Shown piece after piece: positions 1 to 64,000 of a stretch of DNA of 64,000 nt. This stretch comes from Bacteroidota bacterium (GTDB lineage Bacteria; Bacteroidota; Bacteroidia; B-17B0; Aurantibacillaceae): NCBI GenBank assembly GCA_030684395.1, contig JAUXTT010000008.1, positions 186,001 through 250,000 of the forward strand, read 5' to 3'. The position numbers and the translations under genes were made by a program. The notes under the pieces were generated by a model that ran no database searches, was not told the DNA's origin, and was given only the letters and a program-made list of their open reading frames with translations. Every line of letters starts with the position of its first letter. The first letter of the stretch is position 1.

Positions 1-324
1 GGTCAAATCAGCAATGACTTTAACTTAGTACTAAGCAAAAAGAAATCTGAATCTTTAAATTCTGCACTTGAGATTTCCGAAAACGTTTCCATTTTTGCAA
101 CCTCCGATAATATAAACATTAAGGGAAATTTAGATGAAACTCAAGAGGTGAAAATAGAAGTATTAAATATCATGGGTCAATTGATATTGGAAAAAACTGA
201 GATGCTAACAACAAACAGCACAATTTTATTATCAACTTCTGAATTAAGTTCTGAAGTATATGTTGTAAAAGTTACCACAAAAGATAACAAACAATTTACC
301 AACAAGATAATTGTAACCAAGTAA
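1..324 (+). CDS. T9SS cargo protein, C-terminal part (5' truncated)
   Basis: The reading frame is open from the first base and stops with TAA at 322-324, so only the last 107 residues are in the window. They end in a type-A T9SS sorting domain: a beta-rich stretch with 'EVKIEVLNIMGQLIL', then 'ELSSEVYVVKV' and a Lys-rich tail ending 'NKIIVTK'. Proteins with this domain cross the outer membrane through the type IX system and are released or anchored at the surface. The body of the protein, and so its function, lies upstream. A strong hairpin terminator follows 26 bases after the stop. The call of a T9SS C-terminus is firm; nothing can be said about activity. Confidence 0.85.
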   Translation, partial: GQISNDFNLVLSKKKSESLNSALEISENVSIFATSDNINIKGNLDETQEVKIEVLNIMGQLILEKTEMLTTNSTILLSTSELSSEVYVVKVTTKDNKQFTNKIIVTK

Positions 325-346
325 TAATTGGTCTTAAAGATAATAA

Positions 347-378
347 CAAAAAAGAGCCGGTTTTACCGGCTCTTTTTT
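347..378. terminator. Bidirectional rho-independent terminator
   Basis: An 11-bp perfect stem (AAAGAGCCGGT at 351-361, ACCGGCTCTTT at 365-375) with a 3-nt loop is flanked by an A-run on the left and a T-run on the right. It lies between two convergent genes and can end transcription from both sides. Confidence 0.9.
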
Positions 379-434
379 GTTGCATTCATTTCGTATAATG
401 GGTTTGTTATTCTCTACAAAATCATAAACTCCCG

Positions 435-830
435 TTATTTTTTCAGAACAACACCTTTAAATCGTATTCTTTCCGGACTATTTTTGGCATTGGAAATTAC
501 TTCTACTACCCTATCCTGCCTATCGTAAACGGTTTTTGTATCGAATGTAACGGTTAGGCTGCCTTTTTGTTGGGGCAATACAGGTGATTTAGGAAAGCCT
601 ACTGATGTGCAGGTGCATTCTACTTTATAATCAGTAATAATAAGTGGTTGGTTTCCTGTGTTTGTAAATTCAAAGGTTATTTCTACCAATTTACCTTGCT
701 TTACAAAACCGAAGTTCTTTTTAGCATCAAGAAACTTTATTACGGCCTGCGCTTTAGAAATCGTTGATAAAGAAAAAAGGAGAATTGCCCATGATAAGGC
801 AATTCTCCTTTTTGTAAATGATTGAGTCAT
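435..830 (-). CDS. Secreted DUF1573-domain protein
   Basis: 131 residues: an N-terminal signal peptide (about 1-29, ending near 'SKAQA') followed by one DUF1573 domain, an immunoglobulin-like fold. Visible hallmarks are 'FGFVKQG', 'FEFTNTGNQPLIITDYKVECTCT' in parts, and 'LTVTFDT'. The family is very common in Bacteroidota envelopes; no enzymatic activity is established for it. The gene starts 1 base from the stop of the upstream PorE-like gene (832-2484) on the same strand, so the two are probably co-transcribed. That neighbour suggests an envelope role, which is inference. Confidence 0.85.
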   Translation of the reverse strand: MTQSFTKRRIALSWAILLFSLSTISKAQAVIKFLDAKKNFGFVKQGKLVEITFEFTNTGNQPLIITDYKVECTCTSVGFPKSPVLPQQKGSLTVTFDTKTVYDRQDRVVEVISNAKNSPERIRFKGVVLKK

Positions 831-831
831 T

Positions 832-2484
832 TTATTTTTTATTCAATAGGAATTGTTTCTCCAAAGAAGCTGTTTCTCCATTGTTTCCCATAGGTAGATT
901 TATTGTTTCATTTGTATCAATAAATCCTTTTTTAGAGATCTTTATTTTATAGGTTGTTCCGCCTTTAACAGAAAAGAAATACTCGCCCATTTCGTTTGTA
1001 ACTGTGGACGTCACTTTATCACCACTTTCTGTGGTAAGTTCTACCTCTGCTCCGTCTAATCCTTTTCCTTCGAAACCATCACGAATCATTCCTTTTAGTA
1101 TGCTTAGTTCATTACCTGTCATCTTTTTGAAATCTTTCTGAAGAACTGCATAATCCATCAAATCTACTTTATAAATATCTGTTTCTCCCAAACCACCTTC
1201 TCTGTTACTCGCAAAATAAGCAACTTTAGCATCGGCAGATATGGTAAATGTTTTGTCATCTCTGAAAGTATTAATTGGATACCCCAGATTTACAGGTTTA
1301 CTCCAGGTTCCATTCTCCAAAATAGTCCTGAATATATCCTGCCCACCCATTGAATTAGGTCCATTTGAGCAGAAAAATAAAGTCTTTCCATCAGGAGATA
1401 AAAACATTCCGCCTTCATCAAAAGAAGTATTTATTTCTGCACCCATGTTTACAGGTTTGTTCCATTCTGTTTTAGTTTTTCTGGTAACCATCCATATATC
1501 AGAGTGACCTAAGCCACCTTTTCGTTCACTGGTAAAAAATATTGTTTTCCCATCGGGTGAAACACATGCCCCACCTTCCCAATAACTTGAGTTAATTGGT
1601 TTCCCAAGCGATTCTGGAGTTTTCCACTTATTATTATTAACCTTAGAAACAAATATATCACCACCTCTTGATTCCGGATCGTTAATGTTATTTCTGTAAA
1701 TAAAGATCTGTTTACCATCAGCGCTCATACCTGTACAAGCATCGTGCGCCCCATCCACATTTACTTGCCCCGGAACCGGCTCTGCCGCATTCCATTTTGC
1801 CCCGGCACTATCCCAGGAAGAAATATAAATATCTTCAAAGTACTTTCCATCTCCTTCAATGTCCATTGGTGCATCAGTAGTTTCAGGCCTGCGGGAACTG
1901 AATACCAGTTTTTTTCCATCAGCACTTATACTTGGGGCTTTATCATCAAACTGAGAATTGATAAGATTACCAGCATTGTCAATTTTGACATTTACAGGGC
2001 TTTCCATTAATTTTTTCGCATTGTTGCAATGACTGATGTACACCTCTGCGTCAACCTCATTCATGTTTTTTTCGGATGCTTTTGATTTATATGCATTAAA
2101 TTCTGCCAATGCTTCATCTATTTTTCCATCTTTTAAATAAATACTTCCCAATAAAAAGAAAGTTTCATTCTTAACGTTTGGTGACTCTTTACCCTTTTTG
2201 AGGTAATCCAGCGCTTCATTGTTTTCTCCTAAGCGATAGTGGCATTCCGCTGCGTAATACAATGTAGGGCCATCTGTAGCGTTAGTAGTTAAGATCTCTT
2301 TAAAGATTGCTAAAGCTTCTTTATATTTCTGACCAAACAGTTTTTGTTTTCCTCTTTCCAGTTTGGCTTTATCCAAAGCTCCAAGATCAAGCTTTGAGTT
2401 GGAAGTGTATAATGTATGGTTTGCTTTTACAGCGTTAACTGAAATCATTAACAAACTGCCGGATAGAAGTATAGATTTTATCAT
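832..2484 (-). CDS. PorE-like TPR / PD40 propeller protein without OmpA domain
   Basis: 550 residues. Signal peptide about 1-21; tetratricopeptide-like helices about 35-160 (for example 'GQKYKEALAIFKEIL', 'KIDEALAEFN'); PD40/WD40-like beta-propeller blades about 178-445, recognisable by repeated 'ISADGKKLVFSS', 'VSPDGKTIFFTS', 'LSPDGKTLFFCS'; and a carboxypeptidase-regulatory-like beta-sandwich about 458-545 ('GLDGAEVELTTESGDKVTSTV'). The order TPR, PD40, regulatory domain is that of PorE, a periplasmic T9SS component that binds peptidoglycan through a C-terminal OmpA domain. Here the protein ends before any OmpA domain. It is therefore either a PorE paralogue without wall anchoring or a different envelope protein of the same architecture. 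Architecture firm; T9SS role inferred. Confidence 0.75.
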   Translation of the reverse strand: MIKSILLSGSLLMISVNAVKANHTLYTSNSKLDLGALDKAKLERGKQKLFGQKYKEALAIFKEILTTNATDGPTLYYAAECHYRLGENNEALDYLKKGKESPNVKNETFFLLGSIYLKDGKIDEALAEFNAYKSKASEKNMNEVDAEVYISHCNNAKKLMESPVNVKIDNAGNLINSQFDDKAPSISADGKKLVFSSRRPETTDAPMDIEGDGKYFEDIYISSWDSAGAKWNAAEPVPGQVNVDGAHDACTGMSADGKQIFIYRNNINDPESRGGDIFVSKVNNNKWKTPESLGKPINSSYWEGGACVSPDGKTIFFTSERKGGLGHSDIWMVTRKTKTEWNKPVNMGAEINTSFDEGGMFLSPDGKTLFFCSNGPNSMGGQDIFRTILENGTWSKPVNLGYPINTFRDDKTFTISADAKVAYFASNREGGLGETDIYKVDLMDYAVLQKDFKKMTGNELSILKGMIRDGFEGKGLDGAEVELTTESGDKVTSTVTNEMGEYFFSVKGGTTYKIKISKKGFIDTNETINLPMGNNGETASLEKQFLLNKK

Positions 2485-2603
2485 AATAAGTACTATAATT
2501 GGATTTTTAAAAGTAGCAATAATTTTAAAACTTCAAAAAATTATTTGCGGTGTTCGGCTTTCCTTGTAAAAAGATACTTTAAAACGATTTAATTCGCTTT
2601 AAT

Positions 2604-3353
2604 CTATGAAACATACGCCAAGAACTTTTTTATTGCCTCCCGTTTTGGCTGATCCAAAGAATGTGAGATCTTTTCGGAGAGGTAATCAAAGGCATCAAAT
2701 CCTTTTATATTGTTCGAATAATTGCTTAATGCTTCTTTGGTATGATTAATTCCAAAAGCAAGTGCCGAATTAAATTCCTTAAGGAAAACTTCATCTTTTA
2801 TTAGGGTAGAACTTGTCCAGGTTGCAAAGGCAAAAGGAAGTCCTGTAAGCTTTTTCCATTCAGTTGCCAGGTCGTATTCAAAAGAAAAAGTGTTATTAAT
2901 GGCGAAAGTTCTATCTCCAATAATAACGGCTGCTGTACTGCCGTCTATTTTACTCTCAAAGCCTTCCATAGCTGGTAAAAAAACCGGGGTTATTTTCCAC
3001 AGCTCTTTTGCTAAGATCTGAACTAAAGTAACTGATGTACGCGATTGGTAGTCAAGCAAGATCTCTTTTATCTCATTTAATGGAACAGAGCTAAACAATT
3101 TAACCGAATCTACCACTCCGTTACTCCCAATGCAAAAGTCCGTCAGAATATGGTATTCAGGCATTTTTGAAAGGATAGCTACGGGCACTAAACCAATATC
3201 AACCTGATTGGTAAGAAGTTTTTCGGCACATACGGCCGGAATATCATACGAAATATCTATGTGTTTGTCTATTCCCGATTCCTTTAAACCATATACAAAA
3301 GGGAGTGTATTTAAATAATTTACGATCGAAATTTTATATCGTTTTTGGAACAT
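2604..3353 (-). CDS. mqnA: Chorismate dehydratase MqnA (futalosine pathway)
   Basis: 249 residues of the MqnA/MqnD solute-binding-like fold. It begins with 'KISIVNYLNTLPFVYGL', typical of MqnA, and continues with 'NQVDIGLVPVAIL' and 'LPFAFATWTSS'. MqnA removes water from chorismate to give 3-enolpyruvyl-benzoate, the first step of menaquinone synthesis by the futalosine route, so the organism probably makes menaquinone this way. Length is normal. The start lies 20 bases inside the 3' end of the EI24-family gene, so the two are translationally close in one operon (4839 down to 2604). No other mqn gene is in the window. Confidence 0.88.
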   Translation of the reverse strand: MFQKRYKISIVNYLNTLPFVYGLKESGIDKHIDISYDIPAVCAEKLLTNQVDIGLVPVAILSKMPEYHILTDFCIGSNGVVDSVKLFSSVPLNEIKEILLDYQSRTSVTLVQILAKELWKITPVFLPAMEGFESKIDGSTAAVIIGDRTFAINNTFSFEYDLATEWKKLTGLPFAFATWTSSTLIKDEVFLKEFNSALAFGINHTKEALSNYSNNIKGFDAFDYLSEKISHSLDQPKREAIKKFLAYVS

Positions 3354-4158
3354 CCTTTTCTTTTTTCTGAATTTCTATAAAAGCAATAGTAGATCCTGTT
3401 ACTGCCATTACCGGTCCTATCATCATTCCTATAGCATCCCCTATAATAAATGGAAGTGCCATAAAAAATGCATAGCAGAGTCCAATACCACAAGCTACTC
3501 CCTTATTTTTTCTGACAAACCGAACACTTTGAATTACCCCCATTTTGTTACGTTCGCAAGAGTAATCCATCATCGAAAAACCAATAAAATACCAGCCAAA
3601 TAATAACAAAACAGGTGTAACAATAATACTTAATGGAGGGAAAATAATGCAAAGAACAAAGCCTACTGTAATAAAAAAATACTCAATAAACATATTCCTT
3701 ATGTTTATTAAAACGCCTCTTAAAACATCTTTCATTAGTTGGGCAAAATTAAATGGATACTTTTTTCCTGTAAGGTGTTCTTCTACTGATTCCGACAATA
3801 AAGACATGATCGGTGATATCAGAATCAGTGTCACGTATTTCAGTAATGTTCCTGAAATCATCCAAAAGGCAATTTTTATTACCCAGGAAACAAGGAAACC
3901 AAGATATCCATTTACAAATGATTTTAACCAGGAAAGCCAGTGTCCTTCATCAGGAATTGAAGTGAGCATCATTTGTTCTCCTATCCATGCTTTTATGGAC
4001 TCAGCCATTTCCCCGACAAAGTAAAGGGTAACAACTATCATCAATATCCAAAGCAATAATGAATAAAACATGTATTGCCATAATTTAGTGCCGAAAATTA
4101 TTTTGAACGCTCTAAAAAAAGAGACAAAGCCTTTTCCAAATCCAACGAAGAAATTCAT
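3334..4158 (-). CDS. EI24-domain integral membrane protein
   Basis: 274 residues with about five or six hydrophobic segments (near 30-50, 95-120, 140-165, 190-215, 235-255). The sequence opens 'GFGKGFVSFFRAFKIIF' and contains 'LISPIMSLLSESVEEHLTG' and 'FIGFSMMDYSCERNKMG', patterns of the EI24/CysZ-like family (formerly DUF540). CysZ proteins carry sulfate in proteobacteria; for the Bacteroidota branch the substrate is not established. It overlaps mqnA by 20 bases and follows the 4165-4839 gene after 6 bases, so the three are one operon. Confidence 0.78.
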   Translation of the reverse strand: MNFFVGFGKGFVSFFRAFKIIFGTKLWQYMFYSLLLWILMIVVTLYFVGEMAESIKAWIGEQMMLTSIPDEGHWLSWLKSFVNGYLGFLVSWVIKIAFWMISGTLLKYVTLILISPIMSLLSESVEEHLTGKKYPFNFAQLMKDVLRGVLINIRNMFIEYFFITVGFVLCIIFPPLSIIVTPVLLLFGWYFIGFSMMDYSCERNKMGVIQSVRFVRKNKGVACGIGLCYAFFMALPFIIGDAIGMMIGPVMAVTGSTIAFIEIQKKEKDVPKTI

Positions 4159-4164
4159 TGTACC

Positions 4165-4839
4165 TTAAAGTTTTAGTTTTTGCAAAACCGAAGCCTCGTA
4201 AACCTTTTCCATAGGTTTAAAATCGGTAGAATAGTTGAGTTTATATACTTCGGAATTGTTCTTTAAATAATACTCATCTTCCAATTTCACCATTGACAGA
4301 TCTGCATTCTCTTTTAAACCATATATCAATACCCTGTTTCTGGTCATTTTATATCCTTTACTATTCAATGGGGTTTTCCAAAATTCAACCATAAAGAAGT
4401 CATTTTTCTTGTTTTGGGAAATCCCGCTCATCACCGTTAAAACAGAATCGGAAATACTCTTATAGTCAGACCCCGCTTCTATATCTTTTACATTTATGTT
4501 TTTCACACCTATAAGTTCTTCTTTTAAAACATTAATATTTTCATCTGCAGATTCAGTGTAGGTGTAAGTGGTTTTAGAACTTGCCCCTACTTCGTTGGTA
4601 GGTTCAGTATTATCTGTTGCAGTTGATTTTTTTGAAGAGACTTGATTCTTCCGATCGGTTTTATCTTTATTTTCATTAAGTACTAACTCTTCTGTTACCG
4701 AAGCTTTATTTTCTTTTTCAAACAAGGTTGCTTTCGAAAAAAAATCGTCGAACTTGAAAATAAAAAACAAACACCCAACCAATAAACCGATTGATAAGCC
4801 GAAAACAAAAAGTTGAATTTTTTTACCAAACCTGTTCAT
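4165..4839 (-). CDS. Single-pass membrane-anchored protein, unknown function
   Basis: 224 residues. One transmembrane segment near the N-terminus (about 10-30, 'LFVFGLSIGLLVGCLFFIF') after a short basic cytoplasmic tip, then a Lys/Ser/Thr-rich linker (about 40-95) and a compact C-terminal domain (about 100-224) with 'DSVLTVMSGISQNKKNDFFMVEFWKTPLNSKGY' in parts and 'LIYGLKENADLSMVKLEDEYYLKNNSEVYKL'. I do not recognise the domain. It is the first gene of the operon with EI24 and mqnA; a possible -7 box (TATCTTTG read on the minus strand, 4864-4871) lies upstream. Confidence 0.7.
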   Translation of the reverse strand: MNRFGKKIQLFVFGLSIGLLVGCLFFIFKFDDFFSKATLFEKENKASVTEELVLNENKDKTDRKNQVSSKKSTATDNTEPTNEVGASSKTTYTYTESADENINVLKEELIGVKNINVKDIEAGSDYKSISDSVLTVMSGISQNKKNDFFMVEFWKTPLNSKGYKMTRNRVLIYGLKENADLSMVKLEDEYYLKNNSEVYKLNYSTDFKPMEKVYEASVLQKLKL

Positions 4840-4863
4840 TGAATTTTAAAGATTTTTATAATT

Positions 4864-4871
4864 CAAAGATA
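4864..4871 (-). promoter_or_regulatory. Possible -7 box for the 4165-4839/EI24/mqnA operon
   Basis: Read on the minus strand this is TATCTTTG, matching the Bacteroidota -7 consensus TANNTTTG, 25 bases before the start. I see no clear -33 TTTG at the right spacing. Confidence 0.4.
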
Positions 4872-4932
4872 CTCCTTTTTTGCTTCGCTGTTAAGCATTG
4901 TTAAATACATTTTCAACAAGTAACATGTGGAT

Positions 4933-4940
4933 TAAATTTG
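4933..4940 (+). promoter_or_regulatory. Possible -7 box for the Deg protease gene
   Basis: TAAATTTG matches TANNTTTG and lies 44 bases upstream of the ATG at 4985. No convincing -33 element is visible. Confidence 0.4.
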
Positions 4941-4984
4941 CGTTACACAGTATGTTTTTAAACTAAAATTCAAAAACAAAGATT

Positions 4985-6445
4985 ATGAAAAAAATAATAT
5001 CAACTCTGTTTATTGCTGCAATTGGTGGCGCATCTGCAATGCTGGTTCAAAAACAATTTTCATCGGGTAACGAGCATTCACAGTTATTAGAATACAAGGT
5101 AAATACTCCCGTATCTTTTGCAGGAAATTATGGCAGCGCTGCGGCAACCGGAGTAGATTTTACAACAGCTGCCGAACATTCGGTTAATTCGGTTGTTCAT
5201 ATAAAAACCACTATTACTCAAACACAAAACAACCTTGCTTACGATCCGTTTCATCACTATTTTTATGGTCAACCTCAGCAAAGAGTTCAGGAAGCAAGTG
5301 GTTCGGGAGTGATCATCTCAAAAGACGGATACATTGTTACTAACAATCATGTAATAAATGGTGCTGATAAAATTGAAGTCGTTTTAAATGATAAACGTAC
5401 TTATATTGGAGAGTTGATAGGGGCTGATCCACAAACTGATGTTGCATTAATCAAAATAAAGGAAACTGATCTTCCTTTTCTTGCATATGGAAATTCGGAT
5501 AATGTAAAAGTGGGCGAATGGGCTTTGGCAGTTGGAAATCCTTTTAATTTAACCTCAACAGTTACAGCCGGAATTATTTCTGCTAAAGGAAGGAATATCA
5601 ATATTTTTGAAAACAATCCACAGCAGGGTTTATTTCCTATAGAATCTTTTATTCAAACTGACGCGGCGGTTAATCCCGGAAATAGCGGGGGCGCTTTGGT
5701 AAATACAGATGGCGCTTTAATTGGCATTAATACTGCTATTGCTTCTCAAACGGGGTCGTATGCTGGCTATTCATTTGCGATCCCAGTTAATATTGTAAAG
5801 AAAATCATTGCTGACCTAATTGAATTCGGAACCGTACAACGAGCATTTATAGGCGTAAGTATTCGTGATATTGATGCAAAATTTGCAAGCGAAAACAAAC
5901 TGAAAAACATGAATGGTGTTTTTGTAAATGGATTAACTGATGGCGGCGCAGGTGAAGATGCCGGAATGAAAATAGGTGATATCATTACAAAAGTGGAAAC
6001 TGTTACAGTAAAAAATGTTCCTGAACTGCAAGAACAATTAAGTAAGTATCGTCCGGGTGACAAAGTGAATGTTTCGGTTATCAGGGATGAAAAAGAAGTG
6101 AACGTACTGGTGATCTTAAAAAACAAAGACGGTGAACTTGGAATAATCAAAAAAGAAAAGCACTCAGAAGTCTCTGTAGGCTCTTTGGGCGCATCGTTTG
6201 AAAACCTGAGTAAAGATGAAATGAAAAAGCTCGGAATAAATAATGGGGTACGAATTAAAAAACTGGAGAACGGAAAACTTGCATCTGCCGGAATTAAACA
6301 GGGATTTGTGATCACATCTATAGATAAAAAGAAAGTGAATTCTACTGAAGAAATAGATGCAATTCTTAAAGAAAAAACCGGGGGCATTTTAATTGAAGGA
6401 GTTTATCCCAATGGGGTAAAAGCTTTTTATGGATTCGGGCTTTAA
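4985..6445 (+). CDS. Deg/HtrA-family periplasmic serine protease
   Basis: 486 residues, the usual size for Do/DegP-type proteases. N-terminal hydrophobic signal (1-22), trypsin-like domain about 55-270 with the full triad His122 ('VTNNHVI'), Asp152 ('TDVALIKI') and Ser234 ('NPGNSGGAL'), then two PDZ domains (about 280-375 and 390-486). These enzymes act in the periplasm, degrading or refolding misfolded envelope proteins, and the PDZ domains control oligomer state and substrate docking. All key residues are present, so activity is expected. It is a single-gene unit, divergent from the mqnA operon and ahead of rpoD. Whether it is DegP- or DegQ-like cannot be decided from sequence. Confidence 0.93.
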   Translation: MKKIISTLFIAAIGGASAMLVQKQFSSGNEHSQLLEYKVNTPVSFAGNYGSAAATGVDFTTAAEHSVNSVVHIKTTITQTQNNLAYDPFHHYFYGQPQQRVQEASGSGVIISKDGYIVTNNHVINGADKIEVVLNDKRTYIGELIGADPQTDVALIKIKETDLPFLAYGNSDNVKVGEWALAVGNPFNLTSTVTAGIISAKGRNINIFENNPQQGLFPIESFIQTDAAVNPGNSGGALVNTDGALIGINTAIASQTGSYAGYSFAIPVNIVKKIIADLIEFGTVQRAFIGVSIRDIDAKFASENKLKNMNGVFVNGLTDGGAGEDAGMKIGDIITKVETVTVKNVPELQEQLSKYRPGDKVNVSVIRDEKEVNVLVILKNKDGELGIIKKEKHSEVSVGSLGASFENLSKDEMKKLGINNGVRIKKLENGKLASAGIKQGFVITSIDKKKVNSTEEIDAILKEKTGGILIEGVYPNGVKAFYGFGL

Positions 6446-6569
6446 TTTAATAAAACATACTGTTTGGGGCATTTAAGGTTTTTCGCTTTAAACTAAACGA
6501 TGGAAATCGAAAACTTGTCGAAAACCTTGCAATGAATTGTTTAACAATAACTTGTAAAGGATAACTTTA

Positions 6570-6601
6570 TTTTGTCAGAAGATAGAATTGGAGTACCTTT
6601 G
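6570..6601 (+). promoter_or_regulatory. Bacteroidota housekeeping promoter of rpoD
   Basis: A -33 TTTTG (6570-6574) and a -7 TACCTTTG (6594-6601) are separated by 19 bases, a near-perfect match to the phylum consensus TTTG-N19-TANNTTTG. Transcription should start around 6606, giving a leader of about 22 nt. Confidence 0.8.
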
Positions 6602-6611
6602 CACCTAAATT

Positions 6612-6618
6612 AAGGAGG
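6612..6618 (+). promoter_or_regulatory. Strong Shine-Dalgarno sequence of rpoD
   Basis: AAGGAGG lies 10 bases before the ATG at 6629. Such a complete Shine-Dalgarno sequence is exceptional in this phylum, where most genes lack one, and most other genes in this window have none. Confidence 0.8.
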
Positions 6619-6628
6619 ACATACTACC

Positions 6629-7492
6629 ATGAGACAGCTCAAAATTACCAAATCCATCACCAATCGCGAAAGTGCTTCTTTGGATAAGTATCTGCAAGAG
6701 ATAGGTCGTGAAGAACTTATTACTGCTGAAGAAGAGGTACAATTGGCGAAGAAGATCCGTGATGGAGACCAACGTGCGTTGGAAAAACTTACCCGCGCTA
6801 ACCTACGTTTTGTGGTATCAGTTGCAAAGCAATATCAAAACCAGGGTTTAAGCTTACCCGATCTTATTAACGAAGGAAATTTAGGTTTGATTAAAGCGGC
6901 TCGTCGTTTTGATGAGACACGTGGATTTAAATTTATCTCTTACGCTGTATGGTGGATCCGTCAAAGTATATTACAAGCTTTGGCTGAACAATCACGTATT
7001 GTGCGTTTGCCATTAAATCAGGTTGGTTCTTTAAACAAGATCAACAAAGCATATTCTAAACTAGAACAGGAATTTGAGCGTGAACCAACAGCTGAAGAGT
7101 TAGCTGAATTATTGGATCTGCCACAGGATAAAATTACCGACACTATGAAAGTATCAGGTCGTCACGTATCAATGGATGCTCCGTTGGCAAGTGGTGAGGA
7201 AAGTACTTTGATGGATGTGATCGTAAACGGAGATTCTCCAAGAGCCGATGCTGCATTAATAAATGAATCATTATCAAAAGAAATTGATCGTGCGTTATCT
7301 ACACTTACAGAAAGAGAACGTGATGTTGTGAAACTGTTCTTCGGAATAGGTATCAACCACGGATTAACATTAGAAGAAATCGGTGCTAAATTTGACCTTA
7401 CCCGCGAACGTGTTCGTCAGATCAAAGAAAAAGCAGTAAGAAGACTACGCCACAGCTCAAGAAGTAAATTGCTTCAGCAGTATTTAGGCTAA
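6629..7492 (+). CDS. rpoD: Primary sigma factor (RpoD/SigA)
   Basis: 287 residues, the short form typical of the primary sigma factor in Bacteroidota, without the long region 1.1. Region 1.2 ('[16 protein letters not shown]', about 17-32), region 2 with '[16 protein letters not shown]', '[18 protein letters not shown]' and '[13 protein letters not shown]' (about 60-125), region 3, and region 4 with '[19 protein letters not shown]' (about 243-262) are all present. It directs RNA polymerase to TTTG/TANNTTTG promoters such as its own. Regulation: a canonical promoter and an unusually strong Shine-Dalgarno sequence precede it, and its terminator carries the complementary CCTCCTT. Confidence 0.96.
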
Positions 7493-7514
7493 GAATTTTA
7501 TTAAAAACAATTTG

Positions 7515-7544
7515 ATCACCTCCTTTTCGGAGGTGATTTTTTTT
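7515..7544 (+). terminator. rho-independent terminator of rpoD
   Basis: ATCACCTCC (7515-7523) pairs with GGAGGTGAT (7529-7537) around a 5-nt loop and is followed by a T-run through 7544. The left arm resembles the anti-Shine-Dalgarno tail of 16S rRNA. Confidence 0.9.
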
Positions 7545-7552
7545 AACCAATC

Positions 7553-8734
7553 ATGAAAAAAATATTTCTAATTATTTTTTACCTGATACTATATGGTCAG
7601 GTGATTAGTCAGGTTCAAACCGAAAGCGGCTATTACCTGACGCTTACTAAAGATACTGTTAAAGGAGAAATTGTAGTTTACAAAGATTTCAGTGCTATCG
7701 CATTTAAGTCCGACACAACAAGATTGAGAGCTATACAAGTAAATGAATGTGCAGGATTTGGATTATCTAAAACTAATCAAAATTATAGAACTGTTTTTGT
7801 AACATCGCTACGTAAAAGAATAAGTAGAGATAAAAAATCTTATAAAAAACTAACTGAAACTGTATTTGCCGAAAGAATCATAACTGGAACTGTAAATGTT
7901 TACGTATGCCGTGATCCATGGAATGAGATTAATGGATGTGACTACTATCTTGAAAGACCGTCAGCGAATGACTCCATCATACGATTAGAAAAGAATCCAT
8001 TGATCGTAGCTAAGAAGATACTTATGAACGATTCTGCAATTCAGGCTGAGAAGAAGAAAATAGACATTTGTGAAATTCCACAAATCGTAATTAATTATAA
8101 TTCCAAATTTAATAATAATCAGATCGTTCAGTCAAACTTTAATCCTCCAACAGCCAGAAATGGATTTTGTTATGGATACATTGTTACTCCGAAAAATGAT
8201 ACTATTTATGGCCAGATCAAAGATCGTTCTGATGCTGCACATGACGAAAGTGCCGAAGGTGGTTTTATGGGGGATAAGTTCAAAACAATAACTTTTATTG
8301 ATTTTTCAGAAAAACCAACAACATTAAAGATAACCGACTGTATTAGCTACCATAAATCTGGAATCTATGAAGAAGATTATAGAGTTATCCCAGTTGATGT
8401 TGATCTTTTTAAAACAAAACGTTTTGCTAAAGTGGTTGTCGATGGCCCTCTTACATTATACTATCACATACATACGCACAATGTTTCCGGTGGACAAGGT
8501 AAAACTGCATATCGGAGAAACGAGGTGCATTGTGAAGGCTATTTTGTTCAAAAGGAAGGTGAACAAAATCTCATTTCTGTTAGCGAAGGAAGTTTTAAAT
8601 CATCTATCCTGAAATTGATCAGTGACGATCAGGAGCTAAAAAACGACATTACCTTCGATAAACTTGGTTACAAGGATATGAAGATCATTATTTCAAAATA
8701 CAACGAAGTCAAGGCAAAATCCAAAAAAAAATAA
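7553..8734 (+). CDS. Secreted protein with two repeated modules, unknown function
   Basis: 393 residues. A signal peptide (1-20, 'IFLIIFYLILYGQVISQ') is followed by two copies of a module starting with a Gly-Tyr-Thr/Asp-Thr-Gly pattern: 'GYYLTLTKDTVKGEIVVY' near residue 26 and 'GYIVTPKNDTIYGQIKD' near residue 206. Each is followed by an aromatic- and Lys-rich beta-strand region. Proteins with this module are common and uncharacterised in Bacteroidota; I do not know a function. The gene follows the rpoD terminator closely and ends just before a 100-bp direct repeat. Confidence 0.7.
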   Translation: MKKIFLIIFYLILYGQVISQVQTESGYYLTLTKDTVKGEIVVYKDFSAIAFKSDTTRLRAIQVNECAGFGLSKTNQNYRTVFVTSLRKRISRDKKSYKKLTETVFAERIITGTVNVYVCRDPWNEINGCDYYLERPSANDSIIRLEKNPLIVAKKILMNDSAIQAEKKKIDICEIPQIVINYNSKFNNNQIVQSNFNPPTARNGFCYGYIVTPKNDTIYGQIKDRSDAAHDESAEGGFMGDKFKTITFIDFSEKPTTLKITDCISYHKSGIYEEDYRVIPVDVDLFKTKRFAKVVVDGPLTLYYHIHTHNVSGGQGKTAYRRNEVHCEGYFVQKEGEQNLISVSEGSFKSSILKLISDDQELKNDITFDKLGYKDMKIIISKYNEVKAKSKKK

Positions 8735-8739
8735 AAGCC

Positions 8740-8840
8740 CGATTAATAATTTCTCACCAAAAAAGTGCTTAAATACAGGGTTTTGCACCTTTGCAAACCG
8801 TTTCGGCGGATATCGTTCTGTATCACATAACAATCTAATT
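8740..8840 (+). repeat. Direct repeat copy 1: displaced gap upstream region
   Basis: 101 bp that align with 9761-9863 at about 90% identity (8 mismatches and two single-base gaps). Copy 2 is the promoter and leader of the GAPDH gene. Copy 1 stands on the far side of the toxin-antitoxin genes; its -7 box reads CACCTTTG instead of TACCTTTG, and it has no start codon after it. The last codons and stop of the toxin gene (8835-8840) lie inside it. Confidence 0.88.
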
Positions 8841-9461
8841 CAAATACTCTCTCACTTTTAATTGAAGAAAGGTTTTTACATCTTCCCAGCTTTGTTTACT
8901 TAAACTAACAGGATCAGGACTTTGCTCAGCGTCTTCAAAATAAATAATTGAGTTAGGAATAGAAATCAAAAGCATTTGGGACGGGAATTTTTCTTTGTGC
9001 CAAGCAATAATTTCTTCCAATGTGTAAACCTGAAGCAATTGAAACAAGTCGAAAAAATCTTTCTTTACTCCTCTTCCTAAAATCGCATTAATTTTCATCG
9101 CGGCAATATCTTTATCACTGTAAAGCCTTATCCCATCAATAGTTTCAATGGGTGCAATAAGTTTATGCGGATAATAAACAAAATCTGTTTTGATATTATT
9201 AATCCTACTAAATAATGCAAAGCTCAAATCAGGTTTTTCGGATTCATAATCTTTATTAAACTTCTTTTCTAAAAAATCACCTAACGATAAAAAATCTTTA
9301 GGTTCTGTAGAAAACAAATCCAAATCAATTGAAATTCTGTGACCGTGCCTTAATGATAATGCTGTTCCTCCAACAAGGCAAAAATCAGACAATTCAGGCA
9401 TCAACATTAAATCCTTTAATAAGGAGAAAGTCCCGGGTTCGACTGTTTTTGTAAATAGCAT
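8835..9461 (-). CDS. AbiEii-type nucleotidyltransferase toxin
   Basis: 208 residues of the nucleotidyltransferase AbiEii/AbiGii toxin family. The catalytic signature is visible: Gly31-Gly32 in 'CLVGGTALSLRHGHR' and the metal-binding pair Asp46/Asp48 in 'SIDLDLFS'. AbiE-type toxins transfer nucleotides to cellular targets, arrest growth, and can protect against phage; partner genes encode the antitoxin. Its start overlaps the end of the upstream 95-residue gene by 46 bases, the tight coupling expected of a toxin-antitoxin operon. The pair sits between two copies of the gap upstream region, a sign of insertion. The target of this toxin cannot be predicted. Confidence 0.85.
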   Translation of the reverse strand: MLFTKTVEPGTFSLLKDLMLMPELSDFCLVGGTALSLRHGHRISIDLDLFSTEPKDFLSLGDFLEKKFNKDYESEKPDLSFALFSRINNIKTDFVYYPHKLIAPIETIDGIRLYSDKDIAAMKINAILGRGVKKDFFDLFQLLQVYTLEEIIAWHKEKFPSQMLLISIPNSIIYFEDAEQSPDPVSLSKQSWEDVKTFLQLKVREYLN

Positions 9462-9703
9462 TTGAAATTTGTAATAGGTTGGTCAATAATTGCCGCTGCT
9501 AAATAAATTCTGTTCAATGAAATATGTTTAGCATTTAACAGAGCCGATTTAACTTTTTCGTCACCGTAGTATCTTCTACACTGCCTGATATCTTCAACAT
9601 CGCCCCTATCCATCACACGCTCAATAACCCAATTTGCATATTTATCCAAATCAAGATTTTCAAAATCTATATCCCAAAATATTGCTTTATTAAATGCCGG
9701 CAT
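9416..9703 (-). CDS. Putative antitoxin partner of the AbiEii-type toxin
   Basis: 95 residues from the ATG at 9701-9703; the longer frame back to 9748 begins with TTG and is not preferred, because 'MPAFNKAIFWDID' is the natural start. The sequence has 'KAIFWDIDFENLDLDKYANWVIERVM' in parts and 'DVEDIRQCRRYYGDEKVKSAL', resembling short helical proteins (DUF6922-like) that precede AbiEii-type toxins in Bacteroidota. It is the first gene of the pair and overlaps the toxin by 46 bases. The antitoxin role is inferred from position and from the family association. Confidence 0.72.
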   Translation of the reverse strand: MPAFNKAIFWDIDFENLDLDKYANWVIERVMDRGDVEDIRQCRRYYGDEKVKSALLNAKHISLNRIYLAAAIIDQPITNFKCYLQKQSNPGLSPY

Positions 9704-9760
9704 AAACGCAAAGTTATGAAATATTATATGAATACTTGGACTAATCAATACTTCCCTGTT

Positions 9761-9863
9761 CGGTTAATAATTTCTTACCAAAAAAGTGCTTAAATACAGG
9801 CGTTTTTGTACCTTTGCAAACCGTTTCGACGGACATCGTTCTATATCATCTAACAATCTAATT
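9761..9863 (+). repeat. Direct repeat copy 2: intact gap upstream region
   Basis: 103 bp immediately before the GAPDH start (ATG 9868), about 90% identical to 8740-8840. It contains the probable -7 box TACCTTTG and the whole leader. Confidence 0.88.
9809..9816 (+). promoter_or_regulatory. -7 box of the GAPDH gene
   Basis: TACCTTTG matches TANNTTTG exactly, 51 bases before the ATG. The -33 region is weak. The same site in repeat copy 1 has lost the first T. Confidence 0.6.
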
Positions 9864-9867
9864 TACA

Positions 9868-11334
9868 ATGAGTTCAACTACTTTGGAAAAAACAGGCATA
9901 AGCTATGAAAGTCAGCTTAACAATTGGATAGAGCAGGAAAAAGCGGCTATCGATCTTATCAGCGCCATTGGTAAACTTTGGTTCGAAAAATCGATCGAGT
10001 TGGTTATTTTCAGAAACCAATTAATTGACAGAAGCGGAAGTGAGATCATGGGACTTCACCAATATGCTAAAAATATTGTAAAAAAACCTATTACTGTTTT
10101 TGATACTGCTGCCTTAGCTCACGAGATCTTAAAAGCTGATATTTGCCCTTCTAAAATTGATATTGGTAAACTTGCTTTTGAATGGCAGGAAGAAAAAGAG
10201 AATTTCAAATCTCATGCTGAGTTCATTGGTAAAAAATTAAAAGGCTTCATCGGAAAAAAAGCCACTATTGCTCCGAAAGATGTAGTATTGTTCGGTTTTG
10301 GTCGTATTGGCCGTATAGCGGCACGTGAAATTATTTCTCAGGCAGGTAAAGGTGAACAGTTACGTTTAAAGGCAATAGTAACTCGTGGAAACAGTGATAT
10401 TGAAATTGTAAAACGTGCGGATCTGTTACGTACTGATTCTGTTCACGGACCTTTCCCCGGAACTGTTATTGAGGATTTGGCTAACAAAGCTTTGATTATT
10501 AATGGCCATACCGTTCACATGATTGACGCTAAAAATCCGGCTGATGTTGATTACACTGCATACGGAATTAACGATGCTTTATTGATCGATAATACCGGTG
10601 CTTTTCGAGACAGGGCTGAGTTAAGTCAGCATTTACAAGCAAAAGGAATTTCTAAAGTATTGCTTACTGCACCTGCTAAAGATGTTCCAAATGTTGTGTT
10701 TGGTGTAAACCAGGATACTGTTGATGTTACTAAAGAAACTATTTTCTCGGCAGCATCATGTACAACCAATGCTATTATGCCGATACTTTACGTGATCGAT
10801 AAAGAATTCGCTATCATCAAAGGACATATTGAAACTGTTCACTCTTACACGAATGATCAGAATTTATTGGATAACTACCATAAAAAATACCGTCGTGGCC
10901 GTTCTGCCGCACTAAACATGGTAATTACTGAAACAGGTGCTGAGAGTGCCTTGAAAAAAGTACTACCTCATTTATCCGGGAAATTTACTGCAAACTCAGT
11001 TCGTGTACCAACTCCAAATGTTTCATTGGCTATCATCAACGTTACTTTAGGTAAAGAAGTTGACAGGGATATGGTAAATGAAATCGTTAAAAAATATGCA
11101 TTGGAAGGCGGATTAGTAGAACAGATCCAGTATTCATTCTCAAACGAATTGGTATCAACTGATGTAATCGGAAACCCTTGCCCATCGGTGTTCGATAGTC
11201 AGGCAACAATAGTTTCTCCAGATAAAAAAAGTGCGATATTGTATGTTTGGTATGACAACGAATATGGTTATACACGCCAGGTAATTCGTTTTGCAAAGCA
11301 GTTAGCTGAAGTAAGAAGAATGATCTATTATTAA
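9868..11334 (+). CDS. Glyceraldehyde-3-phosphate dehydrogenase, long form
   Basis: 488 residues: a helical N-terminal extension of about 135 residues, then a GAPDH core with the Rossmann motif 'LFGFGRIGRIAAREI' (141-155), catalytic Cys298 in 'SAASCTTNAI', and the C-terminal 'WYDNEYGYTRQVIRFA'. It oxidises glyceraldehyde 3-phosphate or runs the reverse reaction. Long-form enzymes of this kind occur beside a classical GAPDH in many Bacteroidota, and here the classical one is at 19898-20893. The direction each serves cannot be read from sequence. Its upstream region is duplicated beyond the toxin-antitoxin genes. Confidence 0.93.
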   Translation: MSSTTLEKTGISYESQLNNWIEQEKAAIDLISAIGKLWFEKSIELVIFRNQLIDRSGSEIMGLHQYAKNIVKKPITVFDTAALAHEILKADICPSKIDIGKLAFEWQEEKENFKSHAEFIGKKLKGFIGKKATIAPKDVVLFGFGRIGRIAAREIISQAGKGEQLRLKAIVTRGNSDIEIVKRADLLRTDSVHGPFPGTVIEDLANKALIINGHTVHMIDAKNPADVDYTAYGINDALLIDNTGAFRDRAELSQHLQAKGISKVLLTAPAKDVPNVVFGVNQDTVDVTKETIFSAASCTTNAIMPILYVIDKEFAIIKGHIETVHSYTNDQNLLDNYHKKYRRGRSAALNMVITETGAESALKKVLPHLSGKFTANSVRVPTPNVSLAIINVTLGKEVDRDMVNEIVKKYALEGGLVEQIQYSFSNELVSTDVIGNPCPSVFDSQATIVSPDKKSAILYVWYDNEYGYTRQVIRFAKQLAEVRRMIYY

Positions 11335-11351
11335 TCTTCTTTTTTTATAAG

Positions 11352-11385
11352 AAAACGACCTCCAAACCAGAGGTCGTTTTTATTT
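11352..11385 (+). terminator. rho-independent terminator of the long GAPDH gene
   Basis: An 11-bp perfect stem (AAAACGACCTC at 11352-11362 with GAGGTCGTTTT at 11370-11380), a 7-nt loop and a T-rich tail, 18 bases after the stop. Confidence 0.9.
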
Positions 11386-11501
11386 TGTACAAATCTGATA
11401 ATCATCTGGTTTTGTCATGTTTACAATACAATTTTTTTTGAACAAATTTGATTTGTTTTTAACATTAATTATCCGTAAAATCGTGCTAAATTTTTGAGAC
11501 T

Positions 11502-13100
11502 ATGCGGAAGCTAAAGAATTACGCTTTTTTTATACTATCCATTTTGTTTTGTCAGTATGCTGTTGGGCAAACTCCTTCAATAACGGCGGGCTCTTTAACG
11601 GGGTGTGTTAACCAACCAATTAGCCTTCAGGGTGGGTCAACCGGAATTGTTACTTCATGGGCCTGGACTTCTGCTCCTTCAACTGGTGTTATATTTTCTA
11701 ATCCTACTGACCAATTTACCCAATTTACCTCTTCCGCACAGGGAACTTATACAATTACCCTTACCGTTCAGCCTGGTGGCGGTACTGCTACTGCAACATT
11801 AACCATTAATTCTCTGCCAACTATGGTTGTTTCTCCAAGTGCGGATACGATTTGTTTGGGAGGTACAGGAACAACTCTAACTGTTTCAGGAAATGCGACT
11901 ACTTACAACTGGTTTCCATCAACAGGTTTAAGTGCTTCAACCGGAACTTTTGTAACTGCAAACCCCACCACTAATACAACCTATACCGTTACCGGCTTGG
12001 CTAACGGCTGTACCAATACCGCAACTACGCAAATTACGGCTTTACCGGTTAACCCTTTAGTTGCAACGGCTGCTGAAAACTACATTTGTTTTGGGACTTC
12101 CAACAACACAACAACTATCACTACCAGTGCTCCGTCTGCCCTCTCTTATTCGTGGACACCGGCCGTAGGTTTGTCTTGTACCAACTGCCCAAACCCAATT
12201 GTTACTGCCACCGATACTACAATTTATGAAGTTACAGTTACCGGTGAATGTTTTTCTAACTACACTGATACGGTTCAAATATTCCCGGTAATATGTGGCC
12301 CACCGGTTGGCGGATTTATTTTACCTACTCATGAGATTTGCCGTTACAGTTGCGTAAACTTTACTGATACCAGCGTTTTTGAACCACTCGCTTACCAATG
12401 GGTGTTTGAAGGAGGTATTCCTGATTCTTCAACAGAAAAAAATCCAAGGGTTTGTTATAATGTGGAAAGTGCCAATGCGCCTACCTTAAACGGGAGGTAT
12501 TTGATTACGCTAATTGTGACGAATATACTTGGGGAGAAAGACACGGTTATTGACAGTATTAAGGTTAATATTTCGCCTATAGCAAACATTAATAACAATC
12601 TTTCTATTGCCACAGTTGAATTAGGGTCTTCTATCAGTTTAAATGCGAGTTCATCAAGTGGTGCCACATCCTATCAATGGACCCCACCCACAGGATTAGC
12701 TTGCCCAACATGTGAAACCGTTGAAGTTTCGCCCCAAACAAATACGTATTACATTTTAACGGCCAAAAATGGATTGGGATGTATTGATTATGATACTATT
12801 TACGTAAAGGTGCAGAAAATATGTGGGGAAATTTTTATACCCACAGCCTTTTCTCCAAATGGTGATAATGTTAATGAATATGCTATTGTTAAAAATAACA
12901 ATTGTATCCGAAGCATGGTTTTCGCTATTTACAACCGATGGGGCGAAAAAGTTTTCGTTAGTGAAGATCCAAAGTTAGGTTGGGATGGAATTTATAATGG
13001 AAAATTGCAGGATGCAGGTGTATTTATTTATTATTTTGATGCTGTTTTAACGGATAATACAACCCTAAGTCAAAAAGGTACAATAACTCTTGTAAGATAA
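11502..13100 (+). CDS. PKD-like adhesin with type-B T9SS C-terminus
   Basis: 532 residues. Signal peptide (1-22, ending 'AVGQ'), then several PKD/Ig-like beta-sandwich units (about 25-440) with the repeated phrases 'WTSAPSTGVIFS', 'YNWFPSTGLS', 'YSWTPAVGLSC' and 'YQWTPPTGLAC', and a gliding-motility-associated type-B C-terminal domain (about 445-532): 'FIPTAFSPNGDNVNEYAI', 'IYNRWGEKVF', 'GWDGIYNGK', 'GVFIYYFDA'. Type-B cargos such as SprB need a PorP/SprF-family partner for secretion, and exactly such a gene follows 17 bases downstream. A surface adhesin or motility protein is likely; the ligand is unknown. Confidence 0.88.
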   Translation: MRKLKNYAFFILSILFCQYAVGQTPSITAGSLTGCVNQPISLQGGSTGIVTSWAWTSAPSTGVIFSNPTDQFTQFTSSAQGTYTITLTVQPGGGTATATLTINSLPTMVVSPSADTICLGGTGTTLTVSGNATTYNWFPSTGLSASTGTFVTANPTTNTTYTVTGLANGCTNTATTQITALPVNPLVATAAENYICFGTSNNTTTITTSAPSALSYSWTPAVGLSCTNCPNPIVTATDTTIYEVTVTGECFSNYTDTVQIFPVICGPPVGGFILPTHEICRYSCVNFTDTSVFEPLAYQWVFEGGIPDSSTEKNPRVCYNVESANAPTLNGRYLITLIVTNILGEKDTVIDSIKVNISPIANINNNLSIATVELGSSISLNASSSSGATSYQWTPPTGLACPTCETVEVSPQTNTYYILTAKNGLGCIDYDTIYVKVQKICGEIFIPTAFSPNGDNVNEYAIVKNNNCIRSMVFAIYNRWGEKVFVSEDPKLGWDGIYNGKLQDAGVFIYYFDAVLTDNTTLSQKGTITLVR

Positions 13101-13117
13101 AGATTTAACAGAAAAGT

Positions 13118-14185
13118 ATGAAAAAGATTTGTTTGTTAGTAACAGCTTTAATGCTGACAGGACTTTCGATAAAAGCGCAGGATATTCATTTTTCGCTTTA
13201 TGGAGAGGCTCCTTCTGTAATAAATCCGGCACTTACCGGTGTTGCGTATGATTTAAGGGCGAATGTGAATTACAAAACCCAATGGAAGAGTTTTAACTCA
13301 GCGTACAAAACGTATGCAGGTAATTTTGAAGCTTCTTTAAAGCATGAAAAAATGACTAAAGCATACATGGCAGCCGGAATCAACTTTTATAAAGATGTTG
13401 CTGCAGGTTCTAAGTCAGATTCAAAATTTACAACTACAGGTATCAGTGCAAATTTTTGTACAGTTATTACTACCGGAAAAAACAGCAAACTATCACTTGG
13501 TTTAACCGGTGGTGCTAATAGCAGAAACATTAAACAATACGATAGTTTAACATGGGAAAATCAATACGACGGATTTAAATACGATCCTTCAAGACCTACA
13601 GGAGAAGCTGATGAAAGCAGGTATTCTTTCTCAAATGCTGATTTTGGTGGCGGAGTAAACTGGCATTACAGCGAGAGTAATTTATATATTAGTTCCAATA
13701 ACGGTTCACGTTTCGATATTGGTGCATCTGTATATCACTTTAACTCTCCAAAAAACACTTTTTATAGCTTTGGTGACGATAAATTAAACATGCGCTACAA
13801 TGGCTATGCTAATGCGGTATTTTGTTTTAAGGAAAGCAATATTTGTTTTGCTCCCGGAGTTCTCTATCAACAACAAGGTGCTAACAGGGAAATTGTAACT
13901 TCTGCTTTGATAAGGGTTATTTTGAAACAACAATCTGTTCACACTAAAGAAGAAAAACCTTCCGCGTTCTCAGGTGGGTTTCAATACCGTTTCAAAGATG
14001 CTTTGATTCCTACATTTTTATTTGAATATGATAAGTATGCAATTGGTTTGGCTTACGATATTAATTTGTCTAAACTAACTACTGCGAGCAAATCTAAAGG
14101 TGGATTTGAATTTGCTTTGCGTTATAACTGGAATCCCGGCTATGGTAAAATGGTAGGGAATTCAACCTCAGGTGCCTCACACTAA
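13118..14185 (+). CDS. PorP/SprF-family outer membrane protein
   Basis: 355 residues. Signal peptide (1-20, ending 'IKAQ'), then 'DIHFSLYGEAPSVINPALTGV', close to the family's start ('Q..QY...P..INPA..G'), and a beta-barrel pattern to the end with 'NPGYGKMVG'. Members sit in the outer membrane as barrels and are needed for secretion or surface attachment of type-B T9SS cargos. The gene directly follows such a cargo (11502-13100), so the two form a cargo/partner operon. It ends 1 base from the end of the convergent symporter gene. Confidence 0.88.
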   Translation: MKKICLLVTALMLTGLSIKAQDIHFSLYGEAPSVINPALTGVAYDLRANVNYKTQWKSFNSAYKTYAGNFEASLKHEKMTKAYMAAGINFYKDVAAGSKSDSKFTTTGISANFCTVITTGKNSKLSLGLTGGANSRNIKQYDSLTWENQYDGFKYDPSRPTGEADESRYSFSNADFGGGVNWHYSESNLYISSNNGSRFDIGASVYHFNSPKNTFYSFGDDKLNMRYNGYANAVFCFKESNICFAPGVLYQQQGANREIVTSALIRVILKQQSVHTKEEKPSAFSGGFQYRFKDALIPTFLFEYDKYAIGLAYDINLSKLTTASKSKGGFEFALRYNWNPGYGKMVGNSTSGASH

Positions 14186-14186
14186 T

Positions 14187-15386
14187 TTAACTGATTTCTT
14201 CCCGCATTTCTTGCTTTACAATTTCTTTTTCTGATTTTGCAATTACAATTGTTGCAACACCATTGCCAATTATGTTGGTAATGGCTCTTGCCTCGCTCAT
14301 AAATTTATCTACTCCTAACAAAAATGCCAAACCCTCTACCGGTATTTTATGCATGGCTGTGAGTGTAGATGCGAGTACAATAAACCCACTTCCTGTAACA
14401 CCGGCAGCTCCTTTTGATGTGATCATTAGTATTCCTATAATACTTACCATTTCTCCAACAGTCAATGGAACCTTATATAATTGAGCTATAAATATCACCG
14501 ACATTGAAAGGTAAATGGAAGTACCGTCCAGGTTAAATGAATATCCGGTTGGAACAACTAAACCTACAACGGATTTGCTGCAGCCCATGCGCTCTAATTT
14601 ATCCATCAGCGATGGCATTGCAGGCTCAGAAGAAGAGGTTCCTAATACGATCAGCAATTCTTCTTTGATGTTTTTAAGAAATTTCCAAATGCTGATTTTA
14701 TAATACTTTAGTATGGATCCAAGTATGATAAAAATAAACAATGCCATAGTTATATAAACAGAAAGCATCAGTTTCCCCAAAGGCAATAATGATTGCAGTC
14801 CAAATTTTCCAACTGCATAGGCAATTCCTCCAAAAGCTCCCAGTGGAGCCAGGTACATTACAAGATGAAGCCCTTTGAAAACATATTTAGAAGCAGTTTT
14901 AAGATATTTAATAGTTGCCTGATTTTTTTTGATAAGGCTCAAAACCACTCCTGTTATTAAAGCAATAATCAATACCTGCAAAGTGAAATTGGAAAGTAAA
15001 AAGGTTATCCAGCTAAATCCTTCTTCTGCCTTTTGAGTATATTCACTTATATCCTTTTTTGACAGTGTTGATACATCAATATCTCCGGGTTTTAAAAAGT
15101 GTGCCACCAAAATACCTATACCAAGCGCAAAGGTGGATACAATTTCAAAATACAAAAGAGCTTTTATTCCTACCCTACCCGCTTTTCGGAGATCACCTAT
15201 ACCGGCAATTCCCAGTACAACTGTCAGAAAAATAATAGGTCCGATAAATAACTTAATGATCTGGATAAATGACTTCCCTACAATATCCATTTTCACTCCA
15301 ATAGCAGGATAGAAATGCCCAAGCAAAGCACCGGCAATTATAGCAAGTAGTACCTGAAAAGCTAAATTCTTAAATAATCTGAGCAT
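14187..15386 (-). CDS. Dicarboxylate/amino acid:cation symporter (DAACS family)
   Basis: 399 residues from the ATG at 15384-15386; a GTG 27 bases upstream is less likely because 'MLRLFKNLAFQVLLAIIAG' is the family's natural start. About eight transmembrane segments with the DAACS signatures: a serine-rich hairpin 'LGTSSSEPAMPSLMDKL', 'PTGYSFNLDGTSIYLSMS' (the NMDGT-like motif is NLDGT here), and 'SKGAAGVTGSGFIVLAST'. Members take up C4-dicarboxylates, glutamate or aspartate with Na+ or H+. Which substrate is used here cannot be decided. Single gene, divergent from aroE. Confidence 0.92.
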   Translation of the reverse strand: MLRLFKNLAFQVLLAIIAGALLGHFYPAIGVKMDIVGKSFIQIIKLFIGPIIFLTVVLGIAGIGDLRKAGRVGIKALLYFEIVSTFALGIGILVAHFLKPGDIDVSTLSKKDISEYTQKAEEGFSWITFLLSNFTLQVLIIALITGVVLSLIKKNQATIKYLKTASKYVFKGLHLVMYLAPLGAFGGIAYAVGKFGLQSLLPLGKLMLSVYITMALFIFIILGSILKYYKISIWKFLKNIKEELLIVLGTSSSEPAMPSLMDKLERMGCSKSVVGLVVPTGYSFNLDGTSIYLSMSVIFIAQLYKVPLTVGEMVSIIGILMITSKGAAGVTGSGFIVLASTLTAMHKIPVEGLAFLLGVDKFMSEARAITNIIGNGVATIVIAKSEKEIVKQEMREEIS

Positions 15387-15429
15387 GGACGAATTTGAGC
15401 TAAAGATAAACACTTATAACAATTAAAAC

Positions 15430-15437
15430 TACCTTTG
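15430..15437 (+). promoter_or_regulatory. -7 box directly in front of aroE
   Basis: TACCTTTG ends 4 bases before the aroE ATG at 15442. If used, the transcript begins at or next to the start codon (leaderless). The -33 region is weak. Confidence 0.5.
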
Positions 15438-15441
15438 TTCG

Positions 15442-16197
15442 ATGAGAGCATTCGGATTAATAGGTAAACAATTAGGTCATTCGTTTTCTAAAAAATATTT
15501 TGAAGAAAAATTTCAAAAGCTTGGAATAACAGATTGTTCCTACGAGCTTTTTCCTATTGACAGCATTGCTAATATTGAAACGATCCTGGCTTCTAACCCA
15601 AATCTTATTGGTTTAAATGTTACCATTCCTTACAAAGAAAGTGTACTAAAATACCTGGATCATTTGGATCCTTCGGCAGAAAAAACAGGTGCAGTAAATT
15701 GCATCAAGATCAATTCGGAAACAGGGAAAAAAGTGCTTACCGGATACAATACGGATACATTTGGCTTTCAACAATCAATCAAGCCCTTCCTTGAACCTCA
15801 ACATGATAAAGCATTGATATTGGGAACAGGCGGTGCTTCTAAAGCTGTTGAATATGTACTAAAGCAAATTGGAGTAAACTGTTTTTTTGTTTCAAGAAGT
15901 AATGATGAGAGCAAAGAAAATTATTTTACTTATGGGCAAATAAATGAGCAAAAAATAACCGATCACTTCAAACTTATCATAAATACAACACCCGTAGGAA
16001 TGTATCCTGATGTGGATTCTTGTCCAAACATCTCTTTCGATAGTATCGGACCTCAACACTTATTGTATGACTTGGTTTACAACCCGGAACAAACATCTTT
16101 CTTAAAAAAAGGAAAAGAAAAAGGAGCGGTTGCTATTAATGGCCTAAGTATGCTATATCATCAGGCTGATAAGGCGTGGAGTATATGGAATAGTTAA
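15442..16197 (+). CDS. aroE: Shikimate dehydrogenase AroE
   Basis: 251 residues. N-terminal substrate domain with 'FGLIGKQLGHSFSKKYF' (shikimate-binding Ser pair), 'GLNVTIPYKESVL' (catalytic Lys), 'GAVNCIKI' and 'GYNTDTFGF', then the NADP-binding 'ALILGTGGASKAVEYVL' and the C-terminal 'NGLSMLYHQADKAWSIW'. It reduces 3-dehydroshikimate to shikimate in aromatic amino-acid and chorismate synthesis; chorismate also feeds MqnA in this window. Length is slightly short but normal for Bacteroidota. Single gene; the -7 box ends only 4 bases before the start. Confidence 0.95.
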   Translation: MRAFGLIGKQLGHSFSKKYFEEKFQKLGITDCSYELFPIDSIANIETILASNPNLIGLNVTIPYKESVLKYLDHLDPSAEKTGAVNCIKINSETGKKVLTGYNTDTFGFQQSIKPFLEPQHDKALILGTGGASKAVEYVLKQIGVNCFFVSRSNDESKENYFTYGQINEQKITDHFKLIINTTPVGMYPDVDSCPNISFDSIGPQHLLYDLVYNPEQTSFLKKGKEKGAVAINGLSMLYHQADKAWSIWNS

Positions 16198-16226
16198 GAC
16201 ACCACACTTCCAACATTTTTTAAACA

Positions 16227-16343
16227 CATAGAGACATAGAAAATACAGTTAGTATTTAGGAGATATGAGAACTATGTTTTGCACATAATGCCTATACTAA
16301 GCTCCTTAATTTTACACCCACATGAAAAACCTATGTCTCTATG
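16227..16343. repeat. MITE-like element with 13-bp terminal inverted repeats
   Basis: Perfect 13-bp arms CATAGAGACATAG (16227-16239) and CTATGTCTCTATG (16331-16343) enclose about 90 bp of non-coding DNA between the convergent aroE and PstS-like genes. The arms resemble those of the element at 56075-56157 (both have a CATA-AG/ACATAG theme). It could also work as a loose bidirectional terminator. Confidence 0.55.
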
Positions 16344-16361
16344 CGGTTAAATTATCTGCTA

Positions 16362-17276
16362 TCAATAAGGTTTCATGTCAACCGAAATAACTCTTTCAGG
16401 TTGCCTCCAGGGAGCTAAGCCGCTTTTCAGCATCATAATTTGTCCGTTTGGACCTGCAACAAAAGTTATGAACCCGGCAGCAAGAGAAAAATCCTGACCT
16501 CTGCGTATCATGTACATTCTACGTGTGAAAGGATAATCATCTGTTTGGATATTACTCTGATCAGGGTAATATGCATTTTTATTTCCTTTAGCTGCAAGCC
16601 CCAGTAATTTAATTTTCGGGTAGATCACTTTTGATAAGGAATCGTCTCTGTCACTAATCCAAACATAATCTAAAACGCCAATAGCAGTTGTACTTTTACT
16701 GATACGATCCACTAAATCGTTTATGTTGCTTGCTGCATAACAATTTTTTCCAAGAGTTTTTCCTTGCAGCAAACTATCCATACAATACAAAGCTGTTCCC
16801 GTTTTTTCGCTTTCAAAAATTACCGATTTAAAAATTGTTCCGGATGTATCGCCTGCAATCAATGCTGCAAGATCATCTATGTTTATAGTAGTATCAACTG
16901 CGTTAGGATTAACAATTAATGCGACAGCACTTTTACCAACAAACATAGAAGTAATATAAATATTAGCTGATTTAAATTTTTCTTCCTCGGTTTTGCTTAA
17001 AGTCCTGTTTATAATAATTGTCCTGCAACTATCATTATATAGTGCATTTACAGCATCACTTTCATTGGCATAGATTAAATTAATTTTTGCGCCGGGATAC
17101 GTTTTTTCAAATGTGTAAGCCTGATGTTTCATTTGCAACTCCAACCCTTTATCACAAAACACTTTTAAGTTTCCTGAGGTGGGGCTATCCGCAATTGTTT
17201 CTTTTATCGGATCATTACATGACATCAGGCAAAATAAAGAAAAAGCTCCAAGTACATAAACAAAATACTTATTCAT
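16362..17276 (-). CDS. PstS-like substrate-binding lipoprotein
   Basis: 304 residues from the ATG at 17274-17276; it overlaps the end of the preceding small gene by 8 bases, suggesting translational coupling. Lipoprotein signal with lipobox 'LMSC' (Cys about 20), then a periplasmic-binding-protein fold of the PstS type: 'NLKVFCDKGLELQMKHQ', 'TIIINRTLSKTEEEKF', 'AVALIVNPNAVD', 'ESEKTGTALYCMD' and a C-terminal 'YPFTRRMYMIRRG'. Classical PstS binds phosphate for PstABC, but no pst transporter gene is nearby. In Bacteroidota such proteins often stand with TonB/ExbBD-type systems, so the ligand may not be phosphate. Fold fairly sure, ligand open. Confidence 0.72.
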   Translation of the reverse strand: MNKYFVYVLGAFSLFCLMSCNDPIKETIADSPTSGNLKVFCDKGLELQMKHQAYTFEKTYPGAKINLIYANESDAVNALYNDSCRTIIINRTLSKTEEEKFKSANIYITSMFVGKSAVALIVNPNAVDTTINIDDLAALIAGDTSGTIFKSVIFESEKTGTALYCMDSLLQGKTLGKNCYAASNINDLVDRISKSTTAIGVLDYVWISDRDDSLSKVIYPKIKLLGLAAKGNKNAYYPDQSNIQTDDYPFTRRMYMIRRGQDFSLAAGFITFVAGPNGQIMMLKSGLAPWRQPERVISVDMKPY

Positions 17277-17493
17277 CCGATTTAGATTTAAATTGTTTGT
17301 ATTGCATATAAACTCGTCCACCCCTGAATATTGAATAGATCAAAAACACTACTGCTAACCAAGTTCTTCTTGGTTTCGGGATTGTATCATACATAGCATC
17401 TGTAGCAAGCAATCCCACTCCCATTGAAAATATCAGGAGTACCATTACTACTCCAAAATACCAGTATACCTTTTGCATCAAATTGTTTTGCAT
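17269..17493 (-). CDS. Small two-segment membrane protein
   Basis: 74 residues with two hydrophobic segments (about 10-31, 'YWYFGVVMVLLIFSMGVGLLA', and 44-56, 'TWLAVVFLIYSIF') and a charged C-terminal tail. It lies between the ABC exporter gene (9 bases upstream) and the PstS-like lipoprotein (8-base overlap), so it is part of that operon. Small proteins of this pattern often precede PstS-like genes in Bacteroidota; the function is unknown to me. The tight coupling on both sides supports a real gene. Confidence 0.68.
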   Translation of the reverse strand: MQNNLMQKVYWYFGVVMVLLIFSMGVGLLATDAMYDTIPKPRRTWLAVVFLIYSIFRGGRVYMQYKQFKSKSDE

Positions 17494-17502
17494 AGTCTTT
17501 TC

Positions 17503-19329
17503 CTATTTACTTACCATATCAAATTGCAATCTGCATAAACTCCTGTACAAGCCATCATCCAACTGTATTAATTCACTATGTGTACCGCTTTCTACCACCT
17601 CTCCTTTTTCGAGCACAATAATTCTGTCGGCGTTTCTTATGGTTGACAAACGATGTGCAATTACAATACTTGTTCTTCCTTCCATCAATTTATCCAATGC
17701 TTCCTGTACAATACGTTCGCTTGCACTATCTAAAGAACTTGTAGCCTCGTCCAGAATAAGAATAGCAGGATCTTTCAATACTGCACGTGCAATAGCAATA
17801 CGCTGTCTTTGTCCACCCGACAATTGAATTCCTCTTTCCCCAACAATGGTATCAAACTTTTCAGGGAAGCTATCGATAAATTCTAAAGCATTTGCTTTAC
17901 GCGCAGCTTCTCTAACTTCTTCCAAAGTTGCATTCGGTCTACCATATAAAATATTTTCTTTTATAGAGCCGGCAAACAAAATAACATCCTGCGGAACAAT
18001 AGCCATTTTTGACCTCAACTCGGTTAACGACATTTCCTTTGTGCTTATACCGTTCAATTTAATTTCGCCACTTACTGGATCATAAAACCTAAGGATCAAA
18101 CCTGCAATAGTAGATTTACCTGAACCGCTTGGCCCAACCAGAGCAATAGTTTGACCTGTTTCGGCCTTAAACGAAACACTTTTCAGTACTTTGAAATCGG
18201 GACGAGTAGGATAATGGAAATTGATATTCTTAAATTCGATCTCACCACGTCTATCCTGATTTTCAGGAAGAACATAATCCAAATCAATCTCTTCATTTTT
18301 TTCGTCAATTATTTCGAACACTCTATCGGTAGCTCCTAATGCACGTTGTATTGATGCAATTTGTTCAGGTAAACCACCCAATGAACCTGCAATAAATAAG
18401 GCGAGCATCATTGATGTTCCAAATTGTTCAGCTGACAGTTCTCCACCAATTTTTAATTCCAGCATTTTATAAAGAAGGAAAAATATGGCTCCAAACATAA
18501 ATACCATAATGAAAGCAAAGAAAGAACCTCTAAAAATTCCATATTTTCTGGCAAAATCTCTTATTTCAGTAATAATTTTATGATACCTGTTGATCTCAAA
18601 ATTTTCATTTGTAAATGTTTTCACATTACTGATCCCGGATAATGACTCACCAACAATTACATTAGATGCAGCTATTTTTTCCTGAAGTGTTTTAGAGTAT
18701 TTTCTAATTTTTTTCCCAAATGCAATTGCGATAATAATGATAGGAGGCATAATAACCAGAAACCACAAAGCAACTTCCAGTTTTGTATAAGACACCAAAA
18801 AGCATAAGCCCCCAATTCCAACTACAGCCTGCCTTATAAATTCAGCAACACTTACAGTAAAAGCCTCCGATATTACATTTATATCTGTAGAAATACGGCT
18901 ACTTAACTCTGCCACTTGATTTTTTGCAAAAAACTCCATTGGCATACGAGCCAGTTTTTTAAATAAATCCCCTCGTAAACCTATAAGAATATTTTCGGTA
19001 ACTCTGGTAAACATTGCAACCCTACCAAAAGAAACAAAACTTTGAATTACAAGCAGTATCAATAACTTTAGACCTGTTTGCTGAAGATCATGCTTTGCCT
19101 GCTCCGGAGTAAGGTTATTTTCCCCGAAAAAACTAAACATCTTTCCTGAAACAAGCGGAAATATTAATCCAACAGCTGCAGTTCCGGCTAAGAAAAGCAG
19201 TGCCACTACGAATTGCCATTTTTGCTTTTTTACATAAGAGAATAAACGAAGCGATTTTTTTAAGTTCGATAATGTTAGTTTCGCCTTTGGCAATTCGTCT
19301 TTTGCTGTATCTCCGCCTCTTTTGGCCAT
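17503..19329 (-). CDS. ABC exporter, fused permease/ATPase (MsbA/ABCB type)
   Basis: 608 residues from the ATG at 19327-19329 (a TTG 24 bases upstream is unlikely). A six-helix type-I exporter domain (about 35-330) is followed by an ATP-binding domain with Walker A 'LVGPSGSGKSTIAGL', Q-loop 'MAIVPQDVILFAG', signature 'LSGGQRQRIAIARA', Walker B 'AILILDEATSSLD' and H-loop 'SIVIAHRLSTI'. Such half-transporters work as dimers and export lipids, peptides or drugs. It heads an operon with the small membrane protein and the PstS-like lipoprotein. A likely -7 box (TACTTTTG on the minus strand, 19351-19358) lies 22 bases upstream. Substrate unknown. Confidence 0.92.
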   Translation of the reverse strand: MAKRGGDTAKDELPKAKLTLSNLKKSLRLFSYVKKQKWQFVVALLFLAGTAAVGLIFPLVSGKMFSFFGENNLTPEQAKHDLQQTGLKLLILLVIQSFVSFGRVAMFTRVTENILIGLRGDLFKKLARMPMEFFAKNQVAELSSRISTDINVISEAFTVSVAEFIRQAVVGIGGLCFLVSYTKLEVALWFLVIMPPIIIIAIAFGKKIRKYSKTLQEKIAASNVIVGESLSGISNVKTFTNENFEINRYHKIITEIRDFARKYGIFRGSFFAFIMVFMFGAIFFLLYKMLELKIGGELSAEQFGTSMMLALFIAGSLGGLPEQIASIQRALGATDRVFEIIDEKNEEIDLDYVLPENQDRRGEIEFKNINFHYPTRPDFKVLKSVSFKAETGQTIALVGPSGSGKSTIAGLILRFYDPVSGEIKLNGISTKEMSLTELRSKMAIVPQDVILFAGSIKENILYGRPNATLEEVREAARKANALEFIDSFPEKFDTIVGERGIQLSGGQRQRIAIARAVLKDPAILILDEATSSLDSASERIVQEALDKLMEGRTSIVIAHRLSTIRNADRIIVLEKGEVVESGTHSELIQLDDGLYRSLCRLQFDMVSK

Positions 19330-19350
19330 AGTTGTTTTATAAAATGCACA

Positions 19351-19358
19351 CAAAAGTA
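19351..19358 (-). promoter_or_regulatory. Probable -7 box of the ABC exporter operon
   Basis: Read on the minus strand it is TACTTTTG (TANNTTTG), 22 bases before the ATG. It covers the rejected TTG start. A -33 box at proper spacing is not clear. Confidence 0.5.
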
Positions 19359-19517
19359 CTATCTTTACAACACAAACCGCTCTATTTTATAGGATAAACG
19401 TTAAAAAAGCTCTATTCCTGTATGTTTTAAAGAGTAGAAAGAAAAATACAGGCGGTAAAGGTTAAAATGTTGGCGGTAAAAAAAATGTTTGATTTTGTAA
19501 ATACTTTAGTATTAAAA

Positions 19518-19548
19518 TTTGCAGAAACAGAAAATCTATTTATCTTTG
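19518..19548 (+). promoter_or_regulatory. Housekeeping promoter of rpmH
   Basis: TTTG (19518-19521), a 19-base spacer and TATCTTTG (19541-19548) match the Bacteroidota consensus fully. The expected leader is about 50 nt. Confidence 0.82.
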
Positions 19549-19601
19549 CAATCCAATTTTAAGAGAACAATAAGTTTAAACGTAAATAAATTTCGAATAT
19601 C

Positions 19602-19757
19602 ATGAAACGTACATTTCAACCATCACAACGCAAACGTAAAAACAAACATGGTTTCCGTGAGAGAATGGCTAGTGCAAACGGCCGCAGAGTGTTGGCTTCC
19701 CGCAGAACTAAAGGCAGAAAAAAATTAACTGTATCAGACGAAAAAACTCACAAGTAA
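19602..19757 (+). CDS. rpmH: Ribosomal protein L34
   Basis: 51 residues, missed by tracks that require 60. The sequence '[18 protein letters not shown]', then '[19 protein letters not shown]', is the highly conserved L34 core, and the short C-terminal tail '[12 protein letters not shown]' is typical of Bacteroidota. L34 is a basic protein of the 50S subunit. It has its own consensus promoter and a strong terminator, so it is a single-gene transcript. No dnaA or rnpA is adjacent, so the classical rpmH-rnpA arrangement is absent here. Confidence 0.97.
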
Positions 19758-19784
19758 GAGTTTTTTCTCATCATATATATTTAC

Positions 19785-19813
19785 AAAAAAAGACGCTTAA
19801 AGCGTCTTTTTTT
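19785..19813. terminator. Terminator between rpmH and the classical GAPDH gene
   Basis: A-run plus GACGC (19785-19796) pairs with GCGTC plus T-run (19802-19813) around a 5-nt loop, giving a 12-bp stem with U-tails in both directions. It ends rpmH and can also serve the convergent gap gene. Confidence 0.88.
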
Positions 19814-19897
19814 GTTTGTATTAAGTTTTCCTGACTGCACTCAAAACCGAAAATCCTCTCCCTGGCTCGAAATGGCATTAATTGTAGTGCGTCTTTA

Positions 19898-20905
<1,008 letters not shown>

Positions 20906-20946
20906 TTAACTAAGTAAAAACTTCACCGAAAAATTAATCAACGGTG

Positions 20947-20954
20947 CAAAAGTA
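20947..20954 (-). promoter_or_regulatory. Probable -7 box of the classical gap gene
   Basis: Reads TACTTTTG on the minus strand, matching TANNTTTG, 54 bases before the ATG. No good -33 match is visible. Confidence 0.5.
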
Positions 20955-20988
20955 ACAAAAAGGAAAGTAAAATTTAATTTAATCCGAA

Positions 20989-21576
20989 TTAAGCAAAGAC
21001 TTCTTCTTCTTTCTCAACTACTTCTTTGATCTTTACCTTTTCTTCAGAAGGTGTACCTTCTTCTGTAACAGGAATATTTAGCAGCTCAACTCCTTTTGCA
21101 GAAGGTGCAACCGCAACCTTGTTCTTTTTCCCTGTACGGAATAATTTGTATCCTAAAAACAGAACTAATAATCCAACCGGTACAACAATATACCATAATG
21201 ATATAATATGAAGATTAGCAGAGTAACTAAAATCCTCAAAATAAATCCTAAGGTCTTCGCTTTTATTAAAAGTATGGCTAAAAGATCCTACACCTGATTT
21301 ATCAAAATGAATTTTTGTATCCTGCCCATTTATAATAAAGAAAAGTTCATAGTTGTTATCGATGAGTTTTTGATTATTGGGATCATTAAATACTAAATCG
21401 ATGTTAGTATTAAGTCCGGAAAAAATATATTTTGGGACTTTCACAGTTACTGCTGAATTACTCACTCTTGAATTAGCTTCAGAAATAATGTCTTTTGTGG
21501 TTGTTTCTTCTAAATTTTTAGAAAGAGAAACGAAAGAAAGAAATAAAAAAGAAATAGCTACGATTAACTTGTTCAT
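20989..21576 (-). CDS. Secreted protein with C-terminal membrane anchor, unknown function
   Basis: 195 residues. Signal peptide (1-19), an extracytoplasmic domain of about 100 residues with a beta-strand-rich look ('VTVKVPKYIFSGLNTNIDLVF'), one transmembrane segment at about 125-146 ('LWYIVVPVGLLVLFLGYKLF'), and a cytoplasmic tail rich in Glu/Lys. I do not recognise the family. It is a single gene on the minus strand, with a terminator upstream and the classical gap gene downstream. Confidence 0.65.
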   Translation of the reverse strand: MNKLIVAISFLFLSFVSLSKNLEETTTKDIISEANSRVSNSAVTVKVPKYIFSGLNTNIDLVFNDPNNQKLIDNNYELFFIINGQDTKIHFDKSGVGSFSHTFNKSEDLRIYFEDFSYSANLHIISLWYIVVPVGLLVLFLGYKLFRTGKKNKVAVAPSAKGVELLNIPVTEEGTPSEEKVKIKEVVEKEEEVFA

Positions 21577-21600
21577 GTTATTTAGTTAAGTTTATTAGAA

Positions 21601-21608
21601 CAAATTTA
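21601..21608 (-). promoter_or_regulatory. Possible -7 box for the 20989-21576 gene
   Basis: Reads TAAATTTG on the minus strand, 24 bases before the ATG. A CAAA (TTTG on the minus strand) at 21631-21634 gives a 22-base spacer, slightly long. Confidence 0.4.
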
Positions 21609-21617
21609 CTAATACTT

Positions 21618-21656
21618 AAAAGGCATTGGTCAAAATTTAGACCAATGCCTTTTTTT
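21618..21656. terminator. Terminator after the 1439-residue T9SS cargo gene
   Basis: A 14-bp stem (AAAA plus GGCATTGGTC at 21618-21631 with GACCAATGCC plus TTTT at 21640-21653) with an 8-nt loop. It lies 23 bases beyond the stop of the minus-strand gene; the longer T-run is on the plus strand. Confidence 0.85.
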
Positions 21657-21678
21657 AAACTACTAATAAAACTTAGTG

Positions 21679-24600
21679 TTATTTACTAATAATCAGATTG
21701 TTATTGATTTCAGGAAGATTCTCAACCTTGCAAGAAACAGTATACGAACCTGTTTTTAAATCACTAGTATTCAACAAAATAGAGTGAGCACCCGAGCTTA
21801 TTTTGTATACACCTGTAGAAATTTTTCTTCCTAAAATATCACTTACTTCAATAGTTACTTCTGTATCATCCGGAGAGGTCACATTTACATTTACTTCATT
21901 ACTTGCAGGGTTCGGGAAAATTGAGGTTACGCTAAATGCTTCCTGTTCGTTTTGAACATAAATAATAGGGCTGTACTCAAACTTACCGTCATTATCAACC
22001 GATTTTAAACGATAATAAGTGATTGGCGTATAGAAATTATAATCTTTGAATGAATATTTTTTTAATGAATTTGAATTTCCAGAACCATTTTTTACATGAA
22101 TACTTTTAAATTGAAAAGCATCCTTTGAACTTTCCAGCTCATAACGGCTAAAATTATCTTCACTTACACTTTCCCAATTAATTTCATTATGATCTTTTGC
22201 GCTTTTCCCTTTAAAAACTGTTAACTCCACAGGCAAAACTGAATTTGACTGAACAGTTGCAAATTTGGAGAAACCCGTCATTCCACTTCTTGCAACAGAG
22301 GTTGGAGCTCCGGAAGCAACACATGTTCCTGCCAATGCCCAAGCCGGAGCAGCTGATGGACTTTTCGCAATTGAGAAGCCTATAAACTGATTCGTATAAT
22401 TTAAATTATAAAGTGTAAGGTCATAAAGCCCTGTACTTGCTGCAGAAGCATCAATGCTCCAATATCCATTATCCAGGTAGGGCTGATCGTACATTGCGCC
22501 TCCACATTCAGGTCCCCAACCGGGAGCTCCCGGCATTGGCCATCCGCCTCCCCATGTATCAAAACGTGCCAACAATTGAATTGCTCCGGCAGCTGCAGCC
22601 GTAGTAAAGTTAATATTAGCTCTTTGGTATCCTTTTGTTGAATGCCCTACCGGAAAATCAAAAGATCCCGTTGCACCGGCAGATAAATATCTCCTCAAAT
22701 TTCCCTCAACAAAACTATTTGCATTACCTGATGAAACCGCTGCATTTGCAGTATTAGTTACTTCTACTTCCTGAATACCGGGAGTTATGATTTTGCCATT
22801 AGTTAAAGTCAAAACTCCAGTGGTACCAATTACCATGTTAGGTGTTCCTGTAGCAGAAATGCTTACACCTGTTCCACTATGACTTAAAGTAACATTATTT
22901 AAAGTTAAAAGTCCTCCCGGTGAGTATGTTTGAGCTGAGCTACCATTAAAGGTTATTGTTGAAGTGGCTCCAACTCCACTATATGTAGTGGAACCGGAAG
23001 CATTGTTAAAATCGCCACCTATAGTTACATCAAAACCATTGGTATTTAATATACTTGTATTATTGGAAGTTGTAAAACTACCTCCAACTTCAATTTTACT
23101 CAATAAAGTTACCGTACAATTTGTGCCCCCTGCAACATCAGTAATAATTAAATTACCCAACTTATTACTTCCGGTTATAGAACCACTTATTGTATGTGTT
23201 GTGAGATCATCGTTAAATAAAATAGTAGATGTTGGATCTGCAACTATACTTCCGTTATTAAGAAAATCTCCGCACACTTTAAGAACTGAATTTGCCCCAA
23301 GGGTTAATACACCACCCGGATCAATAGTTAAATTTTTTACGACCACAGTTCCCATTACTGCAGTAAGAGCAGGTTGAAAAGCTGATGAAGGAGAAACTGT
23401 TGCATCTACTGTACAGCTAGGTAAAGAACAACCTCCCCAGTTAACAACATTGTCGGCAGCTGTAGAATTTGCTCCTCCCGTCCAGGTTACGGATGTTGGT
23501 GGTGTGTAATCAATTGTTCCCGCAGCTGCTGAACTTAAATCGAGCGTATATCCGGCAGTACTACCACTAAAATTTTCAATCAGCAATGCGTAAACTTCTC
23601 CTGCAACTACTGCAATTCCGGGTTCAAAAGCGGCATTAAAACATGAATTAAAACCCGATGCAGTGGCAGTTCCATCTGTAGACAATCCCGTTACACCTTG
23701 CCCATCATAATTACATGCTACAGACCCTGCACCTCCGCTTGAACTAATGGTTGCGCAATCTGTCGCTCCCGCACCCGCAATTTTCCATAAAACAAAATCA
23801 TAATCACTTTCGCCGGTACAATTTACCCCATTATAATTATTTGGAATAATACTAAAAAGTAATGTTCCGGGATTAGCAATATTTATAGTATACCATGATG
23901 ATCCTCTTTCTCCGGTAGTACAATTACTTCCACCTGTGTCATCACAGGTAAATCCAACTCCCTGATAACCTGGATTACCTATACTTATGTTTGAGTTGCA
24001 AACATTTATATTAGTACCGCAAGCTTGCCCGGAAGATGACGGATATGAAGCTGAGCCCTCTACTACCGTTATAGCGAAGGTACCAACAGCTGTTCCATTA
24101 CCATCAACTGCTACATAATATGTATCACCAGCAGTAAGGCCAGCTGCTGATATTTCAGAAATTGTCATACCGGTAGATCCACAGGCAGGTGCATTATCAT
24201 TACAACTTACACTTACCAAAGATGCGCCACATGTTCCGGAATATAAATTCATTTGTGTTGAAGCTAATGAACCCGGGGCGGTTCTTATTTTTACACTTCC
24301 TGTTGCAGGTGCTACAAACGAATACCAAACAGTATTACGTGTATTTCCATCCCAACAACCAGGTGCAGCAGGTTCATTAGCGGTTCCGGCACAGGTATTA
24401 TCACCTGCGGCAATGGTTCCGAGTGTTATAGCAATTGCATTACATGGCATATCATTACTTGGAGAACTTGCACAGGCATCCCAAACACACAAACCGAAAG
24501 TACCATTGTTATTATTCCCATTTTCCCACATTCTAATCCAGATAGTTTCTCCGGGTATCAGATCTGTTCTTACTAACTGGGGCATTGATCCTGTACCGCT

Positions 24601-25998
24601 ATTGTCGTCGCAAGCAATTAAAGTTAATGCACCACATGCTCCGCGGTAAATTGCCATTCCTCCATCGGTCATCACTCCCGACTGTGTATCGAAGGTAAGA
24701 TTTCCGCTTGGTGCTACTACTGTAAACCAAACATCTCCTCCTGAATAACCTGCACAACCCGGTGCCGGTGGAGATCCTGCAGTGGTTGCACTTGCACACT
24801 CATTTGTGTACACTGTATAAGAACATGAGGTGCCTGTAGTAACAACTGTTGCAGAACAAGGATCATCATTTAAAGGTAGTGGCAAACATGGGCTTGTAAC
24901 GCAAATAGTAAAATCTCCGCCACCTGCTGCATTATCGTGCGCTTCTATATAATAGGTATTTCCTATAGTTAAGCTTGTTAAGGTTAGTGTTTCAATACCA
25001 TCTGCCCCGGTTGCATCAACACAGGCTCCTCCTGAAGGTTGAGCTCCTCCGCAAGAGTTGTATGCCCCAATCACTGCATCATAATTTGCAGCTCCGTCAA
25101 CAGTAACAGTATGGGTAGTTGCTGTTGCAACAAACGAAAACCAAAGATCATCATCAGCATTACCTATTCCACATGCTGAACCTGATCCGGTTGCACTTGA
25201 ACTGCTTGCATACGAAGGTGAACAATTTATAGAGGGAGTTAAACTTACAGCAGTAGCACAGTTTTCATTAGGTATTGTCCAGCTTACGATAACCTGGCCG
25301 TTTGCCCCAGCTCCACCTTTTCCGTTTCTTCTAGAACCGCCACCGCCACCGCCAAATGTAGATCCATTAGTACCATTAGTGCTGGTTGAAGCGGTTCCTG
25401 CTCCGCCATTTCCTCCTCCAGTAGCCCCACCGGTACCTGCTGTAGTACCTGCTCCGTTTGTTCCTGCATTAGCTGTACCAGCTCCACCGCCGCCACCTCC
25501 GCCATTAGTTCCTCCGGTTCCTGTAGCTCCGTTTCCACCTGCAAATTCTATTGTTCCTGTGCTGGCTGCAACCGTTCCTCCTGCTCCTCCTGCTCCATTA
25601 CCATTATTATATAAACCTCTGGCCCCACCTGCCGCAACAACCGTTGTAGCGTTAAACGAAGATGCAGCACCATTAACTCCATTATTTGACCCAACGGCTC
25701 CACCTGCACCACCTGCACCAACAACGATGTTATAGGTTGTGCCCTCAGTAACCACCACCGCATTATCAGCAGCATATGCGCCGCCGCCGCCGCCGCCGCC
25801 TGAACGTCCTGTATTATTAGGGGTTCCGCCACCACCACCACCGCCGCCCCAACACTCTACTGTAACAGTTGTTACACCTGCCGGGCATGTCCAGGTACCA
25901 CTTGCGGAAAAAGTCTGGCTAGCTTGTCCTAATAAATTGTTGTTAGAAATAATACATACAAACAAAAACGCCAACAAAAAAAGTACTCGTTTACTCAT
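21679..25998 (-). CDS. Giant glycine-rich T9SS type-A cargo protein
   Basis: 1439 residues. Signal peptide (1-25), a glycine-rich domain about 28-240 ('WTCPAGVTTVTVECWGG' then runs of 7-8 Gly), several pre-peptidase-C-like beta-sandwich units about 245-830 (Cys-rich phrases such as 'DDLWFSFVATAT' and 'NTVWYSFVAPATG'), a beta-helix-like region about 850-1110 ('VCGDFLNNGSIVADP'), and a type-A T9SS sorting domain at the end ('SIFPNPASNEVNVNV', 'LKTGSYTVSC'). Probably a surface or released adhesive protein. Its C-terminal ~900 residues are homologous to the next giant (26654-33370). A small secreted protein gene precedes it by 26 bases. The glycine coding tract contains GCC repeats (on the plus strand) that could vary in length. 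Confidence 0.88.
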   Translation of the reverse strand: MSKRVLFLLAFLFVCIISNNNLLGQASQTFSASGTWTCPAGVTTVTVECWGGGGGGGGTPNNTGRSGGGGGGGAYAADNAVVVTEGTTYNIVVGAGGAGGAVGSNNGVNGAASSFNATTVVAAGGARGLYNNGNGAGGAGGTVAASTGTIEFAGGNGATGTGGTNGGGGGGGAGTANAGTNGAGTTAGTGGATGGGNGGAGTASTSTNGTNGSTFGGGGGGSRRNGKGGAGANGQVIVSWTIPNENCATAVSLTPSINCSPSYASSSSATGSGSACGIGNADDDLWFSFVATATTHTVTVDGAANYDAVIGAYNSCGGAQPSGGACVDATGADGIETLTLTSLTIGNTYYIEAHDNAAGGGDFTICVTSPCLPLPLNDDPCSATVVTTGTSCSYTVYTNECASATTAGSPPAPGCAGYSGGDVWFTVVAPSGNLTFDTQSGVMTDGGMAIYRGACGALTLIACDDNSGTGSMPQLVRTDLIPGETIWIRMWENGNNNNGTFGLCVWDACASSPSNDMPCNAIAITLGTIAAGDNTCAGTANEPAAPGCWDGNTRNTVWYSFVAPATGSVKIRTAPGSLASTQMNLYSGTCGASLVSVSCNDNAPACGSTGMTISEISAAGLTAGDTYYVAVDGNGTAVGTFAITVVEGSASYPSSSGQACGTNINVCNSNISIGNPGYQGVGFTCDDTGGSNCTTGERGSSWYTINIANPGTLLFSIIPNNYNGVNCTGESDYDFVLWKIAGAGATDCATISSSGGAGSVACNYDGQGVTGLSTDGTATASGFNSCFNAAFEPGIAVVAGEVYALLIENFSGSTAGYTLDLSSAAAGTIDYTPPTSVTWTGGANSTAADNVVNWGGCSLPSCTVDATVSPSSAFQPALTAVMGTVVVKNLTIDPGGVLTLGANSVLKVCGDFLNNGSIVADPTSTILFNDDLTTHTISGSITGSNKLGNLIITDVAGGTNCTVTLLSKIEVGGSFTTSNNTSILNTNGFDVTIGGDFNNASGSTTYSGVGATSTITFNGSSAQTYSPGGLLTLNNVTLSHSGTGVSISATGTPNMVIGTTGVLTLTNGKIITPGIQEVEVTNTANAAVSSGNANSFVEGNLRRYLSAGATGSFDFPVGHSTKGYQRANINFTTAAAAGAIQLLARFDTWGGGWPMPGAPGWGPECGGAMYDQPYLDNGYWSIDASAASTGLYDLTLYNLNYTNQFIGFSIAKSPSAAPAWALAGTCVASGAPTSVARSGMTGFSKFATVQSNSVLPVELTVFKGKSAKDHNEINWESVSEDNFSRYELESSKDAFQFKSIHVKNGSGNSNSLKKYSFKDYNFYTPITYYRLKSVDNDGKFEYSPIIYVQNEQEAFSVTSIFPNPASNEVNVNVTSPDDTEVTIEVSDILGRKISTGVYKISSGAHSILLNTSDLKTGSYTVSCKVENLPEINNNLIISK
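25780..25800. repeat. Trinucleotide repeat (GCC)7 encoding polyglycine
   Basis: Seven perfect GCC units on the plus strand encode a Gly7 run in the minus-strand cargo. A second G/C-rich triplet run lies at about 25829-25852 (Gly8). Slippage would change length in frame. Confidence 0.85.
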
Positions 25999-26024
25999 AT
26001 CCCCTCTTATTTTATTTTTAAAAA

Positions 26025-26408
26025 TTACTTTACGCTCCAGGTTTCTATTTTAATATCATTATTTACAAAGTGCATCTTTCCTTCCTCATAATAAGCAAGT
26101 GAAATTCCTTCTACTTTAATGCCTTCCATTAAATCAAAAATGTGAAAGTCCGATTCAAGACTAACGTATAGATAGTTGTCGGTAAAATTATAGTCAACCA
26201 CTCTTGGCGTTAAAGTGTTAATGTAATTAATTATACTTGTTTTTTGTGCTGCAGAAAAAGTGGTCTCATCCAATTTTACCAATCGTTGTTTTTCCAATTG
26301 TATTACATTTATAGCTTTTTCTGAAGAGGGGTTAGAACTCCCATTAAATTGAGCGTTAACAATAATAGTTGTTAATACAAATATTGTAAGCAAATAAAAC
26401 TTTTTCAT
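26025..26408 (-). CDS. Small secreted protein paired with the 1439-residue cargo
   Basis: 127 residues from the second ATG ('MKKFYLLTIFVL'), which gives a normal signal peptide ending 'IVNAQ'. The mature part is about 107 residues with mixed helix/strand character ('FSAAQKTSIINYINTL', 'YNFTDNYLYVSLESDF'). I do not recognise the family. It lies 26 bases before the giant cargo gene on the same strand, the same arrangement as 33382-33774 before the other giant, so it may help that cargo; this is inference from context. Confidence 0.65.
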   Translation of the reverse strand: MKKFYLLTIFVLTTIIVNAQFNGSSNPSSEKAINVIQLEKQRLVKLDETTFSAAQKTSIINYINTLTPRVVDYNFTDNYLYVSLESDFHIFDLMEGIKVEGISLAYYEEGKMHFVNNDIKIETWSVK

Positions 26409-26600
26409 AGACATGAGACAATAAGGTTTCTAATATCAATGTTAATAAAAAAAAAGCTTATTTCCAAAAAAAAAATATAAAAATCACCTGATTTTTATTC
26501 ACCGATAAGGGTTAATCCGTTTATTTTATTACTGAAACCTTTTTATTAATTTATCGTAAAAGTTCCTTTTCTATTTTACTGAATTTAAATCTTTAAAAGC

Positions 26601-26632
26601 AAAAAAACGCCGATCAATTATGACCGGCGTTT
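26601..26632 (-). terminator. Terminator after the 2238-residue cargo gene
   Basis: AAACGCCG (26605-26612) pairs with CGGCGTTT (26625-26632), with extra pairs inside (ATCA/TGAC region). On the minus strand the stem is followed by a run of seven T. Confidence 0.85.
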
Positions 26633-26653
26633 CATGAACTAATACTGCTCTTT

Positions 26654-29600
26654 TTATTTCGTTATGATCAATTGATTATTGGTATTAGGTAAATTCTCAA
26701 TAGAAGTTGAAATAATATAAGTTCCTTCCGAAAGACCTGAAGTACCATAATTTATTGTTTGAATTCCTTGTTCAACCTTAACTGTTTTTGAAGAGATTGT
26801 TCTTCCAAGAATATCCTTTATTTCTATTATAAGGTCCGTATCAAAAGGAATTTCCATGGAAATATTCACCTCGCTGGTTGCAGGGTTAGGGAAAATTTTC
26901 ACAACGCTTTGAACTTTTTGTTTGTTTTCAATGGCAATTATTTTTGTGTACATACTGCTTCCATCCTTATCAATCGATTTTACACGATAGAAAGTAATAG
27001 GTGAGTAAAAATAATAGTCATTAAATGAATATTTATTCAAAGTTTTAGACTCTCCTGATGCTGTAACGGTATAAATCTTCTTGAAGTTAAATCCGTCAAC
27101 TGAGCTTTCTAATTCATAATAACTCAATTTTTCTTCAGAAACACTTTCCCATTTCAATTCATTGAAAGTGGTTTTGTTAATTCCTCCAAAATTAAGAACC
27201 TGAACAGGCAATGGAGTACTTGATTGAATGGTTGAGAATTTCGAAAATCCGGCCATACCGTTTCGAACTACTGCCGTAACAGGGCTGGCTGCGCAAGTTC
27301 CGTTTAATCCCCAAGCTGGGCCACCAGAAGGGCTTTTTGCAATACTCCAACCTGCAGCCGCATTACCATAACCTGTATTATATAAAGTAAGATTATAAAG
27401 ACCTGTACTGACCGCACTTGCGTCAATAGACCAATATCCATTATCTAAATACGTAACATTGTAAGTTGCTGCACACTCCGGTCCCCAACCTGGAGCTCCA
27501 GGATTCGTCCAAGCTCCACCCCATGCATCAAAACGTGCTAATAACTGAATTGCGCCTGCCGCTGCTGCACTCGTGAAATTAAGGTTTGCTCTTTCGTAGT
27601 TTGCTGTATTACCAACGGGGAAATCAAAAGATCCGGTAGCACCTGCTGCTAAGTACCTTCTCAAATTACCATTTACATAACTAGTTGCATTTCCGGTAGA
27701 AACACAGGCCGGTGTAGTATTTACAACATTTACAACAAAAGCATTAGTTGTTATTTTACCGACAGTAAGTGTTAATGAACCTGTTGTTGCTTTTATGAAC
27801 ATATTAGTAGCTAAAGTAACTCCGGTACTTGTATGGTTCATAACCACATAGTTTAAATCTAATTGGCTGCTTCCCTGATTGTATGACTGAGCGGCAGTTC
27901 CATTAAACTCTAATGTACCGGTTGTTCCCGTATTAGTATAAGTAGTGTTACCTGTAGCATTTACAAAATTACCAGCCAATTTAACATATTTGCCGTTTGA
28001 ATTAATAACACTAGTGGAATTAGATGTAGTTAAATTACCCTTAATATCAATATCACTCATAAAAGTAACTGAGCCTGCTGTTTGAGTAACGGTAATATTA
28101 CCTATTGCATTTGTTCCGGTTAAATTACCTGAAATAGTATGAGCTGCAGTATTATTGAATAACAAAGTAGCTGTTGGCGACATTATTAATGTACCATTAT
28201 TTACAAAATTACCACAAACAGTTAAAGTAACTCCTGCATTTATAGTAAGTGTAGCTCCTGCGTCGATAGTTAAATCATTAACTGATTGATTTGTTGAAAT
28301 AACCGGAAAACGGGGTACTAAAGCACCTACAACCGCACTAATTGAACAAGAAGGTATAGCACATCCACCCCAGTTAGAAGGTGTAGTCCACGCTGTTGTA
28401 CTCGTACCAGTCCAGTTAATAATAGTTGGTGAAGGTGTATAATCAATTGCACCGCCTGTTGAACTGGTGTAATCAATAGTAAATCCACTTGTACTTCCTG
28501 TAAAATTTTGAATTACAATTGTGTACTGTTCACCTGCTACTACCGGAATAGACGTTTCGTAAGCGGCATCAAAACTTGGATCAATGGGTGAATTTCCTCC
28601 GGCTGCAACACCTGTAACTCCTAAATAACTAAAATTACAAGCTACCAATCCGGTTGCACTATTTGTCGCGATCCCTGCACAATTGGTTGCTCCGGCTCCG
28701 CCTGTTTTCCATACCAGAAAATCATAATCGGTTTCTGTACCTGCTGCCCCACCACTATAATCATTTGGTATGATGTCAAAAGTTAAGTTACCTGCTGCTT
28801 GTATATCAATGGTATACCAAACAGATGAACGCTCGCCACTTGTACAATCATCAGATCCATCAAAATCACAAGTACTTCCCGTATTTGCATAACCCGGATC
28901 CGCCACACTCAACACCGAATTACAGGTAGGGAATGCAATAGAACAATCCTGACCAGGTGTAGAAGGGAAAGATTGCGTGCTAGGGTCAATAGCTACAATC
29001 TGGAAGCTTCCGGTTTGGTCGCTAGACCCATCAACAACAATGTAATAAGTTGATCCGGGGGTTAATCCGGTTACATTAATTTGAGAAGCTTCTGTTGAAC
29101 CACAACCCGTCATATTATCATTACAACTTGTTGCTGTTGGTGAAACTTGTGTTAAAGTGCCGCAAGCTCCCTGGTACATTGCTATTTGAGTGTTTAATAA
29201 TGTTCCCAATAATGTTCTTACTGAAATTTGCCCTGATGCCGGAGCAACCACTGTATACCATACTGTATTTACAGTTCCACTTGTCCAGCAACTAGGTACA
29301 CTAGGTTCGCTTGTGCTACCTGTACATGCGTTGTTGCCATTTGTTGTAACAGCTAATGTTAAGGCTGTTGCAGAGCATGGTAAGTCGTTACTTGCTGCCG
29401 TAAAAGGCGTTACCGCAGAAATGGTAAGATTTGTATAAGCATTAGAAGATGGGGTTGACCAGCTATCTAATACCAAATAATAAGTAGTACCGGCAACAAC
29501 ACAAGCTGTCAGGGTTTTATTTCCGGTAGAGCTTTGAGCATTAGCAATACAAGCTCCGGGAGATGCTCCACAAGTAGCTGCTGAAAGCGGACATCCATCA

Positions 29601-32600
29601 TACAACATTAGGCCTGTGTAAGAACCTGCTGAGGTAAGATTAATTGTAATAGTACCTGAAGAACCTGGAGTGAAATAAAACACCTGGTCTTCTCCTGTTA
29701 AATAAGATGTACTTCCACAAGTTGTTGTATTTGCTGAAGTAAGATCATTAACTGAACCTGCTGTTGTTCCTGCACCTGATGAATAAGGTAAAGAGGCTAC
29801 AGAAACAACTCCTGTACCTAACAAACCTGGACAAATAGAACCTGGACTAGCAGCCGTAACAAAAGACTGTACAGTACAACCTGTTGCATTTCCTCCACTA
29901 TTAGTTGGAACAATTTTCCAATAATATGTTGTAGTTGCAGATAAAGTACCTAAATTATAAGTAAGAACATTTCCAATATCTGTTCCATTAATAATATTAG
30001 TAGCAGCAGCATCAGTACCGAAATACAATAAATAGCTGGTTGCAGCCCTACAAGCAGTATTAGATGCCAGCCAATTAATTGTAGTGGCAACCGGGCAAAC
30101 ACCTGTTGCGCCATTAGTTGGAGAAGAATAAGCAGAACAAACCGGAGCCGTAGCGCCTGTAACAGTTACATTAACAGGAGTACGTGGACTTGATTCACAA
30201 GCAGTACTAACTACCCAATCATAAAAGAAATAATAAGTACCTGTGGTTGATCCTCCCCATTCGGAAGAAGTTACAGAACAAACACCTGCACAAGTATAAG
30301 GGAATGCTACTCCTGTACTACCTCTCCCTAAATTGGTACTATTGGTAGATACCAAACGGTATCCTGTTCCAACAGGTATACTCAGATTTAAAGTGATTGT
30401 ATTTACACCAGCTACTGTTGCACTGGTTGTAACCGGAGCACCAATATTAGCACCTGTATTATCTTGTAACTGAATACCAACCGTGCTTCCGGCTGTTTGT
30501 ACATATACTTTTACAGACACTAAAGTGAAAGCAGATAAAGCATCGAATCTAATACCCCAATTGGAGGTTCCAAAATAACCGTCGCCTGCTGTCCAGGATG
30601 GTTTACCTGTATTGCAGGTAGATCCACCTGAACTTGCTGTACAATAAAATGTTGTGTTAGACGAAACCGTTGGTGCATAAGGACTACCGGTTGCCAAAAC
30701 AGTTCCTCCCGTGGATGCCGCATACCAATTTATAGTACCACCACTTGCCGTTGCTGTTAAGCTTGCCGCCGAACCGCAAGGAACCGATACCGGATTATTT
30801 GTACCTGTAATAGTACTGGCAGTATTGGTAACAGTAAGTGTATTAGTATTGGCACTGCTTGCACCACAAGCTACCTCGCAATAATAATAAGTGGTTTGAG
30901 AAATAGAAGGAGAAACATAAGTAGCGGAAGTAGCTCCACTTATAGGCCCCCAGGCAAAAGGCCCTGTAGTTGCAGATTGATACCATTGAAAACCAATACC
31001 TGACACACCTGTTGTATAACCAGTAGTTGCTAATGTTGGAGTACCAGAGTTACAGAAAGTTGCAATAGAAGAAGTCGCAGTTCCCGGAGTTGGCACACCT
31101 GAACATGGAGGAGCCAATGCAATATTTATAATGTAGTCTTCGGTTTCTCCCCACGAATATGTTCCACACGGACTAATAGTTGAAGATTCAACACAAATAA
31201 CACGCATACGGGTATTTCCTGTAAGTGCTGTAATTGGAATTGCCACTGCAGCGGAGGCAGTGTGAGTTGCAGAACTTGTATAAGGATAGATCTCAAAATC
31301 TTCCCCTGCATCTCCAAAATCTCCATCATGATTAAAATCGATATAAATATGGATTTGATGACTCCAGGTACCATTTCCACAATCATCTTCTGTAACTGAA
31401 GCGGTAACTGAAGTCCCCTGTGTGACAGTTGGTATAGGAACAGTTGAGGTAAAATCAGTGTACAAACTTACAGTACCTGTACCAACACCCTGAGTTCCGG
31501 TTAATGATCCACAAGCTGAAGTATTATTTATAGTGCCGAAAGTTACATTTCCTATGTCCATATCACTAGTACTGGTAGCAGTTGAAGTGCAATAACAATA
31601 CAAGAAACTTACACTAACAAGCACTGAGCTTGAATTAGATGATAAACCGCTGGCTGTACATGTTACAACTAAACGATAATAGGTAGATACGGTAACTGTT
31701 GCTGTGTAAGTTTGAGATGTTGCGCCAACAATATTTGACCAAGACGAATTATCGGTTGAAGATTGCCACTGATAAGTAAGGCCACTTGCCACTGTACCAC
31801 CTGTTGCAGACAAATCAGCAGTGCTGCCTGAACAAACGCCGGCTACAGACGAAACCGCTGTACCTGCTGTTGGTGTACCTGCACAGCCTGCTGCAGCTGT
31901 AATATTAATAATATAATCTTCTGTTTCACCCCAGGTATATGTTCCACAAGAACTAGACGAAGATGACTCCACACATACAACACGCATATATGTATTACCT
32001 AATGAAGCTGCTATTGGTATATTTATAGTTGAAGCAGTTGTATTTGGCAGTGCAGGATTTGCATAAGGGAAAATCGTAGTAGATTCCCCGGCATCCAGAA
32101 AATCACCGTCCTGGTTAAAATCTATATAAACATCAACTCTATGGCTAAAAGCCGTACCACCAATTGTTACAGAAAAAGCATTTGAAGTTCCTTGTTGAAA
32201 TGAAGGAACCGGAACGGTCGACGCTGTCCAGTTACTATACATTCCGGCTGTACCTGTTGCTGTACCCTGGGTTCCGGTTAATGAAACTGTAGCCGATGTA
32301 TTATTTATTGTTCCAAAAGTGATATTGGTAATATCCATATCAGAAGTGGACGTTGCACTTGATGTACAAGGACAAAGGTAAGCAGGGTTTACTGTTATCT
32401 GAACACTTGCACTTCCTGTATTTGGCGTGCCACTGCATGACGTAACTCTTCTAAAATATAAGGAGCCTGTTATTGTTGGTGTATATGTTGCTGCGGTAGC
32501 ACCTCCTATATTAGACCATACTGAATTGTCGGGAGAAGATTGCCATTGGTAAGTAATACCACAACCTGTAGAACTGCCTGTTACAGCTAAATTAACTGTT

Positions 32601-33370
32601 GATCCGGAGCACACCGAAGCTGCACTTGCAGTAGTTGTTCCATTAACAGGCGTTCCGGAACACGATGGAGCCGGAGTAAAAATATAATGTTGACTAGTTG
32701 CGGGTTTAGTAGAAAGGTTAGTAGTTTCCGTAACAGAAGAAACGGCAGGAGCTCCAGTTACATCTCCTAAAGAATAAAATTGCCCTGTGGCACCTGAAAT
32801 ACCAATTGAAGCTGATGGGGAATTTAAATTGGCGGCAGCGCCTCCATTACGGGTATAAATGAAATCTATCACGTTGGTTGTCTCATATAGTTTACACTGA
32901 TAAGACAATCCCCAAGTTGTTGCTCCATAATTCCACTCAATTTGTTTCCATTCAATTGTTAAAATTCTATTAGGGGCGGTTCCGGTCAACTTATAATTAA
33001 CATTACCAGTAGCACCGGTTGCATTGTCATCCCATAGTGGGGCTATACATGATCCCATGGTATTTGCATCAAGGTCATTTGTTAAACCCGCACTCGTTAT
33101 AGCCGTATTAAATGTAAGCCAGCCATTAGAACTAGCTTTAAACTGCGTATAATTAACACAATTGTAATTAAATGTAAATCCAATATTTGTTGCGGCAGAT
33201 AGAGACTCATCAGTAGCCGCAGCTACTATGGTAGTTGGTGTTGCATTAGCTGTAAAAGCAGGTGTAGTCGCAGTAGAAAAAGTATACGAGAATTGGGCGC
33301 TTACCTTATTTAAGCTACCAATTGTAATCACTGCTGCAAATAATAGAAGATATTTTTTCATTTTTTTCAT
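26654..33370 (-). CDS. Giant modular T9SS type-A cargo protein
   Basis: 2238 residues, the largest protein here. Signal peptide (1-25), an N-terminal propeller-like domain, then at least two GEVED domains ('VDVYIDFNQDGDFLDAGES' and 'IHIYIDFNHDGDFGDAGED', each followed by 'TWGETEDYIINI' or 'SWGETEDYIINI'), Ig-like units, fibronectin-III-like units ('TTYYWKIVPTNSGG'), pre-peptidase-C-like units, a beta-helix-like region and a type-A sorting domain ('KIFPNPATSEVNISM', 'LSEGTYIISTS'). A surface adhesin or a carbohydrate-contacting protein is plausible, but no enzymatic domain is visible. The last ~900 residues match the other giant. It follows a small secreted protein gene (11 bases). Confidence 0.9.
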   Translation of the reverse strand: MKKMKKYLLLFAAVITIGSLNKVSAQFSYTFSTATTPAFTANATPTTIVAAATDESLSAATNIGFTFNYNCVNYTQFKASSNGWLTFNTAITSAGLTNDLDANTMGSCIAPLWDDNATGATGNVNYKLTGTAPNRILTIEWKQIEWNYGATTWGLSYQCKLYETTNVIDFIYTRNGGAAANLNSPSASIGISGATGQFYSLGDVTGAPAVSSVTETTNLSTKPATSQHYIFTPAPSCSGTPVNGTTTASAASVCSGSTVNLAVTGSSTGCGITYQWQSSPDNSVWSNIGGATAATYTPTITGSLYFRRVTSCSGTPNTGSASVQITVNPAYLCPCTSSATSTSDMDITNITFGTINNTSATVSLTGTQGTATGTAGMYSNWTASTVPVPSFQQGTSNAFSVTIGGTAFSHRVDVYIDFNQDGDFLDAGESTTIFPYANPALPNTTASTINIPIAASLGNTYMRVVCVESSSSSSCGTYTWGETEDYIINITAAAGCAGTPTAGTAVSSVAGVCSGSTADLSATGGTVASGLTYQWQSSTDNSSWSNIVGATSQTYTATVTVSTYYRLVVTCTASGLSSNSSSVLVSVSFLYCYCTSTATSTSDMDIGNVTFGTINNTSACGSLTGTQGVGTGTVSLYTDFTSTVPIPTVTQGTSVTASVTEDDCGNGTWSHQIHIYIDFNHDGDFGDAGEDFEIYPYTSSATHTASAAVAIPITALTGNTRMRVICVESSTISPCGTYSWGETEDYIINIALAPPCSGVPTPGTATSSIATFCNSGTPTLATTGYTTGVSGIGFQWYQSATTGPFAWGPISGATSATYVSPSISQTTYYYCEVACGASSANTNTLTVTNTASTITGTNNPVSVPCGSAASLTATASGGTINWYAASTGGTVLATGSPYAPTVSSNTTFYCTASSGGSTCNTGKPSWTAGDGYFGTSNWGIRFDALSAFTLVSVKVYVQTAGSTVGIQLQDNTGANIGAPVTTSATVAGVNTITLNLSIPVGTGYRLVSTNSTNLGRGSTGVAFPYTCAGVCSVTSSEWGGSTTGTYYFFYDWVVSTACESSPRTPVNVTVTGATAPVCSAYSSPTNGATGVCPVATTINWLASNTACRAATSYLLYFGTDAAATNIINGTDIGNVLTYNLGTLSATTTYYWKIVPTNSGGNATGCTVQSFVTAASPGSICPGLLGTGVVSVASLPYSSGAGTTAGSVNDLTSANTTTCGSTSYLTGEDQVFYFTPGSSGTITINLTSAGSYTGLMLYDGCPLSAATCGASPGACIANAQSSTGNKTLTACVVAGTTYYLVLDSWSTPSSNAYTNLTISAVTPFTAASNDLPCSATALTLAVTTNGNNACTGSTSEPSVPSCWTSGTVNTVWYTVVAPASGQISVRTLLGTLLNTQIAMYQGACGTLTQVSPTATSCNDNMTGCGSTEASQINVTGLTPGSTYYIVVDGSSDQTGSFQIVAIDPSTQSFPSTPGQDCSIAFPTCNSVLSVADPGYANTGSTCDFDGSDDCTSGERSSVWYTIDIQAAGNLTFDIIPNDYSGGAAGTETDYDFLVWKTGGAGATNCAGIATNSATGLVACNFSYLGVTGVAAGGNSPIDPSFDAAYETSIPVVAGEQYTIVIQNFTGSTSGFTIDYTSSTGGAIDYTPSPTIINWTGTSTTAWTTPSNWGGCAIPSCSISAVVGALVPRFPVISTNQSVNDLTIDAGATLTINAGVTLTVCGNFVNNGTLIMSPTATLLFNNTAAHTISGNLTGTNAIGNITVTQTAGSVTFMSDIDIKGNLTTSNSTSVINSNGKYVKLAGNFVNATGNTTYTNTGTTGTLEFNGTAAQSYNQGSSQLDLNYVVMNHTSTGVTLATNMFIKATTGSLTLTVGKITTNAFVVNVVNTTPACVSTGNATSYVNGNLRRYLAAGATGSFDFPVGNTANYERANLNFTSAAAAGAIQLLARFDAWGGAWTNPGAPGWGPECAATYNVTYLDNGYWSIDASAVSTGLYNLTLYNTGYGNAAAGWSIAKSPSGGPAWGLNGTCAASPVTAVVRNGMAGFSKFSTIQSSTPLPVQVLNFGGINKTTFNELKWESVSEEKLSYYELESSVDGFNFKKIYTVTASGESKTLNKYSFNDYYFYSPITFYRVKSIDKDGSSMYTKIIAIENKQKVQSVVKIFPNPATSEVNISMEIPFDTDLIIEIKDILGRTISSKTVKVEQGIQTINYGTSGLSEGTYIISTSIENLPNTNNQLIITK

Positions 33371-33381
33371 TATTCCTAAAA

Positions 33382-33774
33382 TTATTTAGTAGAACACATT
33401 TCTTCAAGATCCTTAAAAGTGCCTTCTTTTATGAGCATAGGCATAATTACATTTTCCTTTTCAAATGCTTTGATTACATCTTCGGGTGTTGCAAAAATCT
33501 CTTTATTATAACGGAACATCCCCAATTTGTGCCCTTCACAAAATTGAACCATTACCAAACCATTGATTTTTTGAGTAGCTTCTTCAAGTATGAAAAGGTT
33601 TTTTTCTGATGCTTTAGGCAAACCTAATATTAACTCAGCAGTTGCCGCTTTATTGGATTCCTCCTTTTGCTTCTTGGCCTTTGCTTTTGCATCATCCTGG
33701 GCATTTACCGCAAAACTTGCCACAACAAAAAGTGACAGTATCAGTAAACGTAATTTCATTGGTATTGATTTCAT
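33382..33774 (-). CDS. Small secreted protein paired with the 2238-residue cargo
   Basis: 130 residues; ATG codons at residues 1 and 6 both give a signal peptide ending 'AVNAQ'. A Lys/Ala-rich stretch (about 27-45) is followed by a domain with a beta-alpha-beta look ('KINGLVMVQFCEGHKLGMFRY', 'EIFATPEDVIKAFEKENVIM'), somewhat like small ferredoxin-fold domains, which is a weak guess. It lies between a propeller T9SS cargo gene (29 bases upstream) and the giant cargo gene (11 bases downstream), so the three are one operon. Confidence 0.68.
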   Translation of the reverse strand: MKSIPMKLRLLILSLFVVASFAVNAQDDAKAKAKKQKEESNKAATAELILGLPKASEKNLFILEEATQKINGLVMVQFCEGHKLGMFRYNKEIFATPEDVIKAFEKENVIMPMLIKEGTFKDLEEMCSTK

Positions 33775-33803
33775 TTGTTTGCTTTTTTTAGGATGTTCGG
33801 GTT

Positions 33804-35057
33804 TTAATTCTTAACAAATTTTCCGGTTTTCAAAACTTTATTGTTGGTGTCACTAATTGAATAAAAATAAATTCCTTCCTCCAGGCTCTCTAAGTCCAAA
33901 AGGGTTTTAGAAAGTCCGTTTGTTTTTGAGTTTAAGCCAATTATTTTCACTTCTTTCCCTAAAGCATTAAACGCTTTAAAAGTCATTGTAGTTTCATCTG
34001 AAGAAATATTCCCTAATTCGATTGTAAGAGATTCATTTACAGGGTTCGGGTATAGAATTATATCAGCGGCTACCAAAGCATTTTTTAACCCAATAGCAGG
34101 AATGATTCCATAAAAAGCAAAACCCCCGTCGTTTGTAGCTATCCATTTATTATCATCCCTATCTATCATAATATGTCTCACATCAACACCCGGAATGCTT
34201 GAGTTACCGGTATTAAACAATGTCCAGGTAGCAACTCCATCAAATTTTGCCATTGCACCCTGGGTTGTTCCAACCCATTTATCGCCCGCAGCATCCACTG
34301 CAACAGTATTAACATAATCGTAAGGAAGGCTTGAATTAGCTGTAGAAAATATAGTCCAGGTAGCTGCTCCATCAAACTTGCATAAGCCGGCTGCGGTACC
34401 TATCCAAAATGTTGTAGCGTTCTCAATTGCTATTGAATAGGTTTGATTGTGTGCTATTCCTGAATTAGAGGTTGTGAAAGATGTCCAGCTAACACCATCG
34501 TATTTAGCCAAACCACCATAAGTGGCTACCCATACATTTCCGGCAGCATCAACTTTAATATCATTCACATTGTTATTAGGCAGTCCCTGAGTAGTTTTGT
34601 ATGTAGTAAAGTTTGTACCATCATATTTGGTAGCACCATTAAAGTTTATACCAAACCATTTATTGTTGGTAACAGTATCTACTGTAATGCAATTGATACG
34701 GTTCCCGGGAAGCCCATTAGTATTATTAAGATTTGTCCAAGTTGTTCCATCATAAGAAAACGCTCCGGTGTTATATGTTCCGAACCATTTTATTCCAGCG
34801 GTATCAATAGCCACAGAAGTTGCATTATCATCCGTTAGTCCTGAGTTTCCTGAGTAAAAATTAGTATAGGAGCCATCTTTTACTTTTGAAACACCACCGC
34901 CAAATGTTGCTACCCATGCATTAGAACTGTCATCAATAGCCGAGCACCTGGTTGCCACATTAGGTACAGCTCCATACACCACCCATGTAGGGGTTTGAGC
35001 CTTCAGTGCGGAACAAACAAACAAAAAAGAGAAAACTGATAAGTAAGTTTTTATCAT
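33804..35057 (-). CDS. Two-component-regulator-type propeller T9SS cargo
   Basis: 417 residues. Signal peptide (1-20), then about seven Reg_prop blades (22-330), each with a W..T..G pattern: 'AWVATFGGGVSKVKDG', 'KWFGTYNTGAFSYDGTTW', 'VWVATYGGLAKYDGVSW', 'KWVGTTQGAMAKFDGVATW'. A type-A sorting domain follows ('LYPNPVNESLTIEL', 'LEEGIYFYSI'). This propeller is often a sensor in hybrid kinases; here it is a free secreted cargo. It is the first gene of an operon with the small protein and the giant cargo. A possible promoter is at 35135-35165. Confidence 0.88.
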   Translation of the reverse strand: MIKTYLSVFSFLFVCSALKAQTPTWVVYGAVPNVATRCSAIDDSSNAWVATFGGGVSKVKDGSYTNFYSGNSGLTDDNATSVAIDTAGIKWFGTYNTGAFSYDGTTWTNLNNTNGLPGNRINCITVDTVTNNKWFGINFNGATKYDGTNFTTYKTTQGLPNNNVNDIKVDAAGNVWVATYGGLAKYDGVSWTSFTTSNSGIAHNQTYSIAIENATTFWIGTAAGLCKFDGAATWTIFSTANSSLPYDYVNTVAVDAAGDKWVGTTQGAMAKFDGVATWTLFNTGNSSIPGVDVRHIMIDRDDNKWIATNDGGFAFYGIIPAIGLKNALVAADIILYPNPVNESLTIELGNISSDETTMTFKAFNALGKEVKIIGLNSKTNGLSKTLLDLESLEEGIYFYSISDTNNKVLKTGKFVKN

Positions 35058-35134
35058 ACTAAAATTTAAATTAATTTGTAAAATTATGCTGTTGTATTTG
35101 GTATTTGTCTGATTAAATATAACTAGCCTAAATT

Positions 35135-35165
35135 CAAATTTAACAATTAAATATCATTAAATCAA
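35135..35165 (-). promoter_or_regulatory. Possible promoter of the cargo operon 35057-26654
   Basis: On the minus strand, TTG (35163-35165), a 20-base spacer and TAAATTTG (35135-35142), about 80 bases before the ATG. Confidence 0.45.
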
Positions 35166-35341
35166 CTTATTAGGTTTATTTTTATAAACATAAAATATAC
35201 AATCGACGAATTAAGCTTTCCTATCGACTAAGAATATATTAAGAGCTTTACATTGGAAAAAATTCTACTTCTCTTTTTTAACAGGAAATCAGACACTCCG
35301 ATTATTGAAACAAAAATAAAATCTTCGTAACGAATTAAAGT

Positions 35342-35349
35342 TACTTTTG
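35342..35349 (+). promoter_or_regulatory. Possible -7 box of the fused nuclease gene
   Basis: TACTTTTG matches TANNTTTG and ends 15 bases before the GTG start at 35365. No clear -33. Confidence 0.4.
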
Positions 35350-35364
35350 AATTTTCTTTTTTAA

Positions 35365-36855
35365 GTGAGTTCAACAAAATACCAATTAAGTAAATCAACG
35401 TTTCTAAGAAGTGTTCAATGTTTAAAATCATTGCACTTATACAAAAATTTCTTTCATTTAAAGGACCCTGTGCCAAAAGACAGGCAAGCTATTTTTAACA
35501 GAGGAACAGATGTTGGCATTTTAGCTCAGCAAATTTTTCCCGGAGGCTTTGATGTTTCTCCCTCTTCTATAAAAAAATACGGGGAGTCGGTTGAAAAAAC
35601 CAAAGAGCTCATTGATAAGGGTGCAGAGGTAATTTACGAGGCTGCTTTTATTTTTAACGAAGTATTAGCTGCATTAGACATATTAGTGAAACGCGACGGT
35701 AAGTGGTATGCCTACGAGGTGAAAAGTTCGCTGAAGATAACACCTGCATATGTAATGGATGCAAGTCTCCAGTATTATGTAATAAAAAACTGTCTTCCCG
35801 ATCTGGAAGATTTTTTTCTGGTTACCATTAATAATGATTATGAGCTGAGCGATAAACTGGATGTTCAACAATTATTTAAACCTACTTCGCTAAAGAGAGA
35901 CGTAGTTGCAAACCTTCCTTTTATTGAAAGCAAAATTGCCCAGGCAAAAAAAATAATTGCAGATGGAGATATGCCTTCTGTTCCGATTGGAGAACATTGT
36001 TTTAAACCATACAAATGTGATTACTTTGGTACGTGCTGGAAAAGTGTTCCCGAAAAAAATGTATTTCAATTGAGTGCTCTCGGTTTGCCTCAACAAGTTG
36101 AATGGTACAAAAAAGGTATTAAAACAATTGCCGCTATTGAAGATACAAGTGAACTTTCTTCAAACGTTCAAATACAAATAGAGAGCGTAAAACAGGGAAA
36201 AGAATATTTCGAAAAGGAAAAAGTAAAGGATTTTTTTTCCAAGCTGCATTACCCAATCGGTTTTTTTGATATTGAGCTCTTTGCCCCTGCTGTTCCTGTA
36301 TTTAAGGGAACAAAGGCTTATCAGCAAATTCCTTTTTTGTTTTCACTACATATACTTTCTGAAAAACAGGAATTAAGTGAAACACATTTTTATGCCGATC
36401 CGGGAGAAGATCCGAGAGAGCAGTTTGTGCTTGCTTGTATAGAAAAGTTAAAAGACATGGGAAGTATTCTGGTATTTGACTCTAACCTGGAGCATGGTGT
36501 ATTGAACTCATTGGTTAAAAAATTTCCACAACATAATGAAGCTATTCAGAACATAAAAAAACGTATTGTGGATCTTTCTTTACCATTTGCAAATTACTGG
36601 TACTTCCATCCTGCTACTTTAGGTTCGGCATCATTAAAAAATTTGTACAGGAAACTATTGAAGGATGATTCGTTTGAAAAAATGCATGTAAACTCAGGGA
36701 CTATGGCAACGTATTCGTATAATGCATTATTTGAAGAAACTGACCTGTTTAAAATAGAAGAAACAAAACAGCAATTAATAGAATACTGTAAAATGGATAC
36801 ACTCGCTACAGCAAAACTTTTTTTGTACTTGCGGGAAAAATGTAACGAAATTTAG
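35365..36855 (+). CDS. Cas4/RecB-like Fe-S nuclease fused to a DEDD-type exonuclease-like domain (DUF2779)
   Basis: 496 residues. The start is GTG: a stop codon lies directly upstream and no ATG occurs until far into the conserved part. The N-terminal half (1-230) is a PD-(D/E)XK nuclease with Glu92, Asp105, Glu118 and Lys120 ('YAYEVKSS'), framed by four Cys (19, 212, 218, 224) in the Cas4/AddB pattern for an iron-sulfur cluster. The C-terminal half (about 285-496) is the DUF2779 RNase H-like domain with DEDD-type residues Asp302 and Glu304 ('FFDIELF'), 'LVFDSNLEHGVLNSL', and a late Asp in 'YCKMDTLATAKLF'. A role in DNA end processing is inferred; no CRISPR array is present. It ends overlapping the stop of the response regulator. 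Confidence 0.82.
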   Translation: MSSTKYQLSKSTFLRSVQCLKSLHLYKNFFHLKDPVPKDRQAIFNRGTDVGILAQQIFPGGFDVSPSSIKKYGESVEKTKELIDKGAEVIYEAAFIFNEVLAALDILVKRDGKWYAYEVKSSLKITPAYVMDASLQYYVIKNCLPDLEDFFLVTINNDYELSDKLDVQQLFKPTSLKRDVVANLPFIESKIAQAKKIIADGDMPSVPIGEHCFKPYKCDYFGTCWKSVPEKNVFQLSALGLPQQVEWYKKGIKTIAAIEDTSELSSNVQIQIESVKQGKEYFEKEKVKDFFSKLHYPIGFFDIELFAPAVPVFKGTKAYQQIPFLFSLHILSEKQELSETHFYADPGEDPREQFVLACIEKLKDMGSILVFDSNLEHGVLNSLVKKFPQHNEAIQNIKKRIVDLSLPFANYWYFHPATLGSASLKNLYRKLLKDDSFEKMHVNSGTMATYSYNALFEETDLFKIEETKQQLIEYCKMDTLATAKLFLYLREKCNEI

Positions 36856-37220
36856 GCTCTCGTAAAAAAAAATTCCAGCTCCCTTACCAATTTTACTTCA
36901 TCGATAGGTTTAAAAATAAAACCATACGGTGCTGTTCCTTTAGCCCGCTCGAGTGTTTTTTCATCCGAATTTCCTGTAAGATAAATCACTTCTGTTTTAC
37001 AGTGTTCCTTGATCTGTTTCGCTGTTTCAATTCCGTCTATTTTTCCTCTGATCCCAATATCCATTAATATCAAATCGGGCAAACATTGTTTACAAAGTTC
37101 GATTGCCTCATTGCTTTCAGATGCTTTGGCAACAATTTCTGCACCCAAACTCTTTACCACTTTTTCGATAAACATACGGATAATGAAATCATCTTCTACT
37201 ATCATTACTTTTTTAGGCAT
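36852..37220 (-). CDS. CheY-like response regulator
   Basis: 122 residues from the ATG at 37218-37220; a longer frame to 37286 would run into the kinase gene and lacks family support. A single receiver domain: acidic pocket 'MIVEDDF', phospho-acceptor Asp54 ('LILMDIGI'), Thr in 'VIYLTGNSD', Lys in 'FIFKPID'. No output domain, so it acts by protein contacts. It follows the kinase gene 10 bases downstream and is its likely partner. Its stop overlaps the stop of the convergent nuclease gene by 4 bases. Confidence 0.92.
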   Translation of the reverse strand: MPKKVMIVEDDFIIRMFIEKVVKSLGAEIVAKASESNEAIELCKQCLPDLILMDIGIRGKIDGIETAKQIKEHCKTEVIYLTGNSDEKTLERAKGTAPYGFIFKPIDEVKLVRELEFFFTRA

Positions 37221-37230
37221 AACTAAGAAT

Positions 37231-38517
37231 TTAAGAAAGTTGAGAAATTTCTTTAAAGTTAATAATATAATGTGTTCCCGGTACATTCACTTTTTCTATG
37301 CCCCCTTGCAATTGTAAAGCAAGATTATGCATCAATAAAATTCCAAGAGAACCCGATTCTCTGAAACTTAGATTTTCAGGAAAACCAACGCCATTGTCAC
37401 CTATAAACAACGTGAAATTACCATATTGCTGGTCTTCGATCCGGATATAAATTTCTCCGCTATCTGTTCCTTTAAATCCATACTTCAGGGAATTAGTGAC
37501 CACCTCATTTATCAGAAGTCCTAAAGGGATGGCAGTATCAATATTCAAAAAAACATCCGGAATTTCCATTTTAAAACTAATTTTATGAACTGAACCCTTC
37601 ATTGAAACTACTAACTGATCAACAAGCCGTTTAAGATAATCCTTATATTTTATTTGCCCTAAATCTTCTGAACGGTAAAGCATTTCATGAACAATTGCCA
37701 TTGATGCTATCCTGTATTGGCTGTAACGGAATAATGCTTTCGTTTTTTCGTCGGCGATGTAACTTGCCTGTAAACTCAACAAACTGGTTATTACCTGCAT
37801 ATTATTTTTAACACGATGGTGTATTTCCTTTAATAATACATTACGTTCCATTAAGGATTTTTCCAGTTCTTTATTTTTTAATTCAATTTCATGTCTGTGT
37901 CTTTGCGCCAACTCAAGTAAGCGGTTATTTTTCCGTTTTTCTCTTTCTGTTTCACTCACATAATGCACTACCGCAACAAAAGAAACTGAAACAAAACATA
38001 CTATGTTCATTACCATGAATAATTTTCGCGCCGGATCTGGAATATCTCTGTTAAAATAGTCAACAATGTTTGAATCGAAATAAATAATAAGAACGGTTGC
38101 AACTACAAAAGCTAAAAGCCAATAAACAGAGCTTCTTACATTTTGGAATAATAAAGAACCTATTGGGCATAAGGCACTCCATAAAATAATTAAGCCCGAA
38201 TTTTGTAACCCACCTACATTAATTTGAACCAAAAATGCCAAAAAGAATAACACCGGAAGAACGATACCAATTAAATGAGCTCTTTTTTTAGATTTACTAA
38301 AAATACTCAATGCTACAACTGAAGTTATGGTGAATGTAAAGGACAAACATCCTGAAACATACAACTTCATGAAAACGTACATTAAGGTCCAAATAACACT
38401 TAAACAACTCAAAGAAATAACTATTGTTGTTAGGTTCCTTTTTAAGACCCTCTCTTCGGAACTATCTGTTGGAGACATTCCAATTCTTCTGGTATTATGT
38501 AATAAGACTCCAAACAT
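37231..38517 (-). CDS. Membrane histidine kinase, HisKA_2 type
   Basis: 428 residues from the first ATG; an ATG at codon 14 (38478) is possible, since a TATGTTTG box overlaps the first one. About six transmembrane segments (30-190), a coiled-coil linker (about 190-228), a HisKA_2 domain with 'LLKEIHHRVKNNMQVITSLL' (phospho-His about 234), and an ATPase domain with 'LGLLINEVVTNSLKYGF' (N box), 'DNGVGFP' (G1) and 'GSLGILLMHNLALQLQG'. No separate sensor domain is seen, so the signal is probably sensed in the membrane. It is co-transcribed with the response regulator. Confidence 0.9.
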   Translation of the reverse strand: MFGVLLHNTRRIGMSPTDSSEERVLKRNLTTIVISLSCLSVIWTLMYVFMKLYVSGCLSFTFTITSVVALSIFSKSKKRAHLIGIVLPVLFFLAFLVQINVGGLQNSGLIILWSALCPIGSLLFQNVRSSVYWLLAFVVATVLIIYFDSNIVDYFNRDIPDPARKLFMVMNIVCFVSVSFVAVVHYVSETEREKRKNNRLLELAQRHRHEIELKNKELEKSLMERNVLLKEIHHRVKNNMQVITSLLSLQASYIADEKTKALFRYSQYRIASMAIVHEMLYRSEDLGQIKYKDYLKRLVDQLVVSMKGSVHKISFKMEIPDVFLNIDTAIPLGLLINEVVTNSLKYGFKGTDSGEIYIRIEDQQYGNFTLFIGDNGVGFPENLSFRESGSLGILLMHNLALQLQGGIEKVNVPGTHYIINFKEISQLS

Positions 38518-38677
38518 AAAATGTGAAGTAGGTTCGTTAGGTAAAGTCTTCTACTTATAAATATAATAAAATAATTTTGACTTTAAAAACCTTATGTACG
38601 AATTATAATGCATGTAACCTCTCATTTCTCAGAAATAGAATTGAGTAGCATTAGTTAAATAACACTTTCACGGGTTT

Positions 38678-38916
38678 GGCTAAAAACAAAAACGGAAACT
38701 TAAAGTTTCCGTTAGTTTGGTTTCCCGCAGCGATGGCACATTAAATTCTAAAACCTGAAATAATGTTGTTTGTGTAGTTGGCACCGCCATACTGCGGGAA
38801 GTATTAAAATATTTCTAAAAATCCAATTATAATTTCGAAAACCAATTCTGCACTTATCCTCTTAAACAATTTTCTTATTGCTTCTAAAATGCTACTCAAG
38901 AATCACATAATTTATC
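38678..38916 (-). ncRNA. Candidate structured ncRNA
   Basis: On the minus strand a promoter-like site (38922-38953) is followed by a hairpin whose arms are TTCCCGCAG+ATGGC (38722-38737, plus strand) and GCCAT+CTGCGGGAA (38786-38800), broken by a small internal loop. Then come a terminator stem (38691-38713) and a T-rich tail. The transcript would be about 230 nt. I recognise no known RNA family. It could also be a 5' regulatory leader of the kinase gene, 160 bases further on. Confidence 0.45.
38691..38713 (-). terminator. Minus-strand terminator of the candidate ncRNA
   Basis: AACGGAAACT (38691-38700) pairs with AGTTTCCGTT (38704-38713) around a 3-nt loop; on the minus strand it is followed by TTTGTTTTT. 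Confidence 0.75.
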
Positions 38917-38921
38917 TGTAG

Positions 38922-38953
38922 CAAATCTAAGCAACAGAAAAATTAAATACCAA
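38922..38953 (-). promoter_or_regulatory. Possible promoter of the candidate ncRNA
   Basis: On the minus strand, TTG (38951-38953), a 21-base spacer and TAGATTTG (38922-38929), close to the TTTG/TANNTTTG consensus. Confidence 0.4.
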
Positions 38954-39094
38954 TTTCAATAGCTAATTTAGTTATTTTTATGATTCCCTGAAAAAATTTT
39001 ATTCAAGCCTTTGCTGACTAAACCCGGCGAAAGGCATACGTCAACAAAGGATGAATATTTTTCACTAAACAAACGATCTTTATATTTTAACAAA

Positions 39095-40162
39095 CTATGC
39101 TTCTATTTCTTCTGCTGCAACCTGTGGGATAGCATTATTAGTTCCTAAAGCTTCTTTAATTTTAGCTTCGATTTCTTCTGCCAATTCCGGATTATCAAGG
39201 AAGATTTGTTTAACTGAATCGCGGCCTTGCCCTAATTTAGTATCACCGTAGCTAAACCATGAACCGCTTTTCTTAACTACTCCATGCTCAACACCCAAAT
39301 CGATGATCTCACCTACTTTACTGATCCCTTCTCCAAACAAAATATCGAATTCTGACATACGGAAAGGAGGTGCTACTTTATTCTTGATTACTTTAACACG
39401 AACACGGTTACCGTTTACTGAATCACCATCTTTCAATTGACCTATTCTTCTGATATCCAAACGAACCGATGCGTAGAATTTTAATGCATTACCACCAGTA
39501 GTAGTTTCAGGGTTCCCGAACATTACGCCAATCTTCTCACGCAACTGGTTGATGAAGATTACACAACATCCTGTTTTGTTAATTGTACCTGTTAGTTTAC
39601 GTAAAGCCTGGCTCATTAAACGTGCTTGTAAGCCCATTTTACTTTCACCCATTTCACCTTCGATCTCTGCTTTTGGCGTTAATGCCGCAACCGAATCAAT
39701 AACGATAAGATCAACTGCTCCTGAGCGAATCAGGTTATCAGCAATCTCTAATGCCTGCTCACCACAATCCGGTTGAGAAATTAAAAGACTTTGTGTATCT
39801 ACTCCTAATTTTTCTGCATAAAAACGATCGAAAGCATGCTCTGCATCAATAAATGCAGCTATACCACCTTTTTTCTGAACACTTGCAATTGCATGAATTG
39901 CTAATGTTGTTTTACCGGAAGACTCAGGTCCGTATATCTCAACGATACGGCCTTGTGGGTAACCGCCCACTCCTAATGCAATGTCCAATCCTAAAGAGCC
40001 TGAACTGATCACTTCTAATGGTTCAATTGCGTTGTCACCCAATTTCATTATTGTGCCTTTTCCATAGGTTTTTTCCAACTTATCTAATGTAAGTTGTAAT
40101 GCTTTCAGTTTTTCTGAGTTTACTGCTACGCTTTTACCTGTGTCTGCTGCTTTCTTTGCCAT
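39095..40162 (-). CDS. recA: Recombinase RecA
   Basis: 355 residues, standard length. Walker A 'GPESSGKTT' (78-86), Walker B region '[12 protein letters not shown]', L1/L2 DNA-binding loops including '[15 protein letters not shown]' and '[16 protein letters not shown]', plus an acidic C-terminal tail. RecA pairs homologous DNA and triggers LexA self-cleavage in the SOS response. It is the second gene of an operon with bcp, 11 bases apart, sharing the promoter at 40847-40876. All key residues present. Confidence 0.97.
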
Positions 40163-40173
40163 GATATATAAAT

Positions 40174-40764
40174 TTATAAGTTACGAATTTGATCAGCGTG
40201 TGTACTTGATTTTACCGCACGGATGATATGTTTTATTTTTCCTTGTTCATCAATTATGAAAGTTGTTCTGATGATGCCGTCGTAGATTTTTCCAAACAAC
40301 TGCTTTATTCCCCACACATCATAAGCTTTTATCGCTTTCATGTCTGTATCTGCCAGCAGGTTAAAGTTAAGTTTGTACTTATCTGTGTACTTTTTGTGTT
40401 TAGCAACAGAATCCGCACTCACTCCAACAATTTCATAACCGTCTTTCTTCAGCGTGCTAAAGTTATCTCTCAGGTTACATGCTTCTATCGTACAGGTAGT
40501 AGTATCGTCTTCTGGATAAAAGAACAGGATTAATCTTTTTCCTGCATAATCCTTCAAACCAAACTCTTTTCCGTCCTGATTCAAACCTTTAAAATCGGGT
40601 GCTTTTAAACCTTCTTTTAATCCTGTTGTGTGAGCTTTAAAAGGAGCTGCCTTTTTCTCTTTCCCGGCTAATTTAGCTGCAGGTTTCGATGTTATCCCGA
40701 TAGCTATCGGGATCTTTTTTTGAGCGGCCGCCTTCTTAGCTGTCTCTTTTTTTACCTTTGTCAT
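40174..40764 (-). CDS. bcp: Bcp-type peroxiredoxin with an unusual N-terminal extension
   Basis: 196 residues. The Bcp/PrxQ core begins about residue 50 ('[20 protein letters not shown]') with peroxidatic Cys91 and resolving Cys96 in '[17 protein letters not shown]', a two-Cys alpha2-type arrangement. It reduces peroxides with thioredoxin. Upstream of the core is an Ala/Lys-rich extension of about 50 residues absent from usual Bcp proteins. A palindrome (40694-40713) lies within it and encodes residues 18-24 (IPIAIGI). First gene of the operon with recA; a good promoter lies at 40847-40876. Confidence 0.9.
40694..40713. repeat. Palindrome ATCCCGATAGCTATCGGGAT inside bcp
   Basis: A perfect 20-bp palindrome inside the coding sequence. 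The same 16-bp core CCCGATAGCTATCGGG is intergenic at 60602-60617. It adds seven codons in frame to the N-terminal extension of the peroxiredoxin. Confidence 0.85.
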
Positions 40765-40846
40765 ACAATTTTTAATCTTCCTAGAAAATTACGAATTGTT
40801 TGATGCTTAGCCCTGAACAAGTTTTCAATTTCAATGAACAACAGGA

Positions 40847-40876
40847 CAAAGGTATTTTAATTTGATTGAATCGCAA
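40847..40876 (-). promoter_or_regulatory. Promoter of the bcp-recA operon
   Basis: On the minus strand, TTG (40874-40876), a 19-base spacer and TACCTTTG (40847-40854), a full consensus match about 80 bases before the bcp start. Confidence 0.72.
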
Positions 40877-40923
40877 TCTTTTTTAAAGTTATTTTTTAAT
40901 CATTTTGTTTAATATACTGAAAA

Positions 40924-41577
40924 TCAGTCTAATATTTTTACCTTTTTCTGATTAAAAAACTTACACCAATTTGTTAGGGGGCATTTTTCGCACTGAGGAT
41001 TTCGTGCTAAACAGGTATATCTTCCATGTAAAATTAACCAATGATGTGCACGCGGAACAAGTTCTTTGGGTATGAACTTGATCAATTGTTTTTCCGACTG
41101 CAAAGGATTTTTAGCATTAGTAGTTAATCCAATTCTATTGGAAACACGAAACACATGCGTATCTACCGCCATAGTTGGTTGATCATACACAACAGATGCA
41201 ATTACATTAGCAGTCTTCCTCCCTACTCCCGGAAGTTTTACAAGATCATCCACATTATCGGGAACTTCTCCGTTAAAATCTTTTATGAGCATCTGAGCCA
41301 TTCCCACCAAATGTTTTGCTTTATTGTTGGGATAAGAAATGCTGCGTATATACGTAAACACGGTATCAGAGTTAGATGCTGCCAGCGCTTCTGCAGTTGG
41401 AAACGCTTCGAACAATTTAGGTGTAACCATGTTCACGCGTTTATCTGTACACTGCGCAGATAAAGCAACAGCAACAATCAACTCATACGGATTAGAATAA
41501 TGTAATTCTGTTTCAGCAACGGGAACGTGCTCCTGAAAATAAGCTAATACGTTATCATATCTTTCCTGCTTGGTCAT
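40924..41577 (-). CDS. nth: Endonuclease III (Nth)
   Basis: 217 residues from the ATG at 41575-41577 (a TTG two codons earlier is less likely). Helix-hairpin-helix 'LVKLPGVGRKTANVI' with catalytic Lys, catalytic Asp in 'AVDTHVFRVSNRI', and a C-terminal 4Fe-4S loop with the exact spacing C-x6-C-x2-C-x5-C ('CLARNPQCEKCPLTNWC'). It is a DNA glycosylase/AP lyase that removes oxidised pyrimidines. Single gene between bcp-recA and the palindrome-flanked unit. Confidence 0.95.
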   Translation of the reverse strand: MTKQERYDNVLAYFQEHVPVAETELHYSNPYELIVAVALSAQCTDKRVNMVTPKLFEAFPTAEALAASNSDTVFTYIRSISYPNNKAKHLVGMAQMLIKDFNGEVPDNVDDLVKLPGVGRKTANVIASVVYDQPTMAVDTHVFRVSNRIGLTTNAKNPLQSEKQLIKFIPKELVPRAHHWLILHGRYTCLARNPQCEKCPLTNWCKFFNQKKVKILD

Positions 41578-41758
41578 AATCAACAGTACATCATTTTATA
41601 ATCCGTTACGAATTTATGAATTGTATCTGTTAAAGTGATTGACAAATGCATTAATCTTTCCAACAAACATTTTTTTTGGTTTAAAACGTGACCTCTAAGC
41701 AATCAATGCAACTTAGATCTTTTTAAATTTAGCGCTAAAAAAATAGTTGTCAAAAAAA

Positions 41759-41808
41759 TTATTATCAGCGGAATCTATGTATATTTGTATAGATTCCGCT
41801 AGTAATAA
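41759..41808. repeat. 50-bp imperfect palindrome, left boundary of the ATPase unit
   Basis: Arms AGCGGAATCTAT (41767-41778) and ATAGATTCCGCT (41789-41800) are perfect; outer TTATTA/TAATAA ends extend the palindrome to 50 bp. It is 40/50 identical, in the same orientation and of the same length, to 43247-43296. Its 10-nt loop holds TATATTTG (41780-41787), a -7 box. Confidence 0.9.
41780..41787 (+). promoter_or_regulatory. -7 box inside the left palindrome loop
   Basis: TATATTTG matches TANNTTTG and lies 30 bases before the ATG at 41818, so the gene's promoter appears to be carried in its own palindrome. The -33 region is not clear. Confidence 0.5.
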
Positions 41809-41817
41809 ATATCCATT

Positions 41818-43245
41818 ATGAAATCAAACTTGGTAGGAAGGCTTAGAGAGAAAGCCGTTTTAAAAGAAATATCAGATTCTGATAGTAGTCAATTTTTAGC
41901 AATTACAGGAAGGCGACGTGTAGGCAAAACCTATTTAATTAAATCTTATTTTAATACGAAAATTGATTTTGATTTTAGCGGTATATTAAACGCCAACCAA
42001 CATGATCAGCTTCAAAATTTTCAGTTTTCACTTACCCGTCACTTTAAACAATATAAAAAATCTAATGTAGTTTTAAACTGGCTAAGCGCATTCAAACATT
42101 TGAGTTTATTATTACAAAAGACAAAAAAGAAAAAGAAACAAATAGTATTTATAGATGAATTACCCTGGCTGGATACACACAAATCGAATTTTTTAGCTGC
42201 TTTGGATTGGTTTTGGAATAGTTGGGCTGTAGATCAAAATATTGTTTTAATTGTTTGTGGATCTTCTACATCGTGGATTATAAATAAATTGATCAACAAT
42301 AAAGGAGGACTTCATAATCGTATAACAAAAAGAATTCATCTGGAACCTTTTACCCTTGGTGAAACTGAAAGTTTTTTAAATCAAAGAGGCATCACACTGT
42401 CGCGCTACCAGTTATTACAAACCTACATGGCCTTTGGCGGCATACCACATTATCTGAAAGAAATACACAAAGGAGAAAGCGCTATGCAAGCTATCGACCG
42501 GATTTGCTTTAAGAAAAGTGGCTTATTGGTGAATGAGTTTGATAATCTTTACAAAGCTTTATTTAATAACTATCAAACACACGTAAAGATAATTTTTGCA
42601 CTTTCATCCAAACTAAAAGGACTTACACGAAACGAGATCCTTGCTATAACAAAACTAAGCGATGGGGGCACTTTTACCTCCATTTTAGAAGAACTGGAAT
42701 GGTGTAGTTTCATAAAATCGCAACCTTCTTTTGGTAAAGTGAAAAAAGAAATTCTCTACAGGCTTACTGATGAATACAGTTTGTTTTACATCAAATTTAT
42801 GTACAGAAAGAAAAACGTGAACTGGCAGCAACTTTCTTCAGGAAACACATGGAAAAGCTGGAGTGGTTACGCGTTTGAGAATATTTGTATAAAACACATT
42901 TCCCAATTAAAAAGTGCGATGGGTATTAGCGGGGTTTATACCGAAGAAAGTGGTTTTATATACAAAGGAACTAAAACACAAAAAGGCACACAAATAGATC
43001 TGGTAATAGACCGCAATGATGGGATCATTAATTTATGTGAGGCAAAATTTTATAATAAAGAAGTTAGCATTTCTAAAGGTTATGCTTCCGAACTGAAAGA
43101 GAAAAAAGATATATTTGAGCGAATTAGTGCTACCAATAAAACCGTTTTTATGAGTATGATAACAACACATGGATTAAGCTCAAACATCCATAAAAATGAA
43201 CTCATTCAGCAAGAAATGGACATGAATGATTTGTTTACGGATTAA
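41818..43245 (+). CDS. ATPase with PD-(D/E)XK nuclease-like C-terminus, palindrome-flanked
   Basis: 475 residues. N-terminal ATPase_2-type P-loop domain: Walker A 'GRRRVGKT' (31-38), Walker B 'IVFIDELPWLD' (Asp113/Glu114), 'LIVCGSSTSWI' (sensor 1). A winged-helix region follows (about 255-335, 'LSKLKGLTRNEIL'), then a DUF234-like C-terminal domain with restriction-nuclease residues Asp394 ('TQIDLVID'), Glu408 and Lys410 ('INLCEAKFY'). The family (COG1672-like) is patchy and of unknown function. The gene begins 9 bases after one 50-bp palindrome and ends 1 base before a second, 80% identical one. This suggests a one-gene mobile unit in which the protein may act on the palindromes; that role is inference. 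Confidence 0.85.
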   Translation: MKSNLVGRLREKAVLKEISDSDSSQFLAITGRRRVGKTYLIKSYFNTKIDFDFSGILNANQHDQLQNFQFSLTRHFKQYKKSNVVLNWLSAFKHLSLLLQKTKKKKKQIVFIDELPWLDTHKSNFLAALDWFWNSWAVDQNIVLIVCGSSTSWIINKLINNKGGLHNRITKRIHLEPFTLGETESFLNQRGITLSRYQLLQTYMAFGGIPHYLKEIHKGESAMQAIDRICFKKSGLLVNEFDNLYKALFNNYQTHVKIIFALSSKLKGLTRNEILAITKLSDGGTFTSILEELEWCSFIKSQPSFGKVKKEILYRLTDEYSLFYIKFMYRKKNVNWQQLSSGNTWKSWSGYAFENICIKHISQLKSAMGISGVYTEESGFIYKGTKTQKGTQIDLVIDRNDGIINLCEAKFYNKEVSISKGYASELKEKKDIFERISATNKTVFMSMITTHGLSSNIHKNELIQQEMDMNDLFTD

Positions 43246-43246
43246 T

Positions 43247-43296
43247 TTATTGCCAGCGGAATGTGGTAAAATTTATATAGATTCCGCTGGTAATAA
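43247..43296. repeat. 50-bp imperfect palindrome, right boundary of the ATPase unit
   Basis: Arms TTATTGCCAGCGGAAT (43247-43262) and ATTCCGCTGGTAATAA (43281-43296) pair with one mismatch around an 18-nt loop. It starts 1 base after the stop codon. 40 of 50 positions equal the left copy, with the differences mostly in the centre. Confidence 0.9.
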
Positions 43297-43353
43297 TTTT
43301 CATATTGCTATTCTTTCTTATTAAAATCACTTCCCCTCCATTTATTCTTTAAC

Positions 43354-43383
43354 TTGGTTTTAAGGTAAAATTTCCTATTTTTG
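43354..43383 (+). promoter_or_regulatory. Promoter of the 43402 T9SS cargo gene
   Basis: TTG (43354-43356), 19-base spacer, TATTTTTG (43376-43383). The -7 box overlaps a TTG that would otherwise look like a start, supporting the ATG at 43402. Confidence 0.7.
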
Positions 43384-43401
43384 CTATCCAAACTACAACC
43401 T

Positions 43402-44943
43402 ATGAAAAATATTTTCAAAAACCTCTTACTTTTTATTTCATTAATTGCTTCTAACAATTTAATTCAGGCGCAAATTTCCGGAAACTCTTATATCTGCGAA
43501 GGAACTTCTAATTCTTATAACTGCGATCAAACTTCTTCTACTTATCTATGGAACGTATCCCCATCAAGTGGTGTAGGTATTTCAGACGCAACTATTCAAA
43601 CTCCAGATATCTCCTTTCCTACAGCCGGTACCTATACTGTATCAGTAAGCACAACAGGTCCAGTGAGTACTTTTACTCTTGGTGTAACTGTAAACCAAAC
43701 ACCAATAATATCATTTATTACTTCTCAAACTGTTTGTCCAAACATAAGTACCTCCGCAATTAATTTTTCAAGTACACCTGTAGGTGCAACTGTAAGCTGG
43801 ACCAATAGTGATCCTGGCATTGGCATCGCCAATTCAGGAACAGGAAATATCCCATCTTTTACTACTATTAATTGGGGTCTTACACCTCTGACCGGATATT
43901 TCACAGCTATACCCGGTTTAAATGGGTGTCTTGGCGTACCGCAAACATTTACTATTACAGTAAACCCTTCAACAAACATATCAGGTACCATTACTTCAAA
44001 TGCAACCACGATCACAGACGGACAAGTATATTTATTTGCTCCTTCCCAAACACTTTATATGTATGATACAATTGCAATTACGAGTTTAAATGCAAGCGGC
44101 CAATATTTATTTTCTTCTGTTACAAGTGGTAATTATTTAGTAAAGTGTATTCCTGATAATTCTGTATATCCAAATCCTATCGGCACCTATTACGGGAACG
44201 CTTCACAATGGGATTCTGCTATGGTAATTAACCACGATTGTGCAAATGATTTTGTTGCTGATATTGAACTGGTAATAGCTTCTTTACTAACAGGACCGGG
44301 AATAATTTCAGGGCATTTAATAGAAGGTGTAGGATATGGAACTAACAGAATGATAAATTCCACAAATGAAATCATGGCTCCCGGTGGACCAATAAAAGGA
44401 ATTCCAATTAATCTTCTAACAACACCTTCAGGGCAATTTCAAGGGCAAAGCATTTCAGACAGCACCGGATATTTTGAATTTACAAATGTTCCGGTTGGAG
44501 ATTACACTTTGTTGGCTGATATTCCGGGACTGACAATGGATTCATCTTATTTCATTCAGATCACACCAAACGCTTTTGTTAGTGGAATGAATAGTGTATC
44601 AAGTGCCATTTATACTGATTTGGATTTCATGGTAGATAGCAATTCTATTTCTCCGATCAATCCTTTTGTTGGAATACCTGAACTAAAAAACAAAGCGCAG
44701 GAGATCTCAGTTTATCCTAATCCTGCAAAAAACAGTGTGACTTTCAAAGCAAATGGATTTGAATCTAAAACTTATAGAATCGAATTAATAAACTCTCAGG
44801 GGCAATCTGTTTTCATAGACAAACAAAGCGCGGCTTCTGATTACATCCTTGACCTAAAAAAACTGAATATTACTTCCGGACTTTATGTAGTGAAATTAAG
44901 TTCTGGGAATGTAATCAAAACCACGAAGCTGATCATTGAATAA
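43402..44943 (+). CDS. PKD-like T9SS type-A cargo protein
   Basis: 513 residues from the ATG at 43402; a TTG 21 bases upstream lies inside the promoter. Signal peptide (1-24), two PKD/Ig-like domains in the first 190 residues ('TYLWNVSPSSGVGIS', 'VSWTNSDPGIGI'), then carboxypeptidase-regulatory-like or SdrD B-like units (about 190-400; 'GQYLFSSVTSGNYLVKCIPD', 'GYFEFTNVPVGDYTLLADIPG'), and a type-A sorting domain ('SVYPNPAKNSVTFKANG', 'ITSGLYVVKLSSG'). Probable surface protein. Its gene begins shortly after the palindrome-flanked unit. Confidence 0.85.
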   Translation: MKNIFKNLLLFISLIASNNLIQAQISGNSYICEGTSNSYNCDQTSSTYLWNVSPSSGVGISDATIQTPDISFPTAGTYTVSVSTTGPVSTFTLGVTVNQTPIISFITSQTVCPNISTSAINFSSTPVGATVSWTNSDPGIGIANSGTGNIPSFTTINWGLTPLTGYFTAIPGLNGCLGVPQTFTITVNPSTNISGTITSNATTITDGQVYLFAPSQTLYMYDTIAITSLNASGQYLFSSVTSGNYLVKCIPDNSVYPNPIGTYYGNASQWDSAMVINHDCANDFVADIELVIASLLTGPGIISGHLIEGVGYGTNRMINSTNEIMAPGGPIKGIPINLLTTPSGQFQGQSISDSTGYFEFTNVPVGDYTLLADIPGLTMDSSYFIQITPNAFVSGMNSVSSAIYTDLDFMVDSNSISPINPFVGIPELKNKAQEISVYPNPAKNSVTFKANGFESKTYRIELINSQGQSVFIDKQSAASDYILDLKKLNITSGLYVVKLSSGNVIKTTKLIIE

Positions 44944-44961
44944 AATCAGTTTAAATTTGCC

Positions 44962-44969
44962 TATTTTTG
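44962..44969 (+). promoter_or_regulatory. -7 box of the GDPD-like gene
   Basis: TATTTTTG ends 10 bases before the ATG at 44980, so any leader is only a few bases. Confidence 0.5.
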
Positions 44970-44979
44970 CTTTTCCTTA

Positions 44980-45822
44980 ATGAAAAGATTAATAGGTATA
45001 TTTTTAATTACACTTCTGTTCTGCACTTGTAAAAAAGATGCGTCGGTTTGGGATATAAAAAACCTGAATAATAATTCTATATCTTGTTTCGGACATAGCG
45101 GAATGGGGATATTTTACAGGTATCCTATCAATTCAGAAAAATCCTTTGAGCGCTGTTTTGAGATGGGTGCAGATGGCACCGACTTTGATGTTCAGTTGAG
45201 TAAGGATAATAAACTTGTTTTGTTTCACGACAGAAAAATGGAGGACGGTTCTGATTGCGATGGTTACGTGTATGATAAAAATTGGGACGAGATAAAAAAC
45301 TGTTTGCATAAAACTCCACTTTCAGGGAAACAAAAAATAATTCCCGCCAACTCAATACTTGATGTTTACGGTAAGAAAAAATTAATATTCACCTTCGATT
45401 GCAAGTTATACAGAGATCATCAAACAGATTATTACACTTATATTCAAACCTATGCAGATGTATTGCTTGAGTTTACGGATAAATACGAAATAACAAACAC
45501 TTCATTCTTTGAAACCATTGACACCAATTTTATCAGGATCTTATTAAATAAAAAACCAGACCTCAATATTTTCTTCTACTCACATCGTTTTGAAGATGCA
45601 CTCGCCATTGCAAATAACATGAACCTCAAAGGTATTACTATGGAAATCGATCAGATATCTGCTGAACAGGTTGATTTGGCACATGCTAACAACAGACAAG
45701 TTACCTTATGGAACGTCCATACAGAAAACCAAAACATTGAAGCAATCGAAAAAAATCCCGATCATATTCAAAGTGATAAACTAAAACACCTGCTTAAGAT
45801 TTTTGATAAATATAAAAAGTAA
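44980..45822 (+). CDS. Glycerophosphodiester phosphodiesterase-like lipoprotein
   Basis: 280 residues. Lipoprotein signal with lipobox 'LLFCTC' and then a GDPD TIM-barrel pattern: 'ISCFGHSGMG', 'ERCFEMGADGTDFDVQLSKDNKLVLFHDRKM' in parts, and 'VTLWNVHTENQ' near the end. Normal enzymes hydrolyse glycerophosphodiesters to glycerol 3-phosphate. Two family-typical positions differ: the HRG motif is HSG, and the Glu of the E-x-D pair is Asp. Activity may therefore be changed or lost, or the branch may use another substrate. It would face the periplasm or be lipid-anchored. Confidence 0.75.
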   Translation: MKRLIGIFLITLLFCTCKKDASVWDIKNLNNNSISCFGHSGMGIFYRYPINSEKSFERCFEMGADGTDFDVQLSKDNKLVLFHDRKMEDGSDCDGYVYDKNWDEIKNCLHKTPLSGKQKIIPANSILDVYGKKKLIFTFDCKLYRDHQTDYYTYIQTYADVLLEFTDKYEITNTSFFETIDTNFIRILLNKKPDLNIFFYSHRFEDALAIANNMNLKGITMEIDQISAEQVDLAHANNRQVTLWNVHTENQNIEAIEKNPDHIQSDKLKHLLKIFDKYKK

Positions 45823-45931
45823 AAGGTCTGTCGGATCATTTCAGAATCACCGGCTTTTATTACCTGTCTTTCCTTGTTCAATAATTATCCGAATAGCATA
45901 AGCAGGTATAAAAGATGGAAAGAATGTGTAC

Positions 45932-48900
45932 TTACTTAGTATATTTCTTTATCAGTTCCAACATCTCTTTATTATTATAATACTTTGCATAATCCTCAAA
46001 AGTGGCACCGTTTATATCCTTTAATGTGAGATCAGCACCATTGGCAAGTAAAATATTTATTCCCTCTATATTCTTCTCAATGGCCGCCAGTAACAAAGGA
46101 CTTAAGCCCTGGTTTTCCCGGATATTGATCGCATCCGGATAAACAGCAAGTGCTTCTTTCAACATCTCAGAAGAGTTGGAACGGCTTGCCATGTGCACGA
46201 TTGTTTGTCCGCTCTTTGTTCTCACTTTTGTGTTTGAACCAGCCTTAACCAGAATCTTAAAATTTTCCACTCTTCCATAAAAGGAAGCATTCATAATGGG
46301 AAATAAACTATCCGTAGTTGGGAAGTTAATTACACCTTTATTTAATTTGAGTGCAAGTTTAAGTACTTCCGGGTTAGCTGAGGCAGCTGCTTTCGTTACA
46401 ATAGAATTCCCTCCTGTTTCAATCCGTTTATAATTCAAACCTTTTGTAATAAGCCGTTCACAAATTTCCTTATCCCCTTTAAAAAAGGCCAACTGCTCGA
46501 GTCCATAATTGGTTTGTGCTTCCAACAGTAAATTTACATCTGCTCCTTTTGAAAGAAGGTAATTCATCATTTCCATGTTCCCCACTGAAACAGCGTAAGC
46601 AATTGCCGGCCATCCATCCGGTTTTTTGGTTACAGGATTGTACTCACAATCGTTTACGCTTACTTTTTTCTCTTCGATCAGGTATTTGAGAATATCCATC
46701 TTTTTATTTGCAACTGCAATCCCTGTGAGGTTACCATAATAAGATCCCCTGTTTGTAGGGTCGGTATAAATCACACCTCTTGCATTAATATCAGCTTTTG
46801 CTGCAACCAGTTTTTTTACCATTGCAAGGTCACTATACAATACTGCCCACATAAGGGTTGTGGCGCCACCTGTGTCCACAGCGGTTACATCAGCTCCATC
46901 TTTTATCAATTTATCTACCAGCTCTTTATCATCCGCTTTTATGGCACTCGCCAGCTCCTCATTAAAATCGTTCTTCCATATTAACACATCGTTCGATATA
47001 TTCTCACTTCTCGAAGTAGGTTGTTGCTTGCCCTGAGTTATTGCGGGAACATCCACTTCAATATATTTTTGAAGCTCCGACAAATAAACTTTACCATCAT
47101 TGTTCCCGTCTGCCTTATGTTTCCTGAGTGCATTAATGAGTGAATAGGAAAACACACCATTGTTCCACTCCTCGCCTTCCATTGCATATTCAGTTCCACC
47201 GGCCGAAGAAATAACTGTTGCTCCCGAAGTTTTGCGCAGATCAATAAACATTTCTTTCATTAGGTTCATAGAATTTTTGAGTAAACCTTCCGACGAACTT
47301 ATTTTGTTAGAGGAAGTGGAACGAAAGGCAACAGCACCATTTTCTGCTATAGGTTCACTTTTTGTAACCACTATCTCGTCTTTGTCAATCTCTCCGGAGT
47401 GGCACGCGTCAATAAGAACAACCTTGTTGCGTGGAGAAATGTGATCCAGCAGGTTTTCTATTTCTGAATAAAGCAAGCCTTTTTCGGATGGGTTCTCAAA
47501 ATTTACATCATACGTTGCCAGATAGTAATCGAGGTTTTTATCGAGCATACCATGAGTAGCGGCAAATATCATTACCTTATCGTTAACGCCAACGGAATCA
47601 TCCTTATGATCTCTTTTGATTTTCTCTTTCAGTTTTAAAATATTTTCGAGCGTTGCACTGTCATTTAATAAAGTATCAACAATGATAGAACTGTACTGAT
47701 TTTTTTGATTCTGAAATAATTTTATGACGTCTCTTATATCCTTTGCCGGATATTTTAAATTGTATTTGGAGTCTTTAAATTTTGAGACACCAATGCCGAT
47801 AATATGCAATTTGGGTTTGGCATCGTTTTCGGGGTTCGAATACCAGGTAGAAAACGTATAAGGATACGATTCCACATTATCTTCATTGGTAATCTTAACA
47901 GAAACCTTATTCCATCCTTTGTTCAGGAATATCGTAAATGCTATGGGAATTGAACTGGTTGAAGCAAGGTCATAGCCATCTATAATACTTGTTCCTTCAA
48001 CACCGTGCACAGGAACATCATTGATCGTTATTTTTATATTCTTCAGCTTTTTGTAATCGTCGTGAAGCACAAAAAATAGTTTCAGGGCACTTTTATGAAC
48101 TTCGGGAGGGTAAGTGTAAGCCGAACGCAATATAGGCCTGTTATTATTGATCAATCCTTTAGCGTTAGCAATATGCAATCGTTTCATGCGTTTTTCATGG
48201 AGCTTTTTATAGGCCGCCACTATTTCCTCTGATTCGTATCCTAAAGCCCCGGAAATAATATCGGGTCGGTTATACTCGATGTCAAGATCTGCCAGGTCAA
48301 ACACCGTATTACCATAAGAATAGTATGCCATATTCACATTAGCTTCTTTAGTAAAGGAGGCAGATGCAACATAATAATTTTCGGGAGTCAGGGTAATGTA
48401 GCTCCCGTAACTTGCCGAGTATGTTGAAGTAACATTAGAATAATTCTTCGATTCCCATACTTTTACAAAAGCATCCGTGCCAGCCGTTACTATAAAACGA
48501 CCGTCATTTGTGTAGATAACCTTCCATAGGTACCCTACATGAGGCCTCCATTTTTTTATCAACTGTTTTGTTTCCAGGTTCACCACTTTCAGTTCATAAT
48601 TATTACATACTATTGCCATCTCATTTTTTACCGGGTTCAACGTATAAAACAGAACATCATTTATAAACTTCTTATCCCTGAACTCATTTACTTTTTTAAA
48701 TGTCCACTTATCAAAAATATAGATGGCTGTATCTTTTGTACGGATTGAAAAAAGATTAGCATTTTCGCCCGACAAGTCGAGCCACGTATATAAATTGTAT
48801 TCTCCTAACACAATTATTTTATCTGTATAAACATTTTTAAGGCAGGCGCTTCCCTTGTCCTGATATAATAAAAAAGTATCTCTTACTAAATTGAGTTCTT

Positions 48901-50815
48901 TAAGTGCATATGACTTAACAATACTCTTGTCCTTCCGGTTAGTATGAAGCATTACTTCTTTTTCTTTGGTAAGGTATATAAAAGTAGAATCGTTGACTAA
49001 AGGTTGAAAGTATATTGGAAATGAAACAGGCTTAAACCCGTAAGTCAATTTATTCTTTTGATAATCATAGGAACACAAAAGACTATCGGGTGAGATAAAG
49101 GCGAGGTTGCTATTGAATTTATTTACTTTACCCAAACCTATAGGAGAAACTTTAGCCGTACTGGAATTCCAGATGATCCTTCCGCTCCGGAGTGAAAACA
49201 AACTGATGATATTTTTGTAATTTATAGCAACAATTTCGTTTTGCCCGTCGGGCTCGATGCTATGAGGTATGATCCCCGTTCCCTGAATAAAATTGAACTC
49301 ATCGGTGTCTAAATCGTATGTTGTGCAAAAAGTAACCCCTCCGTAAATAGCCATATTATATTTATAGTTAAATCCAAGGCTATAATATTTTTGCGTATTA
49401 AAATTCTCATAATGAATGGTTTTTTTGAAGGCGTGCTCGTTATAATCATATAATTTTCCGTAACCATTATCCGTCAATAACAAAAGACGGGTGTTATTGG
49501 TGGTGTCGTTTACATCTATAGACACCATACGGCTGTATGCTGAATCTTCTTCTGTTGAAATGATCCGTTCCACCTTTGAATCGGTATAAATAAATTTTAC
49601 CGCTTTGCCATTTGAAACTGCAATGGCGTTTGAATACGGCATGGCAAAATCAGTGATTCTTTCGAAACCTGATTTGAGCACAGTATCAGTAAAAGTTTCC
49701 AGGTTCAACAACATGATATTACCTTTCAGTAAATTAATTATAGCGCGTTTTCCTGAAGTACTGAGCTCGATCTGGGCGGTTTTATTCTTAAATCCGTTCA
49801 TGGTTTTAAAACATTTTTTCTCCACAATGTTCCAAAACTTTAATGTGCTATCGCTTGAAGAACTCATGAGTTTTCTGTCGCGGTCAAAAAAAACAATATC
49901 GTTCACCCGGTTTTTGTGCCCTATTAATTCAGCAACTAACTTACCTGTTTCCACTTCCCAGATCTTAATGGTTGAATCTTCCGAACAACTGACTACCAAA
50001 CGTTCATTCATGGAAAATTCAAGATTAACTATTTGTTTGTTGTGTGCTTTTATAGTTCTTAATTCCTTGCTTCCATCGCCCAAAGCAATTTTAATATGTC
50101 CTTGCAATCCGCCATATGCAAGCAACTTACCCGATTTACTAACGGCAATGGCATCAATCTCATCATTTGATCCGGATTGTATAACCAATTCAGGTTCAAG
50201 GTTGGAAGAAGGCGGGTGTGGTGTGAAAGAAAACTCCATCAAAGTTTTTAAAAACTCAGAGAACCTGTTATTAATATCACCTTCGAAATTTGCGACAACA
50301 TAAATCTTCCCTTTGGTAAGGTGATTATAATAGCATATGATGCTGGTATAATTATACTCTACAAATGATCCCGGGATACTATTATGACCTACAACACCGG
50401 TCATCATCACTTCGTCGGCATTCAACATAACGCTCCATAAATCCTGGCTTTCGATACTGGATTTTTTTTTATCGTTTATTCCGAATAAAACAGGGAGATC
50501 ATTTCGTACTTCCTCTTCCAGGTTATAATGATTGAAGCAGGTATCGATGTAATAGGCCACATTCATTTTTGTTGAAGGGTTTTTATACATAACAAAACCC
50601 GGATCCAGCCCGCTTTTTTTTGACTGAAACAGACTAAAGCCCAACAGTAAAGTATCTGTTTTTTCGGAAAATATACTATGTTCGAATCGAACCTTGTATT
50701 TTCTCATTCGTTCCCTAAAATCAGCCGGGAACTTTTCCTGGGCAAGTCCTGAAAAGAAATGGAGTGAGAAAGTCAGGAGAAGTAAAATCCGGGTATGGAA
50801 GAATAATTTAATCAC
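45932..50815 (-). CDS. WD40 - caspase-like peptidase - ankyrin repeat protein
   Basis: 1627 residues. Signal peptide (1-25, ending 'GLAQ'). WD40 blades at about 210-330 ('LVVSCSEDSTIKIWEVETGK', 'LMSSSSDSTLKFWNI') with propeller-like sequence continuing to a further clear blade near 755-790 ('FIVTAGTDAFVKVWE'). A peptidase C14 (caspase/metacaspase-like) domain at about 1000-1270 has the dyad His1088 ('AATHGM') and Cys1138 ('LIDACHSG') and an EF-hand-like loop near 1240 ('DGNNDGKVYLSEL'). Ankyrin repeats fill about 1285-1627. The fold predicts an Arg/Lys- or Asp-specific cysteine protease regulated by Ca2+ and by protein-protein contacts. Secretion together with ankyrin repeats is unusual. Single gene; a -7 box ends 4 bases before the start. 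Confidence 0.88.
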   Translation of the reverse strand: MIKLFFHTRILLLLTFSLHFFSGLAQEKFPADFRERMRKYKVRFEHSIFSEKTDTLLLGFSLFQSKKSGLDPGFVMYKNPSTKMNVAYYIDTCFNHYNLEEEVRNDLPVLFGINDKKKSSIESQDLWSVMLNADEVMMTGVVGHNSIPGSFVEYNYTSIICYYNHLTKGKIYVVANFEGDINNRFSEFLKTLMEFSFTPHPPSSNLEPELVIQSGSNDEIDAIAVSKSGKLLAYGGLQGHIKIALGDGSKELRTIKAHNKQIVNLEFSMNERLVVSCSEDSTIKIWEVETGKLVAELIGHKNRVNDIVFFDRDRKLMSSSSDSTLKFWNIVEKKCFKTMNGFKNKTAQIELSTSGKRAIINLLKGNIMLLNLETFTDTVLKSGFERITDFAMPYSNAIAVSNGKAVKFIYTDSKVERIISTEEDSAYSRMVSIDVNDTTNNTRLLLLTDNGYGKLYDYNEHAFKKTIHYENFNTQKYYSLGFNYKYNMAIYGGVTFCTTYDLDTDEFNFIQGTGIIPHSIEPDGQNEIVAINYKNIISLFSLRSGRIIWNSSTAKVSPIGLGKVNKFNSNLAFISPDSLLCSYDYQKNKLTYGFKPVSFPIYFQPLVNDSTFIYLTKEKEVMLHTNRKDKSIVKSYALKELNLVRDTFLLYQDKGSACLKNVYTDKIIVLGEYNLYTWLDLSGENANLFSIRTKDTAIYIFDKWTFKKVNEFRDKKFINDVLFYTLNPVKNEMAIVCNNYELKVVNLETKQLIKKWRPHVGYLWKVIYTNDGRFIVTAGTDAFVKVWESKNYSNVTSTYSASYGSYITLTPENYYVASASFTKEANVNMAYYSYGNTVFDLADLDIEYNRPDIISGALGYESEEIVAAYKKLHEKRMKRLHIANAKGLINNNRPILRSAYTYPPEVHKSALKLFFVLHDDYKKLKNIKITINDVPVHGVEGTSIIDGYDLASTSSIPIAFTIFLNKGWNKVSVKITNEDNVESYPYTFSTWYSNPENDAKPKLHIIGIGVSKFKDSKYNLKYPAKDIRDVIKLFQNQKNQYSSIIVDTLLNDSATLENILKLKEKIKRDHKDDSVGVNDKVMIFAATHGMLDKNLDYYLATYDVNFENPSEKGLLYSEIENLLDHISPRNKVVLIDACHSGEIDKDEIVVTKSEPIAENGAVAFRSTSSNKISSSEGLLKNSMNLMKEMFIDLRKTSGATVISSAGGTEYAMEGEEWNNGVFSYSLINALRKHKADGNNDGKVYLSELQKYIEVDVPAITQGKQQPTSRSENISNDVLIWKNDFNEELASAIKADDKELVDKLIKDGADVTAVDTGGATTLMWAVLYSDLAMVKKLVAAKADINARGVIYTDPTNRGSYYGNLTGIAVANKKMDILKYLIEEKKVSVNDCEYNPVTKKPDGWPAIAYAVSVGNMEMMNYLLSKGADVNLLLEAQTNYGLEQLAFFKGDKEICERLITKGLNYKRIETGGNSIVTKAAASANPEVLKLALKLNKGVINFPTTDSLFPIMNASFYGRVENFKILVKAGSNTKVRTKSGQTIVHMASRSNSSEMLKEALAVYPDAINIRENQGLSPLLLAAIEKNIEGINILLANGADLTLKDINGATFEDYAKYYNNKEMLELIKKYTK

Positions 50816-50819
50816 ATAC

Positions 50820-50827
50820 CAAATATA
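50820..50827 (-). promoter_or_regulatory. -7 box of the WD40-caspase gene
   Basis: TATATTTG on the minus strand ends 4 bases before the ATG, so transcription would begin at about the start codon. Confidence 0.45.
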
Positions 50828-50917
50828 AGAAATCGGGATAGAAACAGTGTAGTGAAAAGCGATTGTTTATTTGAAAATCTTACTATCACCTGAAATCACT
50901 GCGTAACAAAAGATTCT

Positions 50918-51985
50918 TTAATCTTTGGTGATAAACTTAACCATTGAATTCCGCCCATCTCCGGTTTGGAGAAACGCTGAGTACATTCCGGGTGGAAGGT
51001 CCAAATTCAAATTTATTTCGGGAACAGCATACTTTTCCGAATGCATCAATTGACCTAAACAATTGTAGATTAAAAGCTTAAACTCTTTTCCACCTGTGTT
51101 TGTTGTGATTGAGAACACTCCATTATTCGGATTGGGAAAAACTGAAAAAAGAACGGGGGCATTTTCAAGATCCCTTAATCCTACGGGACTTATCCTATAA
51201 ACACTATCAGCCCATTCAGGATGATCGATGTACGGATTGCGGTTGCTTTGAATTCCATAAACAACATTATTCCTATTGGTTTCTTTTGTACTTACCGGAT
51301 CCAAATGATGCCAGTTTATTAAAATATCAATTGCCCATTGATACAACTCAGCTTTATCAGCAAACGAGCCGGTGATCCAGCTTGCATCTTCTGTATAGTA
51401 GCGCGTTGACATGTAAAAAATAGAGCGTGCAATATCGCCTTTATAATCATCGATCGGCTCAAATATTACTCCTGAAAAAGTTCCGCAGCTATCACACAAT
51501 GCCAATTTACTTCCGTTTAAAGTAACTGTGTATACAGTTGTCGCAGATGGTCCGAAAGCATAATTACTTCTGAAACCATTTACTTTTCCGTCGGTTGGAT
51601 AAATATGAAACAGATCGGAAACCATGGGAGAAGAACTATTGAAAAACGACTGAGGCCAAACGTGCTCCCTGTTGTAACAATCACCTTCTACAGAATAACT
51701 TCCACACTGATCCGTATTAAATGTAAATTGATAAGGCGGTGTTCCTGAAGGAATATCAGAATACATATCCCAAACCTTACCATTCGATTTTTTATCGGTG
51801 TTTTGAAAATGCGTCCACAATGAATTGTAAGAAACCGAATTATGGTTATCAATTATATTGTGCAATGCCAAACGCAATGGAGTTCCTGTTAATCCTTGTG
51901 CCGTGTTATAATAACCTGTAGGAATCTGAGCATTTAATGCAAAACTCAGAATCAGAAATAAAAATAGTAATTGTCTCATTCTCAT
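50918..51985 (-). CDS. Secreted endonuclease I with T9SS type-A C-terminus
   Basis: 355 residues; ATG at residues 1 and 3. Signal peptide (to about 20, 'SFALNAQ'), an endonuclease I (EndA/NucM) domain about 20-255 with the active-site phrase 'CYNREHVWPQSFF', then 'DLFHIYPTDGKVNGFRSNYAFG' in parts and 'PIDDYKGDIARSIFYM', and a type-A sorting domain ('SVFPNPNNGVFSITTN', 'LPPGMYSAFLQ'). Members cleave DNA or RNA without sequence preference, and extracellular ones feed on nucleic acids or thin biofilms. Secretion by T9SS is predicted. Confidence 0.92.
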   Translation of the reverse strand: MRMRQLLFLFLILSFALNAQIPTGYYNTAQGLTGTPLRLALHNIIDNHNSVSYNSLWTHFQNTDKKSNGKVWDMYSDIPSGTPPYQFTFNTDQCGSYSVEGDCYNREHVWPQSFFNSSSPMVSDLFHIYPTDGKVNGFRSNYAFGPSATTVYTVTLNGSKLALCDSCGTFSGVIFEPIDDYKGDIARSIFYMSTRYYTEDASWITGSFADKAELYQWAIDILINWHHLDPVSTKETNRNNVVYGIQSNRNPYIDHPEWADSVYRISPVGLRDLENAPVLFSVFPNPNNGVFSITTNTGGKEFKLLIYNCLGQLMHSEKYAVPEINLNLDLPPGMYSAFLQTGDGRNSMVKFITKD

Positions 51986-52085
51986 TGATTAAATTTACTG
52001 AGTATTTTGGAAAGGCTAAAATAAAATAGACGAATCATAGAAGTTAGGCTTTAAATGAAGCGTGGGCAATAAATTTACAGGTGTA

Positions 52086-52589
52086 TTATTTTTGATAAAG
52101 TAATTTTTGCAGCTTTTCATAATCGCCATTTTGCCCAAATAGTTCTGAATTATATTTAGCGCCAACAATATGATTAAGGTCACATTCAAAACACACTTTC
52201 GCAATCCCTACAACTTTATGCGATTTCTTAAACACAAGAATATCTCTATACATTGGAATACACGCTGCGAAAATTGAATCAGCATTCTCTTTGACTCTAA
52301 AGAGATCACCTATATCATCATATAAATCAGGGTTTAAAGTTTTCATTTGAAATGATAATGTGTCAAGCTCTTTTAAAAACAAGGTATCCGAAATACTATC
52401 AGGAACGTTTTGCATTAATATTTCTCCAAGCCGTCTGTTCTTCTTCGACAATTGTTCTTGCTCAATTTCAATATTATAGTGCACAATCTCGTCAAATTCG
52501 AAATAATACTTTTTATCTTCCATTTTATTTTTCACATCAGAACATGAAAGAAGTAAAAAGGTAAACGAAATATAAAATAGGAACTTCAT
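52086..52589 (-). CDS. Small lipoprotein, DUF4296-like pattern
   Basis: 167 residues from the ATG at 52587-52589, which lies 4 bases after the prfC stop, so it is probably co-transcribed. Lipobox 'LLLSC' (Cys about 16). The mature part is helical and charged ('IEIEQEQLSKKNRRLGEILMQNVPDS'), with a C-terminal 'VGIAKVCFECDLNHIVGAKYN'. I do not recognise it with confidence; the helical lipoprotein character is the only safe statement. Confidence 0.6.
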   Translation of the reverse strand: MKFLFYISFTFLLLSCSDVKNKMEDKKYYFEFDEIVHYNIEIEQEQLSKKNRRLGEILMQNVPDSISDTLFLKELDTLSFQMKTLNPDLYDDIGDLFRVKENADSIFAACIPMYRDILVFKKSHKVVGIAKVCFECDLNHIVGAKYNSELFGQNGDYEKLQKLLYQK

Positions 52590-52593
52590 GAAA

Positions 52594-54174
52594 CTAAAAC
52601 TCACTCTTCAAATGAAACTCAATATCCGGAAATTTTTCCTGGGCCATTTGCAGCAACCATGCTGATTCGGCAAGAAATACAGGCTTTCCGTCTTTATCGT
52701 GTGCAATATGGTTGGCCCTGTCGTGCATAAAGGCTTCCAGTTTTTTGTGGTCGGGGCAGGAGATCCATAATGCCTTGTAAAGCTGGATAGGTTGGTAACC
52801 ACAGGATGCATTGTACTCACCTTTTAAACGGAACTGAATTACCTCAAACTGTAAAGCTCCAACGGTACCGATGATCTTACGTCCGTCGGTTTTTTTGGTG
52901 AAGAGCTGGGCAACACCTTCATCGGTTAACTGCTCCAAACCTTTTTGCAACTGTTTTGTTTTCATTGGATCCAGGTTCTCTACATAACGGAATAACTCCG
53001 GAGAAAAACTTGGGATTCCTTTAAAATTCATTTTCTTTCCTTCAGTAATGGTGTCCGCAATTTTGAAAGTTCCGCTATCATACAAACCAACTATATCTCC
53101 CGGATAAGCTTCGTCAATTACCTGTTTATCCTGCGCCATAAAAGCTGTAGGGTTACTGAAACGAACTTGTTTACCATCTCTTACGTGATAATAATATTTA
53201 TTACGTTCAAACACACCTGAACAAATTCTTAAGAATGCAATTCTATCTCTGTGTTTAGGATCTAAGTTGGCGTGGATCTTAAATATAAAACCACTGAACT
53301 TTGGATCTAATGGATCAATGATTCCTTCATCTGTTTCACGTTCTTTAGGAGTTGGTGCAAATTCAATAAACGAATCCAATAATTCTTTGATCCCGAAATT
53401 GTTTACTGCACTACCAAAAAACACAGGGCTCAATTTACCTGCACGGTATTCTTCTACATTAAACTCATCATACACACCGTCTATCAATTCAACATCTGCA
53501 CGCAATTGGTTAGCGAAATCAGCGCCTATTAATTTATCTATCAAGCCATCGTTCAAATCTTCAATCTTCACGTACTCCTCAATAACTGATTTTTTATCGC
53601 CCTGAAAAAGAATTAAATTCTTCTCATATAAATTATAAACACCTTTGAACGATTTACCAATACCAATAGGCCATGCAAGCGGACGAACACGGATCTTTAA
53701 TTCTTTTTCTATTTCATCTAAAAGGTCAAATGCATTTTGTCCTTCACGATCCATTTTGTTAATGAAGGTAACAACAGGTGTGTTACGCATTCTACAAACC
53801 TCAATCAACTTACGTGTTTGAGGCTCTACTCCTTTAACACAATCAATAACCATAATTACACTATCAACAGCAGTTAATGTTCTGTAAGTATCTTCAGCAA
53901 AATCCTCGTGACCGGGAGTATCAAGAATATTGATCTTTTTTCCCATGTATTCAAATGCCATAACGGAAGTAGCAACGGAGATCCCTCTTTGTTTCTCAAT
54001 TTCCATGAAATCGGAAGTAGTAGATTTTTTGATCTTATTTGATTTTACTGCACCCGCACTTTGAATAGCGCCTCCGAATAAAAGTAATTTCTCCGTTAAA
54101 GTTGTTTTACCTGCATCGGGATGCGCAATAATACCAAATGTTCGTCTACGTGCTATTTCTTCTTTTACTGTCAT
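52594..54174 (-). CDS. prfC: Peptide chain release factor 3
   Basis: 526 residues from the ATG at 54172-54174 ('[25 protein letters not shown]'); the longer frame upstream runs through a repeat and is rejected. G1 '[10 protein letters not shown]', G2 '[10 protein letters not shown]', G3 'DTPGHEDF', G4 'NKMDR', and the RF3-specific C-terminal domains ('[16 protein letters not shown]'). RF3 is a GTPase that recycles RF1/RF2 after peptide release. Its length equals that of the E. coli protein (about 529). It leads an operon with the small lipoprotein. A possible -7 box (TACTTTTG on the minus strand) lies at 54192-54199. Confidence 0.95.
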
Positions 54175-54191
54175 GACTGTGAATAAGGGTG

Positions 54192-54199
54192 CAAAAGTA
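54192..54199 (-). promoter_or_regulatory. Possible -7 box of prfC
   Basis: TACTTTTG on the minus strand, 18 bases before the ATG. No good -33. Confidence 0.4.
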
Positions 54200-54242
54200 G
54201 GTATTTTCTTCCAATGAAACCCGACTGGAAGAAATGCCGTCT

Positions 54243-54268
54243 TTACTTTTTTGAAGCCAAAAAAGTAA
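54243..54268. repeat. 11-bp inverted repeat (hairpin) upstream of prfC
   Basis: TTACTTTTTTG (54243-54253) and CAAAAAAGTAA (54258-54268) are perfectly complementary around a 4-nt loop. It abuts the large palindrome 54280-54400, and the two probably form one element. Confidence 0.7.
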
Positions 54269-54279
54269 CAAAAAAGCTT

Positions 54280-54400
54280 GCGGCGGCATTTCTGGTGTGG
54301 TTCACTACACAATCAATTGCTAATTTTTGGAAGGCTGCGCTGCCCAAAAATTTCAGCAATGTGATTGCAGTGAACCTTCACACTAGAAACGCTAGGCCGC
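54280..54400. repeat. Large imperfect palindrome (121 bp) upstream of prfC
   Basis: Outer arms GCGGC/GCCGC; further in, TTTCTGGTGTG pairs with CACACTAGAAA (one mismatch), GGTTCACT with AGTGAACC, CAATC with GATTG, and AATTTTTGG with CCAAAAATT. Small bulges separate the stems. It covers almost all the non-coding DNA between prfC and the next gene and is more GC-rich than its surroundings. It looks like a small non-coding mobile repeat or a dispersed hairpin element. Confidence 0.7.
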
Positions 54401-54493
54401 ATCCTAAAGATGGCGCTTTTCGTCTTTGACAGAGAATACATTAGGGAAATTAAAGCGGCTCTAATTAACCTGATCTTCATTTTTAAAACAATA

Positions 54494-54958
54494 CTACATC
54501 TCACTCTCCGATTCAATGGGAGGATCAATGGTATCCAACTGTTCGTGAACGTAAGCTGTAGCTGCAAAATGTTTGTATATATCTGCAGGATAAAGATTGG
54601 AAGGATGGTGTTTACCTCCTAGAACAGGAAGTGTTTTATAAGCATAAACTTCTTCGTCTTCCAAATACTTCCCGTCTTCCATCATATCTTCAATGGCATC
54701 CGGTTTAAAGATCTCCAGATATTGTTCAGCAGGGAGTTTATTCTTGTAAAAATCGCTGTAAAAATTAGAAAGGTGACTCAAACTTCCTTCATCCGTATCC
54801 AAAAAATAAAGATGACCTTCTTTGTTCTTAAGCACCAGATCGCCCATTTTGGTTATCACCAACACTTCTTTATCCTTGCCAATGAGCCATTTCCATGGTT
54901 TTAGCAACCTTGCGGTATCTATATTCTCAAATGAAATTACAAAATGCTCTATGTTCAC
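54494..54958 (-). CDS. DUF1851 / Tdi1-like immunity-domain protein
   Basis: 154 residues with a GTG start at 54956-54958; an in-frame stop lies two codons upstream and the next ATG is inside the conserved part. The domain pattern 'MGDLVLKNKEGHLYFLDTDEG' in parts and the C-terminal 'GGKHHPSNLYPADIYKHFAATAYVHEQ' fits DUF1851, the C-terminal domain of T6SS immunity proteins of the Tdi1 type. No type VI effector or secretion gene is nearby, so its job here is open; it may be a stray immunity gene. Adjacent to the prfC palindrome. Confidence 0.72.
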   Translation of the reverse strand: MNIEHFVISFENIDTARLLKPWKWLIGKDKEVLVITKMGDLVLKNKEGHLYFLDTDEGSLSHLSNFYSDFYKNKLPAEQYLEIFKPDAIEDMMEDGKYLEDEEVYAYKTLPVLGGKHHPSNLYPADIYKHFAATAYVHEQLDTIDPPIESESEM

Positions 54959-54984
54959 TTTCTACCGGGTTAAAATTTCAGCTA

Positions 54985-54992
54985 CAAAGATA
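54985..54992 (-). promoter_or_regulatory. Possible -7 box of the DUF1851 gene
   Basis: TATCTTTG on the minus strand, 26 bases before the GTG start. Confidence 0.4.
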
Positions 54993-55006
54993 CATCAAAA
55001 TAAACG

Positions 55007-55501
55007 CTATTGTTTTTCCATGAACCAAAGAATATCTCCCTTATTCAAATTATAGCCCATAATATCGCATGGAGTTAAATTAGCAAGTGTCTGTTCCAGT
55101 TTTAAGGTCATTTTCTTCCTCTTTTGTTTTTCTATCCAGAAGCGCAATTTACCGTCATCACACAAATAATTAGTTGCTTTACCATTCGCATCCACCTTTT
55201 TCAGTCCGTAAATGGTAAAAGTATAATCAATACCTTTTATAGGAACAACTGTAAAAATGCATTTAACGGGTTCTCCCGTTGCGGTATAGTCAACCGACTT
55301 AACATCGAGTGATCCTGTACCGTCTTCATTAATGGTAAAAGTCCCCCAATTTTCATAAATAGATGTATTTTGGTCATTGTCGCTGGTAACCTTCACAATA
55401 TTCCATGTACCAGACATATATTTTATATCCTGGTTCTGATAAGACTGGCGTTTACATCCAAAAAACAAAATACCTGTCAATATAATTAATAAATATTTCA
55501 T
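55007..55501 (-). CDS. Lipocalin-like lipoprotein, unknown function
   Basis: 164 residues. Lipobox 'LFFGC' (Cys about 16), then a beta-strand-rich body with the opening 'YMSGTWNIVKVTSD', 'TFTINEDGTGSLDV' and 'YTFTIYGLKKV', like small lipocalin-type domains of Bacteroidota. No ligand can be predicted. It follows the next lipoprotein gene (55505-55993) after 3 bases, so the two form an operon. Confidence 0.68.
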   Translation of the reverse strand: MKYLLIILTGILFFGCKRQSYQNQDIKYMSGTWNIVKVTSDNDQNTSIYENWGTFTINEDGTGSLDVKSVDYTATGEPVKCIFTVVPIKGIDYTFTIYGLKKVDANGKATNYLCDDGKLRFWIEKQKRKKMTLKLEQTLANLTPCDIMGYNLNKGDILWFMEKQ

Positions 55502-55504
55502 GCC

Positions 55505-55993
55505 TTATTTTTTTGAAAGTTTAAATTGAAACTCCATCCCTTTTCCGAAAATGAGCTTACTTGTTGAATACAAATTAAGGTGTGCAGGAAAAAACAGCAC
55601 CATGTTCTTTTTATCAATAGTTACTGTATTTCCCAGATTATGCTCATTCCACTCAAAATGTCCGCCGAGATAACTCCAATAACAATCTGTTAAGCTTGGT
55701 AGTGTAGCATATTGAACATCCACTGTATCTTTGGTATACACCCAATCCATCTTGTCAGTTGATTTAAACTTCACATGCCCGATGTTTGTTCTGGTCACTT
55801 CTGCTAATACGTTACCGTTATTACTTTCGTCAATTACCCAAACTTTCATCTCATCAATATTCCAGTCACCATCTCCGCGCATAAAATATTTTTTAATTAC
55901 TTTTTCATCTGAGTATGACATGAAATCATCACGATCCTTGCAGGCGAAAAACAATACTGCCATACAAACTACTGTTGTTATATTTTTTTTCAT
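55505..55993 (-). CDS. Lipoprotein, unknown function
   Basis: 162 residues. Lipobox 'VLFFAC' (Cys about 17). Mature part beta-rich: 'GDWNIDEMKVWVIDES', 'YWSYLGGHFEWNEHNLGNTVTIDKK', a pattern like the neighbouring lipocalin-like lipoprotein ('GTWNIVKV'), so the two may be distant paralogues. First gene of that operon. Confidence 0.66.
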   Translation of the reverse strand: MKKNITTVVCMAVLFFACKDRDDFMSYSDEKVIKKYFMRGDGDWNIDEMKVWVIDESNNGNVLAEVTRTNIGHVKFKSTDKMDWVYTKDTVDVQYATLPSLTDCYWSYLGGHFEWNEHNLGNTVTIDKKNMVLFFPAHLNLYSTSKLIFGKGMEFQFKLSKK

Positions 55994-56074
55994 TACTCAA
56001 ATATCAATAAAATTTCTTTACACTTATATTCCATTTTCTAACAAAACTTACTCTTCGAAAACAAAAACACTTTA

Positions 56075-56157
56075 AACCATATAAGGCATGTAAGGACATA
56101 GAAGACAAAAGCCTGGTACACTCCAACCTTATATGAATTTATATGCCTTATATGGTT
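56075..56157. repeat. MITE-like element with 15-bp terminal inverted repeats
   Basis: Perfect 15-bp arms AACCATATAAGGCAT (56075-56089) and ATGCCTTATATGGTT (56143-56157) enclose 53 bp in the divergent intergenic region between the lipoprotein operon and the acyl-CoA synthetase gene. Part of its interior (GGACATAG) recalls the element at 16227-16343. Confidence 0.65.
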
Positions 56158-56255
56158 AATCTTTCCTATACATTTTGACCTATATCAAAATCAACCTGGC
56201 ATGGCATTTCAATCTAAATTAAATAGTACTTTTACTATTGCAAATTAAAATCACT

Positions 56256-58055
56256 ATGGAAGTAACAAGAGTTTTTGACATTCTTCAATTGCACACTAAC
56301 AACCCAAAGCATGACCTTCTTGCTTATAAAGAAAACAAGGAGTGGAAAAAGATCTCCACGCAGGAGTTTAAAGATAAAGTTGATTATGTAAGTGCCGCTC
56401 TTTTAGATATTGGCTTACAACCCGGAGATAAAATTTCCATCATCGCTAATAATATTCCGGAATGGAATTTTGTTGATTATGGTGCTCAGCAAATAAACAT
56501 TGTTACAGTACCTGTTTTCCCTACCGCCAGTTTGCATGACATGCAATTCATCTTAAAGGACTCTGGCGTCAAAGCCATTTTCTTTTCTGCAAAAGACATT
56601 GCAAAAAAAATTGAATCTATCAGAGAAGAATTGCCCGAAGTGGAATACATTTACACCTTTAATAGAGAAGTTGAACACATCAAACAATTTAGCGACTTTA
56701 TAGAAAAAGGAAAACAACTTGTAACCAGTCCGGCCGTTGGAGCAGAGATTATCAATAAAATCCGCACTATCTCAAAAACGATAACAAAGGATGATCTGCT
56801 AACTATACTTTATACATCCGGCACAACAGGGAAACCCAAAGGTGTGATGCTTATTCATAGCAATATTGTTTCTAATGTAAAAGCCTGCCAAACCTTTGCG
56901 CCTTTTGATAAAATGAGCAGAGCACTGAGCTTTTTACCGCTGAACCATGTATATGAACGCATGCTCAATACCTTGTATCTATACATGAATATCAGTATTT
57001 ACTACGCAGAAGGTTTCGAAAAAATTGCAGACAATTTAAAAGAAGTAAAACCACACATGTTTGTAACAGTACCCCGCTTAATGGAGCGGGTGTATGATAA
57101 ATTAGTAGGTGCGGGAGAAAAGCTAAGCGGAGCAAAAAAGAAAATATTTTTCTGGGCACTGGACCTTGCGTTGGAATATGAATTATATGGGGCAAAAGGT
57201 CCCGTGTACGAATTAAAAAGAAAAATTGCAGATAAACTCGTCTATAGTAAATGGCGTGAAGCATTGGGTGGCGAATTAATCTGCGTTGCTTCCGGAGGGG
57301 CAGCTTTACAACCCAGGTTAGCGCGCGTTTTCAATTGCGCAAAAATCACCATTCTGGAAGGTTATGGCTTAACCGAAACCTCACCTGTAATTGCAGTAAA
57401 TAGCATGGAACCCGATTCTATAAGAATTGGAACAGTTGGAACCGTAATAAAAAATGTAGAGGTAAAAATTGCAGAGGATGGGGAAATTTTGGTGAAAGGT
57501 CCTAACGTAATGTTGGGTTACTACAAAAACGAAGAAGCTACCAAAGAAGTTATGGATGAGGATGGTTATTTTCATACAGGCGATATTGGAACTTTTGTGG
57601 AAGGGCGCTTTTTGAAAATAACGGATAGAAAAAAAGAAATTTTTAAAACATCTTCCGGTAAATATATTGCTCCTTTAATGATAGAAAATAAGATCAAAGA
57701 ATGTAGATTGGTCGAACAATGTATGGTAATAGGAGAAGGAGAAAAATTTGCATCGGCACTAATTGTTCCTGCATTTGAAAACGTAAAAGACTGGTGCAAA
57801 ACAAACAAAATAGACTTTGTTTCCAACGAACACATCATCGGAAATGCTGAACTTAGAAAAACTATCAATGCCTTTCTGAGGGAGATGAACAAATCACTTG
57901 CTCCCTACGAACAAATAAAACGTACCGAATTGGTAAGTAAAATCTGGTCGATTGATTCGGGCGAGCTTACCCCAAAAATGAGTATGAAACGTAAAGTCAT
58001 CAAAGAAAACAATAAAGTGTTGATTGACAAGATCTTTGCCTCAGGAGAGGATTAG
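56256..58055 (+). CDS. Long-chain acyl-CoA synthetase
   Basis: 599 residues from the ATG at 56256 (a TTG 18 bases earlier is unlikely). AMP-binding signature 'LLTILYTSGTTGKPKGVML', 'FLPLNHVYERM', 'ILEGYGLTETSPVIAVN', 'DGYFHTGDIG' and 'LKITDRKKEIFKTSSGKYIAP' with the catalytic Lys. Length and motifs match the FadD15/ACSL-like branch common in Bacteroidota. It activates fatty acids to acyl-CoA for degradation or lipid synthesis. Single gene; a near-consensus TACTATTG lies at about 56233-56240. Confidence 0.94.
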   Translation: MEVTRVFDILQLHTNNPKHDLLAYKENKEWKKISTQEFKDKVDYVSAALLDIGLQPGDKISIIANNIPEWNFVDYGAQQINIVTVPVFPTASLHDMQFILKDSGVKAIFFSAKDIAKKIESIREELPEVEYIYTFNREVEHIKQFSDFIEKGKQLVTSPAVGAEIINKIRTISKTITKDDLLTILYTSGTTGKPKGVMLIHSNIVSNVKACQTFAPFDKMSRALSFLPLNHVYERMLNTLYLYMNISIYYAEGFEKIADNLKEVKPHMFVTVPRLMERVYDKLVGAGEKLSGAKKKIFFWALDLALEYELYGAKGPVYELKRKIADKLVYSKWREALGGELICVASGGAALQPRLARVFNCAKITILEGYGLTETSPVIAVNSMEPDSIRIGTVGTVIKNVEVKIAEDGEILVKGPNVMLGYYKNEEATKEVMDEDGYFHTGDIGTFVEGRFLKITDRKKEIFKTSSGKYIAPLMIENKIKECRLVEQCMVIGEGEKFASALIVPAFENVKDWCKTNKIDFVSNEHIIGNAELRKTINAFLREMNKSLAPYEQIKRTELVSKIWSIDSGELTPKMSMKRKVIKENNKVLIDKIFASGED

Positions 58056-58135
58056 TCGAAAAAAGCAAATTTTGTGTCTATTCTGTTGGGTAATTACAAC
58101 ATTTTCCGCAATTTAGTGCCAAATTATTCTTTGGC

Positions 58136-59335
58136 ATGAACTACATATTATTTGATGATCACAATCGTATTGATCTCCTTCCTTTTACTTTTACACGTCC
58201 GGTTGCTGAGATCAGAATTGGCATACTTACCATTACCGAAAAATGGAAAAAATACCTGAATGCAGGTGTTTCCTTTCAAACAAGTGATTACCTCGCTAAA
58301 AAATATATCCGTACTGTTCAAATCGGGAAAAGCAATATCTGGATCAATGGAAAGGTTTGCCCTAATCCGGCTTTAGTGAAAGAAGTTAAAGCACTAAAAG
58401 AATTTCAAGTATTGATGTACAACAAAACACTTGTTGCTGCAAATACAGGAACAGAAAGAATTTTCAACCCTGAGAAATCAAATTCACGTTTTACTTTTAA
58501 AGAATCTACTGCTAAAGCTATTATAGTTAAATTTATCTGGGACATTTTTTCGAAAAATGCAGAAGCAATAAAGGAAGATTTTGAACTTCTTACGAAAGGA
58601 AGAAAATCTCAACCATTAAGTAAGTCAAACAAAGTTATCGGTAAAGGAAAAGTATTTTTAGAAAAAGGTGCTTCTGTAGAAGGGGCAATTTTTAATACTA
58701 CTAATGGAAATATTTATATTGGAAAAGATGCTGTTGTAATGGAAGGCAGCTTGATCCGCGCACCATTTGCTTTATGCGATCACGCAGAAGTTAAAATGGG
58801 CACAAAAATTTATGGTGCAACTACATTAGGTCCTTATTGTAAAGTAGGTGGCGAAGTAAACAACTCAGTAATTTTTGGATATAGCAACAAAGCGCACGAC
58901 GGATTCCTTGGTAACTCAGTAATTGGAGAATGGTGCAACTTAGGTGCAGATACCAATAACTCAAACCTGAAAAACAATTACGGAAATGTGAAACTTTGGA
59001 ACTACGGTCTTCAGGAATTAATTGATACCGGTTTACAATTCTGTGGTTTGTTTATGGGTGACCACAGCAAATGTGGAATCAATACAATGTTCAATACCGG
59101 AACTGTTGTAGGAGTAAACGTAAATATTTATGGCTCCGATTTCCCTATTAATTTTATTCGCTCCTTCAGTTGGGGCGGGGCTGAAGAGTTTGAAGATTAC
59201 AGACTTAACAAGGCATTGGAAGTGGCAGAAAAAGTAATGAGCAGAAGAAATATACCGCTCACAGAAGAAGATAAAAATATCCTAAGCCATATCTACAAAC
59301 TATCTAAACAAACAAGGGTTGCTGAAACCTATTAA
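58136..59335 (+). CDS. GLMU-family sugar nucleotidyltransferase-like protein
   Basis: 399 residues. The start 'NYILFDDHNRIDLLPFTFTRPVAEIRIGILTI' (in parts) is that of the Bacteroidota GLMU family (NTP_transf_4), and the second half has hexapeptide left-handed beta-helix repeats ('GAIFNTTNGNIYIGKDAVVMEG', 'GATTLGPYCKVGGEVNNSVIFGY' in parts). It probably makes or modifies a UDP-sugar for envelope polymers; the substrate is not established. A TTTG box ends 2 bases before the ATG. It shares an operon with the next gene (TTG start at 59344). Confidence 0.86.
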   Translation: MNYILFDDHNRIDLLPFTFTRPVAEIRIGILTITEKWKKYLNAGVSFQTSDYLAKKYIRTVQIGKSNIWINGKVCPNPALVKEVKALKEFQVLMYNKTLVAANTGTERIFNPEKSNSRFTFKESTAKAIIVKFIWDIFSKNAEAIKEDFELLTKGRKSQPLSKSNKVIGKGKVFLEKGASVEGAIFNTTNGNIYIGKDAVVMEGSLIRAPFALCDHAEVKMGTKIYGATTLGPYCKVGGEVNNSVIFGYSNKAHDGFLGNSVIGEWCNLGADTNNSNLKNNYGNVKLWNYGLQELIDTGLQFCGLFMGDHSKCGINTMFNTGTVVGVNVNIYGSDFPINFIRSFSWGGAEEFEDYRLNKALEVAEKVMSRRNIPLTEEDKNILSHIYKLSKQTRVAETY

Positions 59336-59339
59336 GGAG
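59334..59339 (+). promoter_or_regulatory. Shine-Dalgarno sequence deciding the TTG start at 59344
   Basis: AAGGAG overlaps the stop codon of the preceding gene and ends 4 bases before TTG. With no ATG until codon 33 it supports the TTG start. Confidence 0.6.
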
Positions 59340-59343
59340 AACA

Positions 59344-60507
59344 TTGGAGTTTAAACTAAAAAATAAACTTTCGTTTGCGGAACTGAGGGAGTTGGTTATT
59401 TATAAAAAACGTAAAGAGCTTTCCTGGTTTAACAAATTAATGCTGTGGCTTAATTACATTGCCATTGTTAGTCTTGTGTTTTCTTATTGTGCCCGATTTA
59501 TCAATCCGCAAACATTTTGGTTACTTGCCTTTTTTGGTATAGCTTACCCTATTACTTTTTGCCTTAATTTATTTTTTGTTTTATACTGGCTCATTCAATG
59601 GAAACCCATTGCTTTATGGTCATTAATAATTATATGCTCAGGCTGGAATACTTTTTTCTCTTATGTACAAATTGATTTTTCATCGGAAACACCCAACAAT
59701 AAAGACATTAAAATAATGAGTTATAATTGTCAGCTTTTTGATTTATATAACTGGAGTCATAATAGTGAATCACGATCAACTATTTTTACTATGCTTGCTG
59801 ACGAAAACCCTGATATACTTTGTATACAGGAATACTATACTTCCGAAGACGCGGATGATTTTAATAATACCGATACACTTACCCGTTTTTTAAAAACAAA
59901 ATACGCACATATCGAATACACTACTACTATGCGTAAAAACGATCATTGGGGAATTGCTACCTTTACCAAATATCCAATTGTGAGGAAAGGGAAAATAAAT
60001 TTTAATACCCGTTGGAACAACTCTTGTATTTACACGGATGTTTTAATCAATAAGGATACCGTTCGGATCTACAATATGCATTTAGCTTCTCTTCATTTCG
60101 GAAAAAAAGATTATCAGTTTATAAATGATATCATAGAAGAAAAAGAAACAGAAGAAGTTGAGGGGTCTAAAAATATTATGCGTTTATTAAAACGAGCGTT
60201 TATGGTTAGGGCAAAGCAAGCCGCTATGGTTTCGGAACACATCAATGCTTGCAAATATAAAGTAATACTTTGTGGTGATTTTAACGATACTCCATCATCT
60301 TTTGCATACAGAAAAGTAAAAGGTGACCTGAATGATGCATTTACTGAAAGCGGCAAAGGAACCAGTTCAACTTATGCCGGGAAAATCCCGTTTCAACGTA
60401 TAGATTATATTATGCATGATGATCATTTTTCTTCATACAATTACAAAAAACAAACGGAAACCATCACCGATCATTATGCGATCTCATGCTATTTGAAGAG
60501 CAAGTAG
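59344..60507 (+). CDS. Membrane-anchored endonuclease/exonuclease/phosphatase-family protein
   Basis: 387 residues with a TTG start supported by the AAGGAG sequence. Three transmembrane segments (about 33-110) are followed by an EEP domain (about 115-387): 'IMSYNCQLFDLYNW' (Asn/metal site), 'NPDILCIQEYY' (Glu), 'VRIYNMHLASLHFG', 'VILCGDFNDTPSS' (Asp-x-Asn) and 'ITDHYAISCYLK' (Asp-His). All catalytic positions are present. The domain faces outside the cytoplasm; the substrate may be nucleic acid, a phosphoinositide-like lipid or another phosphodiester. It shares an operon with the GLMU-family gene (8 bases apart). Confidence 0.85.
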   Translation: MEFKLKNKLSFAELRELVIYKKRKELSWFNKLMLWLNYIAIVSLVFSYCARFINPQTFWLLAFFGIAYPITFCLNLFFVLYWLIQWKPIALWSLIIICSGWNTFFSYVQIDFSSETPNNKDIKIMSYNCQLFDLYNWSHNSESRSTIFTMLADENPDILCIQEYYTSEDADDFNNTDTLTRFLKTKYAHIEYTTTMRKNDHWGIATFTKYPIVRKGKINFNTRWNNSCIYTDVLINKDTVRIYNMHLASLHFGKKDYQFINDIIEEKETEEVEGSKNIMRLLKRAFMVRAKQAAMVSEHINACKYKVILCGDFNDTPSSFAYRKVKGDLNDAFTESGKGTSSTYAGKIPFQRIDYIMHDDHFSSYNYKKQTETITDHYAISCYLKSK

Positions 60508-60601
60508 AATAGAGCGCTCCTGCCCGAATGAACATTCGTTAAGACAGAGATAACACTGATCTGTATGATTATTTATGATTTAATCTGAGGAAACCATAAC
60601 T

Positions 60602-60617
60602 CCCGATAGCTATCGGG
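60602..60617. repeat. Palindrome CCCGATAGCTATCGGG (intergenic copy)
   Basis: A perfect 16-bp palindrome, identical in its core to the one inside bcp (40696-40711). It lies in the 231-bp gap between the EEP gene and mpl. Confidence 0.85.
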
Positions 60618-60726
60618 ACTGCGCCATCAGCGTTCCTTTTTGGTTAGTAACACCGATGTGTGTAAAAAACATTGAGACCAGCACCTTAAACACTCACGAA
60701 TCTTCTTTACTTCGTGTAACACAATT

Positions 60727-60734
60727 TATCTTTG
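60727..60734 (+). promoter_or_regulatory. -7 box directly in front of mpl
   Basis: TATCTTTG ends 4 bases before the ATG at 60739. A leaderless transcript is predicted if it is used. Confidence 0.5.
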
Positions 60735-60738
60735 CAAC

Positions 60739-62103
60739 ATGCGTATTCATTTAATAGCAATCGGTGGAAGTGCCATGCATAATATGGCTTTGGCTTTATA
60801 TCAAAAAGGATTCACAGTAACAGGCTCTGACGACGAGATCAACGAACCTTCTAAAAGCCGTTTGCTGAAAGCAGGAATACTGCCTGCTGAAATAGGTTGG
60901 TTTCCTGAGAAGATCACTGCAGATATTGACGCTGTAATTCTTGGAATGCATGCACGCGAAGAAAACCCTGAATTGATCAAAGCGCGTGAGTTAGGTTTAA
61001 AAATTTACTCCTATCCTGAATACATTTACGAGCAAACAAAAGATAAAACACGCATTGTTGTTGGCGGGAGTCATGGTAAAACAACCATTACTTCTATGAT
61101 CCTTCACGTAATGAAATATGCAGGTATTGAAACCGATTTTATGGTGGGAGCACAACTGGAAGGTTTTGATACTATGGTAAAACTGACCAAAGAAGCTAAA
61201 TATGCAGTGATAGAAGGTGATGAATACCTTGCTTCACCAATCGACAGAAGACCGAAATTTCATTTGTATTATCCTAATATTGCCATCATTAGTGGAATTG
61301 CCTGGGATCATATCAATGTATTCCCGACTTTTGAAATGTATGTAGATCAGTTCAGAATGTTCATTGAACTGATAGAACCAAAAGGAACTCTTGTTTATTG
61401 CAATGAAGATAAAGAACTAAGAGAGCTTGCTTCGAGATTAAAACAATTAGATCTTAGCTTTAAACCTTATGCAATTCCAGAACACCATATTGAAAATGGA
61501 ATTACCATCATCCGTCACAATGGTAAAAACTTGCCGCTAAAAATATTCGGCGATCACAACCTGATGAACATGAATGGTGCGCGTTTGGTGTGTAACAGCA
61601 TTGGAATTAATGATGATCAGTTTTATGAAGCTATTGCAAGTTTTAAAGGAGCATCAAAGAGGTTAGAATTAGTAAAGGCAGAAAAGAATTTTGCGATGTA
61701 CAAAGACTTTGCTCATTCTCCTTCCAAATTAAAAGCAACAATTGACGCAGTAAAAAAACAATTCACTGATCGTAAACTGATTGCATGCATGGAGTTGCAC
61801 ACATTTAGCAGTTTGAATGAAAATTTCCTTAATGAATACAATGGTTCTATGGAAAAAGCTGATGAAGCTATTGTTTATTTTAATCCACACACCATTGAGC
61901 ATAAAAAACTTAAACCCATTACAGAAGCCCAGGTTAAAAAAGCATTTGCTCGTAACGACATTAAAATATTCACTGAATCAGCCAAAGTAAAAGAGTACTT
62001 ACAATCAGAGAACAGAAACAACAGTACAGTATTAATGATGAGTTCCGGTAATTTTGATGGGATCGACTTTGCTAAATTAGCGGAGGAATTGGAGATCTCT
62101 TAG
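60739..62103 (+). CDS. mpl: UDP-N-acetylmuramate:tripeptide ligase (Mpl-type, MurC family)
   Basis: 454 residues. The start 'MRIHLIAIGGSAMHNMALAL' is that of the Mpl branch, not MurC; ATP motif 'VVGGSHGKTTITSM', 'VIEGDEYLASPIDRRPKF', 'ISGIAWDHINVFPTF' and the third-domain 'DFAHSPSKLKATIDAV'. Mpl attaches a recycled wall tripeptide to UDP-MurNAc, returning turnover products to peptidoglycan synthesis. Length is normal. Single gene. Confidence 0.92.
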   Translation: MRIHLIAIGGSAMHNMALALYQKGFTVTGSDDEINEPSKSRLLKAGILPAEIGWFPEKITADIDAVILGMHAREENPELIKARELGLKIYSYPEYIYEQTKDKTRIVVGGSHGKTTITSMILHVMKYAGIETDFMVGAQLEGFDTMVKLTKEAKYAVIEGDEYLASPIDRRPKFHLYYPNIAIISGIAWDHINVFPTFEMYVDQFRMFIELIEPKGTLVYCNEDKELRELASRLKQLDLSFKPYAIPEHHIENGITIIRHNGKNLPLKIFGDHNLMNMNGARLVCNSIGINDDQFYEAIASFKGASKRLELVKAEKNFAMYKDFAHSPSKLKATIDAVKKQFTDRKLIACMELHTFSSLNENFLNEYNGSMEKADEAIVYFNPHTIEHKKLKPITEAQVKKAFARNDIKIFTESAKVKEYLQSENRNNSTVLMMSSGNFDGIDFAKLAEELEIS

Positions 62104-62129
62104 TTTCAACACAGGGGCGCAGAGGAAAG

Positions 62130-62143
62130 AGAGTTGCACAGAG
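62130..62143. repeat. AGAGTTGCACAGAG repeat, left copy
   Basis: A 14-bp sequence at the end of the mpl downstream region, present in inverted orientation at 63008-63021. The two bracket the 62147-62974 gene. The flanking DNA (CACAGG..GCAGAGG) continues the purine-rich style of the right-hand copy. Confidence 0.75.
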
Positions 62144-62146
62144 TTT

Positions 62147-62974
62147 TTATTTAAACCTTATTCTCTTTAGATTTGAAATCTGATTGTTTTTATTGATTTT
62201 TTCCGCAATGCTCTCAAGATTTTGCACGTCTATTTTATATTCTTTATCTCCATAGGTTTCAAAATCAATTGTATTATGATTAACACCTATGATATAGGTA
62301 TTTTTACTCTTAAATAGTTTATGAACAAAAACAGTTTTGTATTTCTCTTTAAAATCACTCAGTTCCTTTTCTAAAGCATTCAAGGTCTTTTCAGTTGGAA
62401 TCCCTTCAAAATCAAAACAAATAGCAACATCAGGGAAAGTATACAGATAATATTGAATATCAAATTTATACTTTGATTCCTCCTTATTCACAGTTTTTGT
62501 CGGCTTTAATCCAATTAAAATATCTTCTTTCGGAAAGTCGGTACACCATGTAAATTCAACCTTTTTATTCGTTAAATCGGATTTATGGATCTCCAGTGGA
62601 TCCTTAAACTCATCTGATGCCCAACCAATTGTTATATAATAACTGCTGGCAAATTCCGTAGTTAATGTTGCAAGGATAAAAACATAGCCATTACTTTCCA
62701 TCATCTTCATATCCATAAGTCCAACATGCATTCCAAAATCAAATTCCTCGCTTGACACCTTTCCATCTAACATCAAATAAATCTTTGGATACAAATCTTC
62801 CGCCATTTTCTTTTTGAAGCTCTCAGAAAATCCTTTGGTTTTTTCTGAATCAAACATTATCCAACTAGTATTTTTCATCAAAGAGTCTGTTTTGCATGAA
62901 TTAATCTCTACGCCTCCCTTAACTGAGACGCAAATAGAAATTAGCAGAAATATTAAACCGAATGTTTTTTTCAT
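62147..62974 (-). CDS. Secreted protein bracketed by inverted repeats, unknown function
   Basis: 275 residues from the ATG at 62972-62974. Signal peptide (1-19, 'IFLLISICVSVKGG'), then a mixed alpha/beta body with 'SWIMFDSEKTKGFSESFKKKMAEDL' in parts, 'YYITIGWASDEFKDPLEI', and a C-terminal half 'AICFDFEGIPTEKTLNALEKEL'. I do not recognise a family. Inverted 14-bp repeats lie just outside its stop and start, which may mean it arrived as a cassette. Confidence 0.6.
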   Translation of the reverse strand: MKKTFGLIFLLISICVSVKGGVEINSCKTDSLMKNTSWIMFDSEKTKGFSESFKKKMAEDLYPKIYLMLDGKVSSEEFDFGMHVGLMDMKMMESNGYVFILATLTTEFASSYYITIGWASDEFKDPLEIHKSDLTNKKVEFTWCTDFPKEDILIGLKPTKTVNKEESKYKFDIQYYLYTFPDVAICFDFEGIPTEKTLNALEKELSDFKEKYKTVFVHKLFKSKNTYIIGVNHNTIDFETYGDKEYKIDVQNLESIAEKINKNNQISNLKRIRFK

Positions 62975-63007
62975 AACGCTTAAGTAAAAAAAGAGTCGCA
63001 CAAATCT

Positions 63008-63021
63008 CTCTGTGCAACTCT
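63008..63021. repeat. CTCTGTGCAACTCT repeat, right copy
   Basis: The exact reverse complement of 62130-62143. It continues to about 63070 as a purine-rich repeat (read on the minus strand: CACAAAGGACTCAAAGG..), a style seen as dispersed intergenic repeats in many bacterial genomes. Confidence 0.75.
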
Positions 63022-63073
63022 TACCTTTTCTTAGTGTTTCTTCGTGAAACCTTTGAGTCCTTTGTGGTTAAAC

Positions 63074-64000
63074 TTATTGTTTTATCCCCAACTTCTTAGC
63101 TAACTCCGCACTCAAAGCTTTTTTGTGAACCATGATGCTGATGGTTTTGTACTTCACATAAGCTTCTGAAGCGTAGAAATATCCATCGCATTCGTTTCTA
63201 TCAACACCCCAACTATTTTTTACTATATAGTAGTTCGTGTTATTTTGGTCTTTTGCCATCCCTACAATGTGCATTCCGTGATCATCCTGCGTTTCGTAAT
63301 TATCAAAAGCTTCCTGACGAACCTGTTGATTGATCTCCATTTGTTTGCAAGGTTTATCAAAACACTTGTCTTTATCCATTGCACTCATTGTATTCCAGGC
63401 TTCCGGCATCAAAGCTAAACCATCTTTGAAACGGAAATACTTTTCGCTTACATCGGCTGCCCAGCCAATTCCGAATCCTTTATTGATTGCTCCGCTCATA
63501 GTTTGCATCAATTCATCCAAAGGAACATTGTATGCTTGCTGCCAGGCCCAATTGTCAGGAATCTCAATAACAAAAGGCTGATAAAACGGATGATGAGTAA
63601 AAGACGTGATATACACATAATCATCTGCATTAATTCCTAACTCTTTTGCATATGATTGAGGCGTGTATTTTTTTCCTTTGTATTCAAAATTTTCAGGAGC
63701 TTTACCTAAGTAATTGTTCAAGGTCTCTTCAAATTTCCCTCTCCACTCTGCCGGTTTGATAGTTTCATTTTTCGGATCAACAACAGTTGTTAACTGAGAA
63801 ACCAAAGTAGAATCCATTGCCTTGTGGTCGTATGGAAATTTACTTGTTGCCTGATAGCTTCCGTTATAAACTTCAGTTGGAACCATTCCGTAATTTTTCA
63901 GCACATAAGCTACATCATGAAACTCTCCTCCCTCTGCAAACTGGGCTTTCCCATGCATACGAACATAATTCTCCGCTTTTAAAGGATAAGCTGTTCTAAC
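63074..64000 (-). CDS. C1-family (bleomycin hydrolase-type) aminopeptidase, 5' truncated
   Basis: The frame is open to the window edge, so the first part, including the catalytic Cys, is missing; the visible 308 residues begin within the domain ('YPLKAENYVRMHGKAQFAEGG'). The other two active-site residues are present: His in 'QDDHGMHIVGMA' and Asn in 'YYIVKNSWGVD'. The length and 'FTHHPFYQPFVIEIPDNW' fit the Peptidase_C1_2 (PepC/bleomycin hydrolase) family, which are oligomeric aminopeptidases. Whether it has a signal peptide cannot be seen. Confidence 0.9.
   Translation of the reverse strand, partial: VRTAYPLKAENYVRMHGKAQFAEGGEFHDVAYVLKNYGMVPTEVYNGSYQATSKFPYDHKAMDSTLVSQLTTVVDPKNETIKPAEWRGKFEETLNNYLGKAPENFEYKGKKYTPQSYAKELGINADDYVYITSFTHHPFYQPFVIEIPDNWAWQQAYNVPLDELMQTMSGAINKGFGIGWAADVSEKYFRFKDGLALMPEAWNTMSAMDKDKCFDKPCKQMEINQQVRQEAFDNYETQDDHGMHIVGMAKDQNNTNYYIVKNSWGVDRNECDGYFYASEAYVKYKTISIMVHKKALSAELAKKLGIKQ

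Follow-up and report, generated by a model that had tools for sequence, protein, structure and literature searches.

The window analysed here, a 64,000-nt stretch of a Bacteroidota genome, contains a gene bracketed by two matching 50-bp palindromes, which raises the question of whether the unit is a minimal mobile element bounded by its palindromes or a defence gene with a palindromic control site, as the first-pass annotation had alternatively proposed. The bracketing itself is exactly as described there: the palindromes lie in identical orientation and share 40 of 50 positions, the gene starting 9 bases past the upstream one and stopping 1 base ahead of the other (Table 1). Six of the ten differing positions fall within the 14-bp centre, and pairing of the arms is kept at 16 of 18 positions in each palindrome, so that the differences do lie mostly in the loop.

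Table 1. Features of the palindrome-flanked gene (positions in the window).
Feature	Position	Strand	Details and basis
Upstream (promoter-proximal) palindrome	41759..41808	+	Half-sites 41759-41776 and 41791-41808; 14-bp centre; CM R1 54.5 bits
TATATTTG in upstream palindrome centre	41780..41787	+	Promoter-box match from sequence; box enriched in proximal palindromes
Downstream palindrome	43247..43296	+	Half-sites 43247-43264 and 43279-43296; CM R1 54.1 bits
475-aa ATPase / winged-helix / PD-(D/E)XK protein	41818..43245	+	PDC-S27 family, Pfam ATPase_2
P-loop ATPase domain, residues 1-235	41818..42522	+	Pfam PF01637, E 1.7e-19; invariant residues; fold matches
Winged helix-turn-helix (wHTH), about residues 252-316	42571..42765	+	Predicted secondary structure
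Recognition helix with putative specificity residues D282, T285, S288	42661..42702	+	Covariation with half-site bases -14/-13 and -17/-18
Wing with putative specificity residue K310	42730..42750	+	Covariation with half-site base -12
Predicted PD-(D/E)XK nuclease domain, residues 331-475	42808..43242	+	D394, E408, K410; model pLDDT 94; fold matches

The description of the product as a P-loop ATPase joined to a PD-(D/E)XK-like domain (Asp394, Glu408, Lys410) agrees with Pfam, with fold matches and with residue conservation. The protein scores 71 bits against Pfam ATPase_2, well above the gathering cut-off of 33.2, and carries Walker A (GRRRVGKT, residues 31-38) and Walker B (FIDE, 111-114) motifs. 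Its full-length predicted model (mean pLDDT 91.5) is nearest, among solved folds, to the archaeal Walker ATPases 2qen and 2fna, followed by ORC/Cdc6 proteins. The C-terminal domain was modelled separately, and its fold matches AF1548 (E 1.9e-4) as well as MspJI, NucS/EndoMS, LmuA of Lamassu, SduA and McrC, all with E values above 0.001; despite these weak matches, its predicted membership of the PD-(D/E)XK superfamily is clear, because D394, E408 and K410 are invariant across 28 homologs.

The PADLOC profile PDLC04984 (PDC-S27) matches the protein over its full length (E 1.4e-189, positions 1-473 of 474), and the fusion of an ATPase to a PD-(D/E)XK domain is the architecture of that family. 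In the parts of PMC12988326 that deal with it, PDC-S27 is a phage-defence candidate put forward through 'guilt by embedding', with validation pending for most PDCs, and is among the commonest defence candidates, with thousands of copies in bacteria and archaea. The gene, a member of this candidate family, probably serves in defence; this copy differs in that it adjoins nth, with no defence island visible around it and no visible embedding in a defence system. Two paralogs are encoded in its genome, with identities of 49% and 47%. Three homologs (L030, L180 and L321) are interrupted by a TGA or TAA stop codon in frame, and the closest relative found (57% identity, G283) is among them. Our literature searches returned no described mechanism for PDC-S27 and no paper on PF01637 with inverted repeats or palindromes, and the passages of PMC12988326 that discuss S27 mention no cognate palindromes.

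The palindromes are a property of the gene family, beyond the window locus alone. We collected 195 distinct proteins from the same genome, the same family and class, GTDB contigs, plasmids, phages and viral contigs, and used a half-site matrix trained on these homologs as palindrome detector. Rather than being absent around all homologs, an outcome that would have spoken against the first-pass annotation, the consensus palindrome was detected upstream of 156 of the 186 homologs with enough flank, and was not found by the matrix in the upstream flanks of the other 30; downstream, it accompanies 39 of 191. The detector background amounts to 6 palindromes per 815 kb of neighbouring DNA of the same loci. 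At a given locus, upstream and downstream palindromes share 90% of a 10-nt core, as compared to 63% between loci. Cognate palindromes are thus a widespread and apparently undescribed feature of the known PDC-S27 family.

A covariance model built from 47 palindromes was used to scan eight genomes. It identified exactly seven palindromes in the 4.9-Mb genome of origin, every one of them at the gene itself or at one of the two paralogs. The genomes G047, G048 (66% complete) and G033, which lack the gene, gave no hit; the association between palindrome and gene is therefore far above chance. The only other strong imperfect palindromes on the 40-bp scale in the window, centred at 793 and 21635, are excluded by the model from the gene-linked family.

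The geometry is rigid: 280 of the 282 palindromes have a centre of 13 or 14 bp between their 18-bp half-sites (12 to 20 bp being allowed), and tandem upstream copies usually follow each other every 52-54 bp. This would place half-site centres at a distance of about 31.5 bp, or three turns of B-DNA, and successive repeats at about 53 bp, or five turns. Such phasing fits a protein bound on one face of the duplex rather than RNA hairpins.

Evidence for that protein came from covariation between the half-sites and the gene product itself. For 155 homologs (effective number 115), with the arms in register, the bases of the half-sites were compared with the residues of the protein by mutual information after correction for column background. 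The top pair was D282 with base -14 (z = 22.7), followed by T285 with -17 (z = 16.0), D282 with -13 (z = 12.1), K310 with -12 (z = 12.0) and S288 with -17 (z = 11.6). In the predicted structure, residue 282 sits just ahead of the recognition helix (284-295), residues 285 and 288 are on the helix, and the wing that connects strands 299-304 and 312-316 contains residue 310. L57, which lies in the ATPase domain and outside the winged helix, also covaries with -14 (z = 8.3). In order to control for kinship, we formed pairs of closest relatives, as judged outside the winged helix, and compared the changes within each pair; 282/-14 (p = 2.9e-9), 285/-17 (p = 1.4e-8) and 310/-12 (p = 2.2e-6) were the top three of 8550 tests.

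These pairs can be read as a code. At -14, S or T at position 282 goes with C, N with T, and D or E with G, which is correct in 140 of 148 cases; at -17, R288 goes with G in 40 of 44, and at -12, R310 goes with T and K310 with A. Viewed on the opposite strand, N is paired with A, and D or E with C, which are textbook contacts. All three genes of the source genome obey the 282/-14 rule. Among held-out loci, which come mostly from the single genus g220, the T/S-C and E-G rules hold at -14; within g220, G stands at -17 where residue 288 is R (A in one of the two half-sites of L321), and C where it is Q, K or D (G in one L323 half-site). L337, a repeat of a locus already in the set from which the code was built, is an exception to the N rule.

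The earlier proposal that the product recognizes its own palindromes is thus strongly supported by covariation with both the recognition helix and the wing of the wHTH. The protein very probably binds these palindromes as duplex DNA through its winged helix, with a specificity that, as shown by sequence statistics, would be set by residues 282, 285 and 288 together with wing residue 310. The wHTH appears to be a built-in, rapidly diversifying DNA-reading head with its targets at its own gene. Since the code predicts the base from the amino acid in approximately 95% of cases, it provides a defined ligand as well as point mutants with predicted switched specificity.

What this binding could serve is suggested by the centre of the upstream palindrome, where TATATTTG matches TAnnTTTG, which we take to be the -7 promoter box of Bacteroidota. 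Of 116 proximal palindromes, 99 have the shorter form, TAnnTTT, in the right-hand part of their centre, versus 74 of 166 distal or downstream ones (p = 1e-12). On the opposite strand this box is rare, and its longer form, TAnnTTTG, does not occur. Because the box is concentrated in its centre, the proximal palindrome is best seen as a putative operator over the gene's own promoter, and the box inside this palindrome, taken together with the wHTH covariation, points to a cognate operator that overlaps it. Since the wHTH appears to read palindromes at its own gene, the gene is most likely self-controlling; autoregulation is the best reading, and binding would lower transcription.

We thus favour, with a probability of roughly 0.68, a horizontally spread unit of one gene, which encodes an ATPase-nuclease, is equipped with DNA operators of its own and is self-regulated. 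A dimer or higher oligomer on the promoter-containing palindrome would keep transcription low, while cooperative binding or looping could come from neighbouring and downstream palindromes. The oligomer might then be altered by ATP binding or by an infection signal, which would lift repression and unleash the PD-(D/E)XK nuclease. Of the two earlier suggestions, that of a defence gene controlled at a palindromic site fits better, in view of the proximal promoter box, the mostly upstream-only sites and the PDC-S27 match. Promoter repression alone leaves the 39 palindromes that follow a stop codon unexplained. The apparent reading of DNA at its own gene also gives a way into the question of how a nuclease that would bind the host chromosome stays safe.

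Parts of this arrangement are familiar. Archaeal ATPase_2 or STAND-like ATPases (PF01637; 2qen PABY2304 and 2fna SSO1545) also place a winged helix after the ATPase fold, but their chains of about 350 residues align over 364-367 columns of the 475-residue model, leaving the C-terminal nuclease uncovered. Archaeal Orc1/Cdc6 initiators, which the protein resembles in its AAA ATPase and winged helix by fold match, have inverted-repeat binding sites near their own gene; compared to these, the window protein has an additional nuclease domain, is encoded by a patchily distributed chromosomal gene and displays no link to replication origins. Phage repressors and autoregulated toxin-antitoxin systems also have tandem palindromic operators over their own promoter and a specificity that changes with the protein, whereas the window protein combines its DNA-reading module with an ATPase and a nuclease in one polypeptide.

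The same binding could mainly serve to tether the nuclease close to the gene that encodes it, the arrays being an anchor or self-marker (a sensor or a self/non-self device), with regulation being secondary. Distal and downstream palindromes without promoter boxes retain the same core, and co-resident paralogs share the 10-nt core in none of 90 pairs, which is suggestive only, and a mere hint of orthogonality, as 1.4 shared pairs were expected. For most genes, however, all sites lie upstream, and it is the start-proximal one that holds the promoter box; we thus consider tethering unlikely as the main role. It is quite unlikely that the arrays are working sites where the nuclease is parked, to be released or fired on infection, with diversification of the wHTH code preventing cross-talk between paralogs as in phage immunity groups; if true, such direct involvement of the arrays in how the system acts would be more striking than self-regulation.

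Mobility is also quite improbable in the form of a cassette in which the ATPase-nuclease moves the palindrome-gene(-palindrome) unit by cutting at the palindromes, in the manner of a transposase or homing nuclease. The gene itself is likely to spread by horizontal transfer, since it occurs patchily, and also on plasmids, in phages and in a Butyrivibrio. Both the presence of the gene in 18 of 87 genomes of the family and the existence of homologs up to 83% identical across genera, in apparently different surroundings, would suit a mobile cassette. The minimal palindrome-bounded element proposed by the first-pass annotation nevertheless fares poorly: 152 of 191 homologs lack the downstream palindrome and hence do not have ends on both sides, and protein identity within a genome reaches at most 81% over 90 pairs, so that near-identical copies are missing.

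The annotation had also suggested looking for solo palindromes and gene-less loci. No solo palindrome was found by the covariance model in the source genome. In the same-genus genome G048, which lacks the unit and could in this respect represent an empty site, nth is directly followed by a homolog of the lipoprotein gene at 44980-45822 of the window (homology by reading translations), and no unit, no gene corresponding to 43381-44943 and no palindrome lie between the two. The loci thus differ by about 3.3 kb, which includes a neighbouring type IX secretion (T9SS) gene in addition to the unit, and the flanks are too diverged to define exact ends of the missing unit. The neighbouring gene (43381-44943, + strand) encodes a secreted protein with a C-terminal sorting-type domain, assigned to type IX secretion by eye. 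Where clean empty sites were sought at dapD (28 further genomes) and at the exonuclease locus of the sister genus, the neighbouring genes proved to be rearranged.

Gene-less palindromes do occur in G087/G338, one of them beside a gene remnant, which would suit a moving unit. In genomes with 9-11 gene copies, gene-less consensus palindromes were located at L285:2855-2904, L286:2785-2834, L289:2954-3003, L290:2949-2998 and L287:2990-3145 (apparently two in tandem), and represent remnants or else sites that control other genes. At L288:3040-3210, a palindrome is followed by a truncated gene start (MQGKFIGREAEKEVLEKALQ...), indicating a decayed copy. Such palindromes in multi-copy genomes, one of them by a truncated gene, are as expected from gene decay. 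A dispersed-repeat (REP-like) reading was rejected, as there are no solo palindromes in the source genome (G000), G047, G048 and G033 and few in G087/G338. REP-RAYT and IS200/IS605-type transposons are similar in having a gene beside cognate palindromes, but the window unit has no HUH/Y1 transposase and its palindromes are not dispersed.

In Wolbachia phage WO (MN180249), a PDC-S27 homolog in the head-gene module (L154:3800-5560) is preceded by a pair of short palindromes that are nearly identical to each other and carry TATAAT in their loops. In L162, L163 and L167, which are WO phages without the gene, the corresponding spacer contains at least one diverged palindrome. The step from one diverged palindrome to two palindromes plus the gene could be read as insertion; it is weak evidence for insertion at palindromes, because these repeats are shorter, of a different sequence type, and recur in neighbouring WO spacers.

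It is very unlikely that the palindromes work at the RNA level, folding in the transcript into hairpins that serve as terminator, attenuator or small RNA, since the well-paired arms, T-rich centres and position of the downstream palindrome at the stop codon, which such a role would explain, are outweighed by the centre fixed at 13/14 bp, the five-turn tandem phasing, the covariation of the bases with a DNA-reading helix, the promoter box that would prevent the proximal palindrome from being fully transcribed, and the lack in the window of a T-run after the stems, unlike intrinsic terminators.

Further downstream in the window (45932-50815, - strand), a gene encodes a 1627-residue protein that by eye combines WD40-like repeats, a caspase-like domain and ankyrin repeats, which is an unusual combination.
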